This document shows, piece after piece, positions 1 through 64,000 of a stretch of DNA of 64,000 nucleotides; the stretch's first letter is position 1, and each line of letters opens with the position of its first letter. The notes under the pieces are model-generated. The model searched no databases and was not told the DNA's origin. It worked only from the letters and a program-made list of their open reading frames with translations. The stretch covers positions 19,575-83,574 of the forward strand of contig JAFLRZ010000010.1 of the NCBI GenBank assembly GCA_022511225.1, in the 5' to 3' direction. This DNA comes from Eubacterium sp. GTDB lineage: Bacteria > Bacillota > Clostridia > Oscillospirales > Acutalibacteraceae. The position numbers were made by a program, and so were the translations under genes.

Positions 1-582
1 CTCTTACTCGTTACACCATATTATAACAAAACAAGCCAGAGAGGACTTATTGCTCATTACACAGCAATTCACGATGCTACAAATCTTCCGATTATTCTCT
101 ATAACGTTCCGTCAAGAACCGGTCTCAACATCAATCCTGAGACAGCTTATGAGCTTTCAAAGCTTCCGAGAATTAACGGAATTAAGGAAGCGTCAGGTAA
201 TCTTGAGCAGGTTGCTAAAATTCACGAGCTCTGCGGTGACGAGCTTAACATCTGGAGCGGTAATGACGATCAGATTTACGATCTTATGGAGCTTGGCGGC
301 AAGGGTGTAATCAGTGTTTTATCAAATATTGCTCCTCAGGAAACACATGATATTGTTCAAAAATACCTTGACGGTGATAAGGCATCAAGCAAGGAGCTTA
401 TGGATAAATATATGAAGCTTGCTAAGGCAATGTTCGTTGACGTTAATCCTATTCCTGTTAAGGAAGCAGTATCAATGATTGGCTTTAATGCAGGACCTGT
501 AAGACTCCCGCTTCTTGAAATGGATGAAGCTAACAAAAAGTACGTTAAAGATACACTTGCTGAGTACGGATTACTTAAGTAA
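1..582 (+). CDS. dapA: 4-hydroxy-tetrahydrodipicolinate synthase, 5'-truncated by window edge
   Basis: DapA condenses pyruvate with aspartate semialdehyde in the cytosol, the first step of the diaminopimelate/lysine branch. The visible 193 codons are the C-terminal two thirds. They include the YNVPSRTG motif and GIKEASG, whose Lys (codon at 184-186) is the Schiff-base lysine matching Lys161 of E. coli DapA. The family is about 290-300 residues, so roughly 100 codons lie upstream of the window. The frame is open from base 1 and ends with TAA. dapB follows after 23 bases, so the two are surely co-transcribed. Identity is firm; only the start is unseen. Confidence 0.96.
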   Translation, partial: LLLVTPYYNKTSQRGLIAHYTAIHDATNLPIILYNVPSRTGLNINPETAYELSKLPRINGIKEASGNLEQVAKIHELCGDELNIWSGNDDQIYDLMELGGKGVISVLSNIAPQETHDIVQKYLDGDKASSKELMDKYMKLAKAMFVDVNPIPVKEAVSMIGFNAGPVRLPLLEMDEANKKYVKDTLAEYGLLK

Positions 583-605
583 TATTAAACCAGAGGAAGT
601 ACAAA

Positions 606-1358
606 ATGACTGATATTATTATTACAGGTGCCAACGGAAAAATGGGTAAGGTTATCCAGAGCGTTGTAGCATCTCGTCAGGATTGTCAGATAGTTGCAGG
701 AATTGACTTGAATACTCAGCCAAACGGAATGTTCCCTATTTATTCCTCGCTTAATGAGGTAAAGGAAAAAGCTGATGTAATCATAGATTTCTCAAATCCA
801 ATACTTCTTGACAAATTACTTGATTATTCTGCCAAAACCTCTACAGCGCTCGTTATCGCAACAACAGGATTTAATGAGCAGCAAAAAGCTAAGATTGCTG
901 AGGCTTCAAAGGTATCACCCATTTTCTTTACATATAATATGAGTATGGGTATTAATCTTCTTGCTAATCTTGCAAAAAAGGCAGTAGAAATCCTCGGTGA
1001 TGATTTTGATATAGAAATCGTTGAAAAGCATCACAATCAGAAGATTGACGCTCCGAGCGGCACGGCATTAATGCTTGCAGATTCAATCTGTGAGGTTACA
1101 CCTAATCCAATGAAATATGAATATGACCGACACTCAAAGCGTGAAAAGAGAAGTAAAAACGAAATCGGTATGCATGCAATTCGAGGCGGTACAATCGTTG
1201 GTGAGCACGATATCATATTTGCCGGCAGAGATGAAATAATTACACTTTCTCACTCTGCAAGAAGTAAAGAAATTTTTGCCGTAGGTGCAGTTAACGCAGC
1301 TGTATATATATGCGGTAAGAGTGCCGGAATGTATGATATGAAAGAATTAATCGGTTAA
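606..1358 (+). CDS. dapB: 4-hydroxy-tetrahydrodipicolinate reductase
   Basis: DapB reduces the DapA product with NAD(P)H. At 250 aa it has normal length. The N-terminal Rossmann motif GANGKMG is at residues 8-14. The catalytic segment EKHHNQKIDAPSG carries His142/His143 and Lys146, matching the catalytic His and Lys of the family. The start is fixed by an AGAGGAAG ribosome site just upstream. It is the last gene of the dap operon visible here, and a strong hairpin terminator follows directly. Nothing is odd about it. Confidence 0.97.
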   Translation: MTDIIITGANGKMGKVIQSVVASRQDCQIVAGIDLNTQPNGMFPIYSSLNEVKEKADVIIDFSNPILLDKLLDYSAKTSTALVIATTGFNEQQKAKIAEASKVSPIFFTYNMSMGINLLANLAKKAVEILGDDFDIEIVEKHHNQKIDAPSGTALMLADSICEVTPNPMKYEYDRHSKREKRSKNEIGMHAIRGGTIVGEHDIIFAGRDEIITLSHSARSKEIFAVGAVNAAVYICGKSAGMYDMKELIG

Positions 1359-1360
1359 AT

Positions 1361-1406
1361 AAAAAGCTGCTGACAAGGCTAAATTGCTTTGTCAGCAGTT
1401 TTTATT
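1361..1406. terminator. Bidirectional intrinsic terminator between dapB and the aldo/keto reductase gene
   Basis: Arms CTGCTGACAA (1367-1376) and TTGTCAGCAG (1389-1398) pair perfectly. They are flanked by A-rich DNA on the left and a T run on the right, so the hairpin can end both the dapB transcript and the convergent cysE-cysS-reductase transcript. Confidence 0.9.
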
Positions 1407-1422
1407 TTGTGATTATATATTT

Positions 1423-2538
1423 TTATAATGTTTCTTTTACCGTCTTAAGCATTTCAGGAATCTGAATAGACTGCGGGCAGTGAGAAGCACACTTTCCGCA
1501 TTCTATACACGCATCTGCGTTTACATCAATTTTACTGTAATCTGCTTTTGCTTCATCCTTGTCCCCTGTCGCAGCTTTATTATATGCAGCAAAAATTGTG
1601 CTAATTTTTACACCCTTAGGACAGTCTGCACAGTAATCACATCCTGTACAAGGAATAATTTTAGTTTTATTCATCATTGCAGCAGCATTCGCACAGATAT
1701 TAAGCTCTGTTTTTGAAAACGGCTTGAAATCAGTAAGTGTATCAAGGTTATCGAGCATTTGCTCGGGAGAATTCATACCGCTGAGAATTGTTATAACATT
1801 AGGATGACTTGCAACAAATCCCATTGCCCATGATGCAACGCTCTTATCAGGCTTAGCCTTTTTGAACATTGCTTCAATATCTTTTGAAACATCAGCAAGC
1901 TTTCCTCCGCGAACAGGCTCCATAACAATTACAGGAATGCCTGCATCAGTTAAGATTTGATACTGTTCTTCTGCAAACTGATTCCAGTCAAGATAATTCA
2001 TTTGAATCTGGGCAAAATCCCATTCATAAGCCGCAACTATCCTTTTAAGGTCATCAATTGTTCCGTGAAAAGAAAATCCGACATTTTTTACTTTTCCCTG
2101 TCTTTTCTTTTCCATAACAAAATCATATGCGCCGAATCTTTCGCACTTATCAAAATTGTCCTTGTTAAGAGAATGAAGCAGATAAAAGTCAAAATAATCG
2201 TGACTTGTTCTATCAAGCTGCTTTTGAAAAACTCTTTCCATATCAGATTTTCTTGGGCACATCCATATAGGAAGCTTATCAGCAAGATAATAGCTTTCTC
2301 TCGGATACTTTTTAAGAGCAGTGCCTATAAACTTTTCACTTTTTCCGGCGTGATACATATAGGCAGTGTCAAAGTAATTTACACCGTTTTCATAAGCAAT
2401 GTCAACAAGCTCCTGACCCTTTTCGTAATTAATCATTGGATTTGCTTCCCTCTTTAATGGCGTTTTACAGGGAAGCCGCATTGTTCCAAGTCCAAGTAGT
2501 GAAATCTCAGTATCCTTAAATTTTCTTTTGTCAACCAT
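1423..2538 (-). CDS. Aldo/keto reductase with C-terminal 4Fe-4S ferredoxin domain
   Basis: The 371-residue protein starts with a TIM-barrel aldo/keto reductase. The catalytic tetrad is visible: Asp and Tyr in NYFDTAYMYHAG, Lys in LADKLP, and His in YLLHSL. The last 90 residues carry two Cys clusters, CTGCDYCADCP and CIECGKCASHCP. The second fits the CxxCxxCxxxCP pattern of a 4Fe-4S cluster; the first has one residue fewer between its last two cysteines. This reductase-ferredoxin fusion is common in anaerobic Clostridia, but its substrate is generally unknown. It begins 3 bases after cysS, so it is part of the cysE-cysS operon. No link to cysteine metabolism can be shown beyond position. Confidence 0.9.
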   Translation of the reverse strand: MVDKRKFKDTEISLLGLGTMRLPCKTPLKREANPMINYEKGQELVDIAYENGVNYFDTAYMYHAGKSEKFIGTALKKYPRESYYLADKLPIWMCPRKSDMERVFQKQLDRTSHDYFDFYLLHSLNKDNFDKCERFGAYDFVMEKKRQGKVKNVGFSFHGTIDDLKRIVAAYEWDFAQIQMNYLDWNQFAEEQYQILTDAGIPVIVMEPVRGGKLADVSKDIEAMFKKAKPDKSVASWAMGFVASHPNVITILSGMNSPEQMLDNLDTLTDFKPFSKTELNICANAAAMMNKTKIIPCTGCDYCADCPKGVKISTIFAAYNKAATGDKDEAKADYSKIDVNADACIECGKCASHCPQSIQIPEMLKTVKETL

Positions 2539-2541
2539 AAT

Positions 2542-3933
2542 TTACTCCCTTGTCCAAGTAACGCCCTGAGGTGTGTCCTTTAGAATTATACCCATTGCTT
2601 TTATTTCATCTCTGATTCTGTCAGCAGTAGCCCAATCCTTATTTGCTCTTGCTTCCTGACGCTGTCTGATAAGCTCTTCAATTTCGCTGTCAAGATCATT
2701 AGACTTGCGATTGTAAAGAATACCGAGTACGTTGCAAAGCTCGTCAAAGACATCACAGGCAGTCTGACAAACGTTCTTTGATACAGGCTTATCAAGTATC
2801 TTTGTATTTATATCCTTAACAAGCTCAAAAACAGCAGCAAGTCCGTCAGCAGTATTAAGGTCATCGTCCATTGCACTGATAAACTGCTCTCTCCGGCTGT
2901 TTAACGCATCAATAATCTCATTGTCATCATCAGTGTCAGCTGCATTTTTCAAAGCGAAATCGAGGCTCTCACGGCACGTATAAAGTCTATCAAGAGCTGA
3001 TTTGCACTGCTCAATAATTTCAAGATTATAGTTAATCGGTGAACGATAATGCGAAGAAATAAGGAAGTATCTGATTACCTCATAGCCGTATACATCCGCA
3101 ATTTCTCTGACCGTCTTAAAATTACCGAGTGACTTGCTCATCTTAACGTTATCAACATTGATGTATCCATTATGCATCCAGTATTTTGAGAATGTACATC
3201 CGTTTGCACATTCACTCTGTGCAATTTCGTTTTCGTGATGAGGGAAGATTAAATCCTGACCGCCGCAATGAATATCAATAGTATTACCAAGATATCTTCT
3301 GTTCATTGCAGAACATTCAATATGCCAACCGGGTCTGCCTTTTCCCCAAGGAGATTCCCAATACGGCTCACCCTCTTTGGCAGCCTTCCACAGCGCAAAA
3401 TCAAGCGGATCTTCTTTTGATTCGCCTATGGCAATTCTTGCACCTGACTGTAAATCATCAATAGGCTGATGACTGAGCTTTCCGTATTCCTTAAACTTTA
3501 ACGTCCTGAAATAAACGTCACCGTTAACAGCGTATGCATAACCCTTTTCTTCAAGCGATTTAATAATATTAATTATTTCATCAATATTTTCTGTAGCCTT
3601 AGGATGAACTGATGCATCCTTAAAATTAAGTCCGTGTGCATCAGTCCAAAATTCATCCATATACTTTTGAGAGATTACCTCAAAGGTAGTTCCCTCTTCG
3701 TTTGCTCTTTTTATGATTTTATCATCAATATCGGTAAAATTCTGAACAAATTTTACGTTGTAGCCACGATATTCCAAATATCTGCGAAGCACGTCAAAAA
3801 CACAAAGCGGTCTTGCGTTACCGATATGAATGTAATTATAAACGGTAGGACCGCATGCATAAATCCTGACCTCATTTTTATCAACAGGAATAAACTCTTC
3901 CTTTTGTCTTGACATCGTGTTAAAAATTTTCAT
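2542..3933 (-). CDS. cysS: Cysteine--tRNA ligase
   Basis: CysRS charges tRNA-Cys in the cytosol. The class I signatures are HIGNARP near the N terminus and VKMSKSLGN, the KMSKS loop. The CGPTVYNYIHIGNARP region and the downstream Cys/His residues fit the zinc-binding active site. I place the start at the ATG at 3933 (MKIFNTM...). It has AAGGAG about 8 bases upstream and gives 463 aa, the usual length; a longer in-frame extension would run back into cysE. cysE ends one base upstream. Expression is probably set by the T-box leader in front of cysE. Confidence 0.97.
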   Translation of the reverse strand: MKIFNTMSRQKEEFIPVDKNEVRIYACGPTVYNYIHIGNARPLCVFDVLRRYLEYRGYNVKFVQNFTDIDDKIIKRANEEGTTFEVISQKYMDEFWTDAHGLNFKDASVHPKATENIDEIINIIKSLEEKGYAYAVNGDVYFRTLKFKEYGKLSHQPIDDLQSGARIAIGESKEDPLDFALWKAAKEGEPYWESPWGKGRPGWHIECSAMNRRYLGNTIDIHCGGQDLIFPHHENEIAQSECANGCTFSKYWMHNGYINVDNVKMSKSLGNFKTVREIADVYGYEVIRYFLISSHYRSPINYNLEIIEQCKSALDRLYTCRESLDFALKNAADTDDDNEIIDALNSRREQFISAMDDDLNTADGLAAVFELVKDINTKILDKPVSKNVCQTACDVFDELCNVLGILYNRKSNDLDSEIEELIRQRQEARANKDWATADRIRDEIKAMGIILKDTPQGVTWTRE

Positions 3934-3934
3934 A

Positions 3935-4573
3935 TTATAACTTCTCCTTAAGAACTTTAATTTCTTCTTCAAGCCTTTGAATTTTAACTCGGTTTTCTTT
4001 GATTTCATTCATAACAGGATCAGGAATATTAATCTGATCGAGGTCATCTACACGCTCGCCGTCAATTCTCACAATTCTGCCGGGAATGCCAACTACCGTG
4101 CAGTTAGGCTCAACGTCTTTTACTACTACTGCGCCTGAGGCAATCTTGGCATTTCTGCCGATTGTTATCGGACCAAGCACCTTAGCACCTGAGCCTATCA
4201 TAACTCCGCTCTCAATTGTAGGATGTCGCTTGCCAACGTCTTTACCGGTACCACCCAAGGTAACGCCCTGATAAATCATTACATCGTCACCAATTTCTGT
4301 AGTTTCACCGATAACTATACCGCTGCCGTGGTCGATACAGACTCTTCTGCCTATTTTAGCTCCCGGATGAATTTCTATTCCTGTTTTATGAGCACATCGC
4401 TGACTGATAACCCTTGCAATAAATGGCATATTGTGCCTTAAAAACCAGTTAGCTTTTTTATGACTGCGAAGTGCTTTGAATCCGGGGTAGAGCAACGCTA
4501 TTTCAATAGGACTTCTTGCCGCCGGATCGTGCTCCATAAAGCTTTTAATGTCCTCTTTATAAGAGTTAAACAT
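3935..4573 (-). CDS. cysE: Serine O-acetyltransferase
   Basis: CysE acetylates serine with acetyl-CoA to feed cysteine synthesis. The C-terminal half is a left-handed beta-helix of hexapeptide repeats. It contains the DHGSGIVIGET segment with the catalytic His and the GVTLGGTG loop. The ATG at 4573 is chosen because GGAGGG sits 4 bases upstream; a TTG five codons earlier would overlap that ribosome site. The result is 212 aa, close to short Firmicutes CysE proteins. It leads the cysE-cysS-reductase operon, and a T-box leader with its own promoter precedes it. No cysK is in the window. Confidence 0.95.
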   Translation of the reverse strand: MFNSYKEDIKSFMEHDPAARSPIEIALLYPGFKALRSHKKANWFLRHNMPFIARVISQRCAHKTGIEIHPGAKIGRRVCIDHGSGIVIGETTEIGDDVMIYQGVTLGGTGKDVGKRHPTIESGVMIGSGAKVLGPITIGRNAKIASGAVVVKDVEPNCTVVGIPGRIVRIDGERVDDLDQINIPDPVMNEIKENRVKIQRLEEEIKVLKEKL

Positions 4574-4827
4574 ATTTCCCTCCAAAAATAAAAGCCCCTG
4601 TCATTAGACAGAGGCAATAATAACTGCGGTTCCACTCTTGTTTATACTCAGCTGTTGTTTAACAGCTTCAGTCGGTAACGGGACTAAACGGCACAGAATA
4701 CTTAGTTTCACCTGCGCAGCTCGAAAGTGCATTTCATTAAGTCTTTGATACAGGCATTACAGCATACAGCCTGCTCTCTTAATCAAAGATTATTAATTAC
4801 TTCTCTTTGTCATAGCTTTTGTCTATT
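4574..4827 (-). promoter_or_regulatory. T-box leader riboswitch (candidate Cys specifier) for cysE-cysS
   Basis: Read on the minus strand, the leader contains the conserved T-box core AGAGTGGAACCGC (complement of 4626-4639). After it comes a terminator hairpin with arms in 4594-4615 and a U-rich tail at 4584-4593, ending just before the cysE ribosome site. Upstream are an AGAGAAGTA-like Stem I start and the segment GAAATGCAC. The TGC at 4729-4731 in that segment is the best candidate specifier codon, for cysteine. T-boxes bind uncharged tRNA and favour the antiterminator when the amino acid is scarce. The T-box class is firm. The specifier is inferred from local pattern plus the downstream genes. 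Confidence 0.88.
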
Positions 4828-4833
4828 AATATC

Positions 4834-4861
4834 ATTATATATAAATTATCGAAAATTGCAA
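4834..4861 (-). promoter_or_regulatory. SigA-type promoter of the T-box leader
   Basis: TTGCAA (4856-4861), a 16-base spacer and TATAAT (4834-4839), read on the minus strand. Transcription would start near 4827, where the T-box leader begins. Confidence 0.7.
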
Positions 4862-4864
4862 CTA

Positions 4865-5431
4865 TTATTTTGTTTTAATAAGGTACCAGCCGTCTTTTGC
4901 ATATACAATTCCACTCAAAACAGTGATAACAGTTACTACCCAGAATGCAATAGCGCAATAAGTATTAAGCCATGGGGTCTGCATAGTAATATCGGCAGCT
5001 CCCTCACCTATTGCGAGTAAAAGAAATGTCATACCCGTTGTAGCCATCTGCAAAAAGGTTTTACACTTACCAAACTTATTTGCAGCAATAACTTCTCCCG
5101 TTGTAGCAGCAATCATTCTTATACCTGATACCAAAAATTCTCTTGCGAGCATCAACAATATACAGATTTCTGTGTGCCAGCCTAAATTAACGAATATGAG
5201 ATAAGCTGCATACACAAGACTCTTATCAGATAATGGGTCCATAAGCTTACCGAAATCGGTAACAAGCTTTCTCTTTCTTGCAATATTACCGTCAACAGTA
5301 TCACTGACACAGGCAACGAAATAAATAAGAAGCGAAATTACCCAGTGATACTTGAAATTAACTAATGAAAACACTACAAGCAATGGTATACAGCAAAACC
5401 TGAATATGGTAATTTTATTTGGCAAATTCAT
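4865..5431 (-). CDS. pgsA: CDP-diacylglycerol--glycerol-3-phosphate 3-phosphatidyltransferase
   Basis: PgsA makes phosphatidylglycerophosphate from CDP-diacylglycerol and glycerol-3-phosphate in the membrane. The 188-aa protein has the family motif DG-x2-AR-x8-G-x3-D-x3-D, seen as DTVDGNIAR...GKLMDPLSD. Several hydrophobic helices surround it. Its ATG overlaps the rimO stop by 4 bases (ATGA), so it is translationally coupled at the end of recA-recX-rimO-pgsA. The paralogue cardiolipin synthase (Cls type) is not suggested by the length or the neighbours. Confidence 0.94.
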   Translation of the reverse strand: MNLPNKITIFRFCCIPLLVVFSLVNFKYHWVISLLIYFVACVSDTVDGNIARKRKLVTDFGKLMDPLSDKSLVYAAYLIFVNLGWHTEICILLMLAREFLVSGIRMIAATTGEVIAANKFGKCKTFLQMATTGMTFLLLAIGEGAADITMQTPWLNTYCAIAFWVVTVITVLSGIVYAKDGWYLIKTK

Positions 5432-6750
5432 ATAACCTCTCCTATCAAATCATATCCGTCATAATCAGTAATTCTGACATTTACAAAATCGCCTACGGTT
5501 AGATTTTTATCAGTGTAAATTATAATGCCGCTGTCAATTTCAGGCGAATCAAAATATGCTCTTGCAATAAAATGAGAATCCTGAAAATCGTCAATTACTG
5601 CTTCGTAAATATTGCCGATTTTGCTTTTATTTGAATCTTCCGTAATAGAATACTGAATATCCATAAGAACTTCTGCTCTGCGCTTTTTTATGTTCTCATC
5701 TATTTGCTCAGGATAATCAAAGGCAGGAGTGTCCTCCTCAGGAGAATACGCAAAGCATCCAAGCTTGTCAAATTTTATATCCTTAATAAACGAACAAAGC
5801 TCTTCAAACTGCTCATCGCTCTCGGACGGAAAACCAACCATAAACGTAGTCCTGAGTGCAAGGTTAGGTATTCGGCTTTTCATTTTTTCAAGCAAAGCTT
5901 TAAGAGAATCATAAGAACCTGTTCTGTTCATTGATTTGAGTATCTTATCGTTGCAGTGCTGTAATGGTATATCAATATATGAGCAGATTTTCTCTTCGCT
6001 TGCAATAACTTCAATAAGCTCGTCAGTAACTCGATCCGGATAGCAATAATAAAGCCTTATCCATTTAATTCCGTCAATCTTTACAAGTTCTTTAAGGAGT
6101 GAAGCAAGCTTGTATTCGCCATAAAGCTGAAGCCCGTATTTCGTTGTATCCTGAGCAATCAGAATAATCTCCTTAACACCACTATCAGCAAGTGATTTTG
6201 CTTCTGCAATAATACTATCCATAGCACGCTCTTTGTAAGCACCTCGGATAAGCGGTATTGCACAGTAAGAACATCTGTTATCACAGCCGTCGCTCAGCTT
6301 AATGTATGCCCAATGAGAAGGTGTAGAAATCAGTCTTTCGTCATCAAGAGGAAGAAGCTTTTTGTCAGGGAAAAAGGTTGTAGAAACGCCGATAGCAGCT
6401 TTCTGTACTACTTTAACTATATCACTGTCAGCGCCTATTCCGATAACAGAGTCAACTTCAGGTATTTCATTAATAATTTCCTCCTGATAGCGTTCTGCAA
6501 GACAACCGGTAACTATAATTGCAGAAATTAATCCTGCATTTTTGTACTCAGCTACTTCAAGAATAGTCTCTATTGCTTCTCGTTTTGCGTCCTCTATAAA
6601 GCCACAGGTGTTGACTATCATTATATCGCTGTCCTCAATCGTGGGCGAAATAATAAAACCGTTGTCAGCAAGCTTCTTAAGCATCATTTCGCCATCAACC
6701 TGATTCTTCGGACAGCCGAGAGAAATCATACCTACCTTAAATTTCATCAT
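5428..6750 (-). CDS. rimO: Ribosomal protein S12 methylthiotransferase RimO
   Basis: RimO is a radical SAM enzyme that adds a methylthio group to an aspartate of ribosomal protein S12. The N-terminal domain starts with SLGCPKNQVDGE, whose Pro-Lys-Asn distinguishes RimO from MiaB and MtaB. The radical SAM motif is CSYCAIP, and a C-terminal TRAM domain follows. Two adjacent ATG codons (6750 and 6747) sit about 6 and 9 bases from AGGA; either may be used. The gene start overlaps the end of recX by 14 bases and its end overlaps pgsA. Length is about 440 aa, as expected. Confidence 0.95.
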   Translation of the reverse strand: MMKFKVGMISLGCPKNQVDGEMMLKKLADNGFIISPTIEDSDIMIVNTCGFIEDAKREAIETILEVAEYKNAGLISAIIVTGCLAERYQEEIINEIPEVDSVIGIGADSDIVKVVQKAAIGVSTTFFPDKKLLPLDDERLISTPSHWAYIKLSDGCDNRCSYCAIPLIRGAYKERAMDSIIAEAKSLADSGVKEIILIAQDTTKYGLQLYGEYKLASLLKELVKIDGIKWIRLYYCYPDRVTDELIEVIASEEKICSYIDIPLQHCNDKILKSMNRTGSYDSLKALLEKMKSRIPNLALRTTFMVGFPSESDEQFEELCSFIKDIKFDKLGCFAYSPEEDTPAFDYPEQIDENIKKRRAEVLMDIQYSITEDSNKSKIGNIYEAVIDDFQDSHFIARAYFDSPEIDSGIIIYTDKNLTVGDFVNVRITDYDGYDLIGEVI

Positions 6751-7357
6751 TTTCAATCCTATAAAATGCGGAGGAAATATCTGAATAACTAAATCCCTTT
6801 CTCATAAGAGCAGAAATAACCTTGTTTTTTCCATCTTCTTTTTCAAGCTTTGAAGCATATTTGCCGTTAATCAGCTCAATAATTGCATCCTCAGCAGAAT
6901 ATTCGCTTTCATTCAAATAATCCTGAATCTTTTCGCTGATAAGCTGTTCAGGAAGTCCTCGTTTAAAACATTCCTGCTTTACGTGATACTTTGAATATTT
7001 TTTCACTGTAAATAGATATTCAATCAGTCGTTCGCAATACCTATCATCATTAAGATAACCTGCCTCAACATATCTGTTAATTGCTGTATCAGCACTTTTT
7101 TCATCAACAGTTCTGAGAAGTTTTGCTTTTAACTCTTTGACAGAATAATCACGTCTTGAAAGAAAATCTCCGCATTTATTCAGTGCCTTATTATAATTTA
7201 TATCATCAAGTAACTGTTCCCACTGCTCTTCGTCAATTTCCGTGCCGTCAGCAATAAAATGATCAAGCCAGAAGTTAACGTTAGTGGTAACAACGTACTC
7301 ATCATCAAGCAGCAGATGGATTTTATTACCTCTGCCGCTTTGGTGCTTTATAATCAT
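6737..7357 (-). CDS. recX: RecA modulator RecX
   Basis: RecX binds RecA filaments and modulates recombination. The 206-aa protein has the helical repeats of the family, including the segment CGDFLSRRDYSVKELKAKLL and later three-helix repeats ending in MRKGFSYSDISSAF. Its ATG overlaps the last base of the recA stop codon. That is the classic recA-recX arrangement, so its level probably depends on coupling or read-through from recA. Sequence conservation is low in this family; the position makes the call firm. Confidence 0.92.
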   Translation of the reverse strand: MIIKHQSGRGNKIHLLLDDEYVVTTNVNFWLDHFIADGTEIDEEQWEQLLDDINYNKALNKCGDFLSRRDYSVKELKAKLLRTVDEKSADTAINRYVEAGYLNDDRYCERLIEYLFTVKKYSKYHVKQECFKRGLPEQLISEKIQDYLNESEYSAEDAIIELINGKYASKLEKEDGKNKVISALMRKGFSYSDISSAFYRIENDEI

Positions 7358-8481
7358 TAGTCCTCGTCATCCTCAACGGCAATATCCAGCTTAGCCTTAG
7401 CAGCTGCTCTTGTATTTGTAACAGGAGCCACTTCATCATCTGTCTTTGCCATTGGTGCAGCCTTTGGTCTGTACTTCTGTGATGACTCAGCCTGAATTTC
7501 AGCAAGCTTTTCTCTGATTTTCTTTTCAAGCTCAGCAGCAAATTCAGGATCATCCTTAATCATAGCTTTAACATTATCTCTGCCCTGACCAAGTCTTCTG
7601 TCGCCATAAGAGAACCATGAGCCGCCCTTATGTACTATATCAAATTCAACAGCCATATCAAGAATTTCTCCATCCTTGCTTATACCTGTTCCATACATAA
7701 TATCAAATTCGGCTGACTTAAACGGAGGTGCAACCTTATTCTTAACAATCTTAGCTCTTGTGCGAGATCCGATAATTTCAGTTCCGTTTTTAAGCGCCTC
7801 AGCCTTTCTGACGTCAATGCGGATTGAAGAATAGAACTTAAGTGCTCGACCGCCGGTTGTAACCTCAGGATTTCCGTAAATTACGCCAATCTTCTCACGA
7901 AGCTGGTTAATAAAGATAATTATACAATTCGTTTTATTCGCAGAGCCTGTAAGCTTTCTCAAAGCCTGAGACATAAGTCTTGCATGCTGGCCAACGTGAC
8001 TGTCACCCATATCGCCCTCAATTTCGCTCTTAGGCACGAGAGCGGCAACAGAGTCAACAACAACTATATCAATAGCTCCGCTGCTCACGAGCTGCTCGGT
8101 AATTTCAAGAGCCTGCTCACCGTAATCTGGCTGAGAAACAAGAAGCTCATCTACGTTAACACCAAGATTACTTGCGTAAATAGGATCAAGCGCATGCTCA
8201 GCATCAACGAATGCTGCAGTGCCCCCCGCCTTTTGAGCCTCAGCAATACAATGAAGAGCAAGAGTTGTCTTACCGCTTGATTCAGGTCCGTAAATCTCAA
8301 TAATTCTTCCCTTAGGGAGTCCTCCTATACCTGTAGCAATATCAAGTGTCAATGAACCTGTTGAAATTGCATCAATCTTAAGACTTGAATTTTCGCCGAG
8401 ACGCATAACAGCACCAGCACCGAATTTCTTTTCAATTTGCTTCATAGCAGATTCTAATGCCTTTGCTTTATCATTAGCCAT
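7357..8481 (-). CDS. recA: Recombinase RecA
   Basis: RecA forms filaments on single-stranded DNA and drives homologous recombination and the SOS response. Walker [10 protein letters not shown] is at residues 65-73. The core includes [18 protein letters not shown] and the GGRALKF segment. The 374-aa length and the acidic C-terminal tail (VEDDED) are normal. A strong GGAGGA ribosome site and a near-consensus promoter precede it. I looked for a GAAC-N4-GTTC LexA box upstream and saw none, so SOS control is not evident from this sequence. Confidence 0.99.
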
Positions 8482-8511
8482 AACAGTTTATCCTCCTTTT
8501 ATTTGTAAATA

Positions 8512-8540
8512 ATTATACTAAATAATATATATAAAATCAA
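8512..8540 (-). promoter_or_regulatory. Promoter of recA-recX-rimO-pgsA
   Basis: TTGATT (8535-8540), exactly 17 bases, TATAAT (8512-8517) on the minus strand, about 30 bases before the recA start. The region around it is almost pure A/T, and no LexA-like dyad is present. Confidence 0.7.
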
Positions 8541-8599
8541 TAAATTATATAAAAAAGAGTAAAAATTAAGCCCTTTTTGTGAAAAAATGAAAAAAGGTA

Positions 8600-8628
8600 T
8601 TGCATTTTTTTATTCGTTGTGTTATTAT
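8600..8628 (+). promoter_or_regulatory. Promoter of rpmB
   Basis: TTGCAT (8600-8605), 17 bases, TATTAT (8623-8628) on the plus strand. AAGGAGGTG and the rpmB ATG follow about 20 bases downstream of the predicted start. Confidence 0.7.
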
Positions 8629-8662
8629 ACATCCGTTCTAAATTTTAAGGAGGTGTTCGCAA

Positions 8663-8848
8663 ATGGCAAAATGTGAATACTGCGGAAAAGACGTATCTTT
8701 CGGCATTAAGGTTTCTCACTCACACAGAAGATCAAACAGAACCTGGAAACCAAACATTAAAAAAGTAAAGGCTATTGTTAACGGCTCTCCTAAAAGAGTT
8801 AATGTCTGCACAAGATGCCTTCGTTCAGGTAAGGTTGAAAGAGCATAA
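8663..8848 (+). CDS. rpmB: 50S ribosomal protein L28
   Basis: A 61-aa basic protein starting MAKCEYCGKDVSFG and ending in a CTRCLRSGKV segment. The two CxxC pairs mark the zinc-binding form of L28. Its own promoter and an AAGGAGGTG ribosome site lie upstream, and a strong terminator lies downstream, so it is a one-gene unit. In B. subtilis rpmB lies next to spoVM. Here the two are 12 kb apart, which shows local rearrangement. Confidence 0.97.
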   Translation: MAKCEYCGKDVSFGIKVSHSHRRSNRTWKPNIKKVKAIVNGSPKRVNVCTRCLRSGKVERA

Positions 8849-8865
8849 TAATTTCGCATAAAAAT

Positions 8866-8894
8866 GCACCGACGTATGTCGGTGCTTATTTTTT
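8866..8894. terminator. Terminator between rpmB and plsY
   Basis: Perfect stem GCACCGAC/GTCGGTGC with a four-base loop (8866-8885) followed by a T run on the plus strand. A-rich DNA on the other side lets it also end the convergent der-plsY transcript. Confidence 0.9.
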
Positions 8895-8896
8895 GC

Positions 8897-9550
8897 TTAT
8901 TTCTTCTTAAAAGATATTTTATTTTCAGTATGATTAATAAGCTTTTTAATATTTTCTCTATGAGCAACTACAACAATAAGCGTAAAGACAAGAGCTATCA
9001 CGCAAAGTATAATATCTTTATAGAAAATATACATAAAAGCAGGATAAAGCAACGCCATTACTATGCTTCCGAGAGAAACATATCTCGTTACTGCAACAAT
9101 GAGGATAAATACTGCAAGAAGAATGAGAGCAATTCTCCAATCAACTACAAATACCATTCCTCCTGCCGTAGCAACACCCTTTCCGCCCTTGAATCCGAAA
9201 AAGCAAGGAAAGATATGACCAAGCACACAAAAGAAGCCTGAAAGGGATTTAATAAGCATTTGCATATCAATATTAATCATATTTTCTGTGTACTCAAGAG
9301 TAGCAGGAGTAAACTTGATTATTTGAAACGAAATAACTATAGCAACAACAACCTTAAGCATATCACCAAGCATCGTTATTGCAGCAGTACCCTTACCAAA
9401 GTTTCTGAGCATATTAGTTGAGCCTGCATTTCCGCTACCGTGATTTCTGACATCATCCTTAATGAGCTTTCTTGAAATAATAACGCCGAAATTTAGACTC
9501 CCGAGCAAATAAGATATTACGGCAATTAAAACATATGACAAAATTATCAT
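8897..9550 (-). CDS. plsY: Acyl-phosphate:glycerol-3-phosphate acyltransferase PlsY
   Basis: PlsY is a membrane enzyme that transfers an acyl group from acyl phosphate to glycerol-3-phosphate, the first acylation of phospholipid synthesis. The 217-aa sequence has the GSGNAGSTNMLR motif, GFKGGKGVAT and the late AHRENIKKL motif, spread between hydrophobic helices. It is slightly longer than typical PlsY (about 190-200 aa). Its ATG overlaps the der stop by one base, so the two are coupled. Together with pgsA it gives two phospholipid-synthesis genes in the first 10 kb. Confidence 0.95.
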   Translation of the reverse strand: MIILSYVLIAVISYLLGSLNFGVIISRKLIKDDVRNHGSGNAGSTNMLRNFGKGTAAITMLGDMLKVVVAIVISFQIIKFTPATLEYTENMINIDMQMLIKSLSGFFCVLGHIFPCFFGFKGGKGVATAGGMVFVVDWRIALILLAVFILIVAVTRYVSLGSIVMALLYPAFMYIFYKDIILCVIALVFTLIVVVAHRENIKKLINHTENKISFKKK

Positions 9551-10878
9551 TATCTTTTGCCCTCTCCTCTTTCTCTGATAATAAATCTTACAGGTGTTCC
9601 ATCAAGCCCGAAAATTTCTCTGATTTGATTTTCAAGATAACGCTGATATGAAAAATGAAATAACTCAGCATTATTTACGAAGAAAACAAAAGTAGGCGGT
9701 CTTGTCGAAGCCTGAGTCATATAATATATTTTAAGTCTTTTACCCTTATCTGTGGGAGGCTGAACTCTTGCAGTTGCGCCTGCAAGCACTTCGTTAAGCT
9801 TACCTGTTGAAATACGCATAGAATTCTGAGAATGAACGAATGAAATCATTTCAAACAGTCTGTCAATTCTCTGCCCTGTTTTAGCTGATATAAACATAAT
9901 CGGAGCAAAGCTCATAAAAGAAAAATCGTTCATAAGCTTTTTTCTGTACTCGTTCATAGTATTGCCGTCCTTATCGACAGCATCCCATTTATTGACAGCT
10001 ATAATGCAAGCCTTGCCCTGCTCAAGCGCAATGCCTGCAACCTTCGAATCCTGCTCAGTAAAGCCTTCTACAGCATCAATCATAATAACGCATACGTTTG
10101 CTCTTTCAACAGCCATTCTCGCACGGATAATACTGTATTTTTCTATAGCGTCATTGATTTTGCTTTTTCTTCTTATTCCGGCAGTATCAATAATATTGAA
10201 CTTTCCGTATTCGTTTTCTACAAACGTATCAGTAGTATCTCTCGTTGTTCCTGCAATATCAGAAACGATTGCCCTCTGCTCACCGCTGATTTTATTAACT
10301 AATGATGATTTGCCTACATTTGGCTTACCTATAATCGCAACGTTGATAATTTCATCATCAGTTTCATCTTCATCAGTATCGTTGAAATATTTTATTACCT
10401 CATCAAGTAAATCCCCTGTTCCGTGTCCGTGAGCGGCAGAAACGGCAATAGGATCACCGATACCGAGATTGTAAAACTCATAAAAGTCAGGCTCAGGTGC
10501 GCCTATACTGTCGCATTTATTGACACAAAGAAGAACAGGCTTTCCGCTTTTCATAAGCATTGAAGCAACCTCGTGATCACTTGCTACAACACCGTCACGA
10601 AGGTTAGTTACAAGAATAATTACGTCAGCCGTATCAATAGCAATTTCAGCCTGAGCACGCATCTGACTAAGAATAATATCGTCACTATTCGGCTCAATTC
10701 CGCCTGTATCTACAAGCAAGAATTTATGATTAAGCCATTCACAGTCACCGTAAATTCTATCCCTTGTAACACCCGGTGTATCATCGACTATTGAAAGTCT
10801 TGAACCTATGAGCTTGTTAAAGAGCGTTGACTTGCCGACATTTGGTCTGCCGACTATCGCAACAACAGGTCTTGCCAT
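9550..10878 (-). CDS. der: Ribosome biogenesis GTPase Der
   Basis: Der (EngA) is an essential GTPase for 50S assembly. Two tandem G domains are visible: the first with GRPNVGKST at residues 10-18, DTGG and NKCD, the second with GKPNVGKSS, DTAG and NKWD. A C-terminal KH-like domain ends in the family's basic tail (RERGEGKR). The 442-aa length is typical. It is followed by plsY with one-base overlap, a gene pair seen in many Clostridia. Confidence 0.98.
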   Translation of the reverse strand: MARPVVAIVGRPNVGKSTLFNKLIGSRLSIVDDTPGVTRDRIYGDCEWLNHKFLLVDTGGIEPNSDDIILSQMRAQAEIAIDTADVIILVTNLRDGVVASDHEVASMLMKSGKPVLLCVNKCDSIGAPEPDFYEFYNLGIGDPIAVSAAHGHGTGDLLDEVIKYFNDTDEDETDDEIINVAIIGKPNVGKSSLVNKISGEQRAIVSDIAGTTRDTTDTFVENEYGKFNIIDTAGIRRKSKINDAIEKYSIIRARMAVERANVCVIMIDAVEGFTEQDSKVAGIALEQGKACIIAVNKWDAVDKDGNTMNEYRKKLMNDFSFMSFAPIMFISAKTGQRIDRLFEMISFVHSQNSMRISTGKLNEVLAGATARVQPPTDKGKRLKIYYMTQASTRPPTFVFFVNNAELFHFSYQRYLENQIREIFGLDGTPVRFIIRERGEGKR

Positions 10879-10929
10879 AAACTCACCTTACTTTCTGAGT
10901 AACTCACAATAAAATGAACATAAAATGAA

Positions 10930-10951
10930 AGGCAGACATAAGCGTCTGCCT
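10930..10951 (-). terminator. Probable terminator of yceD-rpmF
   Basis: AGGCAGAC/GTCTGCCT hairpin about 20 bases past the rpmF stop, followed on the minus strand by TTCATTTTAT. The U tract is imperfect, so some read-through into der is possible. Confidence 0.6.
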
Positions 10952-10971
10952 ACAAAATTACATAAAACTAA

Positions 10972-11157
10972 TTATGCTTCTTCCTTGCTGATAACTTCTT
11001 TACCATTGTAGTAACCGCATTCACCACATACCTGATGTGATACTGCGTAGCCGCCACAATTTGGGCACTTTACAAGTGTAGGAGCATCCATCTTCCAAAC
11101 ACTTGATCTTCTCTTGTTCTTTCTTGCCTTTGAAGTTTTTCTTGCTGGTACTGCCAT
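10972..11157 (-). CDS. rpmF: 50S ribosomal protein L32
   Basis: A 61-aa protein starting [18 protein letters not shown], the hallmark L32 N terminus, followed by CPNCGG and CGECGYY zinc-ribbon pairs. It follows yceD by 27 bases, the widely conserved yceD-rpmF pair, and is driven by the consensus promoter upstream of yceD. Confidence 0.97.
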
Positions 11158-11184
11158 TTTTATAGCCTCCTTTATTAAAACGCA

Positions 11185-11676
11185 TTAATCTTCTTCAAGC
11201 AACTGTAATAAAGCAGACATTCTTGAATCTACCTCTTTTTTACAATCACATTTATTGACATTCAAATTTGCACCACACTTAGCGCATAAGCCTTTGCAAT
11301 CATCCTTGCAAAGCAGCTTGCTTGGTAGGTTAAGTAAAATTTCTTCACAAATAAACCCGTCCAAATCAAGCTCACGATTATCAACAACAATATAATTATC
11401 GTCATCATCTTCATTCTGAAGCGACTCAGCAATAATGCGGTTGATAATTAAAAACTGATTCTTTATTACATCCTCGGCACATCTGTCGCACTGACCTTTG
11501 ATACTATATGAAATATCTAAATCAAGATAAACAACGTCTGCCTTTGAATAAGCTGATCCGACTGCCCTTACCTCGTCATTAAGTTCTGAGATTCCGAAAT
11601 CAGTAAGATCAACAATGTAGTCAATATTTATAGTTTCAGTGCTTCCGTTAAATAAGCCTGTAAGGTCTATTTTCAT
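11185..11676 (-). CDS. yceD: YceD family protein (DUF177)
   Basis: YceD proteins are encoded with rpmF in most bacteria and are linked to large rRNA accumulation; the exact role is not settled. The C-terminal half has the family's Cys-rich stretch (CDRCAED, CKDDCKGLCAKCG, NKCDCKK). The ATG at 11676 (MKIDLTGLFNG) is preferred over an upstream in-frame codon because GGGGTGAT lies just before it. That gives 163 aa. The gene is acidic with a run of Asp/Glu in the middle, as is usual for DUF177. Confidence 0.9.
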   Translation of the reverse strand: MKIDLTGLFNGSTETINIDYIVDLTDFGISELNDEVRAVGSAYSKADVVYLDLDISYSIKGQCDRCAEDVIKNQFLIINRIIAESLQNEDDDDNYIVVDNRELDLDGFICEEILLNLPSKLLCKDDCKGLCAKCGANLNVNKCDCKKEVDSRMSALLQLLEED

Positions 11677-11715
11677 AAAATCACCCCACGAATATTTCAC
11701 TACAAGCACTTAAGT

Positions 11716-11744
11716 ATTATATATATAAGAAGGCACTTTGTCAA
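11716..11744 (-). promoter_or_regulatory. Consensus promoter of yceD-rpmF
   Basis: TTGACA (11739-11744), 17 bases, TATAAT (11716-11721), minus strand. This is an exact match to the SigA consensus in both boxes and spacing, as expected for a ribosomal-protein operon. Confidence 0.92.
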
Positions 11745-11795
11745 TAGTTAAATTGAAAATAACCTCTCAATTAAAGTTATAGCTTATAAATCATC

Positions 11796-11834
11796 AAAAA
11801 AGAAGCCTCCTGTAGGGGGTTCCTACCGGAGGCT
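11796..11834 (-). terminator. Terminator of pgi / P-loop gene unit
   Basis: AGCCTCC/GGAGGCT stem (11804-11834) extended by GTAGG/CCTAC, followed on the minus strand by TTCTTTTTT. It lies 12 bases past the stop of the P-loop gene. Confidence 0.9.
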
Positions 11835-11845
11835 GTCCAACAAAA

Positions 11846-12262
11846 TTATAATTCTTCGCAGTAATCAAAAATTTCTACAGACAAATCTTCCTTATCACAG
11901 CTGATTGTAAAGTAGAAATTAACATCTGTAGCCTCAGAAAGCTCGGAAAGCATCTCAAAAAACTGAGGAAGCTTATCATAATCTCTTCCAACAATCTTAA
12001 ATGTAGCATCTACGAGTACATCCGTAACGTCATAGTTACCGGCACAAATACCTGCAAGGAAGCCATAAAATGCTTTGTGACCTTTGATAAGGTATGTATC
12101 AGTTTCTAAAAGTCTTGCCTTAGAAACGATATCGAAAGTGAGCTTAGGCTCTTTTTCAATGCATACAACGTTACCGTCTGAAGCCTCAACGCAAGCATTA
12201 ACCTGTTCAATAAGTCTTTTAGTTTTTCCTGAACCTTTATTACCGATGATAAGTTTAATCAT
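11846..12262 (-). CDS. Small P-loop NTPase of unknown function
   Basis: A 138-aa protein that starts MIKLIIGNKGSGKTKRL, so its Walker A motif (GNKGSGKT) is at the very N terminus. A later hydrophobic strand ending VLVDATF could serve as Walker B. I know of no assigned function; related short P-loop proteins occur in Clostridia as hypothetical proteins. The ATG at 12262 is chosen because GGAGG lies 8 bases upstream; the TTG at 12277 is part of that site. It follows pgi by 37 bases and ends at a terminator. Small acidic domain, no membrane segment. Confidence 0.8.
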   Translation of the reverse strand: MIKLIIGNKGSGKTKRLIEQVNACVEASDGNVVCIEKEPKLTFDIVSKARLLETDTYLIKGHKAFYGFLAGICAGNYDVTDVLVDATFKIVGRDYDKLPQFFEMLSELSEATDVNFYFTISCDKEDLSVEIFDYCEEL

Positions 12263-12299
12263 ATATAATTCCTCCAAGGTGATTTTTACTACTTACATA

Positions 12300-13646
12300 T
12301 TAACATATGCCGAGTCGTTTTTCAAGACTTTCTTTTTCCTTTTCATAACCCGGCTTGCCAAGAAGTGCAAACATATTCTTTTTGTAGCTCTCAACACCCG
12401 GCTGATTAAACGGATTTACACCGAGAATATATCCTGAAACGGCACAAACTTTTTCGAAGAAATAAATTAAATATCCAATTTCTTCCTCGCAAATTGAGTC
12501 ACATTCAATTACAAGATTCCCTACTCCGCCGTCTACGTGAGCAAGAAGTGTGCCCTGTCTTGCCTTTTCATTTACATAGCTAATTGACTTTCCTGCAAGG
12601 AAATTGAGCCCGTCAATGTTACCGTCCTGCTCAGTAATCAAGAAATCATCATGGGCTTTATTAAATTTGATTACAGTTTCAAACATCAGGCTTCCGCCGC
12701 TCTCCTGAATATACTGACCAAGAGAATGAAGATCTGTTGAAAAGATACAGGATACCGGAAACAGTCCTTTGCCGTCCTTACCCTCACTCTCGCCGAACAG
12801 CTGTTTAAGCCACTCGTTGAACATAGCCATACACGGCTCATATGATACAAAGCATTCAAGCTTTTTACCCATATTATAGAATGCATTTCTTATAGCTGCA
12901 TACTTAAGCACAGGATTTTCATCAATAGAAGTAGAATTGAGTGAATTCTGTGCGTTTCTTGCACCTGACATCAGCTTATCAATATCAATTCCTGTTACTG
13001 CAATCGGAAGTAATCCAACTGCGGTGAGTACAGAGAATCGTCCTCCGACGTCATCGGGAACAACAAAAGTTTCATATCCCTCGCTGTCAGCAAGCTGTTT
13101 TAGCGTACCTTTTGACTTGTCGGTAGTGCAGAAAATCCTCTTTGCTGCCTCTTCAGGAGAATATTTATTATAAACAAGATCTCTGAAAATTCTAAAAGCT
13201 ATTGCAGGCTCGGTTGTTGTGCCGCTTTTGCTTATAACGTTTACACAGATGTCTTTATCCTCACATATAGATACAAGTTCTGTAACCATTGAAGGACTAA
13301 TCGTATTACCGATAAAATAGATGTCAGGAGTGTTCTTTTTAAGGGCGTTATAGTTAGGTGACTTAAGGCACTCTATAACTGCTCTTGCACCAAGATAAGA
13401 ACCGCCTATTCCGATTACGATGAGAATATCTGAATTCTCTCTGATGTATTCGGCAGAAGCCTTGATTCTGTCAAATTCTTCCTTGTCATAATCAGTAGGA
13501 AGAGTGGTCCAGCCTAAAAAATCATTCCCTTCACCTGTTTTATTATGAAGAGTTTGCATCGCCTCAACTGCCTTAGGCTCTAAAGCTTTGATATCATCTA
13601 AAGAAACAATGTTTTCTATATGATTTGATATAAATTTCATTGACAT
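12300..13646 (-). CDS. pgi: Glucose-6-phosphate isomerase
   Basis: Pgi interconverts glucose-6-phosphate and fructose-6-phosphate in glycolysis. The 448-aa length fits the shorter Firmicutes form. Visible motifs are [34 protein letters not shown] (family signature), the QESGG region, and [12 protein letters not shown] with the catalytic Lys near the C terminus. Two in-frame ATGs (13646, 13640) follow an AGGA-containing site. It has its own promoter upstream and is co-transcribed with the small P-loop gene. Confidence 0.97.
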
Positions 13647-13696
13647 AAATACCCAAATCCTTTGTTTTTATAATTTTCTTATTGCATATGCATAGT

Positions 13697-13725
13697 ATAA
13701 TACACTATTTTGTTAAAATATTCAA
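13697..13725 (-). promoter_or_regulatory. Promoter of pgi
   Basis: TTGAAT (13720-13725), 17 bases, TATTAT (13697-13702) on the minus strand, about 50 bases before the pgi start. It sits directly after the stop of the D,D-carboxypeptidase gene, where I see no clear terminator. Confidence 0.6.
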
Positions 13726-13731
13726 TATATT

Positions 13732-14859
13732 TTATATATATTTTAAAAGAGATTTGAAAATTAATGTAAAAGTAGTTTCGTTTATGTCGTTTTCTGCAAA
13801 AAGCTTTACTGTTGAAATTTTTTTGTTGTCACAGTAATAAGTGATTTCTCCGAGAACATCCCCCGCCTTGACTGGTGCTTTAATTCTTTCCTTAATGTTA
13901 TATTTGCAAGTGATTTCCGAAGCAGATTTATCAAGCAGAACGCTACTTTGCTTCGGAATTGGCGGCTTAACTGATTTTACCAATCCGTTAGTTACTTTAA
14001 CGTCAGTAAGCTTTTTTTCATCAACCTTAATCTGTTCAAGCTTATAGTTTGCAAAACCGAAATCTAAGAGCTGTGAGGATAGAGCAAATCTGTTCTCACT
14101 GTTTTCAGCACCTAAAACGACAGATACGAAACCTATTCCATCTCTTTCAGCCGTAGCACACAGACAGAAGCCTGCAATTGAGGTCGTTCCCGTTTTTAGT
14201 CCTGTAATACCATTATAAGTGTTTACAAGCTTATTTGTGTTATTAAGCTCTGTTTTGCCGTCTCTCAGTGAGTCGAGCCATACAGTTGAGTATTTCTTGA
14301 CTAAATCATATTTCATTACATTACATGCGATTACTGCAATGTCGTAGGCTGATGAATAGTGATTAGTTGTCTCATCATCAAGTCCTGTTGAATTTTCAAA
14401 ATTTGTATTCTTAAGACCGAGTTCTTTTACCTTGTCATTCATCATTGCTACAAATGCTGTATCACTGCCTGCTATATACTCGCCGAGTAGCGTGCATGCA
14501 TCATTTGCAGAAGAAATTATAACTGCCTTGAGTAAATCGTCAACGCTCATTTGCTCACCTACCTCAAGCCATATCTGTGAGCCGCCTTTTGAAACGGCAT
14601 TTTCACTTGCTGTAACCATATCATCAAGCTTTATTTTTCCGCTGTCTATCGCTTCCATAACAAGCAAAATGCTCATAATTTTTGTAACAGAAGCGGGAGA
14701 TAATCTCTTATCAGAATTATATTCTTTAATAACGTCGCCCGTCTGTATACACATAAGAATGCTTGCCTTAGCTTTTATTTTTTCCTGCTTTGCGTAAACT
14801 GTTGAAGGAATTGCCAAGGCGATACACACTGATAAAATAAATACTAAAAATCTTTTCAT
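13732..14859 (-). CDS. D-alanyl-D-alanine carboxypeptidase (S11 family, DacF/DacB-like)
   Basis: A secreted or membrane-associated low-molecular-weight PBP that trims the terminal D-Ala of peptidoglycan stem peptides. From the ATG at 14859 the 375-aa product begins with a signal peptide (MKRFLVFILSVCIALAIPS...YA). The three active-site motifs are SPASVTK (SxxK), SSAND (SxN) and LKTGTT (KTG). A C-terminal beta-rich domain follows. Upstream GTG codons lie in the GTGGTGAT ribosome site and are not favoured. Members of this family act in vegetative wall maintenance or in the spore cortex (DacB, DacF). I cannot tell which from sequence. Confidence 0.93.
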   Translation of the reverse strand: MKRFLVFILSVCIALAIPSTVYAKQEKIKAKASILMCIQTGDVIKEYNSDKRLSPASVTKIMSILLVMEAIDSGKIKLDDMVTASENAVSKGGSQIWLEVGEQMSVDDLLKAVIISSANDACTLLGEYIAGSDTAFVAMMNDKVKELGLKNTNFENSTGLDDETTNHYSSAYDIAVIACNVMKYDLVKKYSTVWLDSLRDGKTELNNTNKLVNTYNGITGLKTGTTSIAGFCLCATAERDGIGFVSVVLGAENSENRFALSSQLLDFGFANYKLEQIKVDEKKLTDVKVTNGLVKSVKPPIPKQSSVLLDKSASEITCKYNIKERIKAPVKAGDVLGEITYYCDNKKISTVKLFAENDINETTFTLIFKSLLKYI

Positions 14860-14891
14860 ATAAATCACCACTAAATATTATTGCTAAATGA

Positions 14892-14920
14892 TTGTAATAA
14901 TTACAAATCTTTGGTATAAT
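14892..14920 (+). promoter_or_regulatory. mtaB promoter overlapped by a 7-1-7 inverted repeat
   Basis: TTGTAA (14892-14897), 17 bases, TATAAT (14915-14920) precede mtaB. The -35 box lies inside TTGTAATAATTACAA (14892-14906), a perfect 7-1-7 inverted repeat. This is the geometry of Fur/PerR/Zur boxes of Bacillus. A bound dimer would block the promoter. Confidence 0.6.
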
Positions 14921-14947
14921 CATAAAAAAAGTTTAAGGGAGGTACTT

Positions 14948-16231
14948 ATGAAAGCCGCATTTTATACCCTTGGCTGCAAAGTCAATCAATATGAAACTGA
15001 ATATATGAGCGAGTTGCTTAAAAACGCAGGTTTTGAAATAGTACCACCGAATGAAAATGCTGACTATTACATAATAAATTCGTGTACCGTAACTGCTACG
15101 GCTGACCAGAAAACGAGACAGAACGTGAGAAAATTCAAGAGAAATCATCCTGACTCTACAATCATTCTCACAGGTTGTATGCCACAGGCATTTCCTGAGG
15201 ATGCAAAATCACTTATTGAGGCAGATATAGTTCTTTCAAACAAAAGTGACAACGACATACTTGCACTTATCAATGAGTATCAGCTTAGTAATAAAAGAAT
15301 AGTAAGTATAGAAGAGCATCAAAAGGGTGACGAATTTCGTGAATGCTCCATTAATTCTTTTATCGAAAGGATAAGAGCATTTGTAAAAATTGAGGACGGC
15401 TGTGACCGTTTTTGCTCATACTGCATAATTCCAAAGGCAAGAGGCAGGGTCCGTTCAAAGCCGCTTGAGCAGCTAAAAAAGGAAATCAAAACGCTTGCCG
15501 ATAACGGAATAAAGGAAATCGTTTTAGTCGGAATCAACTTATCTGCATATGGCAAGGGAGAAGATTTTGATATAGTAGATGCCGTCAATGTATGTGCTGA
15601 ATATGAAAATATCATCAGGATAAGATTAGGCTCACTTGAACCGGATCATATCACTGATGATATCATTGACAGATTATCAAAAATAGATAAATTTTGTCCT
15701 CAGTTTCATATTTCTCTGCAAAGTGGCTGCAACAAAACCTTAAAAAATATGAACAGGCACTACACGGCAGAAGAATACAAGGAGCTTTGCGATAAGATTC
15801 GTTCTGCTTTCCCTGACGCAAGTCTTACAACAGACGTTATGGTAGGCTTTAATGAGGAAGCCGAGGATGACTTTTATAATAGCTTAGAATTTGTTAAATC
15901 TATAAAATTCGAAAAGGTACATACCTTCCCCTACAGTGAAAGAAGCGGAACTGCCGCTTCAAAAAAAGGAGACAACGTACCTAAGCATATTAAAGAAAAA
16001 AGAGCTTCAATTATGATTGAAGAAACCGAAAAGATAAGAAATGAATATCTGAAAAATCTTGTCGGTAAGACTGTTGAAGTTCTCTTTGAAAGTTGTGCGG
16101 ATAATGACATTTATCAGGGATATACAAGAGGATATCTACCCGTTCGAATGAAAAGCAACGAAGATATCATTGGTATTACAAGAAACGTTAAGATAACAGG
16201 CTATACAGACGATTTCTGCATTGCTGAGTAG
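14948..16231 (+). CDS. mtaB: tRNA (t6A37) methylthiotransferase MtaB
   Basis: MtaB is a radical SAM enzyme that converts t6A to ms2t6A at position 37 of ANN-decoding tRNAs. From the ATG at 14948 (MKAAFYTLGCKVNQYE), with AGGGAGG just upstream, it is 427 aa. The TLGCKVNQ signature separates it from MiaB and RimO. The other UPF0004 cysteines and the radical SAM motif CDRFCSYCIIPKARG follow, with a C-terminal TRAM-like region. It is divergent from the carboxypeptidase gene. Its last 31 bases overlap the convergent lipoprotein gene. Confidence 0.95.
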   Translation: MKAAFYTLGCKVNQYETEYMSELLKNAGFEIVPPNENADYYIINSCTVTATADQKTRQNVRKFKRNHPDSTIILTGCMPQAFPEDAKSLIEADIVLSNKSDNDILALINEYQLSNKRIVSIEEHQKGDEFRECSINSFIERIRAFVKIEDGCDRFCSYCIIPKARGRVRSKPLEQLKKEIKTLADNGIKEIVLVGINLSAYGKGEDFDIVDAVNVCAEYENIIRIRLGSLEPDHITDDIIDRLSKIDKFCPQFHISLQSGCNKTLKNMNRHYTAEEYKELCDKIRSAFPDASLTTDVMVGFNEEAEDDFYNSLEFVKSIKFEKVHTFPYSERSGTAASKKGDNVPKHIKEKRASIMIEETEKIRNEYLKNLVGKTVEVLFESCADNDIYQGYTRGYLPVRMKSNEDIIGITRNVKITGYTDDFCIAE

Positions 16232-17370
16232 AGATTATTCGTTTCATCATTGTCGCCGAGAGAGCTATATGAGAATACGTATATTCCACTTACGTTATCA
16301 AGCTTTGTAAGATATGTAAATTGCCTTGAAATGATGTTATTATTATTTACAAACTCGTTAAATCCCTGATCTCCTGCAAACTCATCCTCTGCCCCCTGCT
16401 TGTAGAGAGGCAAAGCAACGTATAAATCACAATCAGCCATTTGTGCCCACGTTTTTGCGGTTTTCATAAATGGCTGATTTTCATTTTGAAAGCCGAAATA
16501 TATCTGTGGGCAGATGTAATCAACATATCCTTTTTCTTTACTCCATAATTCGACATCGGCATAAAGAGATGAATAATCATTTTCTATGTTTGCAGCCGGA
16601 CTGATACCGAAGGTAACGTTTTCGTTTACTGATTTCACTGCCTTATAGACTGACTTGACCATTCTGTTTACATTATCTCTTCTCCAATCATCAAGATTCA
16701 TTTCGCCACCGTTTTTCGTATAATTCTTATATGAATTACTATCTATTTTTTTACTGCTCGACGGGTAAAAATAATCATCAAAGCAAATTGAATCAACCTC
16801 GTAGTTTTGAGTTATTTCCTTAATTCCATTTAAAATAAGTTCATTTACTTCATTCGACGCAGGATTAAAATAAATTCCACCGTCGCAAACTATAACATTA
16901 TCAGTATCTTTCCAACTTAATGCGATGTTGCTGTCTGCAAGCTCATCAAAATCAGTATTACTGCTAACCCGATACGGATTAATCCAAGCTTCAATTGAAA
17001 GATTATGCTTATGCGCTATGCTTACAATTATATCAAGTGGATCATACGTCATTTCACTACCCTGAACTCCACTGAAATATGCACTTGTTGGAAAATAAGA
17101 GGATTTATAAAAGGCATCTGCAAACGGTCTTACCTGAACGGTAACTCTGTTGAAGCCTTTTTTGCTAAGTGTCTCAAAGGCACTGTTAATGGTTTTTGAA
17201 AATGTTTCTTCATCTCTCCCTTTAGTGAATTCAGAAAGCTCATAATACGTAATCCAGACAGATTTTATAAATTTATTATCAGCCTTATCGCTGCCTATCT
17301 CCTGATTTGTACAGCTGCAAAGGCTGAGCATCAATAATATTGCTAACGGAAAAATTATTTTTTTATACAC
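16201..17370 (-). CDS. Glycosyl hydrolase family 10-like lipoprotein (DUF187/GHL10)
   Basis: The 389-aa product has a lipoprotein signal: a basic start, a hydrophobic core and the lipobox LSLCSC. It should be anchored on the outer face of the membrane. The body matches the GHL10 family of TIM-barrel proteins (YngK-like): VWITYYELSEF, VQVRPFADAFY, IEAWINPYRVS, CFDDYFYP. Relatives are predicted glycosidases acting on unknown glycans, possibly peptidoglycan. The start is a GTG at 17370 with AAGGAG about 9 bases upstream. The 3' end overlaps mtaB by 31 bases on the opposite strand, leaving no room for a terminator. Confidence 0.85.
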   Translation of the reverse strand: MYKKIIFPLAILLMLSLCSCTNQEIGSDKADNKFIKSVWITYYELSEFTKGRDEETFSKTINSAFETLSKKGFNRVTVQVRPFADAFYKSSYFPTSAYFSGVQGSEMTYDPLDIIVSIAHKHNLSIEAWINPYRVSSNTDFDELADSNIALSWKDTDNVIVCDGGIYFNPASNEVNELILNGIKEITQNYEVDSICFDDYFYPSSSKKIDSNSYKNYTKNGGEMNLDDWRRDNVNRMVKSVYKAVKSVNENVTFGISPAANIENDYSSLYADVELWSKEKGYVDYICPQIYFGFQNENQPFMKTAKTWAQMADCDLYVALPLYKQGAEDEFAGDQGFNEFVNNNNIISRQFTYLTKLDNVSGIYVFSYSSLGDNDETNNLYSAMQKSSV

Positions 17371-17399
17371 TTGAACACTCCTTAATTTTATAGTAATAT
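17371..17399 (+). promoter_or_regulatory. Possible promoter of the zinc-ribbon gene
   Basis: TTGAAC (17371-17376), 17 bases, TAATAT (17394-17399). Transcription would begin near 17406, which favours the ATG at 17416 over the one at 17404. The -35 box directly abuts the divergent lipoprotein start. Confidence 0.4.
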
Positions 17400-17415
17400 A
17401 GTTATGGTGATACTT

Positions 17416-17721
17416 ATGGAATATAGACTTGGCAATTCATTAAGAATTAAAGAACGCGGTGAAACTCTTGAAACAATTTGCCCAAACTGCAAGAAAGTAG
17501 TTAAGTTTGGTATGTTTTCTAATTTGGAAAGAAGACTTGTACCAAATATAAAGTTAGTTAACTGCAGCACAGTATTTTTTCTTGTATGCCCTGAATGTGC
17601 AGGTATATTTACTGTCGATGAGCAAAAAGGTGATGACTTCAAAAAAGGTAATAAATTTGCTATAACTGATACGGATTTAATGCCGCTTAAACCGTTCAGG
17701 AGCGAAGATATAAATGAATAA
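17416..17721 (+). CDS. Small zinc-ribbon protein, unknown function
   Basis: About 101 aa with two CxxC pairs, CPNC and CPEC, separated by about 40 residues, which fits a zinc ribbon. I do not recognise a named family. The start is uncertain: the ATG at 17404 would precede it in frame, but GGTGAT just upstream of 17416 is the only ribosome-site-like sequence. Its end overlaps the next gene by 8 bases, so both form a two-gene unit. No signal peptide or membrane segment is seen. Confidence 0.75.
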   Translation: MEYRLGNSLRIKERGETLETICPNCKKVVKFGMFSNLERRLVPNIKLVNCSTVFFLVCPECAGIFTVDEQKGDDFKKGNKFAITDTDLMPLKPFRSEDINE

Positions 17722-18004
17722 GCAGGCAGTTATTATACTTATAGTCTACATACTAATCATCAACATTGTTGCTTCTTTAACTGCTATTGCAGACAAGAAA
17801 AGGGCTGAGAGAGGCAAATGGAGAATTCCTGAGAGCACACTGATGCTTTTAGGCTTATTCGGCGGTGCAACGCTTGAATTTATTACGATGAAGAAAATCC
17901 GTCACAAAACAAAGCATATAAAATTCATGGTAGGATTACCTGTTGAAATGTTTTTACATTATGTGCTTATAATACTGCTAATTTATAAGGTCGCATCAAT
18001 TTGA
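17714..18004 (+). CDS. DUF1294 family small membrane protein
   Basis: A 96-aa protein with hydrophobic stretches at both ends and in the middle. The central segment WRIPESTLMLLGLFGGATLEFITM followed by RHKTKHIKF is the signature of DUF1294, whose function is unknown. The quoted pieces lie at about residues 37-71. It overlaps the zinc-ribbon gene by 8 bases, so translation is probably coupled. The stop lies within a long hairpin that separates it from convergent spoIVA. Confidence 0.88.
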   Translation: MNKQAVIILIVYILIINIVASLTAIADKKRAERGKWRIPESTLMLLGLFGGATLEFITMKKIRHKTKHIKFMVGLPVEMFLHYVLIILLIYKVASI

Positions 18005-18020
18005 TTTGGTGCGACCTTAT
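17985..18020. terminator. Hairpin between DUF1294 gene and spoIVA
   Basis: ATAAGGTCGCA/TGCGACCTTAT arms with further pairing towards the loop give a stem of about 15 bp. It covers the DUF1294 stop and lies just past the convergent spoIVA stop. The T tracts are short, so termination efficiency is uncertain. Confidence 0.7.
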
Positions 18021-18029
18021 ATTACAGTT

Positions 18030-19505
18030 TTATAGTATTATGCAGATTAATCCATTACATCCTTCGTTAATAACTCTTTCAATCGTTTCTCTAAATTTAT
18101 TTCTTGCATCAATCGGCATACGATAAAGTTTATTATTAAGACCTTCGTTTACAAGCTCGTGAAGTGATTTACCAAATATATTTGTTTCCCAAATATCAGC
18201 AGGATTTTCTTCAAACTCCTTTAATAGATACATTATCAAATCCTGACTCTGACTTTCAGTACCGACAATAGGAGCGACCTCGGTTGAGGTATTGCACTTA
18301 ATCATATGAATCGACGGAGCCTGTGCCTTAAGTCTTACACCGTATCTGCCCCCCTGCTTCATTATCTCAGGTTCGCTAAGACTTAAATCACTCATTTCAG
18401 GCATAACAATTCCGTAACCTGTTTCCTCAACGTCTTTAAGCGCCTTGCCGAATCGCTCGTATTCCATTTTCATATTCATAAGCTCAATAAAATATTTCAT
18501 AAGCTGAGCTTCGTCTGTAATTTCGATATTGCAGGATTCTGAAAGATTCTTATAGAAATGACTGTTATCAATATAAAACTTCATATTGACTGTTCCTGTC
18601 GACAAATCAACCGAGCTCAGTGAAACAGATTCAATATATTCATTGACTTCAACTTCCTTTGCGAATTTTGCAACGCTTCTTATATTTCCAAGGGAATTAC
18701 AGCTGCTTCTCACGCAGTCAAATATAGATGACTTCAGATAATTGTCTTTTTCAAGATTATTAATCCACGAAGGGTATGAAATTGCAACGTTATTCAGTGG
18801 GAATTCGTAAAGAATGTCGCTTAAAATGTCCTTAATTTCATCTTCTGTAAGCTCAAGGCAGTTAACGGGTATAACAGGAACACCGTATTCTTCAGTAAGA
18901 CTTTTGCATAACGAAACAGAAAGCTGGCTTTCAGGCTCAACACAGTTCATCAGCACAACGAACGGCTTGTTAAGCTCCTTAAGCTCTTCAATTACTCTCT
19001 GCTCTGCCTCCTCATATTCATCACGCGGAATAGAGCTTATAGAGCCGTCGGTAGTAATAACAAGACCTATTGTTGAATGTTCGTTTATAACCTTTTTAGT
19101 GCCGATTTCAGCTGCCATATTAAACGGAATTTCCTCATCGTACCAAGGAGTCATAACCATTCTCGGCTGTTCTTCCTCAATATAGCCAACAGAGCTTGGA
19201 ACAATATAGCCAACACAGTCTATCATTCTCACACGCATATTTATTGAATTATCAAATGAAAGTGCGATTGCATCTTCAGGAATAAACTTAGGCTCAGTGG
19301 TCATTATTGTTTTTCCTGCAGCAGACTGCGGAAGCTCATCTCGTGCCCGTTCTCTTGCAAAATCATCAGAAATATTCGGTATTACAAGAGTATCCATAAA
19401 CTTCTTAATAAAGGTTGACTTACCTGTACGAACAGGGCCTACAACACCTATGTAAATGTCGCCGTTAGTTCTTTTTGATATATCACTGTAAATATCATTA
19501 TTCAT
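18030..19505 (-). CDS. spoIVA: Stage IV sporulation protein A
   Basis: SpoIVA is a cytoskeleton-like ATPase of the mother cell that polymerises on the forespore surface and forms the coat basement layer. The 491-aa length matches the B. subtilis protein (492). Walker A GPVRTGKST is at residues 23-31 (Lys29), followed by GTPase-like motifs and a well conserved C-terminal domain. The ATG at 19505 is used because GAGGTGAT precedes it; that site overlaps the sipL stop. The upstream gene encodes its partner SipL, and spoVM lies one further gene up. It is presumably under SigE via the sipL promoter. Confidence 0.97.
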   Translation of the reverse strand: MNNDIYSDISKRTNGDIYIGVVGPVRTGKSTFIKKFMDTLVIPNISDDFARERARDELPQSAAGKTIMTTEPKFIPEDAIALSFDNSINMRVRMIDCVGYIVPSSVGYIEEEQPRMVMTPWYDEEIPFNMAAEIGTKKVINEHSTIGLVITTDGSISSIPRDEYEEAEQRVIEELKELNKPFVVLMNCVEPESQLSVSLCKSLTEEYGVPVIPVNCLELTEDEIKDILSDILYEFPLNNVAISYPSWINNLEKDNYLKSSIFDCVRSSCNSLGNIRSVAKFAKEVEVNEYIESVSLSSVDLSTGTVNMKFYIDNSHFYKNLSESCNIEITDEAQLMKYFIELMNMKMEYERFGKALKDVEETGYGIVMPEMSDLSLSEPEIMKQGGRYGVRLKAQAPSIHMIKCNTSTEVAPIVGTESQSQDLIMYLLKEFEENPADIWETNIFGKSLHELVNEGLNNKLYRMPIDARNKFRETIERVINEGCNGLICIIL

Positions 19506-19515
19506 TATAATCACC

Positions 19516-21009
19516 TCACATACCCGGAATTAATAATATTCTTTTACCGTCAATTACATTAGAATTAAGACTGTTTTCGTCAATTATCAGCTCTTCACTT
19601 GTAGAAAACTTCTTTGCAATATCCCAAATTTCTTCCTGACTGTTCGCAAAATAGAGTGTAAGCTGTGGCGTATTTATATTATTAACTTCATCGTCTATAT
19701 CAATATCAGTTAAAAATGAAACTTTGCTTTCTTTGTACAGATAAGCAGAATATTCAATATTAGCACGAAGCATTAACGCACCGGCACTCTTAATGACATA
19801 GTCAAATGATTTCATAGTACAGCCTGATACCCCTGAAAACTCAGAATCGGAAAGTAGTATTTCCTTCGTCTGTGACTTTTCGTAGTAACAAATATTACCC
19901 TTATCATCATAGAATAAAAATGAAATGCCGACTTCAACAGTCAACTTAGAGTTTATTATCTGATGATTTAATATTTCAGCTTTAAGGTCAATTATTTCTA
20001 CTAATGAAATATCGCTGTCAAAGTTAAGCTCAAGCGTTTTATCATCATAAAAATATGCCGGTGACTCATTGATAATTGTATTTGACTTCTTGAGTTTACA
20101 ATTATACTTAGGAACGTATGAATCGATATTGAGTGAAATGGTATCAATTTTATAAATCTGATAGTTGATAACTAATTTACCGACTATTTCTACAATACTT
20201 AATGCATTATTTTCATCAGCCCGTGCTTTAACATATAAGCCTGACAGCCTCGCGCTGACAAATGCTTTATCGTTTTCGTCAAGTGATGAAGCTTCAATAA
20301 TTTTACTGTATGTAAAATTATGAGAAAGCTTTTCAATATTGCCGTTAATACATTCATATATTACGCTCGCACTCAACGTACCCTTGACAAGCATTTTATC
20401 CTTAATGATTTTATACTCATCAACAGAACAGTTTGTAAAGCAATTAATAATATTTTTAATCTGCGCCGTACTGTCTGCAATACTCATATTTTCTTCAAAC
20501 TCAACGCTTGATATTCCACTGTTTTTGCAAACAAGATAATCTTGTGAATACTCCTTAAACATAGCATTTTTGCAATTACTCAGGCAGTCTGTAGATTTTT
20601 GATAATATATATTGAATCTTACGGCAAGTGATGTATGAATATCAAAGCGTCTTTGATTAATTAAATGAAAATTACTGTATTTAGTATTAATACAAACTTT
20701 TGCAAAGGAGAAGTTTTCAACGTTATCAACATCAAAGCTTTTTGAAAAGTCCTCCTCAAAAATGTTTGATAGCAACCCTGATTCACTTGATTTGTATGTA
20801 ATGCTGATAATTACCTTTCCGTATAAATTAATACTGTTTCCCTGATAGTCATAGTCAGTCACAGTCGCTTTAACCGAGCATTTTACAATCTTTTCAATGT
20901 CATCAAGGTACTGAGGCAGATTTTCCTGAAAATCAAGCTCAAAGCTTTCCTTAACGGTCTGGCAGGCTTCGTTAAAGCTTATTGATTTGTATTCCTTACA
21001 AAGTTCCAT
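19516..21009 (-). CDS. sipL: Spore coat morphogenetic protein SipL (SPOCS/DUF3794 repeats + LysM)
   Basis: SipL is the clostridial functional counterpart of SpoVID and binds SpoIVA in C. difficile. The 497-aa sequence has repeated DUF3794 (SPOCS) segments, for example around GKVIISITYKS and GKLVINYQIYK. It ends in a LysM-like domain (LYFANSQEEIWDIAKKF...LLIPGM), the part known to contact SpoIVA in C. difficile. AAGGAGAG precedes the ATG. The stop overlaps the spoIVA ribosome site, giving tight coupling with spoIVA. A SigE-like promoter lies just upstream. Confidence 0.92.
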   Translation of the reverse strand: MELCKEYKSISFNEACQTVKESFELDFQENLPQYLDDIEKIVKCSVKATVTDYDYQGNSINLYGKVIISITYKSSESGLLSNIFEEDFSKSFDVDNVENFSFAKVCINTKYSNFHLINQRRFDIHTSLAVRFNIYYQKSTDCLSNCKNAMFKEYSQDYLVCKNSGISSVEFEENMSIADSTAQIKNIINCFTNCSVDEYKIIKDKMLVKGTLSASVIYECINGNIEKLSHNFTYSKIIEASSLDENDKAFVSARLSGLYVKARADENNALSIVEIVGKLVINYQIYKIDTISLNIDSYVPKYNCKLKKSNTIINESPAYFYDDKTLELNFDSDISLVEIIDLKAEILNHQIINSKLTVEVGISFLFYDDKGNICYYEKSQTKEILLSDSEFSGVSGCTMKSFDYVIKSAGALMLRANIEYSAYLYKESKVSFLTDIDIDDEVNNINTPQLTLYFANSQEEIWDIAKKFSTSEELIIDENSLNSNVIDGKRILLIPGM

Positions 21010-21037
21010 ATAAACTCTCCTTTACAGTTTCTATAGA

Positions 21038-21066
21038 TACATATGCAAGAATAAGCTTAAATATAA
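21038..21066 (-). promoter_or_regulatory. SigE-like promoter of sipL-spoIVA
   Basis: On the minus strand TTATATT (21060-21066), a 14-base spacer, then CATATGTA (21038-21045). The first box matches six of seven positions of the SigE -35 element KMATATT. The second box begins CATA, as in CATACAHT, but its second half is weak. The spacing is right for SigE, and the downstream genes are mother-cell genes. Confidence 0.5.
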
Positions 21067-21067
21067 C

Positions 21068-21100
21068 AAAAAGCACAGGTAAAATTAACCTGTGCTTTTT
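21068..21100. terminator. Terminator after spoVM
   Basis: Perfect 13-bp stem AAAAAGCACAGGT/ACCTGTGCTTTTT with a 7-base loop. It begins 4 bases past the spoVM stop and separates thiN-spoVM transcription from sipL-spoIVA. Confidence 0.9.
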
Positions 21101-21104
21101 GAGA

Positions 21105-21194
21105 TTATGTTTCACTTTTTACTTTTTGGATTTTGAATATAGTTCTGAGAATAGGTGCAAGAAATTTTGGACTTTTAATTAAAATTACCTTCAT
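21105..21194 (-). CDS. spoVM: Stage V sporulation protein M (29-residue membrane peptide)
   Basis: A 29-codon reading frame with GGGGGA about 7 bases before its ATG. It contains IKSPKFLAPILRTI, which aligns without gaps to IKLPKFLGGIVRAM of B. subtilis SpoVM. Pro9, the helix-breaking proline important for curvature sensing in SpoVM, is at the same position. SpoVM is an amphipathic helix that marks the convex forespore membrane and recruits SpoIVA. The gene follows thiN, as in B. subtilis (thiN-spoVM), and sipL-spoIVA lie immediately downstream. It starts 13 bases after the small Cys-rich ORF. It is too short for most gene callers. Confidence 0.9.
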   Translation of the reverse strand: MKVILIKSPKFLAPILRTIFKIQKVKSET

Positions 21195-21207
21195 AAAATA
21201 TCCCCCA

Positions 21208-21351
21208 CTATCTTTTACAGCAAGCAATACCGAGGACTATTACTACTATTGCAAGTATTCTTGTTATCCAGATTGTAGGGCAGCAGCACGCAATAACGCA
21301 TCCTACACCAAAAGCAATCCACAGATATTCACGCTTGCACATTTTTTTCAT
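21208..21351 (-). CDS. 47-residue Cys-rich membrane peptide upstream of spoVM
   Basis: A 47-codon frame starting MKKMCKREYLWIAFGVG. It has AGGTG 9 bases before the ATG. Two hydrophobic stretches are separated by PTIW, and seven cysteines (C5, C18, C22-24, C44, C45) lie near the membrane borders. I do not recognise the family. It ends 13 bases before spoVM, so the two are probably translated from one mRNA, either read-through from thiN or a local sporulation promoter. A CATAGAAT box at 21385-21392 resembles a SigE -10, but no good -35 is seen. The good ribosome site and spacing argue that it is real. Confidence 0.75.
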   Translation of the reverse strand: MKKMCKREYLWIAFGVGCVIACCCPTIWITRILAIVVIVLGIACCKR

Positions 21352-21402
21352 AGTAGTAACACCTTTTCTTTTTGCTATTACTATATTCTATGAAAATCTC
21401 TG

Positions 21403-22035
21403 CTAATCGTTACTCTGAATTAACAATAATTTTCCTTTTTTTATAATTATTTCGCAAGCGTTATCCTTAAAACCGTTACTTTGAGTAAACTGATCACTTG
21501 GATATAAATCAACATTATCAAGTTCGTACAATGAATTAACTATACTTAATCCCTCGCACTTATCAAATAGTGCAAACAGTGAAAAATGTTTGTAATCAGA
21601 ATTGTCTAAAATCGTTTTGCCCGAAATGACAGAAATTTTATTATTTTTATTTATAAGACTACAATTTATATTTCTATCAAAGCAATAATTCACCGAAAGT
21701 ATATTAGAATATGTGTGGTCTATTCTTGAACCTATACCACCGAGAATTATTATATTAGTAAATCCTATGCTGATTGCTTCCTTTACACAGTGGAAGGTGT
21801 CTGTATCATCCTTTCGCACCTGAAGCGAAATTATTTCGCAATCATTATCAGGCTTATCAGCAGAGTCAAAATCACCTATAATTAAATCAGGCACAACAGA
21901 TAATGGCTGACATTTTTTATATCCGCTGTCAGCACATATTATAAATGAAGCTTCATTAAGATATGTTCTGTAATAGTCCAAATCATCCTCAGGTGCGCCT
22001 GAAATAATTACACAGTTTTCTACTTTCTTTCCCAT
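21403..22035 (-). CDS. thiN: Thiamine pyrophosphokinase
   Basis: ThiN converts thiamine to thiamine diphosphate using ATP. The 210-aa protein has ICADSGYKKC, PDLIIGDFDS, RKDDTDTFHCVKEA and GGIGSRIDHT, the metal and substrate loops of the family. AAGGA lies 9 bases before the ATG. It overlaps the end of rsgA by 16 bases. In many Firmicutes rpe lies between rsgA and thiN; here it is absent. No TPP riboswitch is visible, as expected for a gene inside this housekeeping operon. Confidence 0.95.
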   Translation of the reverse strand: MGKKVENCVIISGAPEDDLDYYRTYLNEASFIICADSGYKKCQPLSVVPDLIIGDFDSADKPDNDCEIISLQVRKDDTDTFHCVKEAISIGFTNIIILGGIGSRIDHTYSNILSVNYCFDRNINCSLINKNNKISVISGKTILDNSDYKHFSLFALFDKCEGLSIVNSLYELDNVDLYPSDQFTQSNGFKDNACEIIIKKGKLLLIQSND

Positions 22036-22904
22036 TCCTTAATGTCCTTAACCTCATTATATAATTGAACATAGCTATCGTGACGCTCAGTTGAAATTTC
22101 GCCCTCTCTCACTGCCTGAGTAACCGCACAACCCTTATCATTATTATGTGTGCAGTTGGTAGTAAACTTACATTTGTCTAAGTAAGGCTCAAATTCTCTG
22201 AAGCAGTATGGAAGGTCATCTTTATAAATAAGCTCGCACCTTTCAATATCAACGGCAGAAAATCCCGGAGTATCTGCAACGTATCCACCTGCAATTCTAT
22301 AAAGACTGCAAGCCCTTGTTGTATGCTTACCTCTTCCGAGCTTTTTACTTGTTTCTCCCGTTTCAAGTGAAAGAGAGTTATCAATTGAATTAATCAGCGA
22401 CGACTTACCTACTCCTGTGTTTCCTATAAAAGCACTTGTTTTGCTGTTAAGGAGCTCCCTCACCTCTTCGGAGCCGTCACCTGAAATATTATTACAGGCA
22501 ATAACCTTAAATCCGGCTTTAGTGTAAAGGTCATAATACTTTTTATAGCTTTCATCAAGGTCAATCTTTGTAAGCACGATAATCGGCTCAGTTTGCTTAA
22601 ATTCTGCTATTGCAATAAGTCTGTCAAGAACAAAGGTATTAATAGCAGGGTCAACTACAGAAGAAACTATAAACAGCTGATCAACGTTTGCAAGAGGTGG
22701 TCTGATAAAAGAATTTTTTCTCGGTAAAATTTCATCAATTGTGTTTTCGGCATTTTCGTTAATTGATATGGAAACATAGTCCCCGACAAGAAGTGAGTTT
22801 TTATTTTTCTTGAATCTGCCTCTTGCTTTACATTCATAAACAGTATCAGCGGTTTCTACATAATAGAAACCGCCTATACCTTTAATTACTCTACCATCAA
22901 TCAT
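22020..22904 (-). CDS. rsgA: Ribosome small subunit-dependent GTPase RsgA
   Basis: RsgA is a circularly permuted GTPase that checks late 30S maturation. The order seen is an N-terminal OB fold, then the G4 motif TKID, G1 GNTGVGKSS and G3 DTPG, as permutation predicts. A zinc module follows with C...C.H.....C (CKFTTNCTHNNDKGC). At 294 aa it has the usual length. It lies 7 bases after prkC; in B. subtilis PrkC phosphorylates RsgA (CpgA), and the same prkC-rsgA order is kept here. Confidence 0.97.
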   Translation of the reverse strand: MIDGRVIKGIGGFYYVETADTVYECKARGRFKKNKNSLLVGDYVSISINENAENTIDEILPRKNSFIRPPLANVDQLFIVSSVVDPAINTFVLDRLIAIAEFKQTEPIIVLTKIDLDESYKKYYDLYTKAGFKVIACNNISGDGSEEVRELLNSKTSAFIGNTGVGKSSLINSIDNSLSLETGETSKKLGRGKHTTRACSLYRIAGGYVADTPGFSAVDIERCELIYKDDLPYCFREFEPYLDKCKFTTNCTHNNDKGCAVTQAVREGEISTERHDSYVQLYNEVKDIKEWERK

Positions 22905-22911
22905 ATGTACC

Positions 22912-24948
22912 TCATCCAGCTGTATCTTCAGTATTATCTTCAGTTGCTTCTTCCGGCTTTTGAGGAATTATATCAGTATTAACAGGAGTTGAAAAATCAA
23001 TAGATATTTTTGAGCTCTTGTCAGTTTTAACTGTCTTTGTTTCAATGTTTCCGCACTCCGAAAGTGAAATTCTAATTGTAACGCTTTCGGTGTTTTCCAC
23101 AGTAATACTTACCGGTGAAGTAGAGCCGTTTAACAAGACACTCTGGCTGAGATACGTTTCACCGTCAAGCTCAACAGTAAGTGTATCCGACATATATTCG
23201 CCATCTTCAGTGGTAATTTCAGGAAGCGCTATAGAAAGTGCAATCTTGGAAACAGGCTTTGTAGTTGTCGTAGTTACACCTGATGAAATAGTAATCAAAA
23301 TCAAATCATCAGCAACAGCAAGTACACCTGCCGTAGGATTTTGAGCAAGGACTACACCCTTTGGTTCAGGACTATCCTTTGTTTTGAATCTGATGTTCTT
23401 AAATCCGGTCTTTTCAAGGAAAGCTCTTGCACCCTCCTGCTTTAAACCGACAACGTCGGGAACAGTGATATTTTCTACAAGCTGTGTTGTTGGACCCGAA
23501 CTCAAATATATCATTACTTCAGTATCTGCAGATACTATGCTTCCTGCCTTAGGATCGGAATATACAACCTTTCCCTCTTCAACGGTTTCACTTGAAACTG
23601 TTGTAACTCTGTAATTCTTGAGTCCTTCATTTTCAAGTGCCTTTTTTGCTTTATCAGCAGTGAGATTATAAATATTCGGTACTTTTATATCATTAACAGA
23701 TGCAGCAACAACGAGGGTTACCTGACTTCCCGAAAGCACCTTGCTTCCTGCCTCGGGTGACTGACTAATGATTGTTCCCGGTTCATAGTCACTTGTTTTT
23801 TCATATTCACAGTTAAACTGATAGTCATACTTATTGGAGCTGATTAGCTCATCATACGAAGTGCCGACAAAATTATCTATAATGCTTGCTTTAGTATTAA
23901 CGTTTCCCGTAAATGCAAATACAATGCCAACTATAGCAGCAATAGTAAGCATCAATCCAACTATAACTGCAATAACAGTCTTCTTTTTGTGACCGTCATC
24001 ATAGTAATCATCTTCATCGTATTCTGTATCATCTTCAACGTGATTTACAGCATCACTGGTATTGATAACATACTTGGTAGGCTCTTTATCAACAAAACAT
24101 GAGTAATCAAATGTTGCTGCAGGATTTTTTTCAATTTCCTCAAGATCAATGAGAAATTCTGTAGCAGTCTGATAACGGTCATCGGGATTCTTCTGCATAG
24201 CGTGATCGCAAATCTGCTCAAGTCCGAGCGGAATATCAGTATTGATATCGGTAAGCTTCTTAGCGTCTTTTTGAAGCTGCATAAGTGCAACTGAAACAGG
24301 ATTGTCTGCTTCAAAGGGCACTGTGCCTGCAAGCATTTCATAAAGTACTACACCAACCGAATAAATGTCTGCCTTTTCGTCTGTAAATTCGCCCTTAGCC
24401 TGCTCAGGACTGATATAGTGAACAGAGCCTATAGCAGTATCAGTCAGCGTTTTTGTATCACTTCTTGAAAATCTTGCGATACCGAAATCTGCAACTTTAA
24501 TATCACCGTTAGAAAGCAAAATTATATTCTGGGGTTTTACGTCACGGTGAACAATACCCTTGTCGTGCGCATGCTGAAGTGCTTTGAGTATCTGCGTAGT
24601 AAAATATAATGCCTCGTTCCATGTAATGGCATTTTGCTTTTGGATATACTCCTTAAGAGTGATTCCATCAACGTATTCCATTACGATATACTGCAGTCTT
24701 TCGCCAAAACTGACGTCATACACCTTAACGATATTAGGATGAGAAAGAAGTGCAATCGCCTTACTTTCATTGTTAAAGCGTCTTACAAAATCGTCATTAT
24801 TGAGAAATTCGTCTTTCAACACCTTAACGGCAACAATTCTATCGTCAACACTGTCATAAGCCTTATAAACAACAGACATTCCGCCAACACCGACAATTTC
24901 CTGAATTTCGTATCTTCCGTCAAGGCGCTTGCCTACATAATTTTCCAT
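22912..24948 (-). CDS. prkC: PASTA-domain Ser/Thr protein kinase PrkC/PknB
   Basis: A transmembrane kinase that senses muropeptides or lipid II and phosphorylates translation and wall proteins. The N-terminal kinase domain has the glycine loop VGVGGMSVVYKA, VAVKVL, HRDVKPQN and DFGIARF, with a Thr-rich activation loop. One membrane helix (IAVIVGLMLTIAAIVGIVF) separates it from an outer region. I count three PASTA repeats, each with the pattern VPN/VPD...G.V..S.P..G. A Thr/Ser-rich tail and an acidic end follow. The 678 aa is typical. The phosphatase gene stp lies just upstream. Confidence 0.96.
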   Translation of the reverse strand: MENYVGKRLDGRYEIQEIVGVGGMSVVYKAYDSVDDRIVAVKVLKDEFLNNDDFVRRFNNESKAIALLSHPNIVKVYDVSFGERLQYIVMEYVDGITLKEYIQKQNAITWNEALYFTTQILKALQHAHDKGIVHRDVKPQNIILLSNGDIKVADFGIARFSRSDTKTLTDTAIGSVHYISPEQAKGEFTDEKADIYSVGVVLYEMLAGTVPFEADNPVSVALMQLQKDAKKLTDINTDIPLGLEQICDHAMQKNPDDRYQTATEFLIDLEEIEKNPAATFDYSCFVDKEPTKYVINTSDAVNHVEDDTEYDEDDYYDDGHKKKTVIAVIVGLMLTIAAIVGIVFAFTGNVNTKASIIDNFVGTSYDELISSNKYDYQFNCEYEKTSDYEPGTIISQSPEAGSKVLSGSQVTLVVAASVNDIKVPNIYNLTADKAKKALENEGLKNYRVTTVSSETVEEGKVVYSDPKAGSIVSADTEVMIYLSSGPTTQLVENITVPDVVGLKQEGARAFLEKTGFKNIRFKTKDSPEPKGVVLAQNPTAGVLAVADDLILITISSGVTTTTTKPVSKIALSIALPEITTEDGEYMSDTLTVELDGETYLSQSVLLNGSTSPVSITVENTESVTIRISLSECGNIETKTVKTDKSSKISIDFSTPVNTDIIPQKPEEATEDNTEDTAG

Positions 24949-24965
24949 AAATTAATACAACTCCG

Positions 24966-25697
24966 TCATTTTGATATGATAACAACAGTAATGTTGTCAC
25001 CACCGCCATTTTCGTTTGCCTTTGTAACAAGCCTGTCAGCAAAGGCATAATGCTTGCCGTCACTCATTATTTCAAGCATCTCATTATTTTCAACATAATT
25101 TGAAAAGCCGTCAGTACAAAGAAGAATTGTATCCCCTTCTTCGAGATCTATCATATCAAAATCAATTTTAATATTTTTGTCAACGCCGATAGCTCTTGTT
25201 ATAATATTTTTATTAGGATGATTTTCAGCTTCTTCAGGAGTAATTTTACCCTTAGAAAGCAAATCCTGAACGACGCTGTGATCAACTGTTACCTGCCTTA
25301 TCTTGTTATCAGCACTTACAATATACGCTCTGCTGTCACCTGCATGAGCAATAAATGCCTGATTATCTCTTACGATAGCACAGACTACTGTTGTGCCCAT
25401 TCCTATAAGCTCTGTGTTATCCATTGCAAAATCGTAAACCTCTATATTTGCAGCAGTAAGCGCAGAGTCAAGCATATTTTGAATTGATGAATCTCGCATA
25501 TTATCACGATATGAAGCGTTGATTTTTTCGCTGATAACCTTAACAGCTAAGGCAGAGGCAATATTACCTCCGGCAGCTCCGCCCATACCGTCGCAAACAA
25601 CTGCCCATACAACCTCGTTAGAAAACTCTCCGACTGCGTAGGCGTCCTGATTAGAGGATCTGACACGACCCTTATCAGTTTTTGCTACTATTTTCAT
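24966..25697 (-). CDS. stp: PP2C-family Ser/Thr phosphatase Stp/PrpC
   Basis: Metal-dependent phosphatase that reverses PrkC phosphorylation. The 243-aa product from the ATG at 25697 has the PP2C motifs: KTDKGRVRSSNQDAY, VCDGMGGAAGG with metal-binding Asp, AHAGDSRAYI, LLCTDGFSNYV, and GGGDNITVV near the end. GAGGTGAAATTG precedes that ATG; an upstream GTG lies in the ribosome site. The start overlaps the end of rlmN by 23 bases, and prkC follows after 17 bases. Confidence 0.96.
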   Translation of the reverse strand: MKIVAKTDKGRVRSSNQDAYAVGEFSNEVVWAVVCDGMGGAAGGNIASALAVKVISEKINASYRDNMRDSSIQNMLDSALTAANIEVYDFAMDNTELIGMGTTVVCAIVRDNQAFIAHAGDSRAYIVSADNKIRQVTVDHSVVQDLLSKGKITPEEAENHPNKNIITRAIGVDKNIKIDFDMIDLEEGDTILLCTDGFSNYVENNEMLEIMSDGKHYAFADRLVTKANENGGGDNITVVIISK

Positions 25698-26730
25698 CAA
25701 TTTCACCTCGCTTTTTAATTCGTCTTAATTGCCCGCAGGATGCATTAATATCAGAACCAAGTGTTCTTCTTATTGTAGCATTAATTCCATTCTTTTTCAA
25801 TATATCAGCAAACTTTTCTATATTCTCTCTGCTGCTTTGAATATTGGCACACTCTTCTACATTATTTACAGGAATAAGATTTACGTGGCACAGCATTCCT
25901 TTAAGAAGCCTTGAAAGCTCTAAAGCATCAGCTTTGCTGTCATTAACATCTTTAATGAGCGTGTATTCAAAGCTTACTCTTCTGTTCGTTTTCTGCGCAT
26001 ATTTTTTACAGGCAGTGATAAGCTCTTCAACAGGATACCGTCTGTTAATCGGCATTGTCCTTGAACGAATTTCATCATTAGGTGCGTGAAGCGATATTGT
26101 AAGAGTTAGCTGTAAATCACGCTCCATCAAATCATATATTTTCGGCACAATACCACAGGTGGAAATAGTTATATTTCGCATTGAAATATTTAGTCCTTCA
26201 GGACTGTTAACGATATCAAGAAAATCAATAACGTTTTCAAAGTTATCAAGAGGCTCGCCAATCCCCATCATAACTATATTTGAAATTCTGATACCTAAAT
26301 CCTTCTGTGCTGTATGAAGCTGAGATTCAATTTCACCTGCAGTAAGATTTCTCTTAAATCCTGCAAGAGTGGAAGCGCAGAAGGTACAACCCATTTTACA
26401 GCCAACCTGAGAGGAAACGCATATAGTATAGCCGTATTTGTACTTCATTATGACAGATTCGACATACTCACCATCGCATAGCCTGAAAAGGTATTTTACA
26501 GTTCCGTCAAGCTTTGATACGTACTTTTCTTCAATTTCACAGCTGCTTATGTAAAAGTCAGAAGCAAGCTTTTCTCTAAGCGGTTTACTTATATTTGTCA
26601 TATCATCAAAGGACGTGCAACCGCTTTTATGAAGCCAATTAAATATCTGGTTTGCTCTGAATTTTGGAAGCCCTGCATCTGATAAAATCTTATTTAGTTT
26701 TTGAATAGTCAGCGATTTAATATCAGTCAT
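25675..26730 (-). CDS. rlmN: 23S rRNA A2503 / tRNA A37 methyltransferase RlmN
   Basis: Radical SAM enzyme that methylates C2 of A2503 in 23S rRNA. The radical SAM cluster motif is CKMGCTFCAS. The catalytic Cys pair is completed by Cys in SCGQLR near the C terminus. The 351-aa length and GIGEPLDN, SLHAPND and RRTLGSDI segments fit RlmN. The mutated resistance paralogue Cfr is not suggested by the sequence. It overlaps rsmB by 8 bases and stp by 23. Confidence 0.97.
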   Translation of the reverse strand: MTDIKSLTIQKLNKILSDAGLPKFRANQIFNWLHKSGCTSFDDMTNISKPLREKLASDFYISSCEIEEKYVSKLDGTVKYLFRLCDGEYVESVIMKYKYGYTICVSSQVGCKMGCTFCASTLAGFKRNLTAGEIESQLHTAQKDLGIRISNIVMMGIGEPLDNFENVIDFLDIVNSPEGLNISMRNITISTCGIVPKIYDLMERDLQLTLTISLHAPNDEIRSRTMPINRRYPVEELITACKKYAQKTNRRVSFEYTLIKDVNDSKADALELSRLLKGMLCHVNLIPVNNVEECANIQSSRENIEKFADILKKNGINATIRRTLGSDINASCGQLRRIKKRGEIDENSSKN

Positions 26731-27958
26731 TATTCTTAATTAGTTTTGCCCTGTAAAATCCATCTCCACCATCAAAACTCGGGAAAATGGTTTTTTCATC
26801 AGTAAGCGTAAAGTTTCTATTCTTTTTTAAAAATGATTTAACAACGTTTTCATTTTCTTTTTTATTCAAGGTGCAGGTTGAATATATCAGCACACCGCCG
26901 CTTTTAAGATATTTTGATGAAGTTTCAAGAATATCAAGCTGTAAATGCGGCAAATCTTTAACACTGTCGAGGCTTTTATGCCTTATTTCAGGCTTTCTTC
27001 TTATAATTCCAAATCCTGAACAAGGCACATCAACGAGTATTCTATCTGCCATAGGGATATCAGGATTATAAACCGAAGCATCATTTACAGCAGTTTTTAT
27101 TATGTTAATACCAAGCCTCTTTGCGCCATCATTAACAAGCTTAAGTCTATGAGAATAGAGGTCAAAAGCAAATATCCTGCCCTTATTATTCATCTGCTGT
27201 GCGATTGTAAAGGTCTTGCCACCCGGAGCACAGCACACATCAAGAACTGTATCATTCTCTCTTGCGCCGAGTGAAACTGCACACTCATAGCTTGATAAAT
27301 CTTCTATATGAAAAAGTCCGTTTTTATATGCTCTGGAGGTGCGAAAATCTATAGGTGAATTAATCTTTACGACATCATCACATACTTCACATTCTACGTC
27401 CTCACTAAGAAGCTCATATAAAAGTTCGTCACTGTCTACGAAAAGCTTATTTGGAATTGCAAAGACGGGAGGTCTGCCGTTAAGACAAGGCAAAAACTCT
27501 TTTACAGTATCGAAGCCGTACTGTTTATTCCACATATTAAGTAATTGCTCAGGAATTGAATGTATCAGATAATCGTCTTTAAGAATTTCATTATCATCAG
27601 CAACTTTATGTAGCACGGCATTAACGAGTTTTGAGTAAAAATCCTGCTTAATTTCCTTAACAAGTTTTACACTCTCATTAATTGCGGCGCTGTCAGGCAC
27701 CTTATCCATATAAAGAATCTGATATGCACCAAGCCTTAATACTGTCATAATTTTGGGCTTAGGAGACTTGTCAATGTACTTTTTCAAATAATAGTCAATT
27801 GTTATTCTTCTCTCTACTACTCCGTAAACAAGTGCACTTATGAACGATTTATTTTCTTCTATATCTGCAAGTGCAGAGTCAAGAGCTAAATTTGAATAAG
27901 ATGCATCGTAAAATATTTTATAAAGAATTTCAAATGCAATAAGTCTTTGACTTTTCAT
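26723..27958 (-). CDS. rsmB: 16S rRNA C967 methyltransferase RsmB
   Basis: SAM-dependent m5C methyltransferase of 16S rRNA. An N-terminal NusB-like RNA-binding domain (ALVYGVVERRITIDYYL, VLRLGAYQILYM) leads into the Rossmann methyltransferase. DVCCAPGGKT is the SAM loop. VDVPCSGFG and YSTCTLNKKENE carry the two conserved cysteines, of which the one in TC is the nucleophile. It shares one base with the upstream peptidase gene's end and 8 bases with rlmN. At 411 aa it is slightly short but complete. Confidence 0.96.
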   Translation of the reverse strand: MKSQRLIAFEILYKIFYDASYSNLALDSALADIEENKSFISALVYGVVERRITIDYYLKKYIDKSPKPKIMTVLRLGAYQILYMDKVPDSAAINESVKLVKEIKQDFYSKLVNAVLHKVADDNEILKDDYLIHSIPEQLLNMWNKQYGFDTVKEFLPCLNGRPPVFAIPNKLFVDSDELLYELLSEDVECEVCDDVVKINSPIDFRTSRAYKNGLFHIEDLSSYECAVSLGARENDTVLDVCCAPGGKTFTIAQQMNNKGRIFAFDLYSHRLKLVNDGAKRLGINIIKTAVNDASVYNPDIPMADRILVDVPCSGFGIIRRKPEIRHKSLDSVKDLPHLQLDILETSSKYLKSGGVLIYSTCTLNKKENENVVKSFLKKNRNFTLTDEKTIFPSFDGGDGFYRAKLIKNND

Positions 27959-28653
27959 TATCGTCTACTGCCTCTGTTAATGATAAGTAGTAATCTCAAA
28001 ATTGTTGCAAGCGCAGATACCAATGCCGCTACATATGTCAGTGCAGCAGCAGTAAGTACCTTTTTAGCTCCGGTATATTCCTCGGACTCTAAAAAAGCAT
28101 TACTTTCAATTGTATCAAGTGCCCTTTTTGAAGCATTAAATTCAACCGGCAGGGTTATTAGCTGAAAAAGTGCCACTGCGCAGTACAAAATAAGTCCTGC
28201 GTAAATCAGTACATCACTGTAAAGAATCATACCGATAAGAGCAAGAGGAATGCCAAGCATTGAGCCAATTTTTGTAACAGGAATGATTGCATTTCTAATT
28301 TTGAGAGCAGAATAACCCTCAGCGTGCTGACAAGCATGCCCTGCCTCGTGACAAGCAACACCAATTGCCGCAACACTCGTTGAGTCAAAGACGTCCTGTG
28401 AAAGGCAAATTTCTTTCTTAGCAGGGTCGTAGTAATCAGTAAGACTGCCACCGATTTTCTTAATTCTCACGTCGGTAATACCGTTGAGCTGAAGAAGTCT
28501 GTAAGCCGCATCAGCACCGGTCATACCTCTTCTGTTTCTAATCTTTGAATATTTTGAAAATGCGCTTTTAACCTTCATCTGACATATCAGCGCAAATATA
28601 AAAACAGGTATCATTATAAAGCCTGTCATATAGTATGAAAAATAAGCACCCAT
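27958..28653 (-). CDS. Membrane zinc metallopeptidase (YugP-like)
   Basis: A 231-aa protein with a hydrophobic N terminus, then the zinc motif ACHEAGHACQ (HExxH) and two to three membrane helices. The C-terminal RALDTIESNAFL segment is also typical of the YugP/DUF-type neutral zinc metallopeptidase family. The substrate is unknown. AGGAGAATAAT precedes the ATG. It sits between fmt and rsmB, a position shared by many Clostridia, with one base of overlap to rsmB. Confidence 0.9.
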   Translation of the reverse strand: MGAYFSYYMTGFIMIPVFIFALICQMKVKSAFSKYSKIRNRRGMTGADAAYRLLQLNGITDVRIKKIGGSLTDYYDPAKKEICLSQDVFDSTSVAAIGVACHEAGHACQHAEGYSALKIRNAIIPVTKIGSMLGIPLALIGMILYSDVLIYAGLILYCAVALFQLITLPVEFNASKRALDTIESNAFLESEEYTGAKKVLTAAALTYVAALVSALATILRLLLIINRGSRR

Positions 28654-28654
28654 A

Positions 28655-29584
28655 TTATTCTCCTAAAGTTGTACCAAGCTCTATGCTATTCCCCTGCAAA
28701 AAAGCTTTAGCGTCCATTCTCTTCTTCCCTTCAAGCTGAAGCTCGGTAATATCAAGGCATTTACCGTCACCGCAGCACACAGTAAGTACATTTATATTAT
28801 CTGTAACTTTACCGCATTTATCACCTGTTTTTGTACTTTTAACTGTTTTGTGAATTTTTAGCTGCTTTCCGTTAAGTGTTGTTACGGCGCAGGGCCAGCT
28901 TTGAAGTCCTCTGACCAAATTATGAATTTCGTCAGCACTCTTTGACCAGTCAATAATGCCTAAATCTTTCGTGATTTTAGGTGCGTGGCTTGACATATTA
29001 TTGTCTTGTTTTACCCGATTTACAGAATTACTTTCAATCATATCAATCGCCTCAATAAGAGCATCAGCACCGATAAGAGATAATCTGTCAAATAATTCCT
29101 CTGAGGTTTCATTGCCTCCAATATTGCATTCCTTTACAAGAAGCATATCGCCTGTATCAACGCCCTCATCCATCTGCATTATGGTTACACCTGTTTTTTC
29201 ATCTCCGTTAATAACTGACCACTGAATAGGTGCTGAGCCTCTGTATTTCGGAAGTAAAGACGCATGAACGTTTATAGAGCCGTATTTTTTTGAATCAAGA
29301 ATAGCTTTAGGAAGTATTTTGCCATAAGCTACAACTATAATTATATCAGCTTCTAAGTTATTAATAAGATTCAGTGCTTCTTCAGTTTTTAATGAATTCG
29401 GCTGATAAACCGGGATACTATTTGCTACAGCACAAGCCTTTACGGGCGGAGGAGTTAAAATCTGCTTTCTTCCGACAGGCTTATCAGGTTGTGAAAACAC
29501 TGCTGTAACGTTATGACGGCTGTTGATCAGCTTTTGAAGGCAAGGAACTGCAAAATCAGGAGTTCCCATAAAGATTATATTCAT
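28655..29584 (-). CDS. fmt: Methionyl-tRNA formyltransferase
   Basis: Fmt formylates initiator Met-tRNA using 10-formyl-THF. The 309-aa protein begins IIFMGTPDFAVPCL. It has the catalytic NVHASLLPKYRGSAPIQW region (Asn, His) and the metal/folate-site MDEGVDTGD. A C-terminal OB-like domain follows (GLQSWPCAVT). It directly abuts def, its partner in the formylation-deformylation cycle. Confidence 0.97.
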   Translation of the reverse strand: MNIIFMGTPDFAVPCLQKLINSRHNVTAVFSQPDKPVGRKQILTPPPVKACAVANSIPVYQPNSLKTEEALNLINNLEADIIIVVAYGKILPKAILDSKKYGSINVHASLLPKYRGSAPIQWSVINGDEKTGVTIMQMDEGVDTGDMLLVKECNIGGNETSEELFDRLSLIGADALIEAIDMIESNSVNRVKQDNNMSSHAPKITKDLGIIDWSKSADEIHNLVRGLQSWPCAVTTLNGKQLKIHKTVKSTKTGDKCGKVTDNINVLTVCCGDGKCLDITELQLEGKKRMDAKAFLQGNSIELGTTLGE

Positions 29585-30046
29585 TTAATCACCTGCTATA
29601 TTAACATCACTTATAGCCCTTGACGTAAACAAAATTCCGTCAAGATGGTCAATCTCATGGCAAAAGGCTCTTGCTTTAAGATCCTCGCCTGTAAACACCT
29701 GCCACTTGCCGTTTCTGTCCTGAGCCTTGACCTGAACCTTTTTAGGTCTTAATGTAGTTGCGTATTTATTAGGAAGTGAAAGACATCCTTCGGACTCTTT
29801 CTGCTCACCCTCCTGCATTGTTATTTCAGGATTAACAAGCTCCATTACGCCGTCACCGACATCGATAACTACAACTCTTTTAAGTATTCCCACCTGAACA
29901 GCAGCAAGACCGACACCGTTAGCGTTGTTCATTGTTTCAATCATATCATCAATAAGAATTGACAGTCTAACGTCAAATTTTTCAACGACCCTGCTTTTCT
30001 TTTCAAGAATAGGATCACCAAGCTTAACAATATTCCTTAATGCCAT
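29585..30046 (-). CDS. def: Peptide deformylase
   Basis: Def removes the formyl group from nascent proteins. All three active-site motifs are present: GVGLAAVQVG (family GxGLAAxQ), EGCLSLP with the metal-binding Cys, and HEIDHLDG with the two His ligands and the catalytic Glu. At 153 aa it is a compact type 1/3 form. It is 9 bases from priA and abuts fmt. Confidence 0.97.
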   Translation of the reverse strand: MALRNIVKLGDPILEKKSRVVEKFDVRLSILIDDMIETMNNANGVGLAAVQVGILKRVVVIDVGDGVMELVNPEITMQEGEQKESEGCLSLPNKYATTLRPKKVQVKAQDRNGKWQVFTGEDLKARAFCHEIDHLDGILFTSRAISDVNIAGD

Positions 30047-30055
30047 ATTATTCTC

Positions 30056-32275
30056 CTAATTTAAATCAAAGGGGTTAAGATCAACGGAAATCATAACATC
30101 CCTATATTCTTTAATTTTACCGACCGATTTAAGAACAGAACTCAAAAGTGCTCTCATTTTTGCTGAATTTTTACACTTTACAAATAATCTGTATCTGTAC
30201 TGATTATTAATTTTAGATATTTTCGCAGGACTTGGACCAAGTATAATAAGCTTTTCACCTGCATTAGCATTTTCCTCTTTAAGCGAGTCAAAAAAAGCTC
30301 TTGCGCAAAGTGCAACAGTATTCTCATTTTCGCCAACAAACGAAGCAGAATATATATCGCAAAACGGAGGATATATAAGGAGCTTTCTAAGCTCTATTTC
30401 GTTTTCAAAAAAGCCTTTATAGTCCTGATTAGCAGCATATTCAAGTGTAGTATTATACGGATTAATAGTTTGAATAACTGCCCTGCCGCTGCCGTCTCGT
30501 CTGCCGCTTCTTCCAACAACCTGTGTTATCAAATCAAAAGAACGTTCGTCACTGTTATAATTTTCATCATAGAGTGAGGAGTCCGCATTTAATACGCCGA
30601 CAAGAGTTACGTCAGGAAAATCAAGACCCTTAGCAACCATCTGCGTGCCAACAAGAATATCATACTCATGATTTGAAAAAGCCTTAAAAAGCTTATCGTG
30701 TCCGAATTTAGTGCTTGTGGTGTCAGCATCCATACGAAGTACCCTTGCGTTCGGGAAGCAAAGCTCAAGCTCATTTTCTATTCTCTGAGTGCCGTATCCA
30801 CTGTATCGTACGTTATAACTATTACAGCTTGGACAAAGATTATCAAGATATTTTGAATAGCCGCAATAGTGACAGGTAAGCCGATTATTAAAGCTGTGAT
30901 AAGTAAGCGATATAGAACAGTTGGGACAGGTTATAACATGACCGCAATCATTACAGGAAATAAAAGTATTATACCCTCTGCGGTTAATAAGTAGTATCAC
31001 CTGCTTATTATTATCAATAGTCTCGTTAATATACTGCCTCAAGATAGACGAAATCGGTGATTTGTTACCACACTTCATTTCGTTTTTCATATCAACAGTT
31101 ATAACTTCAGGAAGCTTTGCATCACCATATCGTTCGGTTAGTTCACACAAAACGTATTTTCCTTTAATTGCATTTGAATAGCTTTCAAGGCTCGGTGTAG
31201 CAGACGTTAAAAGAAGCAAGGCTTTGTTATATCTGCATCTGAAATTAGCAACATCTTTCGCATTATATCTTGGAGTACGCTCACTTTTGTAAGTATTCTC
31301 CTGCTCCTCGTCAATAATGATAAGACCGAGGTTATGAAACGGTGCAAATACGGCGCTTCTTGTGCCAATTACAATTTTTGCTTCGCGCCTGTCAACCCTT
31401 TTGAATTCATCATTTCTTTCACCAAGTGACAGTCCGCTGTGAAAAACGGCTACTTTGTTGCCGTACCTCTTATGAAAAATTGAAAGTGCCTGTGGTGTAA
31501 GACTTATTTCAGGTACGAGCACGATAACGTCTTTGCCCATATCTATCGCCTTATCAATAAGCTTAAGGTATACCTGAGTTTTTCCGCTACCGGTTACACC
31601 GTAAAGCAGTCCTGTGCCTCCGTCGCCTTCAAGCATTTTGCGATATGTTTCATAAGCAGTTTGCTGCTCTTTAGAAAGGTTTATTGAAGCGTTATAAACT
31701 TCAAAATCACTCTTATACGGTAATCTGTAAACCTCTTTATCAAAAACAGAAATAACTCCGTATTTTTCGAGATTTTTGAGCACACCAATTCCGACAGAGC
31801 AGAATTCGCAGATTTCATTAACTCCAGCCGTACCAATATCAAACAAAAGGTTTACGACGCTTCTTTGCTTTGGTGTAAGCTTTGGCAGTTCTTCCTCATT
31901 TTCTATAAGAAGTGTTGCCATTTTAGATGTTGCGTCAGAAATGCGACCAACACCTCTTGGAAGCATCTGCTTAAGGCAGTCGAAAGTTGTGCAAAAGCAT
32001 CTTTCTTTGAGCCATAATGCAAGTGAAACCATTTCTTCACTGATAACAGGAAGCTTATTCTTTATTTCTGCAATTTGCTTTAGCTGTGAATTAATTGCCG
32101 GAAACAGCTTTACCACAATACCGTCACGTAACTGATTAGCTTTACCGAACGGCACTCTTACAAGCATACCGATTTTGATTTCACCTTCAAAATTCTCAGG
32201 TACATAATAATCGTAGTCTGAGCCAAGACTGAAAAAGGTTTTTTCAACTGCAACGGTAGCTACAATTCTGTTCAT
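30056..32275 (-). CDS. priA: Primosomal helicase PriA
   Basis: PriA restarts stalled replication forks by loading the primosome. The 739-aa protein has an N-terminal DNA-binding part and a superfamily 2 helicase core with GVTGSGKTQVYL (Walker A) and IIDEEQENTYKSE (DEEQ box). An inserted zinc region with repeated Cys pairs (CNDCGHVITCPNC, CHYC, CPSC) follows, then QVVGRSGR. In other Firmicutes coaBC often precedes it; here rpoZ precedes it by 2 bases. Confidence 0.97.
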   Translation of the reverse strand: MNRIVATVAVEKTFFSLGSDYDYYVPENFEGEIKIGMLVRVPFGKANQLRDGIVVKLFPAINSQLKQIAEIKNKLPVISEEMVSLALWLKERCFCTTFDCLKQMLPRGVGRISDATSKMATLLIENEEELPKLTPKQRSVVNLLFDIGTAGVNEICEFCSVGIGVLKNLEKYGVISVFDKEVYRLPYKSDFEVYNASINLSKEQQTAYETYRKMLEGDGGTGLLYGVTGSGKTQVYLKLIDKAIDMGKDVIVLVPEISLTPQALSIFHKRYGNKVAVFHSGLSLGERNDEFKRVDRREAKIVIGTRSAVFAPFHNLGLIIIDEEQENTYKSERTPRYNAKDVANFRCRYNKALLLLTSATPSLESYSNAIKGKYVLCELTERYGDAKLPEVITVDMKNEMKCGNKSPISSILRQYINETIDNNKQVILLINRRGYNTFISCNDCGHVITCPNCSISLTYHSFNNRLTCHYCGYSKYLDNLCPSCNSYNVRYSGYGTQRIENELELCFPNARVLRMDADTTSTKFGHDKLFKAFSNHEYDILVGTQMVAKGLDFPDVTLVGVLNADSSLYDENYNSDERSFDLITQVVGRSGRRDGSGRAVIQTINPYNTTLEYAANQDYKGFFENEIELRKLLIYPPFCDIYSASFVGENENTVALCARAFFDSLKEENANAGEKLIILGPSPAKISKINNQYRYRLFVKCKNSAKMRALLSSVLKSVGKIKEYRDVMISVDLNPFDLN

Positions 32276-32277
32276 TA

Positions 32278-32490
32278 TTATTTATTTTCGCAGAGCTCAT
32301 CAGGCTCTTCAATAACATACTTGCCATCAAGGATTTCCTCAATTGCAGTTGAAACGGTTTTTACGTCAATTTGCTCTTCCTTTTCAATAGCATCATCGCG
32401 AATTTCTCTCGCTCTTTTAGCTGTGCCTATTACAAGACTGTAACGGCTGTTGCAATTTTTAAGCATTTCTTTTAAATCCGGATTAAACAT
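32278..32490 (-). CDS. rpoZ: RNA polymerase omega subunit
   Basis: A 70-aa protein with the omega signature NSRYSLVIGTAKRAREI and the following acidic helix (VSTAIEEILDGKYVI). Omega assists beta' folding and polymerase assembly. It lies between gmk and priA, the canonical gmk-rpoZ order. Confidence 0.95.
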   Translation of the reverse strand: MFNPDLKEMLKNCNSRYSLVIGTAKRAREIRDDAIEKEEQIDVKTVSTAIEEILDGKYVIEEPDELCENK

Positions 32491-32510
32491 AATTCTTTCT
32501 CCTTTATATT

Positions 32511-33086
32511 TCAGGCGTTTCGCTTGCTAAGCTCAGCACTGATTATTTGATTTATTTCGTCTACACAAGCATCAAGCTTGTCATTGATAACATTATAATC
32601 ATACTTATCCTTGTATGTTAATTCATCCTTGGCAATTTTTAGTCTGCCTTGAATTACGTCCTCGTTGTCAGAATCTCTGCCTCTCAGTCGCTTTTCAAGC
32701 ACTTCAAAGCTCGGTGGAAGCAGAAAAATTGATACACAGTCATCAGGAAATAATTTCATAATATTTTGTGCACCTTCAACTTCGATTATGAGAAAACATA
32801 TTTTGCCTTCGTTGACGGCGTTGGTGACGTTGCTTATAGGAGTACCGTAATAGCAATTATTATAGCTGGTATACTCAATAAGACCGTTATTTTTAATTAG
32901 ATATTCAAATTCATCCTTTGATAAATAGTAATAGTTAACACCTTCGACTTCGCCATCACGCTTAGTTCGTGTAGTTGCCGAAACTGACTTCACAATGTCA
33001 TTTCTAATTTTACATAGCTCTGTATAGACTGTATCTTTGCCGCAGCCGCTCGGTGCAGAAAGAACAACAAGCATACCCTTATTCAT
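32511..33086 (-). CDS. gmk: Guanylate kinase
   Basis: Gmk phosphorylates GMP to GDP. From the ATG at 33086 the 191-aa product starts MNKGMLVVLSAPSGCGKDT, so its P-loop (SAPSGCGKDT) begins at residue 10. The GMP-binding SATTRTKRDGEVEGVNYYY segment and the late RLRGRDSDNEDVI loop are present. GGAGG lies 9 bases upstream. Longer in-frame starts would run deep into remA; the chosen start overlaps remA by 8 bases. Confidence 0.97.
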   Translation of the reverse strand: MNKGMLVVLSAPSGCGKDTVYTELCKIRNDIVKSVSATTRTKRDGEVEGVNYYYLSKDEFEYLIKNNGLIEYTSYNNCYYGTPISNVTNAVNEGKICFLIIEVEGAQNIMKLFPDDCVSIFLLPPSFEVLEKRLRGRDSDNEDVIQGRLKIAKDELTYKDKYDYNVINDKLDACVDEINQIISAELSKRNA

Positions 33087-33330
33087 CGATGTCAACCTCC
33101 ACTCCAAACTTGCCGGCAAGCTGCTTTGTATCCATATACGACAAAATAACATTGTCGCTGTCGGTAATTATTACACTCATCGTCTTTCTGCCGTGTGTAG
33201 CATCAATAAGAGTATTATTTGCCTTGCTCTCCCTGACAATTTTCTTTATCGGTGCTGATTCAGGTGATACTATTGAAATAACTCGATCAGCGTTAACCAA
33301 ATTACCAAATCCAATATTTACTAAATTCAT
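33079..33330 (-). CDS. remA: RemA family regulator (DUF370)
   Basis: An 83-aa protein that matches DUF370/RemA throughout (VNIGFGNLVNADRVISIVSPES, ATHGRKTMSVIITDS). In B. subtilis RemA is a DNA-binding activator of matrix and osmoprotectant genes. In Clostridia it is kept in the yicC-remA-gmk cluster, where its targets are unknown. It starts 4 bases after yicC and overlaps gmk by 8. Confidence 0.93.
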   Translation of the reverse strand: MNLVNIGFGNLVNADRVISIVSPESAPIKKIVRESKANNTLIDATHGRKTMSVIITDSDNVILSYMDTKQLAGKFGVEVDIDE

Positions 33331-33334
33331 ATCA

Positions 33335-34213
33335 TTACTCTATATTCTGTATCTGCTCTCTGATTTTTTCGATTTCTGCCTTCATATCAACAACCTTTCT
33401 GGCTATTGACACGTCAGAACACTTTGAGCCGATAGTATTTGTTTCTCTGTTGATTTCCTGAACAAGAAAATCAATCTTTCTTCCTACTGCTTCATCACTA
33501 TTAAGAAATTCTCTTAACTGTTCAATATGAGAACGAAGCCTTACAGTTTCCTCTGCAACTGCTACCTTGTCGCTGTAAATTGCAACCTCCTGCAAAATTC
33601 TGCCCTCATCAAGAGTAACGTCGCCGAGTAAATCGTGTACTCTTTCAACAAGCTTGTCATTGTACTCTTTGACAGTTTCAGGAGAACGTTGCTCTATATA
33701 AGAAACTGTATCAAGAATAAACTGAGAACGTGAATAAACGTCATCATACATTCTTTTTCCCTCAGTTGCTCTCATTTCTACGAACTTATCAAGAGCTTCC
33801 TCAGCAACGGTTTTAACGTATGACCAGATTTTTTCTTCGTCCTCCTCTGCCTTTCGAACAACGAGAACATCCTGATAGCGTGCAATGTCATTAGCAGAAA
33901 TACTGTCACGAAGCTCGTATCTCTCAGCAATTTCTCTGAGCGCAGATACGTATGCTCCTGCAAGTGTGTGATTGATAGCAACGTCGACAGAATCAGTGTC
34001 AAGTGCTTCAATCGTTACATAGCATTCAACCTTTCCCCTTGATACCTTTGAATTTATAAATGATTTGATTTTGTCATCAATAAATCCATATTGACGAGGA
34101 CATCGGGAATAAAACTCAAAATACCTGTGATTAACAGATTTAAGCTCGACAGAAATGATATATCCGTCAATTTCTTTAACGGCTCTGCCGAAGCCTGTCA
34201 TAGATTTAACCAT
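33335..34213 (-). CDS. yicC: YicC family endoribonuclease
   Basis: YicC proteins are endoribonucleases; in E. coli YicC promotes decay of the small RNA RyhB. The 292-aa product starts MVKSMTGFGRA, the family hallmark, has LKSVNHRYFEFYSRCP, and ends in the conserved GRKIDFLVQEINRETNTIGSK...VVDMKAEIEKIREQIQN segment (quoted in parts). AAGGAGACATT precedes the ATG. It opens the long operon running to spoVM and has its own promoter. Confidence 0.95.
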   Translation of the reverse strand: MVKSMTGFGRAVKEIDGYIISVELKSVNHRYFEFYSRCPRQYGFIDDKIKSFINSKVSRGKVECYVTIEALDTDSVDVAINHTLAGAYVSALREIAERYELRDSISANDIARYQDVLVVRKAEEDEEKIWSYVKTVAEEALDKFVEMRATEGKRMYDDVYSRSQFILDTVSYIEQRSPETVKEYNDKLVERVHDLLGDVTLDEGRILQEVAIYSDKVAVAEETVRLRSHIEQLREFLNSDEAVGRKIDFLVQEINRETNTIGSKCSDVSIARKVVDMKAEIEKIREQIQNIE

Positions 34214-34244
34214 AATGTCTCCTTAAATTTATTAATTTTAGTTA

Positions 34245-34273
34245 ATTATAAGTATGTGATAATTACAGGTCAA
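34245..34273 (-). promoter_or_regulatory. Promoter of the yicC-to-spoVM operon
   Basis: TTGACC (34268-34273), 17 bases, TATAAT (34245-34250), minus strand, about 30 bases before yicC. Its -35 box lies 17 bases from a perfect inverted repeat in the divergent region. Confidence 0.85.
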
Positions 34274-34289
34274 GAGTTTGTTAACATCT

Positions 34290-34306
34290 TGTTAATAAAA
34301 TTAACA
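34290..34306. promoter_or_regulatory. Inverted repeat in the yicC-fumC divergent region
   Basis: TGTTAAT-AAA-ATTAACA, a perfect 7-3-7 dyad, flanked by further GTTAA/TTAAC elements (34280-34284, 34322-34326). It lies between the two outward promoters and could be an operator. The regulator is unknown. Confidence 0.4.
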
Positions 34307-34340
34307 TTAAATTTACATTTGTTAAATAGAGTTATTGCTA

Positions 34341-34369
34341 TTGAAAGAAAAGGAAAAAAAGTGTATATT
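34341..34369 (+). promoter_or_regulatory. Promoter of fumC
   Basis: TTGAAA (34341-34346), 17 bases, TATATT (34364-34369) on the plus strand. GGAGGTAATT and the fumC ATG follow about 20 bases downstream of the predicted start. Confidence 0.75.
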
Positions 34370-34397
34370 ATGGTAAGACGATTAATTGGAGGTAATT

Positions 34398-35774
34398 ATG
34401 GATTACAGAATAGAACACGATTCAATGGGAGATGTTAAGGTCCCTGCAGATAAATACTGGGCGGCTCAAACAGAAAGAAGCCGTAATAATTTTAAAATCG
34501 GCTCAGGAATTGAGACTATGCCAATAGAAATTACATATGCCTTTGGTATCTTAAAAAAGGCAGCAGCTATTGCCAATAACAAGCTTAAGCCTGAAAAAAT
34601 GACTGTAGAAAAGTTAAGTGCAATAAGTAGTGCGTGTGATGAGGTAATCAACGGAAAGTTAAACGACCACTTCCCTCTCGTCGTTTGGCAGACAGGCTCC
34701 GGTACCCAGTCAAATATGAATGCAAATGAAGTTATTGCAAACAGAGGAAATGAGCTTGCAGGTAAAAAGCTGCTACATCCGAATGATGATATTAATATGA
34801 GCCAGAGCTCTAACGATACGTTCCCTACTGCTATGAGTATTGCAGCAGTAATCGGAATTGAGGACAAGGTTTTGCCTGCAGTTGATACGCTTATTAACAC
34901 TTTTCTTAGGCTCGAAAAGGAAAACGATGGAATCGTAAAAAGCGGAAGAACACATTTACAGGATGCAACTCCTATTGCTTTTTCACAGGAAATAAGCGGA
35001 TGGAGAAGCTCACTTGAAAAGGATAAAAAATTAATTGAGCTTACTTTGCCCGAGCTTAAGGAATTAGCTCTCGGCGGCACTGCAGTTGGTACAGGATTGA
35101 ACGCACCCTCAGGATTTGACCAAGAGGTTGCAAAGGCAGTATCCGATATTACAAGTAAAAGCTTTAAATCAGCATCTAATAAATTTCACGCACTTACCTC
35201 TAAAGACGAAATTGTATTTGCGCACGGTGCTCTTAAGGCACTTGCGTGTGATTTGATGAAAATAGCTAATGACGTAAGATGGCTTGCAAGCGGTCCAAGA
35301 CTCGGACTCGGCGAGATAACTATACCCGAAAACGAGCCGGGCTCATCAATTATGCCCGGTAAGGTCAATCCGACACAGTGCGAAGCAATGACGATGATTG
35401 CCGTTCAGGTAATGGGAAATGATGCTACTATTGGTATTGCCGCAAGTCAGGGTAATTTTGAGCTGAATGTATTTATGCCTGTTATAATCTACAATTTTAT
35501 TCAGTCGGTAAGACTTCTTTCTGAGGCAATTATTTCATTTAACGACAACTGTGCTGTCGGAATAAAAGCAAATAAAGAGAAAATGAAAAATAATCTTCAC
35601 AATTCACTTATGCTTGTAACCGCACTGAATCCTTATATTGGATACGAAAATGCCGCCAAGACAGCAAAGTACGCGTATATTAACAATGTTTCGCTTAAAG
35701 AAGCTTGTTTAACACTTGGCTTTTTGACCGCTGAAAAGTTTGATGAGGTTTTCCATCCGGAAGAAATGATATAA
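34398..35774 (+). CDS. fumC: Class II fumarate hydratase
   Basis: FumC hydrates fumarate to malate without an iron-sulfur cluster. The ATG at 34398 ([11 protein letters not shown]), with GGAGG 5 bases upstream, gives 458 aa. The fumarase/aspartase signature [15 protein letters not shown] is present, with [11 protein letters not shown] and the N-terminal [12 protein letters not shown] segment. It is a one-gene unit with its own promoter and a strong terminator, and it is one of only a few central carbon genes here. Aspartase (aspA) is excluded by the fumarase-like GTQSN region, though not with complete certainty. Confidence 0.95.
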
Positions 35775-35788
35775 ATTATGATACATAG

Positions 35789-35831
35789 AAAAGTTGCTGT
35801 CTCAATTATCAATGAGGCAGCAACTTTTTTT
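35789..35831. terminator. Bidirectional terminator between fumC and the radical SAM gene
   Basis: AAAAGTTGCTG-CTCA pairs with TGAG-CAGCAACTTTT with one mismatch, followed by a run of T on the plus strand and of A on the other side. It serves both convergent genes. Confidence 0.92.
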
Positions 35832-35838
35832 GCAGAAA

Positions 35839-36594
35839 TTAATGAGGTAAATAGTTTTCGACTATATCTATAATACTGTTAACATAAATATTCCCGTTAA
35901 GGACCTCCCCGTCAGGAGAAATGCAGATAGCTCTTATGTCTTCAGGATTTTGTACATAGGGATTTTTATGTATCTGATTATCCTTGAAATACTCACTCAA
36001 ATACTTAACGGCGTTACCGTTCGGGAAAATTACATTTCCTGAGGATATATCAAAGCCAGCAGAAGAAAATTCTTCAAGCAGTTTTTTAGTGCGTAGATTA
36101 TACGGATTATCGTCATCACTGTCTACAAGCCATGCAGGATGAACTTGTATCTCTATGCCCTGTTTTTTTACACATTCAGCAAAAAATTTTACAGGCTTTA
36201 TAGGTATTGTTTCCTGATGGAAGGCATCAACTGAAAGCAAAATCTTATTTACTCCGCTTTCAAATAGTTTATCTACAACTGATTGAATTTTATTTTCATC
36301 TTTCGAAAAGAAACCGTTTGTAATCAATTCTTTGTTAGGTATACTGGCTTCTTTTGCTGCACATTGAATTTTGCAGACATCCTCAAAAAATAGCAGTGGT
36401 TCGCCGCCGAATGTCATGAGCGAGTCAATTTTGCGTACACTTGCTAATTTTAGTACAGCATCAGCGGCAACACTACCATCAATGTGCCCTCTTTGGTAAA
36501 TATGCTCGCCTTGAGAGCAATGCTTGCATTTTCCGCTGCAGGCAAGAGTAACAACGAATTCAATTCTGTTTAAATTTTTTGTATATTCATTCAC
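35839..36594 (-). CDS. Radical SAM protein of unknown function, paired with a WYL regulator
   Basis: The 251-aa protein has the radical SAM cluster motif CSGKCKHC at residues 19-26, followed by the MTFGGEPLLF segment typical of SAM binding (GGEP). SVDAFHQETIP lies in the barrel. The C terminus has only one further Cys (in RAICIS), so a full SPASM domain with extra clusters is not evident. No peptide substrate or partner oxidoreductase is nearby. Its ATG overlaps the WYL regulator gene's stop by 4 bases, so the two are translationally coupled. The substrate is unknown. Confidence 0.85.
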   Translation of the reverse strand: MNEYTKNLNRIEFVVTLACSGKCKHCSQGEHIYQRGHIDGSVAADAVLKLASVRKIDSLMTFGGEPLLFFEDVCKIQCAAKEASIPNKELITNGFFSKDENKIQSVVDKLFESGVNKILLSVDAFHQETIPIKPVKFFAECVKKQGIEIQVHPAWLVDSDDDNPYNLRTKKLLEEFSSAGFDISSGNVIFPNGNAVKYLSEYFKDNQIHKNPYVQNPEDIRAICISPDGEVLNGNIYVNSIIDIVENYLPH

Positions 36595-37592
36595 TGCTTT
36601 TCTTCCTCATAGACTTCGTAAATTGCCTTTGCTCTTTCTTTAATTTTATCAACAAGCTCTTTAGGCTCTACTACCTGAACGTCTGCGCCGTACTGCATTA
36701 TCCACGATACAAAACCGTCAGAAAGAGTTGCATTCACAGTAGATTCAATATGAGATAAATCATATGCATTAAGCTCGATTGACGGTCCGAATCTGTCCAT
36801 CATTTCTTCCTGAAGCTTAAGAGCAAACCGTAAAGTTACTTTACATTCCTCACCGCTGAACATATTAAACATTTTTGAGCTGTAATCGCTTGTATCGAAC
36901 TCATCATAAGAAGAAACTTCTGAGACGGGTCTTGCCTCGTCATCAAGAATCTGCAGTTTTTTCATTCGGTCAATTCTAAGATTCATCAGATTATCGTATT
37001 TATCATTGTTGCAAATGAGATAGTAGTGATCATCTTTCCATATCAAACCGTATGGTGATACAGTAAACGTTTTTTCTGTATACCTCTTTTTATTTTGAAC
37101 GTCAATACTTCTGCGTCGATAGAGGAATTTAACTTTTTTCTTTTCCTTAATTGCGCCGTGAAGATGATCAATCGTTATATATATTTCCTCATTATCGCAT
37201 TTAGCAGATGGAGTGTCAACGTAAACCTGACTTACCATAGATTCTGCCTGAGGCACTGAAACGAGTGACTTAAGCTTTTCAATCAGCGATACTGTTTTCT
37301 TCGGAGTAATAAAGCCGGCACTTGAAACTGCATCAATAAGAAGCATAACCTCAGGAATTTCAAATTTTCTTGATGCAATAAAGAATCCTCTTTTGGGGCT
37401 TTTTACAGATAGAATATCGCATCCGATTTCATTAAGTGCTTCTATATCTGCATATATTGATTTTCTTTCACATTTAATTCCTCTATCTGCGAGCATACTG
37501 ATTAAATCAGTTGTAGAAAGCGGATTATCCTCGTCACTATAGGTTTCAAGAAACTGATATATCATCAGGGTTTTAAGCTTTGAGTTTTGCAT
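36591..37592 (-). CDS. HTH + WYL-domain transcriptional regulator
   Basis: A 333-aa DeoR/YafY-like regulator. The N-terminal winged helix (STTDLISMLADRGIKCERKSI, YADIEALNEIGCDI) is followed by a linker and a WYL domain with VKFLYRRRS, SPYGLIWKDDHYYLICNN and LRIDRM. A WCX-like C-terminal part precedes the tail. WYL proteins sense nucleic acid or other ligands and often control defence or stress genes. The only coupled gene is the radical SAM protein downstream. It starts 23 bases after the PBP gene. Confidence 0.9.
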   Translation of the reverse strand: MQNSKLKTLMIYQFLETYSDEDNPLSTTDLISMLADRGIKCERKSIYADIEALNEIGCDILSVKSPKRGFFIASRKFEIPEVMLLIDAVSSAGFITPKKTVSLIEKLKSLVSVPQAESMVSQVYVDTPSAKCDNEEIYITIDHLHGAIKEKKKVKFLYRRRSIDVQNKKRYTEKTFTVSPYGLIWKDDHYYLICNNDKYDNLMNLRIDRMKKLQILDDEARPVSEVSSYDEFDTSDYSSKMFNMFSGEECKVTLRFALKLQEEMMDRFGPSIELNAYDLSHIESTVNATLSDGFVSWIMQYGADVQVVEPKELVDKIKERAKAIYEVYEEEKQ

Positions 37593-37615
37593 ATAATCAC
37601 CTCAAAGTGATTATA

Positions 37616-39082
37616 CTACAAATTCTGAAGCTTTTCAACTATAGTACGAAAAATAGGACAGCAGTCTTCCGCTCCGCTGATTCCGTCCTCGCGCATCACG
37701 ACGATTGCATATTTGGGATTTTTATATGGGTAAAAGCCAGCAAACCAGGTATTCAGTATTTCCTTATTATTTTTATAAATTCCGCTTTGAGCAGTTGCCG
37801 TTTTCCCCGCCGTAGTTCCGTTAAAGTCGGCTGCGTATCCCGTACCGTTTTTAACAACACCGAGCATATATTCACGAAGTTTTTTGGCTGTTGACTCAGA
37901 TATTGCTTTTTCTCCTTTATTTGATGAAATATCAAGAGTAGCAGAATTATATATACCACCATTTGCAATGCAGGAAATAACACTTGCAAAATGAATAGGA
38001 CAATCAGTTAATTTTCCCTGACCAAAGCCTGCTAACGCAAGCTGACCGTCATAAATTTTTAGAAATTCTTTGCTTGGAAAGTTTCCACTGTTAATTCTCC
38101 AATCAGAATATAAATCAAAAACTTCTCCAAAGCCGAGTTTTTTTGCAGTATCATAAAGCCTGTCTGCACCAAGCCTTAAGGCAAGCTTAACAAAATAGCA
38201 ATTACAGGAATTTGCAAGTGCAGTATCCATACCCTGTAAGCCGTGTGCTTTATTTTTCAGGCAATTAAAAGTTGTATCACCGACTTTTATAGAGCTGTTA
38301 CAATTATAAATCTGGCTGACATTATTCTCTAATGCGCAAGCACATACGACAAGCTTAAACACTGAGCCTACGCTATACGGTGACAATGCTCTGTTAACAT
38401 AATCTTCACCACGACTTACGCTTGCAAGAACTTGTGAAGTATTTATGTCAAGTATGACAACTGCACCTTTAGGTATACTTTTTGATGCATCCTCGGCTAT
38501 TTGCTGAATTTCACTGTCGAGAGTAACTACTATACCTTCAGTCGAATCATAATTATCATTAATAAGCTTGGCGTTATCACCTTTTAGCAAGCTACCCGAA
38601 GCATATCTACCAAAATTTACTGAAAGCTCACCGATTTTATTACTCTCATATTGTTCAATTCCTCCGTATTCTCTGTTAAGAATATGCTTTGCAAGCATAT
38701 CATCCGGATTTTCAACAATTTTATAATACTGCAATATATGATCTGTATTCACCTTTTTATTTACTGTTCTTTTAACAGGATAGCCTTTTGAGAGTTCTTC
38801 ATAAATTTCCTTTGCTTCATAAGATGAAAAAAGCTTACCAAGCTCTGCAATTGCTTTTTCTGTAGGAGGAATTACTGCTACTGTTTCAGTCTGATTATTG
38901 TTCAGCAAGCAACCTTTTCTGTCGAAAATATTAGTGTTACGCTCTCCTATTGTAATTTTATAAGAATTATATGATTCGGATACTGTGTAATTGTTACTAA
39001 GAGATATATAACCACATCTGCCGATCAGTACTGAAAAAATAAACACAAAGCATATCATCAGTGCTTTTATTCTTTTTTTCAT
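37616..39082 (-). CDS. Class B penicillin-binding protein (FtsI/PBP2-like transpeptidase)
   Basis: A 488-aa protein with one N-terminal membrane helix (ALMICFVFIFSVLIG). A short dimerisation-like region and a transpeptidase domain follow. Active-site motifs are SVFK (SxxK, in GSVFKLVV), SCN (SxN) and KTA in AGKTATAQSG, where most PBPs have KTG. It crosslinks peptidoglycan on the outer face. Its small size and place outside a dcw cluster suggest a specialised role such as sporulation. The ATG at 39082 follows directly on a hairpin whose 3' arm holds the AAGGGGTG ribosome site. Confidence 0.9.
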   Translation of the reverse strand: MKKRIKALMICFVFIFSVLIGRCGYISLSNNYTVSESYNSYKITIGERNTNIFDRKGCLLNNNQTETVAVIPPTEKAIAELGKLFSSYEAKEIYEELSKGYPVKRTVNKKVNTDHILQYYKIVENPDDMLAKHILNREYGGIEQYESNKIGELSVNFGRYASGSLLKGDNAKLINDNYDSTEGIVVTLDSEIQQIAEDASKSIPKGAVVILDINTSQVLASVSRGEDYVNRALSPYSVGSVFKLVVCACALENNVSQIYNCNSSIKVGDTTFNCLKNKAHGLQGMDTALANSCNCYFVKLALRLGADRLYDTAKKLGFGEVFDLYSDWRINSGNFPSKEFLKIYDGQLALAGFGQGKLTDCPIHFASVISCIANGGIYNSATLDISSNKGEKAISESTAKKLREYMLGVVKNGTGYAADFNGTTAGKTATAQSGIYKNNKEILNTWFAGFYPYKNPKYAIVVMREDGISGAEDCCPIFRTIVEKLQNL

Positions 39083-39115
39083 AAAAAACACCCCTTGTTA
39101 TTCTTAACAAGGGGT
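39083..39115 (-). terminator. Terminator-like hairpin that sequesters the PBP ribosome binding site
   Basis: ACCCCTTGTTA / TAACAAGGGGT form an 11-bp perfect stem with an AGAA loop, then G and six T, then the PBP ATG. The 3' arm is the Shine-Dalgarno sequence. The U32 peptidase stop is 8 bases upstream, so this is both an intrinsic terminator and a translation block. Confidence 0.85.
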
Positions 39116-39122
39116 AATGTAT

Positions 39123-40349
39123 TTAATCATTTCTTTTTCTTCTGAAAATCGCGTCACTTGATACTTTTTTGTTACACTTGAAGGAATAAGTGTTTGTGGC
39201 TTTATTAGCAATGTCAACCTTTTCATCTTTTGTGAGATCATACAAATCCTCAACGAGTATTTTATACGGAAGCTTATCAGGCTCAACAACCTCAAGCTCT
39301 TCACCCTCATAAAACCGATTGCGCTGGTCAACAATTAATCTGCCGTCTTTGTAATCATTATACAGTGCACAAACGTCCCAAGTACGTATGTAGCCACCTG
39401 TATCGAGCACCTGACCATTCTTCATCGGTCCGAAATTGAAACCGGTTGTATACTCACGATGGCTCATTTTTTCCATCTCATCAAGAATCCACTGCGAAAC
39501 CTTGAAATCAGGTGACGGATTTTTCATATATTCATCGACAGCATTTCTGTAAGCATAAGTTACTATTGCTGTGTAATACTCGCTCTTTGCCCTGCCTTCA
39601 ATCTTGAAAGAGTCAACACCCGCATCAACAAGTTCAGGTATGTGCTCAATCATACAAAGATCTCTCGAATTAAAGACATAGGTTCCCGTATCGTCCTGAT
39701 TAACAGGAAAATATTGACCCGGTCTTGTTTCTTCAACGAGATGATACTTCCATCTGCAAGGCTGAGCGCAGTCGCCTCTGTTAGCATCTCTGCCAACCAT
39801 ATAGTCAGATAGTATACATCTGCCTGAAAAACTCATACACATTGCGCCGTGAACAAATACCTCTATTTGCATATCATCGGGAATTTTATCACGGATTGTC
39901 TTAATATCATCGAGAGAAAGCTCTCTTGCAGTTACAATTCTCTTTGCCCCGAGCTGATAAAGTGCATTCGCAGTTTCGTAATTAACGATACCGACCTGAG
40001 TTGACATATGAATCTCAACATCAGGTGCATACTTCTTGGCAAGCATCATCACACCTATGTCTGCTATAATAAATGCATCTATACCTATCTGAGCGGCATA
40101 CTTAAGGAAATCCGGCAAATATTCAATTTCATTATTTCTTGGAAGTGTATTGCAGGTCAGATAAACCTTCTTGTTTAGCTTATGCGCCAGCTCTACTGCA
40201 TTTTTTAATTCGTCCGCCTTAAAGTTTGACGGATTTGTTCTCATACCGAACATCTCACCGCCGAGGTATACGGCATCAGCGCCAAACTTAAGAGCAAGCT
40301 TTAATCTTTCAAAATCACCAGCCGGTGACAGTAATTCAATATTTCTCAT
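39123..40349 (-). CDS. Peptidase U32 family protein
   Basis: About 408 aa with the U32 start IELLSPAGDFERLKLAL and the family signature EVFVHGAMCMSFSGRCILS, followed by RGDCAQPCRW. U32 proteins include collagenase-like peptidases and RNA or ubiquinone hydroxylation factors (RlhA, TrhP, UbiU). In Firmicutes, members act in tRNA uridine-34 hydroxylation, so a tRNA role is as likely as proteolysis. The ATG at 40349 lies 2 bases after the mltG stop with no clear ribosome site, implying coupling. A TTG two codons earlier is an alternative. Confidence 0.9.
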   Translation of the reverse strand: MRNIELLSPAGDFERLKLALKFGADAVYLGGEMFGMRTNPSNFKADELKNAVELAHKLNKKVYLTCNTLPRNNEIEYLPDFLKYAAQIGIDAFIIADIGVMMLAKKYAPDVEIHMSTQVGIVNYETANALYQLGAKRIVTARELSLDDIKTIRDKIPDDMQIEVFVHGAMCMSFSGRCILSDYMVGRDANRGDCAQPCRWKYHLVEETRPGQYFPVNQDDTGTYVFNSRDLCMIEHIPELVDAGVDSFKIEGRAKSEYYTAIVTYAYRNAVDEYMKNPSPDFKVSQWILDEMEKMSHREYTTGFNFGPMKNGQVLDTGGYIRTWDVCALYNDYKDGRLIVDQRNRFYEGEELEVVEPDKLPYKILVEDLYDLTKDEKVDIANKATNTYSFKCNKKVSSDAIFRRKRND

Positions 40350-40351
40350 AA

Positions 40352-41629
40352 TCAATGTAACAGGTACGGAGCGTACGCTTCAACCTTCTGCTTAAATTCT
40401 GTATTATTCTTTGCGGTATAAAGGTTGCCCTTATTGTCGTGGAAGAAGAAATATGCATCACTGTCAGCAGGATAAAGAGCTGCTTTAATTGCATCGACAC
40501 CGGGGTTACATATAGGTCCTGCAGGCAGACCGACAACAGTTGACGTCATATCGGAGCTGTAGAAGTTAAGATAATAATCAGCAGTATGAGCCTGAGTTGA
40601 AGATAAAGCCGGCGCAACCTTATTTTTAATATAGTCAGCAGTTGCATCGCACTGTAGATAAGGGTAATTAGTCTTGTCCGACAGTCGATTATGAATAACT
40701 GCAGAAATTTCTTTCATCTGCTCGGTGCTGCCTGCCTCCATCTGAATAATAGAAGCAATTGTGATTATTTCAGGAAGAGTATATCCGAGCTTTTCTGCTC
40801 TTTTTCTGTACTTTTCCGTTACCTTGGCATCACCGTTTGCAAGGAATTTTTTAACTACCGAAGAGGCACTTTCACCAACGTAAAAGTCATAAGTGTCAGG
40901 GAAAAGGTAGCCTTCGAGTCTGTAAGGAACATTCTCCGAAGCCTCTAAGCCGTTAACAAGTGAATATGAAAAATCTGTAGACTCAATTACCTTAAGCAAA
41001 GCAGCCTTATCGCAAACCTCATTTGCAACAAGCCTGTCCACAATTTCAGGAATAGTATATCCTTCAGGGAAAGTTAAATGAACTGTTTCAGCAGTTGTTG
41101 CATTACCCTGAAGGGTCTGGAGCATACCCTCAAGTCCCATTTTTGCGTTGAGATAATATACACCTGGTTCATATGTTTTATCATCATAACGAACGCCGTT
41201 TCTGTAATTAGGACCAACCTGTGATTCTCTGAATTTTGCAAAGAGCTTGCAAAAATTCTTACACTTAATAAGTCCGTTATCTGCAAGAAGATCAACAGCA
41301 TCACTAATATTATCAATAGGCTCGCTGATATTTATTGTTACGTTTATAGAGGTCTTTGTTATTGCAAGAGCATCATTCATACACAAAACTGCATATATGG
41401 AAATGACCATAGATATTGCAATAACAACTATAAAAAACATATACGTTCCTGCAACACCTTTTGCTTTTTTCTTAGGCGGCTTCTTTACAACAGCAGAAGA
41501 AGTTGACGGAGTATCAGTCGTGATTTTCTCTTCATTTTCTACGTTAGAAAAATATACGTCACTCTTATCGCTTGCTGTTGCCACAGGATTTATACCTGTT
41601 TCCTGAAGCTTGAAATCTTCATTTTCCAT
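40352..41629 (-). CDS. mltG: Endolytic transglycosylase MltG
   Basis: MltG cuts nascent glycan strands and may set their length. The 425-aa protein has about 55 cytoplasmic residues ending in a basic PPKKKAKG stretch, then one membrane helix (YMFFIVVIAISMVISIYAV). A LysM-like part and the YceG catalytic domain follow, with the Glu in IIQMEAGS and the LPAGPICNPG motif near the end. AGGAGGATAACT precedes the ATG. Downstream U32 coupling is common in Firmicutes. Confidence 0.95.
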   Translation of the reverse strand: MENEDFKLQETGINPVATASDKSDVYFSNVENEEKITTDTPSTSSAVVKKPPKKKAKGVAGTYMFFIVVIAISMVISIYAVLCMNDALAITKTSINVTINISEPIDNISDAVDLLADNGLIKCKNFCKLFAKFRESQVGPNYRNGVRYDDKTYEPGVYYLNAKMGLEGMLQTLQGNATTAETVHLTFPEGYTIPEIVDRLVANEVCDKAALLKVIESTDFSYSLVNGLEASENVPYRLEGYLFPDTYDFYVGESASSVVKKFLANGDAKVTEKYRKRAEKLGYTLPEIITIASIIQMEAGSTEQMKEISAVIHNRLSDKTNYPYLQCDATADYIKNKVAPALSSTQAHTADYYLNFYSSDMTSTVVGLPAGPICNPGVDAIKAALYPADSDAYFFFHDNKGNLYTAKNNTEFKQKVEAYAPYLLH

Positions 41630-41639
41630 AGTTATCCTC

Positions 41640-42203
41640 CTATTTCATTACCTGAAGAATTTTTGTATCGGTGATAATATAATCGACACTTATATCATAT
41701 TCGTCATTAGGAATTTCTTTGCTTTGAAGTTCATTATAACACAAAGCATTTGAAATTAAAGAGTTTTTTTGCAGGAACCTGTCATAATAACCTTTGCCGT
41801 ACCCAATTCTGTAACCTCTGTCATCAACAGAAAGAGCAGGCACAACGCAGAGTGCATCGCTAAAATCAGTAACAAGAATTGATTTGTCGGTATCAGGCTC
41901 CATTATTCCGAAAGTACCTTTAACTAAATCATCGTACGAATTTACAAAGTAAAATTCCATATTCCCGTCTTTATCTGTGCATCTTGGGAACGCAATTTTC
42001 TTGCCCATATTAACTGCAATATCTATTGCATAGCTGATATCAATTTCATCAGCAGTCGGAGCGTAAAAAAGAATTACGCTGCTATTCAAGAAAACGTCAC
42101 TATTAATTAAGTATTCATTTATTTTGCGATCTTTTTCTTTCTTATTGCAAATTGCTTTACGCTTAACCAACAGTGATTTACGAAGCTCTGATTTTACTGA
42201 CAT
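41640..42203 (-). CDS. 5-formyltetrahydrofolate cyclo-ligase
   Basis: A 187-aa enzyme that turns 5-formyl-THF into 5,10-methenyl-THF with ATP. The signature YRIGYGKGYYDRFL near the C terminus is diagnostic, and the N-terminal KSELRKSLLVKRKAI helix is typical. It overlaps the DJ-1 gene by 10 bases and precedes mltG by 10 bases. Together with fmt it touches one-carbon folate supply. Confidence 0.95.
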   Translation of the reverse strand: MSVKSELRKSLLVKRKAICNKKEKDRKINEYLINSDVFLNSSVILFYAPTADEIDISYAIDIAVNMGKKIAFPRCTDKDGNMEFYFVNSYDDLVKGTFGIMEPDTDKSILVTDFSDALCVVPALSVDDRGYRIGYGKGYYDRFLQKNSLISNALCYNELQSKEIPNDEYDISVDYIITDTKILQVMK

Positions 42204-42733
42204 TGAATTTGCTCTCTTATGCGCTTTGCTTCATCCTTACCTTTAATTGCACTTACAATTTCAAGACCGAAGTCAACAGAAACTCCTGCACCTCTTGCAG
42301 TTATAAAATTGCCGGATCTTACTACAAAATTTTCTGACAAAACTGCACCATCTAAATATTTCATAAATGTCGGATAAGAAGTAGCATTAACATTTCTTAA
42401 TAGCCCTTTATTTCCGAGTATTGAAGGCGCGGCGCAGATTGCACAAATAAGAATATTGTCATCAACTGCTTTGTCAATAACATTTTGAATTCTGTTATCC
42501 TTTTCAAGATTAAAAACTCCGTCAGAGCCACCCGGCAAAATTATAGCTTCAACATCATTATATGAAAATTCATCAATAGTTATATCAGCCTCAACCTTAA
42601 TGTTACAGGATGAAGTAACATTTTTTCCTGTGACGCCTACAGTTTTAACCTCAATATCGCCTCTTCTGAGCATATCAACTGGTGACATTGCCTCGATTAT
42701 TTCAAATCCATCTGCTAAAAATAAATAAACCAT
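42194..42733 (-). CDS. DJ-1/PfpI family protein
   Basis: A 179-aa flavodoxin-like protein of the DJ-1 superfamily. The nucleophile-elbow Cys is in ILICAICAAPSIL, and an Asp/Glu-rich strand (VEAIILPGGSDG) holds the usual acidic partner region. Close relatives are annotated as glyoxalase III, deglycase or 4-methyl-5-thiazole monophosphate synthesis protein ThiJ; the activity cannot be chosen here. It overlaps GNAT by 1 base and the cyclo-ligase by 10. Confidence 0.92.
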   Translation of the reverse strand: MVYLFLADGFEIIEAMSPVDMLRRGDIEVKTVGVTGKNVTSSCNIKVEADITIDEFSYNDVEAIILPGGSDGVFNLEKDNRIQNVIDKAVDDNILICAICAAPSILGNKGLLRNVNATSYPTFMKYLDGAVLSENFVVRSGNFITARGAGVSVDFGLEIVSAIKGKDEAKRIREQIQCQ

Positions 42734-43209
42734 TATTGTTCCTTTCTGATATAAGCAAGCGCAAACGGCTCGCTGAGTTCACAGCCTTCAAAAAGATATT
42801 CTTCAATATCTTCAATTTCAAAAAATCTAATGTTATTTATATCAATCTGTTTTGCAAAATTCCTTTTTTTGTAGTAGTCTACAAGGTGACTTTCGGCAGG
42901 AATAAGAAGCACTCTTGAATAATTATCTTTTACAAAATCAAGAAGCTTTGTCATCAAACCAAGCTGTTGGTATTCCTTAAGCGTGGAGGCGGCATATATG
43001 TATTTATATCGCTCACCATTGACTGAGGCATCTACAAGAAAAAGCATTGAGCAAGGCTGCTCGTTATCATTATAATAGCAAACGAGAGATTTATATTCAC
43101 AACAGTCTAAAAAAAACTCAATATCTTCCCTGCTGTCGCCAAATGCTTCGCGCCAGAGAGTTATAATTCCCTCGTCATCAAATCTTTTTGTTTCTACAAT
43201 TCTACCCAT
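42733..43209 (-). CDS. GNAT-family N-acetyltransferase
   Basis: A 158-aa protein from the ATG at 43209 (MGRIVETKRFDDE). The acetyl-CoA loop is seen in degenerate form as LKEYQQLGLMTKLLDFV, followed by the YKKRNF segment (the usual Y..xGF). The substrate is unknown. The ATG overlaps the stop of the DUF2156 gene by 8 bases and lacks a strong ribosome site, so translation is likely coupled. A GTG five codons upstream is possible. Confidence 0.82.
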   Translation of the reverse strand: MGRIVETKRFDDEGIITLWREAFGDSREDIEFFLDCCEYKSLVCYYNDNEQPCSMLFLVDASVNGERYKYIYAASTLKEYQQLGLMTKLLDFVKDNYSRVLLIPAESHLVDYYKKRNFAKQIDINNIRFFEIEDIEEYLFEGCELSEPFALAYIRKEQ

Positions 43210-44089
43210 TAAACACAGCCACACATTTTTCTAAAAGTATTTCAGGATTATAAGACTGCTTAGCTTTTCTTAAGCCCTCAAGACCTAAATCTTCTTCCCT
43301 GTTAACGTATTCAAAGTCCATAAGGCAATTCTTTGTAAACTCCTGATTAATAATCGGATATGCACCCTGAATTTCTGCAGGTGCCTTTTCAAAATGGGTT
43401 ACAAACACTTTGTCACTTTGCTTTTCTCCAAAAGTATAAGCAATTGCCTTGCCGTCTATACGAAGAAGTCCTCCTATAAACTCAAGGGCGTCATAATTTT
43501 CAAACGCAGTGAGAACGGCTTCAAATTCAAATGAATAATCCTCATCATCAGCGTGATGGCTTATCCAGTTTGAATGAAGCTCAATGCAGTCATTAATGTT
43601 GTCTTTGCTAATTACTTCAAAGCTCCAGTTAGGATTGTTTTTTTTGAAATTTGTAATATGATTTCTTTTTCCGTGATATTTCTTACCGCGAAGAGATGCC
43701 ATTTTCTCAACCGAATAGACGTAATCATTCATAGAGCTATCGTGTTCAAAAGAAAATGTTTCTCCAAAGCTTTCTTCAAGCAATTTTTTATAATGGGCTG
43801 TCACGCCATAAATTCTCGGTTTGATACCGAGCAAAGAAGCGTCTTCAATAATCCGCTCAACTGCATCCTTAAAATCACCGGTACCTATAGGAAGCGAGTA
43901 AAGAATATCATCACCCTTACCCCATCGGCAGATGAAAAAATCTTTGTAATGGCAAATAAGGGTTGAATATACAGTTTTCCACACGAATACGTTGCCGAAA
44001 TTGTATTCGCAGTTAAAGCTATGAGCATGCCTTAAGCATTCATCAACCCAAATTTTATCTTCAATATCAGGTTTTTTAAAATTCAGCAT
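43202..44089 (-). CDS. DUF2156 (LPG synthase C-terminal-like) acyltransferase protein
   Basis: A 295-aa soluble protein of the DUF2156 family, the GNAT-like fold of the catalytic part of MprF lysyl-phosphatidylglycerol synthase. Visible landmarks are GKKYHGKRNHITNFKK and the closing DFEYVNREEDLGLEGLRKAK. Unlike MprF it has no membrane part, so the acceptor is unlikely to be confirmed lipid; peptide or small-molecule acylation is possible. It lies between tmk (1-base overlap) and the GNAT gene (8-base overlap). The two acyltransferase genes may act together. Confidence 0.88.
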   Translation of the reverse strand: MLNFKKPDIEDKIWVDECLRHAHSFNCEYNFGNVFVWKTVYSTLICHYKDFFICRWGKGDDILYSLPIGTGDFKDAVERIIEDASLLGIKPRIYGVTAHYKKLLEESFGETFSFEHDSSMNDYVYSVEKMASLRGKKYHGKRNHITNFKKNNPNWSFEVISKDNINDCIELHSNWISHHADDEDYSFEFEAVLTAFENYDALEFIGGLLRIDGKAIAYTFGEKQSDKVFVTHFEKAPAEIQGAYPIINQEFTKNCLMDFEYVNREEDLGLEGLRKAKQSYNPEILLEKCVAVFNG

Positions 44090-44754
44090 TAGTTAACTTC
44101 TTTCTTAATAAAATCAATAATCGTTTTATGTATAACGTCAACAGGAAGCGGATTTTCACCGTCAGAACACGGGATAACCGCCCATTTTTGCTTTCTTGCT
44201 GTATAGAGGGCAGATTTACGGCATTTTTTCAAAAATTCAACATTCGCCTCGTGAACATCCTTTTTTCCCTCATCGCCGTCATACCGAGATGTCATAAGCT
44301 TTTGAGAAATTTCTATAGGCATATCAAGATAGATAACAAGATCTGGCTTCGGAATACCTATCTTGATATACTCAAAATCTGCCGACCAATCAAGATATCC
44401 GTCCCACTTATCTTCATCAATCTTTTCCATCTGATATATTGAATTAGAGGTAGCATATCTGTCTGCAAGAATTATATCCTTGCTTTCATAATCCTTCTTC
44501 CAATCAAGGATGAAGGATGCATATCTGTCTACAGCGTAAAACGAGCCTGCTGCGTAAGCATTTACGTCATTTGCTGCTAAACCGAAATCACCGTTTAAGT
44601 ACATTTTAACAAGAGTGCTTGACGGACTATCGTAATCAGGAAGCTTAATCTTTCTGTAGCTTAAAGAGTGATTTTTGAAATATTCCTCGAGCAGAGCCGT
44701 CTGTGTTGACTTACCTGAGCCGTCAAGACCTTCAATTACTATTAACTTTGCCAT
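44089..44754 (-). CDS. tmk: Thymidylate kinase
   Basis: Tmk phosphorylates dTMP to dTDP. The ATG at 44754 (MAKLIVIEGLDGSGKST), with AAAGGAAG upstream, gives 221 aa; the P-loop is at residues 9-17. LADRYATSNSIYQ is the family's DR(Y/F) motif. The region around the LID (MTSRYDGDEGKKDVHE) is longer than in E. coli Tmk, as in several clostridial enzymes. It overlaps the DUF896 gene by 23 bases at its start. Confidence 0.94.
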   Translation of the reverse strand: MAKLIVIEGLDGSGKSTQTALLEEYFKNHSLSYRKIKLPDYDSPSSTLVKMYLNGDFGLAANDVNAYAAGSFYAVDRYASFILDWKKDYESKDIILADRYATSNSIYQMEKIDEDKWDGYLDWSADFEYIKIGIPKPDLVIYLDMPIEISQKLMTSRYDGDEGKKDVHEANVEFLKKCRKSALYTARKQKWAVIPCSDGENPLPVDVIHKTIIDFIKKEVN

Positions 44755-44959
44755 TTTTATGCTTCCTTTGAACTTTTTTCTTGTTGCCCTTTTCATCAAC
44801 AATATAGGTGTTTTCAAGCTGACCGATAAGACTTGCTTTGAACGAGTCTATATACTCTCGTCTCAATTTTGCCTGTTCAGCTTTTTCTTCCTCTGTAAGC
44901 CCGATTGTTTTTGACTTATGAGCAAGCTCATTAATTCTGTTGATTTTTTCCTGTGTCAT
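44732..44959 (-). CDS. DUF896 family protein (YnzC-like)
   Basis: A 75-aa, highly charged two-helix protein. The family core reads KINRINELAHKSKTIGLTEE and QAKLRREYIDSFKASL. In B. subtilis YnzC/DUF896 members are SOS-associated small proteins; their role is unclear. It sits between rpoD and tmk with 15 bases to rpoD, and its end overlaps the tmk start region. Confidence 0.92.
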   Translation of the reverse strand: MTQEKINRINELAHKSKTIGLTEEEKAEQAKLRREYIDSFKASLIGQLENTYIVDEKGNKKKVQRKHKNGKVNSN

Positions 44960-44974
44960 AATTAATTCCTTAGC

Positions 44975-46108
44975 TTAATCTAAAAAGTCACGAAGCTTTT
45001 TACTTCTGCTTGGGTGACGAAGCTTTCTGAGAGCCTTAGCCTCGATTTGGCGGATACGCTCACGAGTTACGTTAAACTCCTTACCAACCTCTTCAAGAGT
45101 TTTAGGATTACCGTCTTCAAGACCGAAACGAAGAGAAAGCACCTTTTCCTCACGAGGAGTAAGAGTTTTTAGCACGTCGGCAAGCTGTTCTTTAAGAAGG
45201 CTCATAGAAGCAGCATCAGCAGGTGCAAGTGCTTCATCATCAGGAATGAAATCGCCAAGATGAGAATCCTCCTCCTCACCGATAGGCGTTTCAAGCGATA
45301 CAGGCTCCTGTGAAACTCTAAGAATTTCTCTTACCTTATCGACAGTCATATCCTCAAGATATTCTGCTATCTCGTCAGGTGTGGGCTCTCTGCCGTTCAT
45401 ATGAAGCAGTAAACTGCTTGCTTTTTTAACCTTATTGATTGTTTCTACCATATGAACAGGAATACGAATCGTTCTTGCCTGATCGGCGATAGCTCTTGTA
45501 ATCGCCTGTCTTATCCACCATGTAGCGTAGGTAGAAAACTTAAAGCCCTTAGTATAATCAAACTTGTCCACTGCTTTGATAAGACCGAGATTTCCTTCCT
45601 GAATAAGATCAAGAAATTGTAAGCCTCTGCCGACATATCTTTTTGCTATACTTACAACAAGACGAAGATTTGCTTCTGCAAGACGCTTCTTTGCGCTCTC
45701 ATCATCATCGGCAATACGTATAGCAAGCTCAATCTCTTCCTCTGGAGTAAGAAGCGGAACCTTGCCTATTTCCTTAAGGTAGACCTTAACAGGATCATCC
45801 ATTGCAGCATTATAGTTAACTGCAACAGTATCTGCTGCATCTGTCTCCTTAGGTAAATCAACCTCAAGACTGATAGAATCAAGAGATTCAGAAGTAAAGT
45901 CATCTACGATATTAATATTAGCACTGTCAATCTGCTCATTAAGCTTTTCAAGCTCTTCTACATCAAGGTCTTCAAGCTCGACAATAAGATTATCAATTTC
46001 CTGTGTGGTCAACTTACCTGTTTGCTTACCCTTTTCAATGAGTTTCTTAAAGGCAGCCTGCTTTTTATCTTCGTTAGTGCCCTGAGATGTGGAATTTAAG
46101 TTTTTCAT
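44975..46108 (-). CDS. rpoD: Primary sigma factor RpoD/SigA
   Basis: The 377-aa vegetative sigma factor. Region 1.2 and 2 include [19 protein letters not shown] and [17 protein letters not shown]. Region 3 follows, and region 4 carries the -35-recognising helix-turn-helix [20 protein letters not shown]. The N-terminal region 1.1 is acidic and moderately short. It follows dnaG by 18 bases, the conserved macromolecular-synthesis order dgt-dnaG-rpoD. Many promoters in this window fit its TTGACA/TATAAT preference. Confidence 0.98.
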
Positions 46109-46126
46109 AATACTTCCTCTTTCTGT

Positions 46127-47860
46127 TTATTTTTTCTTGAAAAGATTTCTAAAATTATCATCATTGTCAATGCTTGAAGTCGCTTCACTATTTTCATTTT
46201 CAGATATAATAGTTTTCAGACAGTCGTTAAATTCATTCTTAGAATTAACGCTAAGCTGTCGTTTAGCAACAAGCTTTGACAAACTGCTCATTTCTGATTC
46301 AGTAAGAAATCCGCTTAAATTAATCAAATCAATATCAAGATGATTACCAATTCTTTCAACAATAAGACTAAATACTTTTCTTACAAAGCCGTCAGACAAT
46401 ATCGATAAATCAAAGTTTTCACAAAGCTTGGCGCAAGCAGGATATAATAGCAGGAGTTCAATAGCTCTATATTCTGCTTTAAGCTTTTTTATTGAAGAGT
46501 TTGCCTGCATCGACAGTTTTCTGTCTTCGTTTATGATATTATCAACTACGGAACGACTTTCCTGTTTTTTCTTTTTCTGCTTATCCTTTTTAATCAGCTC
46601 ATCAAGCTGAAGCTTGATACTGCCCTTGTCAACGGAAAGCTCTGATGAAAGCCGTGATAAATATAAATCCTGCTCAATCGGTGAGGTATCAACAAGCACC
46701 TTTATTGCCTCAGACAGAAATTCAATTTTACCGTTTGTTGTGTTAAGATTGTATTTTTTTCTTAAGTCAAACAAATAAAATTCAATTTCGTTTGATGCAC
46801 CTTCAAGCATACCTGCAAACTTTTCTGCACCGTATTTTTTAATGATTTCGTCGGGGTCTTTACCTCCGACAAGTGATGGGACTTTGATTTTTATATCTGT
46901 CTGCTTAAAAAGTGTTATAGCTTTATTCAACGCTTTCTGCCCTGCTTCGTCTGCATCATAGGCAAGAATAACTTCCTTAGCATATCTGCTTACTAATCTT
47001 ACCTGTTCGTTAGTTAAGGCAGTACCGCATCCTGCAATGGCATTTGTAAAGCCTGCCTGATGCATTGCTATAACGTCCATATAGCCCTCACAGACTATAA
47101 TTGAGTCCTTGCCACTGTCTTTAGCGAGATTAAGACCAAACACTTCATAAGTTTTTTTATATACGAGCGTATCAGACGTGTTAATATACTTTGGCTTACT
47201 GTCATCAAGGACTCTTCCGCCAAAAGCAATTACATTTCCGCGAACGTCAATAACGGGTGTAATTACTCTGTTTCTGAAGAAGTCGTAATAATTACCCTTC
47301 TGACTAAGCTTTACAACACCTGCTTCAACCATTTCGCTCGGCTTGAAGCCTTTTCTTTTAAGGTGTTCAAACAGAGCAGACCATTCATCAGGTGCAAATC
47401 CAAGACCAAATCTCTTAATAGTATTAGGCTTAAGACCGCGGTTTATGTAATATTCAAGACCTGTTCTGCCCTTTTCACTCATTAAATATGAGTGATAAAA
47501 TTTTGCAGTTTCACGATTAATTTCAAATATTCTTCTACGCTTTTTAGATAAGCTGTCATCAAAACCTTCATCAGGCATTTGAAGACCTGCTCTCTGAGCG
47601 AGAAACTTTACAGCGTCAATATAATCAAGATTTTCAATTTTCTTTATGAAAGTTACTGCGTCACCACCTGCACCGCAACCAAAGCAATAAAATGATTGTG
47701 TGTCGTTATAAACGGTGAATGACGGTGTTTTTTCATTATGAAAAGGACAAAGTCCGATTGAGGTTGACCCTCGTTTTTTTAGACTGACATAGGTTGAAAT
47801 TATTTCTTCTATATCAGTTTTAAAGCGAAGCTCCTGCAAAAAGGATTCGCCAAGCGCCAT
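46127..47860 (-). CDS. dnaG: DNA primase
   Basis: DnaG makes RNA primers for replication. The 577-aa protein begins with a CHC2 zinc finger (CPFHNEKTPSF...CFGCGAGGDAV). The Toprim core has IVCEGYMDVIAMHQAG and the acidic AYDADEAGQKA motif. The C-terminal helicase-binding domain is less conserved. AAAGGAGTTG precedes the ATG. It lies between dgt and rpoD. Confidence 0.98.
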   Translation of the reverse strand: MALGESFLQELRFKTDIEEIISTYVSLKKRGSTSIGLCPFHNEKTPSFTVYNDTQSFYCFGCGAGGDAVTFIKKIENLDYIDAVKFLAQRAGLQMPDEGFDDSLSKKRRRIFEINRETAKFYHSYLMSEKGRTGLEYYINRGLKPNTIKRFGLGFAPDEWSALFEHLKRKGFKPSEMVEAGVVKLSQKGNYYDFFRNRVITPVIDVRGNVIAFGGRVLDDSKPKYINTSDTLVYKKTYEVFGLNLAKDSGKDSIIVCEGYMDVIAMHQAGFTNAIAGCGTALTNEQVRLVSRYAKEVILAYDADEAGQKALNKAITLFKQTDIKIKVPSLVGGKDPDEIIKKYGAEKFAGMLEGASNEIEFYLFDLRKKYNLNTTNGKIEFLSEAIKVLVDTSPIEQDLYLSRLSSELSVDKGSIKLQLDELIKKDKQKKKKQESRSVVDNIINEDRKLSMQANSSIKKLKAEYRAIELLLLYPACAKLCENFDLSILSDGFVRKVFSLIVERIGNHLDIDLINLSGFLTESEMSSLSKLVAKRQLSVNSKNEFNDCLKTIISENENSEATSSIDNDDNFRNLFKKK

Positions 47861-47892
47861 AATTTCAACTCCTTTATCTGTCTGATTTTTTA

Positions 47893-48894
47893 TTAATCAA
47901 TCCAAAACATAGGAACAAATAATTTGTTAAATATCTTTAGAGCATAATTATCACTCATTCCTGCTACGTAATCGCAGACTGCTCTTTCCTCTCCGTCGGT
48001 ATCAGCAATTCTTATAAATTCATCAGGTAAATCGTCAATATGATTAATGTAGTAGGAATAAATTTTGCAAAGCATATCAACTGCCTTGCTCTCCTCGCCC
48101 TTGCATATAGGATTTGTGTATACAGCGGTGAACATAAAATCATGAAGGTCCATAAAGCCTTGATAGAAATCATCACTCATACGAATATTATCATTGCTGC
48201 TCGTTATAACATCAAGCACCATATTGTTAATTCGCTGAGATTTCGTCATACCAAGCTGCATACGAAGGCTAAGCGGGATATCCTCTTCTGACATAATTTC
48301 AGCCCTGATAGCATCATCAATATCGTGATTTATATAAGCTATCTTGTCAGCAATGCGAATAATCTGACCTTCAAGAGTATACGCTTCTTCACCGCAAGTA
48401 TGGCATAGAATACCGTTTTTTACTTCATCGGTAAGGTTTAATCCCTTGCCGTATTTTTCAAGGCGTTCAACAACTCTTACGCTCTGTTCATAGTGATTGA
48501 AGCCGTCCTTACAAAGCCCTCTAAGTGCTCGTTCGCCTGCGTGGCCGAAGGGAGTATGACCAAGGTCGTGACCAAGTGCAATTGCTTCAGTCAGATCCTC
48601 GTTAAGCTTTAATGCCCTTGCGATAGTTCGAGCTATCTGTGACACCTCAAGGGTGTGAGTAAGTCTTGTTCTGTAGTGATCTCCTGTCGGAGCAAGAAAC
48701 ACTTGTGTCTTGTGTTTAAGGCGTCTAAACGCCTGAGAATGAATAATTCTGTCTCTATCCCTTTGAAAACAGGTGCGAATTGAACATTCATCCTCCGGCA
48801 CTGCCCTCCCCTTGGAATTACAAGAAAGGCATGCCTTTTCACTTAAGATTAATTTTTCGTTTTCTTCTGATAAAATTCGCAGGCAAGTGTCCAA
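47893..48894 (-). CDS. dgt: Deoxyguanosinetriphosphate triphosphohydrolase (dGTPase-like)
   Basis: An HD-domain dNTP triphosphohydrolase of 333 aa. The metal-binding HD motif is GHDLGHTPFGHAGE, preceded by RLTHTLEVSQIARTIAR. The first residues hold an unusual Cys-containing stretch (KACLSCNSK). I use the TTG at 48894 as start because AAGGTGAT lies 6-7 bases upstream and no in-frame ATG exists nearby. It opens the dgt-dnaG-rpoD cluster. Confidence 0.93.
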   Translation of the reverse strand: MDTCLRILSEENEKLILSEKACLSCNSKGRAVPEDECSIRTCFQRDRDRIIHSQAFRRLKHKTQVFLAPTGDHYRTRLTHTLEVSQIARTIARALKLNEDLTEAIALGHDLGHTPFGHAGERALRGLCKDGFNHYEQSVRVVERLEKYGKGLNLTDEVKNGILCHTCGEEAYTLEGQIIRIADKIAYINHDIDDAIRAEIMSEEDIPLSLRMQLGMTKSQRINNMVLDVITSSNDNIRMSDDFYQGFMDLHDFMFTAVYTNPICKGEESKAVDMLCKIYSYYINHIDDLPDEFIRIADTDGEERAVCDYVAGMSDNYALKIFNKLFVPMFWID

Positions 48895-48966
48895 AATATC
48901 ACCTTCTCGTTGCTTATATACATAAAATGTGAATAATTCCCTTTATTTTAATTGTATAAATTTTTA

Positions 48967-48995
48967 TTGACTAATTAATTTAAAAAAATTATTAT
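48967..48995 (+). promoter_or_regulatory. Promoter of the metallophosphoesterase gene
   Basis: TTGACT (48967-48972), 17 bases, TATTAT (48990-48995) on the plus strand, followed by AGGAG and an ATG at 49015. The leader is very short (about 13 bases). Confidence 0.75.
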
Positions 48996-49014
48996 GTCAG
49001 TAGGAGCTGATATA

Positions 49015-49836
49015 ATGGAATACACAATAATTGCCTTTTTACTTTTTATAGCTTTTATTGCTTTTTGCTACTACCAAAATAACAAAATTGATATTACTGA
49101 ATACAGCATCAAAAACACCGTAGCTGACAATGAATTTAAAATTGCACATCTTTCCGATTTACATTCAAAGCCATTTAACAAGGTAGTCAAAATACTCCAA
49201 GAGGCAAAGCCTGATATCATCTGTATTACAGGTGATTACATAAATGACAAGTGTAAAAACAAGAATAAAATGCTTGAGCTCGGTAAAATGCTTGTTGGCA
49301 TTGCACCTGTTTATTACATAACAGGTAACCATGAACGAAGACTTAGCTGCTTTGAAAAGCTTATGGATGAGCTTAGCGAAATCGGATTTAACGTTCTGCT
49401 TAATGAAACGGCAGAAAATGAGCATTGTGCAATTCTTGGGCTTGATGAAAATCAGGCGGATTTTAAGGATTACAAAGCAAGAAGAAACGGAACGTTTGTA
49501 TACAAAGATATGTCGCCGCATTTTGAAGAATTGAATCAATATAACAAATTCAGAATTGTTCTTTGCCATTTCCCTGAGAACTTTGAAGGAATCAGTGAAC
49601 TAAATTACAGTCAATACAATTTTGATATTCAGCTTTCAGGCCACGCACACGGTGGTCAGTGGATATTAATTAAGCCTCTCTTTTCCCCCGGTCAAGGAGT
49701 ACTTCCCAAATATGCGAAAGGTACTTTTGGCGACAGACCAAAGCTTATAATCAGCAGAGGTTTAGGCAATTCAGAATTTCCGTTACGACTATTCAATCAT
49801 CCTGAAATAATATTTATAAATGTAGTAAAACACTAA
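49015..49836 (+). CDS. Membrane-anchored metallophosphoesterase (YaeI/YkuE-like)
   Basis: A 273-aa product from the ATG at 49015, with AGGAG 8 bases upstream. One N-terminal membrane helix (IIAFLLFIAFIAFCYY) precedes a calcineurin-like fold. Metal-binding motifs are AHLSDLHS (DxH), ITGDYIND (GD), TGNHE (GNH(E/D)), LCHFP and GHAHGGQ. The order and GHAHGGQ are typical of the YkuE/YaeI group. Substrates in that group include UDP-diacylglucosamine in Gram-negatives; here none can be named. It is monocistronic, ending at a shared terminator. Confidence 0.92.
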   Translation: MEYTIIAFLLFIAFIAFCYYQNNKIDITEYSIKNTVADNEFKIAHLSDLHSKPFNKVVKILQEAKPDIICITGDYINDKCKNKNKMLELGKMLVGIAPVYYITGNHERRLSCFEKLMDELSEIGFNVLLNETAENEHCAILGLDENQADFKDYKARRNGTFVYKDMSPHFEELNQYNKFRIVLCHFPENFEGISELNYSQYNFDIQLSGHAHGGQWILIKPLFSPGQGVLPKYAKGTFGDRPKLIISRGLGNSEFPLRLFNHPEIIFINVVKH

Positions 49837-49863
49837 AAGCCGATAATCTAATTATCGGCTTTT
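49835..49863. terminator. Bidirectional terminator between the phosphoesterase and ygjP-like genes
   Basis: AAAAGCCGATAAT / ATTATCGGCTTTT form a 13-bp perfect stem with loop CTA. The loop is exactly the TAG that ends the ygjP-like frame after its internal TGA, and the left arm overlaps the phosphoesterase stop. Confidence 0.93.
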
Positions 49864-50363
49864 AATAATTTTTCTCTTTGCTTATAATCCGGCATATACT
49901 TTTCAATAAGATTATAAAAGCTTTTACTGTGATTATGATGCTTAATGTGAGCAAGCTCGTGAACAACAACATAATCTACTGCTTCAGGCGGATAAAGCAT
50001 CAGATAGCAGGAAAAACACAAGGAATTTTTGCTACTTCAAGAGCCGAAACGCTTTTTCGCCTTTGTGATTTTAACTGCGGTAGGCTTAAGTCCCAATATA
50101 TCGGAATAGTAATCCACCCTCTCCGGTATCACCTTCTTGGCAGATTTAATAAGCTCAGACAGCTCGTAATCTGAAACGTTGTATTTTTCGAGCTGTGATT
50201 TTTTATGCTCAAGCATTCTCATTATTGCATTTACATTACTGTTAACAAAACGGTCGATGTCCGATTTCCTCGCGTATTTCGGAGCACGAACTACTACTTG
50301 AAGACTGTCATTAACAGTTATGGAAGCAGTTTTTCTGTCGCTTTTAATTAGTACGTAGTCCAT
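49848..50363 (-). pseudogene. YgjP-like (DUF45) metallopeptidase-fold protein with one in-frame UGA
   Basis: The frame starts MDYVLIKSDRKTASI with AGGA about 7 bases upstream, 3 bases before the tex stop on the same strand. After 108 codons it meets TGA at 50037-50039, then continues open for 62 codons to TAG at 49848. The part before reads KAKKRFGS and the part after SSKN...PPEAVDYVVVHELAHIKHHNHSKSF, so the two halves form one YgjP/DUF45 protein (171 aa; E. coli YgjP is about 167). The zinc motif HELAH is only in the second half. The TGA stands where the family has Cys in (W)GSCS. It may be a nonsense mutation or base error, or, less likely, selenocysteine. Confidence 0.85.
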
Positions 50364-50366
50364 AAC

Positions 50367-52511
50367 TTATTCCTGTGGCTTTTTCATAGTTAGGCTGATT
50401 CTTTTTCTTTCAGTATCAACAGAAAGCACCCACACAGTCACAATATCGCCAATCTTGAGAACGTCAGCAGGATGTTTTATGAATTTATTTGTAATCTGCG
50501 AGATGTGAACAAGTCCATCCTGATGAACTCCAACATCAACAAAAGCACCGAAATCAATAACGTTTCTTACAGTACCTTTAAGCTCCATACCTGCCTTTAA
50601 GTCCTCGATACCCATAACGTCTGTGCGAAGAAGCGGCTGCGGAAGCTCATCTCTCGGATCTCTGCCGGGTTTTGCAATTTCCTTTGAAATATCAATCAGT
50701 GTAGGCTCACCTATGTCAAGCTGTTTTGCAAGTGCAGATGTGCCGACAGTCTGAACATAATTCTGCACCGAAGAAACATTGCCGTTTCTTACATCATCAT
50801 CGCTTACGTTGCATAGTGCAAGAAGTTTTCTTGCGGCTGAATAGCTCTCGGGATGAACACCTGTATTATCGAGAACGTTATCACTTTCGGCTACCCTTAA
50901 AAAGCCTGCACACTGCTCAAATGCCTTAGGACCGAGCTTTGACACATTAAGAATTTCTTTTCTTGAATTAAATGCACCGTTTTTCTGCCTGTAGTCAACA
51001 ATGTTTTTAGCAACAGCAGAAGATACCCCTGCTACTCGTGAAAGAAGCTGTGCTGACGCAGTATTAAGGTCAACACCTACAGTGTTTACGCAATCCTCAA
51101 CAACACCGTCAAGTGCAGAAGTAAGCTGTGTCTGAGGCATATCGTGCTGATACTGACCTACGCCAATTGCCTTTGGATCAATCTTAACAAGCTCTGCAAG
51201 AGGGTCCTGAAGCCGTCTTGCAATTGATACTGCGCTTCTGAGCGATACATCATATTCAGGAAATTCCTCAGCGGCAAGCTTTGAAGCAGAGTAAACAGAG
51301 GCACCTGCCTCGCTTACAACCATATAAGTTATACCACAGTTAAGCTCTTTAATTACCTCTGCTGCAAAGACCTCTGTTTCGTGAGAAGCGGTGCCATTAC
51401 CGATAGAAAAGATTTCAACGTTATGCTTTTTTACAAGATTTTTTATGATTTTTTTAGCTTCCTCAATCTTATTATGAGGCGGCACAGGATAGATTACACC
51501 TGTATCGAGCACCTTGCCTGTACCGTCAACAACCGCAACCTTGCATCCCGTTCGGTATCCGGGATCAAGACCGAGAGTAATCTTATTCTTAACAGGCGGT
51601 TGCATAAGAAGCTGTCTTGTGTTTTTAGCAAATACTTCTATAGCACTTTCACTCGCTGTATCTGTTAACGTATTTCTTATTTCACGTTCAATTGAAGGGA
51701 AAATGAGCCTTGTATATGAGTCTTCAATTGCCTCGATAACTAAATCTGATGACAGAGAATTACCTTTTATATGAAGGTTTTTAAGCAAATTTACACCGAC
51801 AATTTTATCATAGTCTATCGAAACCTTAAGAAAGTCCTCTTTTTCACCGCGGTTAATAGCAAGAACTCTGTGGGAAGCGATAGATTTAACGGGCTCTGTA
51901 TACTCCTTATACATTTCATACACACCCAAATCTTCCTTAGCTCCCAATACTGCAATCTTGCCGTTTTGCTTAATTGAATAACGAAGCATTTTTCTTCCCG
52001 CAGGGTCATCGGAAACAAGCTCTGCAATAATATCCTTAGCTCCTGCAAGAGCTTCCTCAATTGTAGGTACTTCGTCGTTAATATAGTCCTTCGCAAGCTC
52101 TATTGGTATAATGCTTTTTAATTGTTCATAGATTGCATCTGCAAGTCCCTGAAGTCCCTTAGCTTTTGCGACGGATGCCCTTGTTTTCCTTTTTGGTCTG
52201 AACGGTCTGTAAATATCTTCAAGCTCAGTAAGCGTTGAAGCCTTTTCAATTGAGTCTTTTATTTCATCTGTCATAAGTCCCTGTTCCTCAATTGAAGAAG
52301 CGATTTTTGCCTTTTGCTCCTCCATATTACGAAGATATGACAATCTGTCTGCGAGAGCTCTGAGAAGCTGGTCATCAAGTGAGCCTGTTGCTTCTTTTCT
52401 GTATCTTGCGATAAACGGGATAGTGTTACCGTCATCAATAAGCTTTATAGTATTTTCTATCTGCCAGAGCTTGAGCGAAAACTCCTGGCAAAGTACAGTA
52501 TTTATATCCAT
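50367..52511 (-). CDS. tex: RNA-binding transcription accessory protein Tex
   Basis: A 714-aa Tex protein. The N-terminal helical part (TIPFIARYRKEATGSLDD) leads to a YqgF/RNase H-like domain (LGLDPGYRTGCKVAVVD), helix-hairpin-helix motifs (LLSRVAGVSSAVAKNIV) and a C-terminal S1 RNA-binding domain (GMELKGTVRNVIDFGAFVDV). Tex binds nucleic acid and affects gene expression and toxin production in several genera. The ATG at 52511 has AAAGGA 8 bases upstream. A second ATG six codons earlier has no ribosome site. The ygjP-like gene follows after 3 bases. Confidence 0.97.
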   Translation of the reverse strand: MDINTVLCQEFSLKLWQIENTIKLIDDGNTIPFIARYRKEATGSLDDQLLRALADRLSYLRNMEEQKAKIASSIEEQGLMTDEIKDSIEKASTLTELEDIYRPFRPKRKTRASVAKAKGLQGLADAIYEQLKSIIPIELAKDYINDEVPTIEEALAGAKDIIAELVSDDPAGRKMLRYSIKQNGKIAVLGAKEDLGVYEMYKEYTEPVKSIASHRVLAINRGEKEDFLKVSIDYDKIVGVNLLKNLHIKGNSLSSDLVIEAIEDSYTRLIFPSIEREIRNTLTDTASESAIEVFAKNTRQLLMQPPVKNKITLGLDPGYRTGCKVAVVDGTGKVLDTGVIYPVPPHNKIEEAKKIIKNLVKKHNVEIFSIGNGTASHETEVFAAEVIKELNCGITYMVVSEAGASVYSASKLAAEEFPEYDVSLRSAVSIARRLQDPLAELVKIDPKAIGVGQYQHDMPQTQLTSALDGVVEDCVNTVGVDLNTASAQLLSRVAGVSSAVAKNIVDYRQKNGAFNSRKEILNVSKLGPKAFEQCAGFLRVAESDNVLDNTGVHPESYSAARKLLALCNVSDDDVRNGNVSSVQNYVQTVGTSALAKQLDIGEPTLIDISKEIAKPGRDPRDELPQPLLRTDVMGIEDLKAGMELKGTVRNVIDFGAFVDVGVHQDGLVHISQITNKFIKHPADVLKIGDIVTVWVLSVDTERKRISLTMKKPQE

Positions 52512-52559
52512 ATAAAATCCTTTCTTCATTTATTAACTGCTACATATTTTAACAGATTG

Positions 52560-52607
52560 AAATAAAAAAATAAAGTACCCGATACACATTTTAACGTATA
52601 TCGGGTA
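52560..52607 (-). terminator. Terminator of the MFS gene
   Basis: TACCCGATA/TATCGGGTA arms (52576-52607) with a 13-base loop, followed on the minus strand by CTTTATTTTTTTATTT. It separates the MFS transcript from tex. Confidence 0.9.
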
Positions 52608-52618
52608 TTAAGATATGA

Positions 52619-53965
52619 TTAGTCAGAATTCTTGTTAAGCTTATCTAACAGGAGCTCATGCTGTTTATCCTGATTTTCTCTTACTATTTTTGCAGGAATA
52701 AAACAGAAAAGCATAATAGCCGCCGCTCCGAGAAACAGCTCCATAGGATATACGTACTGACTTTCGGGAACACCTCTGTTGAAGTAGGTTATAATAGCCT
52801 GGGCAACAATCGGTCCGATTATCATAGGGATAAGCACGTACATAACCATTCTGCATCCCTGAAATAATCCTTCCTTGCCTTCCGGTATATAATCTCTATA
52901 TGAAGCTGTGAAAAGTCCTGCCATAATAAGACTTACGCCGATAAGAAGAATTCCTCCCACAATGAGAACGGCTATCAGCGTTGTTTCATTCTTTCCGATT
53001 AAGAATTTTGAAAGCCACATAATTATGCAGCCTGCAATACCTGCAGCAATAGTAGGATAATAAAAATGCTTTTTTCCATGTTTGTCCATAGCACTTGAAA
53101 CAATAACCGATATTACCGCAGAAGCAACCATTATTATGCCAATCGGAATAATATAATTTGTAATCTTAAGTGTCTTTTCAACAATATTAAAAAGGTAATT
53201 AACGTATACCTGATAAGCAATGGCAGAAAGCATATTTCCAGCAAGGCATATATAAAGCATTTTGTTCTGCTTTATAACGTTAGGCTGAAGCGAATATGTA
53301 AAATCCGACAGGAATGAATTATCAGTATTAGGCTTAATACCCTCCTTGTCTTTCATAACAAAAAGACCTATTACACCGCCTATTGAAGTAATAACTCCTA
53401 AGATAACGAAAAACTTTTTCCAGTCATCAGGTGTAGCGTCAGCATTTGTAAGACTATCAAATCCGCCAAATACAATTGCAAGTGCAAAGAGCGGCATAAT
53501 TGCCAGAACTGTATCAATCTTCGCACGGTTTGCCGTATTAGTTACGTCTGTAACCCATGCATTATACGAAGCATCATTACTTATAGAGCCGATAACTGAC
53601 ATAACGCAGTCCATAGCAACTACAAGAATAACCATAGGCAGAATCTTATCTGCGCTCGGCTTCATTGGTACGAGGGCGAACATCATTATGGTAAATCCCC
53701 AAATGACGTAACCCCAGCAGACGAATAGCTTTCTCTTGCCTTTTCTGTCGCAAAGTGCACCGCCGATAAGCGTTGACAAGGTAGCAAAAATTGCCGAAAA
53801 AGCAACCAAAAGAGTCGTAGCATACGGAGCCGGTGTAATCTCGTTTTGCATAAAGCGTGAGAAATACATATTTTCTACAATCCACGCAATCTGACCAACT
53901 AATCCAAATAAGATTAACGATGCCCAGACCTTGCCACCGAGAGCGCCAACTTTTTTCTGCTTCAT
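52619..53965 (-). CDS. MFS transporter, GPH/sugar-carrier-like
   Basis: A 448-aa polytopic membrane protein with about 12 hydrophobic segments. The loop after the second helix reads GGALCDRKGKRK, the MFS motif A region, and NDASYNAWVTDVT follows helix 4. The layout fits the glycoside-pentoside-hexuronide type of MFS carrier, so a sugar or glycoside is the likely cargo; the exact substrate is not visible. CAGGAGG precedes the ATG. It follows the radical SAM gene by 39 bases and may be the last gene of the pdxK unit. Confidence 0.85.
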   Translation of the reverse strand: MKQKKVGALGGKVWASLILFGLVGQIAWIVENMYFSRFMQNEITPAPYATTLLVAFSAIFATLSTLIGGALCDRKGKRKLFVCWGYVIWGFTIMMFALVPMKPSADKILPMVILVVAMDCVMSVIGSISNDASYNAWVTDVTNTANRAKIDTVLAIMPLFALAIVFGGFDSLTNADATPDDWKKFFVILGVITSIGGVIGLFVMKDKEGIKPNTDNSFLSDFTYSLQPNVIKQNKMLYICLAGNMLSAIAYQVYVNYLFNIVEKTLKITNYIIPIGIIMVASAVISVIVSSAMDKHGKKHFYYPTIAAGIAGCIIMWLSKFLIGKNETTLIAVLIVGGILLIGVSLIMAGLFTASYRDYIPEGKEGLFQGCRMVMYVLIPMIIGPIVAQAIITYFNRGVPESQYVYPMELFLGAAAIMLFCFIPAKIVRENQDKQHELLLDKLNKNSD

Positions 53966-54004
53966 ATAAATACCTCCTGATATATTTAATATATGTTAAG
54001 CAAA

Positions 54005-54616
54005 CTATCTTCCTCGCTCAAAGCTTCTAACCTTAAATTTTGCTCCGGTAGAAGCGCAAACTTCTTTGGCTTGCTTAATTTCTTCTTCGGAAATTACGTC
54101 AACTACTGTCATTCTTACATCCTTACAGTACTTAACACATTCTTTTGTAAATTTTAGCATTGCATCAAACGCTTTGCATTGATATATATTACGTGTAATC
54201 TTATCGTATTTTTCGGAGGTTGGCTCGTTAAGCGAAACCGAAATAGCGTCAAAGAGCATTGAAAGCTCTTTTGCAGTCGGTTTGTTATTAATTAAATCCG
54301 AGAGTCCGTTTGTATTGAGCCTTAGCTTAATATCGGGATTAATTTCTTTCAAGTATTTTGCTGTTTTTATTAAGTTATCATATGCGTTTGTCGGCTCTCC
54401 GTAGCCGCAGAAAATCGCATTATCAATATTGGTAAAATCATAATCATCAATTGCTGACTTTATTTCGTCAAAGGTAGGCTCTTTATCAAACCAAAGCATA
54501 CTCGCCTCGCCTACTGCATCACCTTTAGAGCGGATACAAAAGGCACAGTTGCAGGGGCACTTATTCGTAATATTAAGATAAGTACCGCCATCCAATGAAT
54601 AAACTATATCTGCCAT
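54005..54616 (-). CDS. TatD-linked radical SAM protein
   Basis: A 203-aa short radical SAM protein. It begins with TYLNITNKCPCNCAFCIRSKGDA, where Cys20, Cys24 and Cys27 make the cluster motif (shown in part). CGYGEPTN is the SAM-binding loop. The pattern matches the family often encoded next to TatD DNase; no tatD is in this window. The fold is an incomplete barrel, like other small activase-type radical SAM proteins. Function unknown. It lies 6 bases after the ECF gene. Confidence 0.88.
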   Translation of the reverse strand: MADIVYSLDGGTYLNITNKCPCNCAFCIRSKGDAVGEASMLWFDKEPTFDEIKSAIDDYDFTNIDNAIFCGYGEPTNAYDNLIKTAKYLKEINPDIKLRLNTNGLSDLINNKPTAKELSMLFDAISVSLNEPTSEKYDKITRNIYQCKAFDAMLKFTKECVKYCKDVRMTVVDVISEEEIKQAKEVCASTGAKFKVRSFERGR

Positions 54617-54622
54617 AAAATC

Positions 54623-55135
54623 TCACATTCTGTCAATAAAAAATTTCTTTTTAAGCTTAGCCGTATCAAATGACACGCCGAGCACAATAAATAAAACTGC
54701 ACTTCCGACAGCCTGAATCAAGTTGCCGGGTATATTCACAAAAGCATATGCTTTATCAATAATCATATCAGCGATAAAATAACCGCCCACAGTAATTGCA
54801 CCTGCAGGAATTGTCAGTAACGCTGTAAGAGGTGTTAATATCCTGTCACTTTTTTTATAACATAAAACAAATGGCAATGCAATAAGTGTTTTAATAATTA
54901 ATGTTGCAGGCGCATAGCTCATCCAACCCGACACTGCATCAGCAAGTGCACCGCCTATTGCGGCTGAAAACAGTGCCCACGGACCACCCAATACCGAAGC
55001 AACAATGTACACAAGTGCGTCACCTAAGTGAACATATCCCGATGCTACCGGCACTGATACAAATTTTGTGAGTACGAATATCATTGCCGTAAACATTGCC
55101 GATAAAACCATTTTATTCAGTTTATTATTCGTCAC
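54623..55135 (-). CDS. ECF transporter S component, probable vitamin B6 type
   Basis: A 170-aa membrane protein of about 6 helices. The N-terminal LSAMFTAMIFVLTKFVSVPV and GDALVYIVASVLGGPWALFSAAIGGALAD segments (cited in parts) are classic for ECF substrate-binding subunits. It overlaps pdxK by 4 bases, so pyridoxine or pyridoxal uptake is the best guess (PdxU-like). The shared EcfA/EcfT module is not in this window. A thiamine-related specificity cannot be excluded. Confidence 0.85.
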   Translation of the reverse strand: MTNNKLNKMVLSAMFTAMIFVLTKFVSVPVASGYVHLGDALVYIVASVLGGPWALFSAAIGGALADAVSGWMSYAPATLIIKTLIALPFVLCYKKSDRILTPLTALLTIPAGAITVGGYFIADMIIDKAYAFVNIPGNLIQAVGSAVLFIVLGVSFDTAKLKKKFFIDRM

Positions 55136-55953
55136 AAAATATCACCCCTGAAATTATCAATCAAATAATATAAAAAGTGTTCAAGCTCAACACCATCATT
55201 TGGATTTTCTGCTTTTGTGTCAGCTGCGCAGAGTGATATGAATTCGGTAGCGACTTTAACCGATTCTTCTAAATCAATTCCTTTAGCCGCACCGGCTGTT
55301 ACAATTGAAGAAAGAATGTCCCCGGTACCGCTGAAATAACCGCCATATAACTTTGAAGTGAATATTTGCTCTCCCTTTTCAGTGAAAACTATATTTGATA
55401 TTGTATCTTTGTTCTTATATCCGGTTACTACAATATTTTTTATACCCTCATTTTTGAGCTTATCGGCGCACTTTCTGACGTCTGTAATTTTTTCGCTAAA
55501 GTCCATATCAGCAATGTAGAACAGCTCCGATATGTTTGGAGTAATTATATCAGCAATATGACAAAGTGATTTAACCTTTTGGCACATCTGCATACTATAG
55601 CCATCATAAAAGCTTCCGTTATCAGCCATTACGGGATCAACCACTAAAACTGTATAATCGTCTTTCAAGAGCTTTGCTGCTTGAATTATTTTATCAAGCT
55701 GTTCTTCATCAGTTGCAAAACCTGTCAGTATTGCGTCAAAGTGTGCGCCGAGCTTTTTCCATTCCTCGGCAAAGGGAATAATCGTATCCGTAAGTGAACG
55801 ACACTTGTAGCTGTCATATGCAGTCTGATTCGAAAGAACTGCTGTGGGGAGCGGATGAGCTTCTACACCCATTACAGAGATAATCGGAATTGAGGCAGTC
55901 AGCGAGCATTTTCCAAATCCTGATAAATCGTTTATTACAGCTGCTTTTTTCAT
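55132..55953 (-). CDS. pdxK: Pyridoxamine/pyridoxal kinase
   Basis: A 273-aa ribokinase-fold kinase of the PdxK/PdxY type that phosphorylates B6 vitamers. It begins VINDLSGFGKCSLTASIPI, followed by MGVEAHPLPTAVLSNQT. VVDPVMADNGSFYDGY and GYFSGTGDILSS hold the nucleotide/anion-hole Asp and Gly residues. Divergent from a MocR-type regulator gene and coupled to an ECF S gene, it forms a B6 salvage unit. Confidence 0.93.
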   Translation of the reverse strand: MKKAAVINDLSGFGKCSLTASIPIISVMGVEAHPLPTAVLSNQTAYDSYKCRSLTDTIIPFAEEWKKLGAHFDAILTGFATDEEQLDKIIQAAKLLKDDYTVLVVDPVMADNGSFYDGYSMQMCQKVKSLCHIADIITPNISELFYIADMDFSEKITDVRKCADKLKNEGIKNIVVTGYKNKDTISNIVFTEKGEQIFTSKLYGGYFSGTGDILSSIVTAGAAKGIDLEESVKVATEFISLCAADTKAENPNDGVELEHFLYYLIDNFRGDIL

Positions 55954-55986
55954 ATGCGATGCTATTCCCTTTCATATTTTATCAAC

Positions 55987-56015
55987 TTGACTAAGTGACA
56001 TGCTCATTGTATAAT
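55987..56015 (+). promoter_or_regulatory. Promoter of the MocR-type regulator
   Basis: TTGACT (55987-55992), 17 bases, TATAAT (56010-56015), plus strand, about 50 bases before the regulator ATG, in the 114-base divergent region with pdxK. A regulator bound here could control both directions. Confidence 0.85.
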
Positions 56016-56067
56016 ATTTCTGTAATTTATTAAATATACAAATAATATATTTTTTTAGGGTACAGTT

Positions 56068-57324
56068 ATGAAAAAATACTTGGATATTTATAATGAGATT
56101 AAAAATCAGATTGAAAGCAAGGAATTACCAAGCGGCAGTAAAATACCGTCTGTACGCAGGGCGTCCGAATTATACAGTGTTTCAATTACAACCATACAGA
56201 ATGCTTATTTTGAGCTAAGTGCAGACGGCTACATTGTCGCCCGTAACAAAAGCGGATATTACGTAACATCAATAGCAGAACGAATTAATAAAAGTGAAGA
56301 AGTAATTCACAAAAGCAAATGCAGATACAATCTTACAGGAGGAGTTGCTGACAAAGACAGCTTTGACCTAAAGCTGTGGCAAAGATATATTAAAAGTGCA
56401 CTTCGGCAGGAAAGCAGAATGCTAAGCTACAGTGAAGCTCAGGGAGAATATGATTTAAGGTGTGCAATTTCTGAATATATAAAGGAAAAAAGAAACGTTG
56501 TTACGTCACCTGAAAGAATCGTTATTGGTGCGGGAATGTCGTCATTGCTTAATATTCTTTGCTCACTTCTTGATAAAGGCAGTATGATATCTTTTCCTGA
56601 TAAGAGCTTTGAAATGGGAATTGAAACGTTCAAAGATTACGGATATGACGTAAGGACGAGATATAAGGATGCTGACGTTATTTACGTTTCCCCTTCTCAT
56701 ATGACGAGGTGGGGCGACGTTATGACAATAAAAAGACGATTGGAACTTGCCGAATATTCAAGCATTAATAATTCAATAGTTATTGAGGACGATTTTGAAA
56801 ATGAATTTCTTTATAACGTAAAGCCAACTCCGTCATTATACGCTCTTGGAAATGGAAACGTAGTTTATATTTCTTCATTTTCAGCAATGCTTCTGCCGGC
56901 AATAAGAATCAGCTTTATGGTGCTTACAACGAAGCTATATGAAGCATACAAATCAAAAATTAAAATGTTTGCGCAGACAGCGAGCAAAACAGAGCAGATT
57001 GCACTATGCAACTACATAAGAGACGGTCACATAAAGTCACAAACCCGAAAAATAAGAAGGCTTTATACAGCAAAGGCAAAATATTTTGCAGAAATTCTCT
57101 CAGAAAAAATGCCCGATGCAAAAATTGAAATCGGCGACAATAATCTCCAGCTTATGATAACTGCACCGTTTTGCAAAAGCAATGACAGCTTTGAAAAATC
57201 GGGTCTGCTCGTAAATATAGAGCGTATTGAGAATAATGTTATAACTATCGTTTGCTCGCCTGCCGGAATCCCTTATGACGAGCTTGAAAGTGTTGCTAAT
57301 CTGATTAAATCGGCAATAGAATAA
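56068..57324 (+). CDS. MocR/PdxR-type GntR regulator lacking the PLP lysine
   Basis: A 418-aa fusion of a GntR winged helix (residues 1-70: GSKIPSVRRASELYSVSITT) with an aminotransferase-like domain. The domain keeps the acidic pyridine-binding segment VIEDDFENEF. At the position of the PLP Schiff-base lysine, normally SFSK in (Y)IGTFSKxLxP, the sequence reads SFSAMLLP, with GCA (Ala273) at 56884-56886. It is divergent from pdxK-ECF, so a role in B6 control is likely. PdxR-type regulators sense PLP by an internal aldimine, which this protein cannot form. It may bind PLP non-covalently or bind another ligand. Confidence 0.88.
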   Translation: MKKYLDIYNEIKNQIESKELPSGSKIPSVRRASELYSVSITTIQNAYFELSADGYIVARNKSGYYVTSIAERINKSEEVIHKSKCRYNLTGGVADKDSFDLKLWQRYIKSALRQESRMLSYSEAQGEYDLRCAISEYIKEKRNVVTSPERIVIGAGMSSLLNILCSLLDKGSMISFPDKSFEMGIETFKDYGYDVRTRYKDADVIYVSPSHMTRWGDVMTIKRRLELAEYSSINNSIVIEDDFENEFLYNVKPTPSLYALGNGNVVYISSFSAMLLPAIRISFMVLTTKLYEAYKSKIKMFAQTASKTEQIALCNYIRDGHIKSQTRKIRRLYTAKAKYFAEILSEKMPDAKIEIGDNNLQLMITAPFCKSNDSFEKSGLLVNIERIENNVITIVCSPAGIPYDELESVANLIKSAIE

Positions 57325-57375
57325 TGAATTTTTGTTCTAATAGTCCACAATAACGGACTAACACATCTAAGTATA

Positions 57376-57403
57376 TTGTGTCGGAAAAATCTTCTGTTAT
57401 AAT
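57376..57403 (+). promoter_or_regulatory. Promoter of the small membrane protein gene
   Basis: TTGTGT (57376-57381), 16 bases, TATAAT (57398-57403). AAAAGGAGG and the ATG at 57433 follow. A short TAGTCC/GGACTA dyad lies upstream, after the regulator stop, without a T run. Confidence 0.6.
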
Positions 57404-57432
57404 GAAATTGTAACTAAAAGGAGGTTTTTCTT

Positions 57433-57750
57433 ATGAAAAAAAGAATGCAAAAAATCATTAAAGAAGTATTAATTTTTGTCGTAACATTAATCACAGGCGC
57501 ACTAATCAGCGGTGTATCCTTCAATCTATTTGACGCACTTACAAGTACTCAGGTCAGGGTGCTATTCGCAATTGACATTGCAATTCTTGTTGTGATAGGT
57601 GCAATTGCTCTTCTAATCTATGAATCAAAGCAGAGCAAAAAAGAGCGCGAGGAAAGGTTTCGCGAAAGGCATAACAAAAGAATTGAGGAAAACGAAAGAA
57701 GAATGAGCGGTATCGAGGAGATTATTTCTTGCTCAAAATATGCGGCTTGA
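57433..57750 (+). CDS. Small two-helix membrane protein, unknown function
   Basis: A 105-aa protein with two hydrophobic helices (LIFVVTLITGALISGVSF and LFAIDIAILVVIGAIALLIY) and a long charged, probably coiled, C-terminal tail (KKEREERFRERHNKRIEENE). I do not recognise a family. A strong AAAAGGAGG ribosome site and its own promoter precede it, and a perfect terminator hairpin follows 28 bases after the stop. It forms a one-gene unit between the regulator and GH127. Confidence 0.8.
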   Translation: MKKRMQKIIKEVLIFVVTLITGALISGVSFNLFDALTSTQVRVLFAIDIAILVVIGAIALLIYESKQSKKEREERFRERHNKRIEENERRMSGIEEIISCSKYAA

Positions 57751-57777
57751 CTTTAATTTTGCTAAACATTGTGATAT

Positions 57778-57815
57778 AATGCACTTACTAAATACAGTAA
57801 GTGCATTATTTTTTT
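57778..57815 (+). terminator. Terminator after the small membrane gene / in the GH127 leader
   Basis: AATGCACTTACT / AGTAAGTGCATT, a 12-bp perfect stem with loop AAATAC, then A and seven T. AGGAG of the GH127 gene starts directly after the T run. A TATAAT at 57775-57780 partly overlaps the left arm. Confidence 0.9.
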
Positions 57816-57825
57816 AGGAGTTTTT

Positions 57826-59763
57826 ATGGACAGCAAAAAGTATTCGACACACTTAACGATGAACGAAGTTAAAATTAATGACAACTTTTGGAACAGTATA
57901 ATTGAACGCGTAAGAAAAGAGGTTATCCCCTACCAGTATAACGCATTGCAGGATAAGATTGACGGGGCAGAAAAAAGCTACTGCATTGAAAATTTTATCA
58001 AGGCAGGTAAAATTGCCGAGGCAATAAAAAATGGCAAAAATGTTCCTGTTTACCCTGCTGACAAATGGGTATATGACGATAATAACTGTGACGAGAATGC
58101 ATTTCACGGATGGGTATTTCAGGACTCAGACGTATATAAATGGCTTGAAGCAGTCGGTTACTCCCTTAAATCGCAACCTGACGAAAAGCTTAAAGCACAG
58201 GCAGATAAATTTATTGATATAATCTGCAAGGCTCAGCTTGATAACGGTTATCTTGACACGCTGTATATTATAAATAACCGTGACGAGGTATTCACAAATC
58301 TCAAGGACTTCCACGAGCTTTACTGCTTTGGTCATCTTGCCGAATCGGCTATTGCGTATTATCAGGGTACAGGAGAAAAAAAGCTTTTAGAGGCAACATA
58401 CAGATTTGCTGATTTGATTTGTGACACCTTTAATGAGAAAGGTATACACGGCTACCCCGGTCACGAGATTGCAGAGCTTGCACTTGTAAAACTATATAAT
58501 TTATCGGGAAACAAAAAATATCTTGATACTGCCTCTTTCTTTATTGAGGAGAGAGGAAAGAAGCCTTACTACTATGATATTGTTCTCGGCAAGGAAACCG
58601 TTAATGACAATTATCACTATAATCAGGCACACATTCAGCCTAAAGATCAGACTGAGGCGGTTGGTCACGCCGTAAGAGGTGTTTACCTTTACAGTGCGAT
58701 GGCAGATCTTGTAAAAATTAATAATGATGACGAATTATATAATGCCTGTGCTAAAATCTGGGATAATATTGTAAATAAAAAGATGTATATTACAGGCGGA
58801 ATCGGTGCAACAGTTGACGGCGAAGCATTCAGCTTTAATTACGATTTACCTAACGATTTAGCATACAGTGAAACGTGTGCTTCAATCGGACTTATTTTCT
58901 TTGCAAGAAGAATGAGCGAAATCAGTAATGACAAAATATACAGTGAAGTAATAGAGCGTGCATTATATAACTGTGTACTGTCTTCAATGGCAGAGGACGG
59001 GAAATCATTTTTCTACGTAAATCCGTTAGAGGTTTTACCCGAGGCATCACGTAAGGACAGCAGAAAAAGACATATCAAACCTATTAGGCAGAAATGGTTT
59101 TCGTGTGCATGCTGCCCACCCAATTTAGCAAGGCTTATTTCATCTCTGAGCGAATATATTTTTAATGAAAATGATAATACTATTTTTATAAATCAATTTA
59201 TCGGCTCTCAGGTAAAGACGAAAAAGTGTGATATTTATATCGAATCGTCATTTATAGAGGACGGCAAAATTGATATTACGGTATCTAATGTTAAAGAAAG
59301 CTTTTCGCTTAAAGTGAGAATACCTGAGTATGTAAAAAATTATACTGTAAAATCACCTGCTTACACGACAGTGCAAGACGGATATATTAACGCTGAAATT
59401 GATAAGGAATGTGAAATAAACATTTGCTTTGAAATCAAGCCGAGACTTGTTAAATGCTCTAACAGAGTAAGAGCAAATGTCGGCAAGGCGGCTATTTGCC
59501 GCGGTCCGATTGTCTATGCACTTGAGGAAGCAGACAACGGCAAGGACTTACAGATGTTAACAATTAATCAGAATGCACAGCTTATATATAACGATGATGG
59601 AAGTATAACTGCACAGGGATATCGTGAAGAGCCTGATGATACGTTATATTATGATTATAACGTATCAAGAAAAGAAGAAATGAAATTGACGTTCATTCCC
59701 TACTACAAATGGGGAAATCGCGGAGAAAATGAAATGAATGTCTATATAAGGTTGGATAAATGA
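57826..59763 (+). CDS. GH127-type beta-L-arabinofuranosidase (DUF1680)
   Basis: A 645-aa cytosolic enzyme (no signal peptide) of the DUF1680/GH127 family. These release beta-L-arabinofuranose from plant glycans or extensin fragments. The landmark CACCPPNLARL carries adjacent cysteines corresponding to the zinc-bound nucleophile pair of the B. longum enzyme, with an upstream Glu in PLEVLPEAS. The barrel shows the family's HELYCFGHLAE and YITGGIGA segments. AGGAG lies 5 bases before the ATG. The MATE gene overlaps its stop by 4 bases. Other GH127/146 specificities cannot be excluded. Confidence 0.9.
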   Translation: MDSKKYSTHLTMNEVKINDNFWNSIIERVRKEVIPYQYNALQDKIDGAEKSYCIENFIKAGKIAEAIKNGKNVPVYPADKWVYDDNNCDENAFHGWVFQDSDVYKWLEAVGYSLKSQPDEKLKAQADKFIDIICKAQLDNGYLDTLYIINNRDEVFTNLKDFHELYCFGHLAESAIAYYQGTGEKKLLEATYRFADLICDTFNEKGIHGYPGHEIAELALVKLYNLSGNKKYLDTASFFIEERGKKPYYYDIVLGKETVNDNYHYNQAHIQPKDQTEAVGHAVRGVYLYSAMADLVKINNDDELYNACAKIWDNIVNKKMYITGGIGATVDGEAFSFNYDLPNDLAYSETCASIGLIFFARRMSEISNDKIYSEVIERALYNCVLSSMAEDGKSFFYVNPLEVLPEASRKDSRKRHIKPIRQKWFSCACCPPNLARLISSLSEYIFNENDNTIFINQFIGSQVKTKKCDIYIESSFIEDGKIDITVSNVKESFSLKVRIPEYVKNYTVKSPAYTTVQDGYINAEIDKECEINICFEIKPRLVKCSNRVRANVGKAAICRGPIVYALEEADNGKDLQMLTINQNAQLIYNDDGSITAQGYREEPDDTLYYDYNVSRKEEMKLTFIPYYKWGNRGENEMNVYIRLDK

Positions 59764-61124
59764 GAAAATATAAGAATAAGTTTGACAAGCTTGAAAATGC
59801 TCCTGTAAAAGGCTTAATTACATCTCTTGCAATACCTACAATTATAACAATGCTTGTGACGGCAATATATAATATGGCAGACAGTTATTTTGTAGGCAAA
59901 ATTGACACAACTTCAGTTGCATCAATAGGAATAGTATTTTCTGTTATGACAATGCTGCAGGCGGTTGGCTTTTTTCTCGGTAACGGAAGCGGTATTCAGC
60001 TTGCTACGCTACTTGGCAAAAAAGATAAAAAACAGGCGCAGATATACGCAAACGTGGCATTTTTTACATCTTTGATATTAGGTGCTGTGCTGACTGTAAT
60101 TGGACTTTTCTTTTCAAAACAGCTTGCTTATCTGCTTGGCGCAACGGAAACCGCAGTAGATGCCGCTTCGGACTATTTAAGGTATATTTTATGCGGTGCA
60201 CCGTTCATTCTCGGATCGTTTGTGCTTAATAATCAGCTTCGTGCACAAGGAAGCGCAATATATTCTATGGCAGGAATCTTATCGGGAAGCCTGCTGAATA
60301 TTTGTATCGACCCTATATTTATTTTCAATCTTAAGCTGGGTGTCAGCGGTGCCGCAGTAGCAACTGTAATCAGTCAGATTGTCGGCTTTATTATACTTCT
60401 TTTAGGTACTCGTAAGGGTGAAAATCTGAGAATCAATATTAAGGCATTCACACCAAGCAAGGAAATATACTTAACGATATTCAAAAACGGAATGCCATCT
60501 CTCGCAAGGCAGGGAGTAAATACGGTGTCAAATATTGCACTAAACTTTATGGCATCCCCTTTTGGCGACAGCGCAATTGCAGGTATGAGCGTATTTAACA
60601 GAGTGATGTTTTTAGGCTTTGCAGTTGTAATAGGAATAGGTCAAGGCTTTCAGCCTGTATGCAGTTTTAATAACGGGGCAAAAAAATACGACAGAGTTTA
60701 TGATTCATATAAATTTATTACGGTAGCTACAACGATATTTATTTCTGTCGTTTCAGTGGTGTTCTTTGTTTTCTCAAAGCAGCTTATTGCTGTTTTCAGG
60801 GATGACAGTGAGGTTATTGAAATTGGCTCTCGCGCGCTGAGAATGCAGTCTTTTGCGCTGCCGTTCATAGGATTTGCAACATCGTCAAATATGCTTTTGC
60901 AGTCAATGAAAATTTCAGGCAAGGCAACGTTTCTTGCACTATTGCGGCAAGGGTTGTGCTATGTACCTCTTGTGCTTATCTTGCCGAGAGTTTTTGGACT
61001 CGGCGGACTTGAGGCAGCTCAGGCAATAGCCGATATGCTCACATTGGTAATAACAATAATCGTTGCATATCCGACAATAAAGAAACTAAGAAATATGAAA
61101 AAGCAAATCAGCAAGCAGGCATAA
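59760..61124 (+). CDS. MATE family efflux transporter
   Basis: A 454-aa membrane protein with 12 predicted helices in two similar halves. The N-terminal segment PVKGLITSLAIPTIITMLV and ADSYFVGKI is typical of MATE exporters, as is NNQLRAQGSA in the first half. Its ATG overlaps the GH127 stop (ATGA), a tight coupling that is unusual for a sugar hydrolase; substrates may be toxins or organic cations. A strong bidirectional terminator follows. Confidence 0.92.
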   Translation: MRKYKNKFDKLENAPVKGLITSLAIPTIITMLVTAIYNMADSYFVGKIDTTSVASIGIVFSVMTMLQAVGFFLGNGSGIQLATLLGKKDKKQAQIYANVAFFTSLILGAVLTVIGLFFSKQLAYLLGATETAVDAASDYLRYILCGAPFILGSFVLNNQLRAQGSAIYSMAGILSGSLLNICIDPIFIFNLKLGVSGAAVATVISQIVGFIILLLGTRKGENLRINIKAFTPSKEIYLTIFKNGMPSLARQGVNTVSNIALNFMASPFGDSAIAGMSVFNRVMFLGFAVVIGIGQGFQPVCSFNNGAKKYDRVYDSYKFITVATTIFISVVSVVFFVFSKQLIAVFRDDSEVIEIGSRALRMQSFALPFIGFATSSNMLLQSMKISGKATFLALLRQGLCYVPLVLILPRVFGLGGLEAAQAIADMLTLVITIIVAYPTIKKLRNMKKQISKQA

Positions 61125-61160
61125 AAAAGACCGACGGTTAATTCCGTCGGTCTTTTGTTC
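61125..61160. terminator. Bidirectional terminator between MATE and the epimerase gene
   Basis: AAAAGACCGACGG / CCGTCGGTCTTTT, a 13-bp perfect stem with a six-base loop, starting right at the MATE stop. It also ends the convergent epimerase transcript. Confidence 0.95.
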
Positions 61161-61174
61161 GCTGTATAAGTTAA

Positions 61175-62194
61175 TTATTCGCCCTTCATTCCGAGGAGCT
61201 CTACTTTACCATCAAATGATGCCTGTGATACTTTGATAGAATCAGTAATAGCATCATTGATATCGTCCTCAGTAGCACCAAATTCCTTTGCATATGTAGG
61301 ATTGATAAAGAGGTTGTAGTCCATAATGTATGGAAGGTGGTATGGATCCATACCGGAGTCAATACCCCTTTCAGCATAATCCTTAACAACCTTGCCCATA
61401 CCCATCTTCATCATCCAAGGAGCAACGGTAACTACCTTTCTGCCAGCCATGCCTCTTGCTTCGAATACAACTGCAAGCATTTCCTTCCAAGTCATATTGT
61501 ACATACCGATTGGAACTGCCTCGAAGCCCTTGTGGTCGCTTACTGCAGCACCGCAGATAACCTCACCTACCTGACGGCAAGTAAGCATTGCTGTACCTCC
61601 CTTAGGATAAAGAGTGCAAGGCCACTTATCCATAAACTCGATTTGCTCAATAAGAATAGTCCAAACCGGTCTTCTGCCCGGCTGAGTACCGAAAATGTAA
61701 GGAAGCTCAAGAACACATACGCTGAAATCATCATCACAAGCCTTCTCGCAAACCTCTTCCTGCAGAAGTCTTGACTTGATGTACTGGTTTTTCTGAGCAG
61801 CCTGCAACTCAGGCTTAATCTTTGCAAGATAGCTGAAATATGAGCCAAGAACAACTGCTCTCTTAACGCCAGCCTGCTTACAAAGCGGGAAAATCCTCTC
61901 AAGAGGAGCAATATTAAACTTCTTATAGTAATCCATTACCGGTGCAGGAAATTCAACTCTCTCGTCAACACCTGCAGCAAAAATGAAAACATCGTTACCC
62001 TTAAGAAGATCTAAAATTTCTTCGTCTGATTTCTTATTAATGTCGCCAAAAAGAATTTCCATTTCTTCAGGAATAGGTGCGCCCTGAGGAAGTGGAGGCA
62101 ACGCAACTGAAGTAACCTTGTGGCCATTTTTGATAAGCTGGTGTGCAGCTTCACAGCCGAGAAGACCTGTACCGCCAATCATAAATACATTCAT
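61175..62194 (-). CDS. NAD-dependent epimerase/dehydratase family protein (atypical SDR)
   Basis: A 339-aa Rossmann-fold protein from the ATG at 62194 (MNVFMIGGTGLLGCEAA), with GGAGGG 7 bases upstream. GGTGLLG is the NAD(P)-binding glycine motif. A canonical SDR YxxxK active site is not clear; the nearest candidates are in GSYFSYLAKIK. It may therefore be a non-catalytic or unusual member. Codon use is more regular than in the neighbours, which suggests strong expression. It has its own good promoter and a dyad at its predicted transcript start. Confidence 0.85.
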   Translation of the reverse strand: MNVFMIGGTGLLGCEAAHQLIKNGHKVTSVALPPLPQGAPIPEEMEILFGDINKKSDEEILDLLKGNDVFIFAAGVDERVEFPAPVMDYYKKFNIAPLERIFPLCKQAGVKRAVVLGSYFSYLAKIKPELQAAQKNQYIKSRLLQEEVCEKACDDDFSVCVLELPYIFGTQPGRRPVWTILIEQIEFMDKWPCTLYPKGGTAMLTCRQVGEVICGAAVSDHKGFEAVPIGMYNMTWKEMLAVVFEARGMAGRKVVTVAPWMMKMGMGKVVKDYAERGIDSGMDPYHLPYIMDYNLFINPTYAKEFGATEDDINDAITDSIKVSQASFDGKVELLGMKGE

Positions 62195-62248
62195 CTTTTT
62201 ACCCTCCGTTAATATACGAGCTATTTGGCACATTATGCCATCTATTAC

Positions 62249-62277
62249 ATTATAAACGCACTTCAACGTAAAGTCAA
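62249..62277 (-). promoter_or_regulatory. Promoter of the epimerase gene
   Basis: TTGACT (62272-62277), 17 bases, TATAAT (62249-62254), minus strand. A TGGCA-TAATG-TGCCA dyad (62226-62240) lies right at or after the predicted start, a possible operator. Confidence 0.88.
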
Positions 62278-62352
62278 TATAATTTAGTTTCTAAGCTGAA
62301 ATTCGACTATAAACACCAAGAGTCGCAGATAAAGAAAAAATATATTGAACAC

Positions 62353-63717
62353 TTAATTATTCTTCGAAATTATTTTAATTTCTTTATTTGGGGGTATTTT
62401 TTTGAATTTTTGATATCTCTCAAGGTATGTTCCTTTTTCCATAAAATTACTTGACCACTGAATTTGCTCTATGCTTTTGGGATACTCAATTATTTCTACT
62501 GTTGAGTAACCTTCTTCTAATGCTTCATTAACTGTATTATCCCTGATAACACCCATATAATCAAGGCGGAAATACGTAAGGCTCGTTACCAAAAGCAATA
62601 ATGCAAAGCTTAGATTCAAAACGTTATTGAATTTTATATTACTTGATATTTTGCTTGCTATGTTTTTTTCTGCAAACTTGCCGTATATAAAAATTACGAG
62701 CATAAAGTATTGTAAAAAATAACATCTCGGAGCAACGATATATATTTCTTTTCCGCTATTGGTAAACAGTAAGGGAATTGTCATAACAACCAAACATATT
62801 ACAGGCAGTAACTTTGCCACACTTCTGTTTTTAATAGCTTTATACATTTTGAATAAAAAGAATATCAAAAACAAAGCTATTGCCGATAAAAGTATTAATT
62901 CAAAAACAATAACTAACGTTTTATTTGCATTTTCCGGAAAAACGAAACTTGCATATTGCTTGAATGAGCCTATAAAGCCGACTGCTCTTTGATTTTTGCT
63001 TACGTCTCCCCTTTGCATCAATCTATATGAGCTGTTTGAAAACATAATAAGTGCTCCTATTAAAGAGCCAAAAAAGAAGCATAAGGATTTCCTGCAAATT
63101 TTCTTGTAAAAATAATATCTATACACAATGATGGCAAAAGCAAATATCAAACAAAACAATGTATAATGCTCGACACACATACACGCCAACAAGCCGTCGA
63201 AAATAAGAAATACATGTATAAGCTTGCTTTCTTCATCTTTGGTTGTAACAAAATAATAGAATATTAAAATCAGTACTGAAGGGACTACGTAATTTGTAAA
63301 ACCGCTCAGCCAGCCGATAGTAGAGCCAAAAATTTGAAAAGGCTGTAAATCACCAAAAGCAATTTGATTTGGTAAAACCAAAACTAAAACTGACGAAAAA
63401 GCGATAATGTAATTAACAGTGCTTTTTTTGTTATCAGATAAGCTATCAAATATTTTGCTTAAAACAAGTATTAGTAAAAACATAACAAATGTACAAAACA
63501 GAACTTTTGCAATTACTGATCTTGTAATAAGAATAATTAATAGATTGCCCAAATATCTTCCGTTATATCCGTCAAAAGCATTTTTAAGTCTTTCGGCACC
63601 AATACTTGAGCCCCATGCCCAATCATCTCCTGCAAATGGGAGAAAATAATAGAATATTCCCCAAAAAATAATCGTAAACAAATAGAGTATTATATTTTTA
63701 TTCGATTTTAATTTCAT
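62353..63717 (-). CDS. Polytopic membrane protein, DUF6056/GT-C-like
   Basis: A 454-aa protein with about 11-12 hydrophobic segments. The first outer loop holds AGDDWAWGSSIG followed by GYNGRYLGN, the acidic-loop pattern of the DUF6056 family, similar to GT-C type glycosyltransferases that use lipid-linked sugars. I start at the ATG at 63717 (MKLKSNKN) with AGGT about 10 bases upstream; a TTG eight codons earlier is less likely. It is A/T-rich and Phe/Ile-rich, with more AAA/TTT codons than its neighbours. The 158 bases between it and the epimerase hold only the epimerase promoter and dyad. Confidence 0.7.
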   Translation of the reverse strand: MKLKSNKNIILYLFTIIFWGIFYYFLPFAGDDWAWGSSIGAERLKNAFDGYNGRYLGNLLIILITRSVIAKVLFCTFVMFLLILVLSKIFDSLSDNKKSTVNYIIAFSSVLVLVLPNQIAFGDLQPFQIFGSTIGWLSGFTNYVVPSVLILIFYYFVTTKDEESKLIHVFLIFDGLLACMCVEHYTLFCLIFAFAIIVYRYYFYKKICRKSLCFFFGSLIGALIMFSNSSYRLMQRGDVSKNQRAVGFIGSFKQYASFVFPENANKTLVIVFELILLSAIALFLIFFLFKMYKAIKNRSVAKLLPVICLVVMTIPLLFTNSGKEIYIVAPRCYFLQYFMLVIFIYGKFAEKNIASKISSNIKFNNVLNLSFALLLLVTSLTYFRLDYMGVIRDNTVNEALEEGYSTVEIIEYPKSIEQIQWSSNFMEKGTYLERYQKFKKIPPNKEIKIISKNN

Positions 63718-63785
63718 AATTATTTTACCTGCAATTTTCAATAATAAACTTTAGTATAGGATTAGACGAAATAAAGTAATAAAAT

Positions 63786-63831
63786 AAAAAGCCTTGAAAC
63801 AAGCATAAAATCAAGTGTTTCAAAGCTTTTT
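63786..63831. terminator. Terminator downstream of the tRNA genes
   Basis: AAAAAGC-TTGAAACA pairs with TGTTTCAA-GCTTTTT with one mismatch and a 14-base loop. On the minus strand it lies just after tRNA-Thr and is followed by a T-rich stretch. Confidence 0.8.
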
Positions 63832-63834
63832 ATT

Positions 63835-63910
63835 TGGAGCTGATAACCGGACTTGAACCGGTGACCTCATCCTTACCAAGGATGTGCTCTACCACCTGAG
63901 CCATATCAGC
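63835..63910 (-). tRNA. tRNA-Thr (GGT anticodon)
   Basis: 76 bases including an encoded CCA. The acceptor GCTGATA/TATCAGC, the D arm GCTC...GAGC, the anticodon stem CATCC/GGATG with loop TTGGTAA (anticodon GGT) and the T arm ACCGG TTCAAGT CCGGT all pair. It reads ACC/ACU threonine codons. Confidence 0.97.
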
Positions 63911-63946
63911 AAAGATTATGGGTGATAAGTACACTTACCACCCACA

Positions 63947-64000
63947 TGGCGACCCGGAACGGGCTCGAACCGTCGACCTCTAGCGTGACAGGCTAGCGTT
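63947..64000 (-). tRNA. tRNA-Asp (GTC anticodon), 5' part beyond window
   Basis: The 3' end with encoded CCA, the acceptor half, the T arm (GACGG TTCGAGC CCGTT) and the anticodon arm CTAGC CTGTCAC GCTAG are visible; the loop gives anticodon GTC. The D arm and 5' acceptor strand lie past base 64000. It lies 36 bases upstream of tRNA-Thr in the same transcript direction. Confidence 0.93.

Follow-up and report, generated by a model that had tools for sequence, protein, structure and literature searches.

The ygjP locus is interrupted by a single in-frame UGA

The window (the whole stretch of DNA analyzed here, 64,000 nt of a Eubacterium sp. draft genome) carries a gene of the ygjP/DUF45 metallopeptidase type whose reading frame is interrupted once by a UGA codon. 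The features that concern us are as follows, in the order in which they are read on the minus strand:

50367..52529, minus strand: gene that we take to be tex-like, directly upstream of ygjP and likely in the same operon; its S1 and ComEA-type matches fall under the cut-off
49848..50363, minus strand: ygjP/DUF45-type metallopeptidase gene with one in-frame UGA; PF01863, 146.1 bits when read through
50040..50363, minus strand: first 108 codons, expected to give the truncated product, lacking HExxH; the database has an identical 108-aa entry (P0121)
50037..50039, minus strand: in-frame TGA, codon 109, at a conserved Cys position; Cys in 119/119 homologs among the matches listed
50004..50035, minus strand: weak hairpin just 3′ of the UGA, found by folding; it also forms in a relative with a Cys codon (L023)
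49848..50036, minus strand: C-terminal part past the UGA, which includes the zinc-site motif HELAH, from translation and the PF01863 match

Translation of the minus strand gives a frame of 171 codons followed by its natural stop, a TAG at 49848-49850, and the TGA is the sole internal stop. The original prediction described the frame as intact on both sides of the TGA, and this description holds: the N-terminal and C-terminal parts each match PF01863 on their own (42.4 and 84.7 bits, respectively, against a curated cut-off of 26), and the read-through sequence belongs to the family at 146.1 bits. The stop is found in the context RFGS-*-SSK, with HELAHIKHHNH downstream, also as first described. 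The HExxH zinc motif and the N-terminal part are not joined in one polypeptide, as HELAH comes after the UGA. By eye, no recognizable ribosome-binding site precedes the first possible start codon of the C-terminal part (TTG, 50019-50021). Also by eye, the TAG coincides with the 3-base loop (CTA on the plus strand) of a hairpin at approximately 49835-49863 that is common to ygjP and the convergent phosphodiesterase-like gene, in agreement with the earlier claim that the gene ends in the loop of a shared terminator.

In its GSCS-type motif region, its HELAH...HNHS motif, its length, and its neighborhood, the gene matches intact members of the genus and resembles YgjP-like metallopeptidases (PF01863, DUF45) generally; it differs from them in being interrupted by a UGA, such that both halves can occur in one polypeptide only via readthrough. 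The nearest solved structure is proabylysin (4jiu, 5.1e-06), with projannalysin and Wss1p as weaker matches. The same genome encodes a second, intact YgjP-family protein of 242 aa with WGSCS and HELAH motifs on contig 31 (L001:407-1135, minus strand), and the gene directly upstream of it presumably encodes a type I restriction HsdR subunit, which it resembles.

The UGA occupies the position of a conserved cysteine

A homolog search found 6183 sequences, and we compared 119 of the best 120 listed, leaving out P0001, a nearly identical protein considered below. Residue 109 is Cys in 119/119 of these homologs among the matches listed, and it is Cys in P0001 as well. At the nucleotide level, we located 112 ygjP loci, in which the codon aligned to residue 109 encodes Cys in 108, is ATG in 2, and is TGA in 2; both TGA entries come from the window's own locus, which was fetched two times, and some of the other loci are likewise one place counted twice. 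These counts bear out the earlier claim that the stop replaces a conserved Cys. The two ATG loci (L119 and L121, from Traorella and Dielma) are distant homologs, for which the alignment may be loose at this position. Among the 25 genomes of the genus that have this form of ygjP, a TGA at residue 109 is present only in the window's genome.

Intact and truncated copies of the same protein are present in the database

Two database proteins are especially close to the window gene. P0001 is an intact 171-aa protein that differs from the window's reading only in having Cys109 and is encoded on a 265,564-base contig. P0121 is a 108-aa protein with 100% identity to the truncated product, and its contig has 527,917 bases. 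As the window's own contig is 83,574 bases, both proteins lie on other contigs. P0001 was recovered again by the 108-aa query, which indicates that its detection did not depend on having searched with the read-through sequence. An intact copy in a close relative is expected of a nonsense pseudogene, and P0001 is such a copy, although its assembly and that of P0121 may share reads with the window's assembly. With this proviso on shared reads, a nonsense polymorphism within the species would be the simplest reading of P0001 and P0121 together.

We considered that the UGA could instead be a base-call or assembly error in a strain that really has an intact Cys codon. The existence of the otherwise identical intact P0001 and the undamaged remainder of ygjP both fit an error of this kind, but the identical 108-aa protein P0121 on another contig speaks against it, unless the two assemblies derive from the same reads. 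On balance, we regard an error as unlikely.

The remainder of the gene shows no detectable decay

Outside residue 109, we compared the window gene to its homologs at columns with at least 97% conservation. It departs from the conserved residue at 1/49 of these columns, namely residue 90, which precedes the stop, and at 0/26 of those downstream of the stop. The homologs themselves (n = 119 among the matches listed) show 0 departures in 80 cases, 1 in 33, and 2 in 6 at 50 conserved columns. By this conserved-column comparison with the 119 listed homologs, decay in the remainder of the frame is not detectable, and we ruled out a long-standing pseudogene because no decay was seen. With no damage detectable in the rest of the gene and an intact, otherwise identical protein on record, the change to UGA is likely very recent.

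ygjP is sporadically distributed and repeatedly broken within the genus

Matches to ygjP at E ≤ 1e-30 are present in 31/80 genomes of the genus (the window's own included), of which 25 have this form of the gene and 6 have one that is more distantly related (37-41% identity). The remaining 49/80 genomes, some of them incomplete, have no match at this threshold, and the same is true of 29/51 good genomes. The near relatives are metagenome assemblies assigned to Clostridia, Ruminococcaceae, or Eubacterium. One scan of viral contigs with P0002 found no ygjP relatives.

Broken copies are found in 3/25 genus genomes with this form of ygjP, namely the window's genome, G105, and G042. The G105 copy has a premature TAG at residue 127 (locus L130, by coordinates the same place as L048), and the G042 copy is split into two frames and contains a stop (L148/L036/L082). 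Stops that were also flagged in L014, L022, L028, L139, and L144 proved to be natural ends at approximately residues 169-171.

In the window, ygjP begins 3 bases past the tex-like gene. In 24/25 of the genus loci (own included), ygjP is preceded by a tex copy in the same orientation, the lone exception being the locus of G042. The distance between the aligned ends of tex and ygjP, which includes the tex stop codon, is 1-20 bases in 23 loci and 278 bases in the remaining one (L136, from G114).

As a control, we looked for stops in the aligned stretches of neighboring genes and found none in tex (0/24 loci), the phosphodiesterase-like gene (0/17), or the gene that we assume to be dgt-like (0/14). 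The locus of G042 holds none of these three genes and is therefore outside this control. As the neighbors show no stops, general sequence error explains the broken ygjP copies poorly. The excess of broken copies in ygjP over its neighbors, three cases in all, is suggestive but not proven. The breaks in G105 and G042 suggest repeated loss of ygjP in the genus. The gene is apparently dispensable there, given that more than half of the genomes have no match at E ≤ 1e-30 and that two other copies are disrupted.

Selenocysteine machinery was not found in the genome or the genus

Genes for bacterial selenoproteins have an in-frame UGA that is flanked on either side by conserved sequence and aligns with Cys in the homologs; the window gene shares this property, with a hairpin behind the UGA. 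A survey of >5200 genomes searches for the selenocysteine (Sec) trait via SelD, SelA, and SelB, with SelB as its signature (PMC5029168).

The window's genome is a draft in 48 contigs with 98.65% completeness, and profile searches of it did not recover the SelA, SelB, and SelD set that a bacterial selenoprotein requires. There were 0 matches to SelA and 0 to the SelB wing domain (PF09107), and 0 of 12 matches to SelB were over the cut-off. The best SelB match, at the edge of contig 46, could have been a selB gene cut off by the contig end, but it is EF-Tu (314.6 bits versus 128.7 bits for selB); the other 11 matches all score under the cut-off, and identity was checked for the best one alone. 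By eye, this EF-Tu gene adjoins an EF-G-like gene. The lone SelD match is PurM (439.2 versus 27.9 bits).

A single tRNA-Sec match barely passes the Rfam threshold (47.2 bits, threshold 47) and is read by ARAGORN as tRNA-Ser with a CGA anticodon; tRNA-Sec with a UCA anticodon was not found in this incomplete tRNA set. The set comprises 21 matches, and a missing tRNA-Sec is by itself weak evidence. ARAGORN read 20/21 of the tRNA loci, with no call for 4 of the 20, and found no UCA anticodon in this incomplete set.

Across the genus, SelA was over the cut-off in 0/60 genomes and the SelB wing in 0/80, the window's own genome being included in both counts. Among the 60, only G012 had a SelA match under the cut-off (19.1 bits). 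In our controls of 14 well-known genomes, SelA was over the cut-off in 1, selB in 2, and selD in 2, and the SelB wing in E. coli alone. In the literature, the best-ranked matches included none that links YgjP with selenocysteine, and YgjP is absent from the titles and abstracts of the matches.

We also examined whether UGA is reassigned throughout the genome. Twelve of 54 long ORFs in the window (12/54; at least 150 codons, with overlapping shorter ones dropped) end in TGA, and the genome has an RF2 match over the curated cut-off. Together, these findings rule out genome-wide reassignment and agree with the original prediction, which excluded general recoding on the grounds that TGA is a normal stop elsewhere.

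The hairpin behind the UGA is not specific to UGA-bearing copies

A SECIS-type hairpin would be expected to go with the UGA-bearing copies. The sequence following the UGA folds weakly, with 38 nt giving -6.6 kcal/mol at z -2.9; this is the cut most favorable to the hairpin, and longer stretches weaken the signal (z -1.7 for 50 nt and -0.75 for 69 nt). The corresponding stretch was compared in 23 fetched relatives, which include several single places fetched twice. One of them, L023, has Cys at this codon and forms the same stem of 5+6 bp (-7.3 kcal/mol); the others form related stems, other stems, or none. Because the same stem forms in a relative with a Cys codon, the hairpin has no particular link to the UGA. 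The initial doubt about this hairpin as evidence for a SECIS element was well placed.

A further reading is leaky termination, in which near-cognate decoding of the UGA would yield a little full-length, active enzyme. UGA is generally the leakiest stop codon, and the intact downstream frame is compatible with some readthrough. However, a recent mutation explains the intact frame equally well, given the otherwise identical intact copy, and the tRNA loci that were read include no UCA anticodon. We consider leaky termination highly improbable. A more elaborate version, also very unlikely, is that a leaky UGA is tolerated without Sec machinery and that the two alleles coexist, switching a tex-linked protease between on and low, with the protease being repeatedly turned off in the genus.

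That the UGA is a selenocysteine codon, making YgjP a selenoprotein with Sec in place of the conserved Cys, is extremely improbable: the exact UGA/Cys alignment and the hairpin just downstream are outweighed by a genome in which SelA, SelB, SelD, and tRNA-Sec were not found, a genus with no SelA or SelB wing over the cut-offs, UGA at residue 109 in no other locus examined, a hairpin that also folds in a Cys-codon relative, and a Cys in the otherwise identical P0001.

A recent nonsense mutation very probably explains the UGA

The reading that we prefer is that the UGA is a recent nonsense mutation that made a loss-of-function allele of ygjP and that the gene does not encode a selenoprotein; we hold this to be very probable. 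One nonsense change at the conserved Cys codon would have produced the UGA. Translation would stop at 108 residues, short of the zinc-binding motif HELAH, and the truncated product, lacking HELAH, would be expected to have no peptidase activity. This change probably arose very recently and could be a polymorphism of the species, and the allele would represent the ordinary loss of a tex-linked, apparently dispensable metallopeptidase. Because no Sec genes were found and an otherwise identical intact copy exists, loss of function of recent origin is the most likely account of this ygjP allele, and we infer that it may segregate within the species.

Several points run against a nonsense mutation. 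The UGA falls exactly at the conserved Cys, as is classic for a Sec/Cys pair, and the frame beyond it is preserved, as expected were the codon read through; in addition, the hairpin reaches z -2.9 in its most favorable cut, and the tRNA-Sec match does narrowly pass its threshold. Under the nonsense reading, ygjP looks like a selenoprotein gene because the lost codon happens to be that of a conserved Cys. The original prediction had offered three options, namely a nonsense change, a base-call error, and a selenocysteine codon. The first is favored by the search of the genome, which found no sel genes, and by the intact P0001, base-call error is made less likely by P0121, and the selenocysteine option fails, as the sel genes were not found in the genome and the relatives carry Cys (119/119 homologs among the matches listed; 108/112 loci).

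We compared the window gene to two kinds of known system. What we take to be its closest counterparts, the nonsense pseudogenes and polymorphic stop alleles of bacteria, share with it a single nonsense change without other detectable signs of decay, an intact copy that is identical elsewhere, and different breaks in two sister species; it is unlike them in nothing notable save the coincidence that the lost codon is a conserved Cys. Bacterial selenoproteins with Cys homologs share with it the in-frame UGA aligned to a conserved Cys and the hairpin behind it, but the window's genome differs from theirs in that machinery for Sec synthesis and insertion was not found, and the hairpin is independent of the UGA.

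The locus serves as a warning case, in that a UGA at a conserved Cys followed by a hairpin mimics a selenoprotein gene, yet the machinery was not found in the genome or genus and there is an intact copy that is otherwise identical. A real polymorphism would also mark YgjP as a gene under repeated loss in the genus.

Other features of the window

Elsewhere in the window, we observed a T-box leader on the minus strand at 4607-4822 (111.6 bits). The minus strand at 63835-64000 also contains a tRNA-Thr (GGT) and a second tRNA match that is cut by the end of the window.
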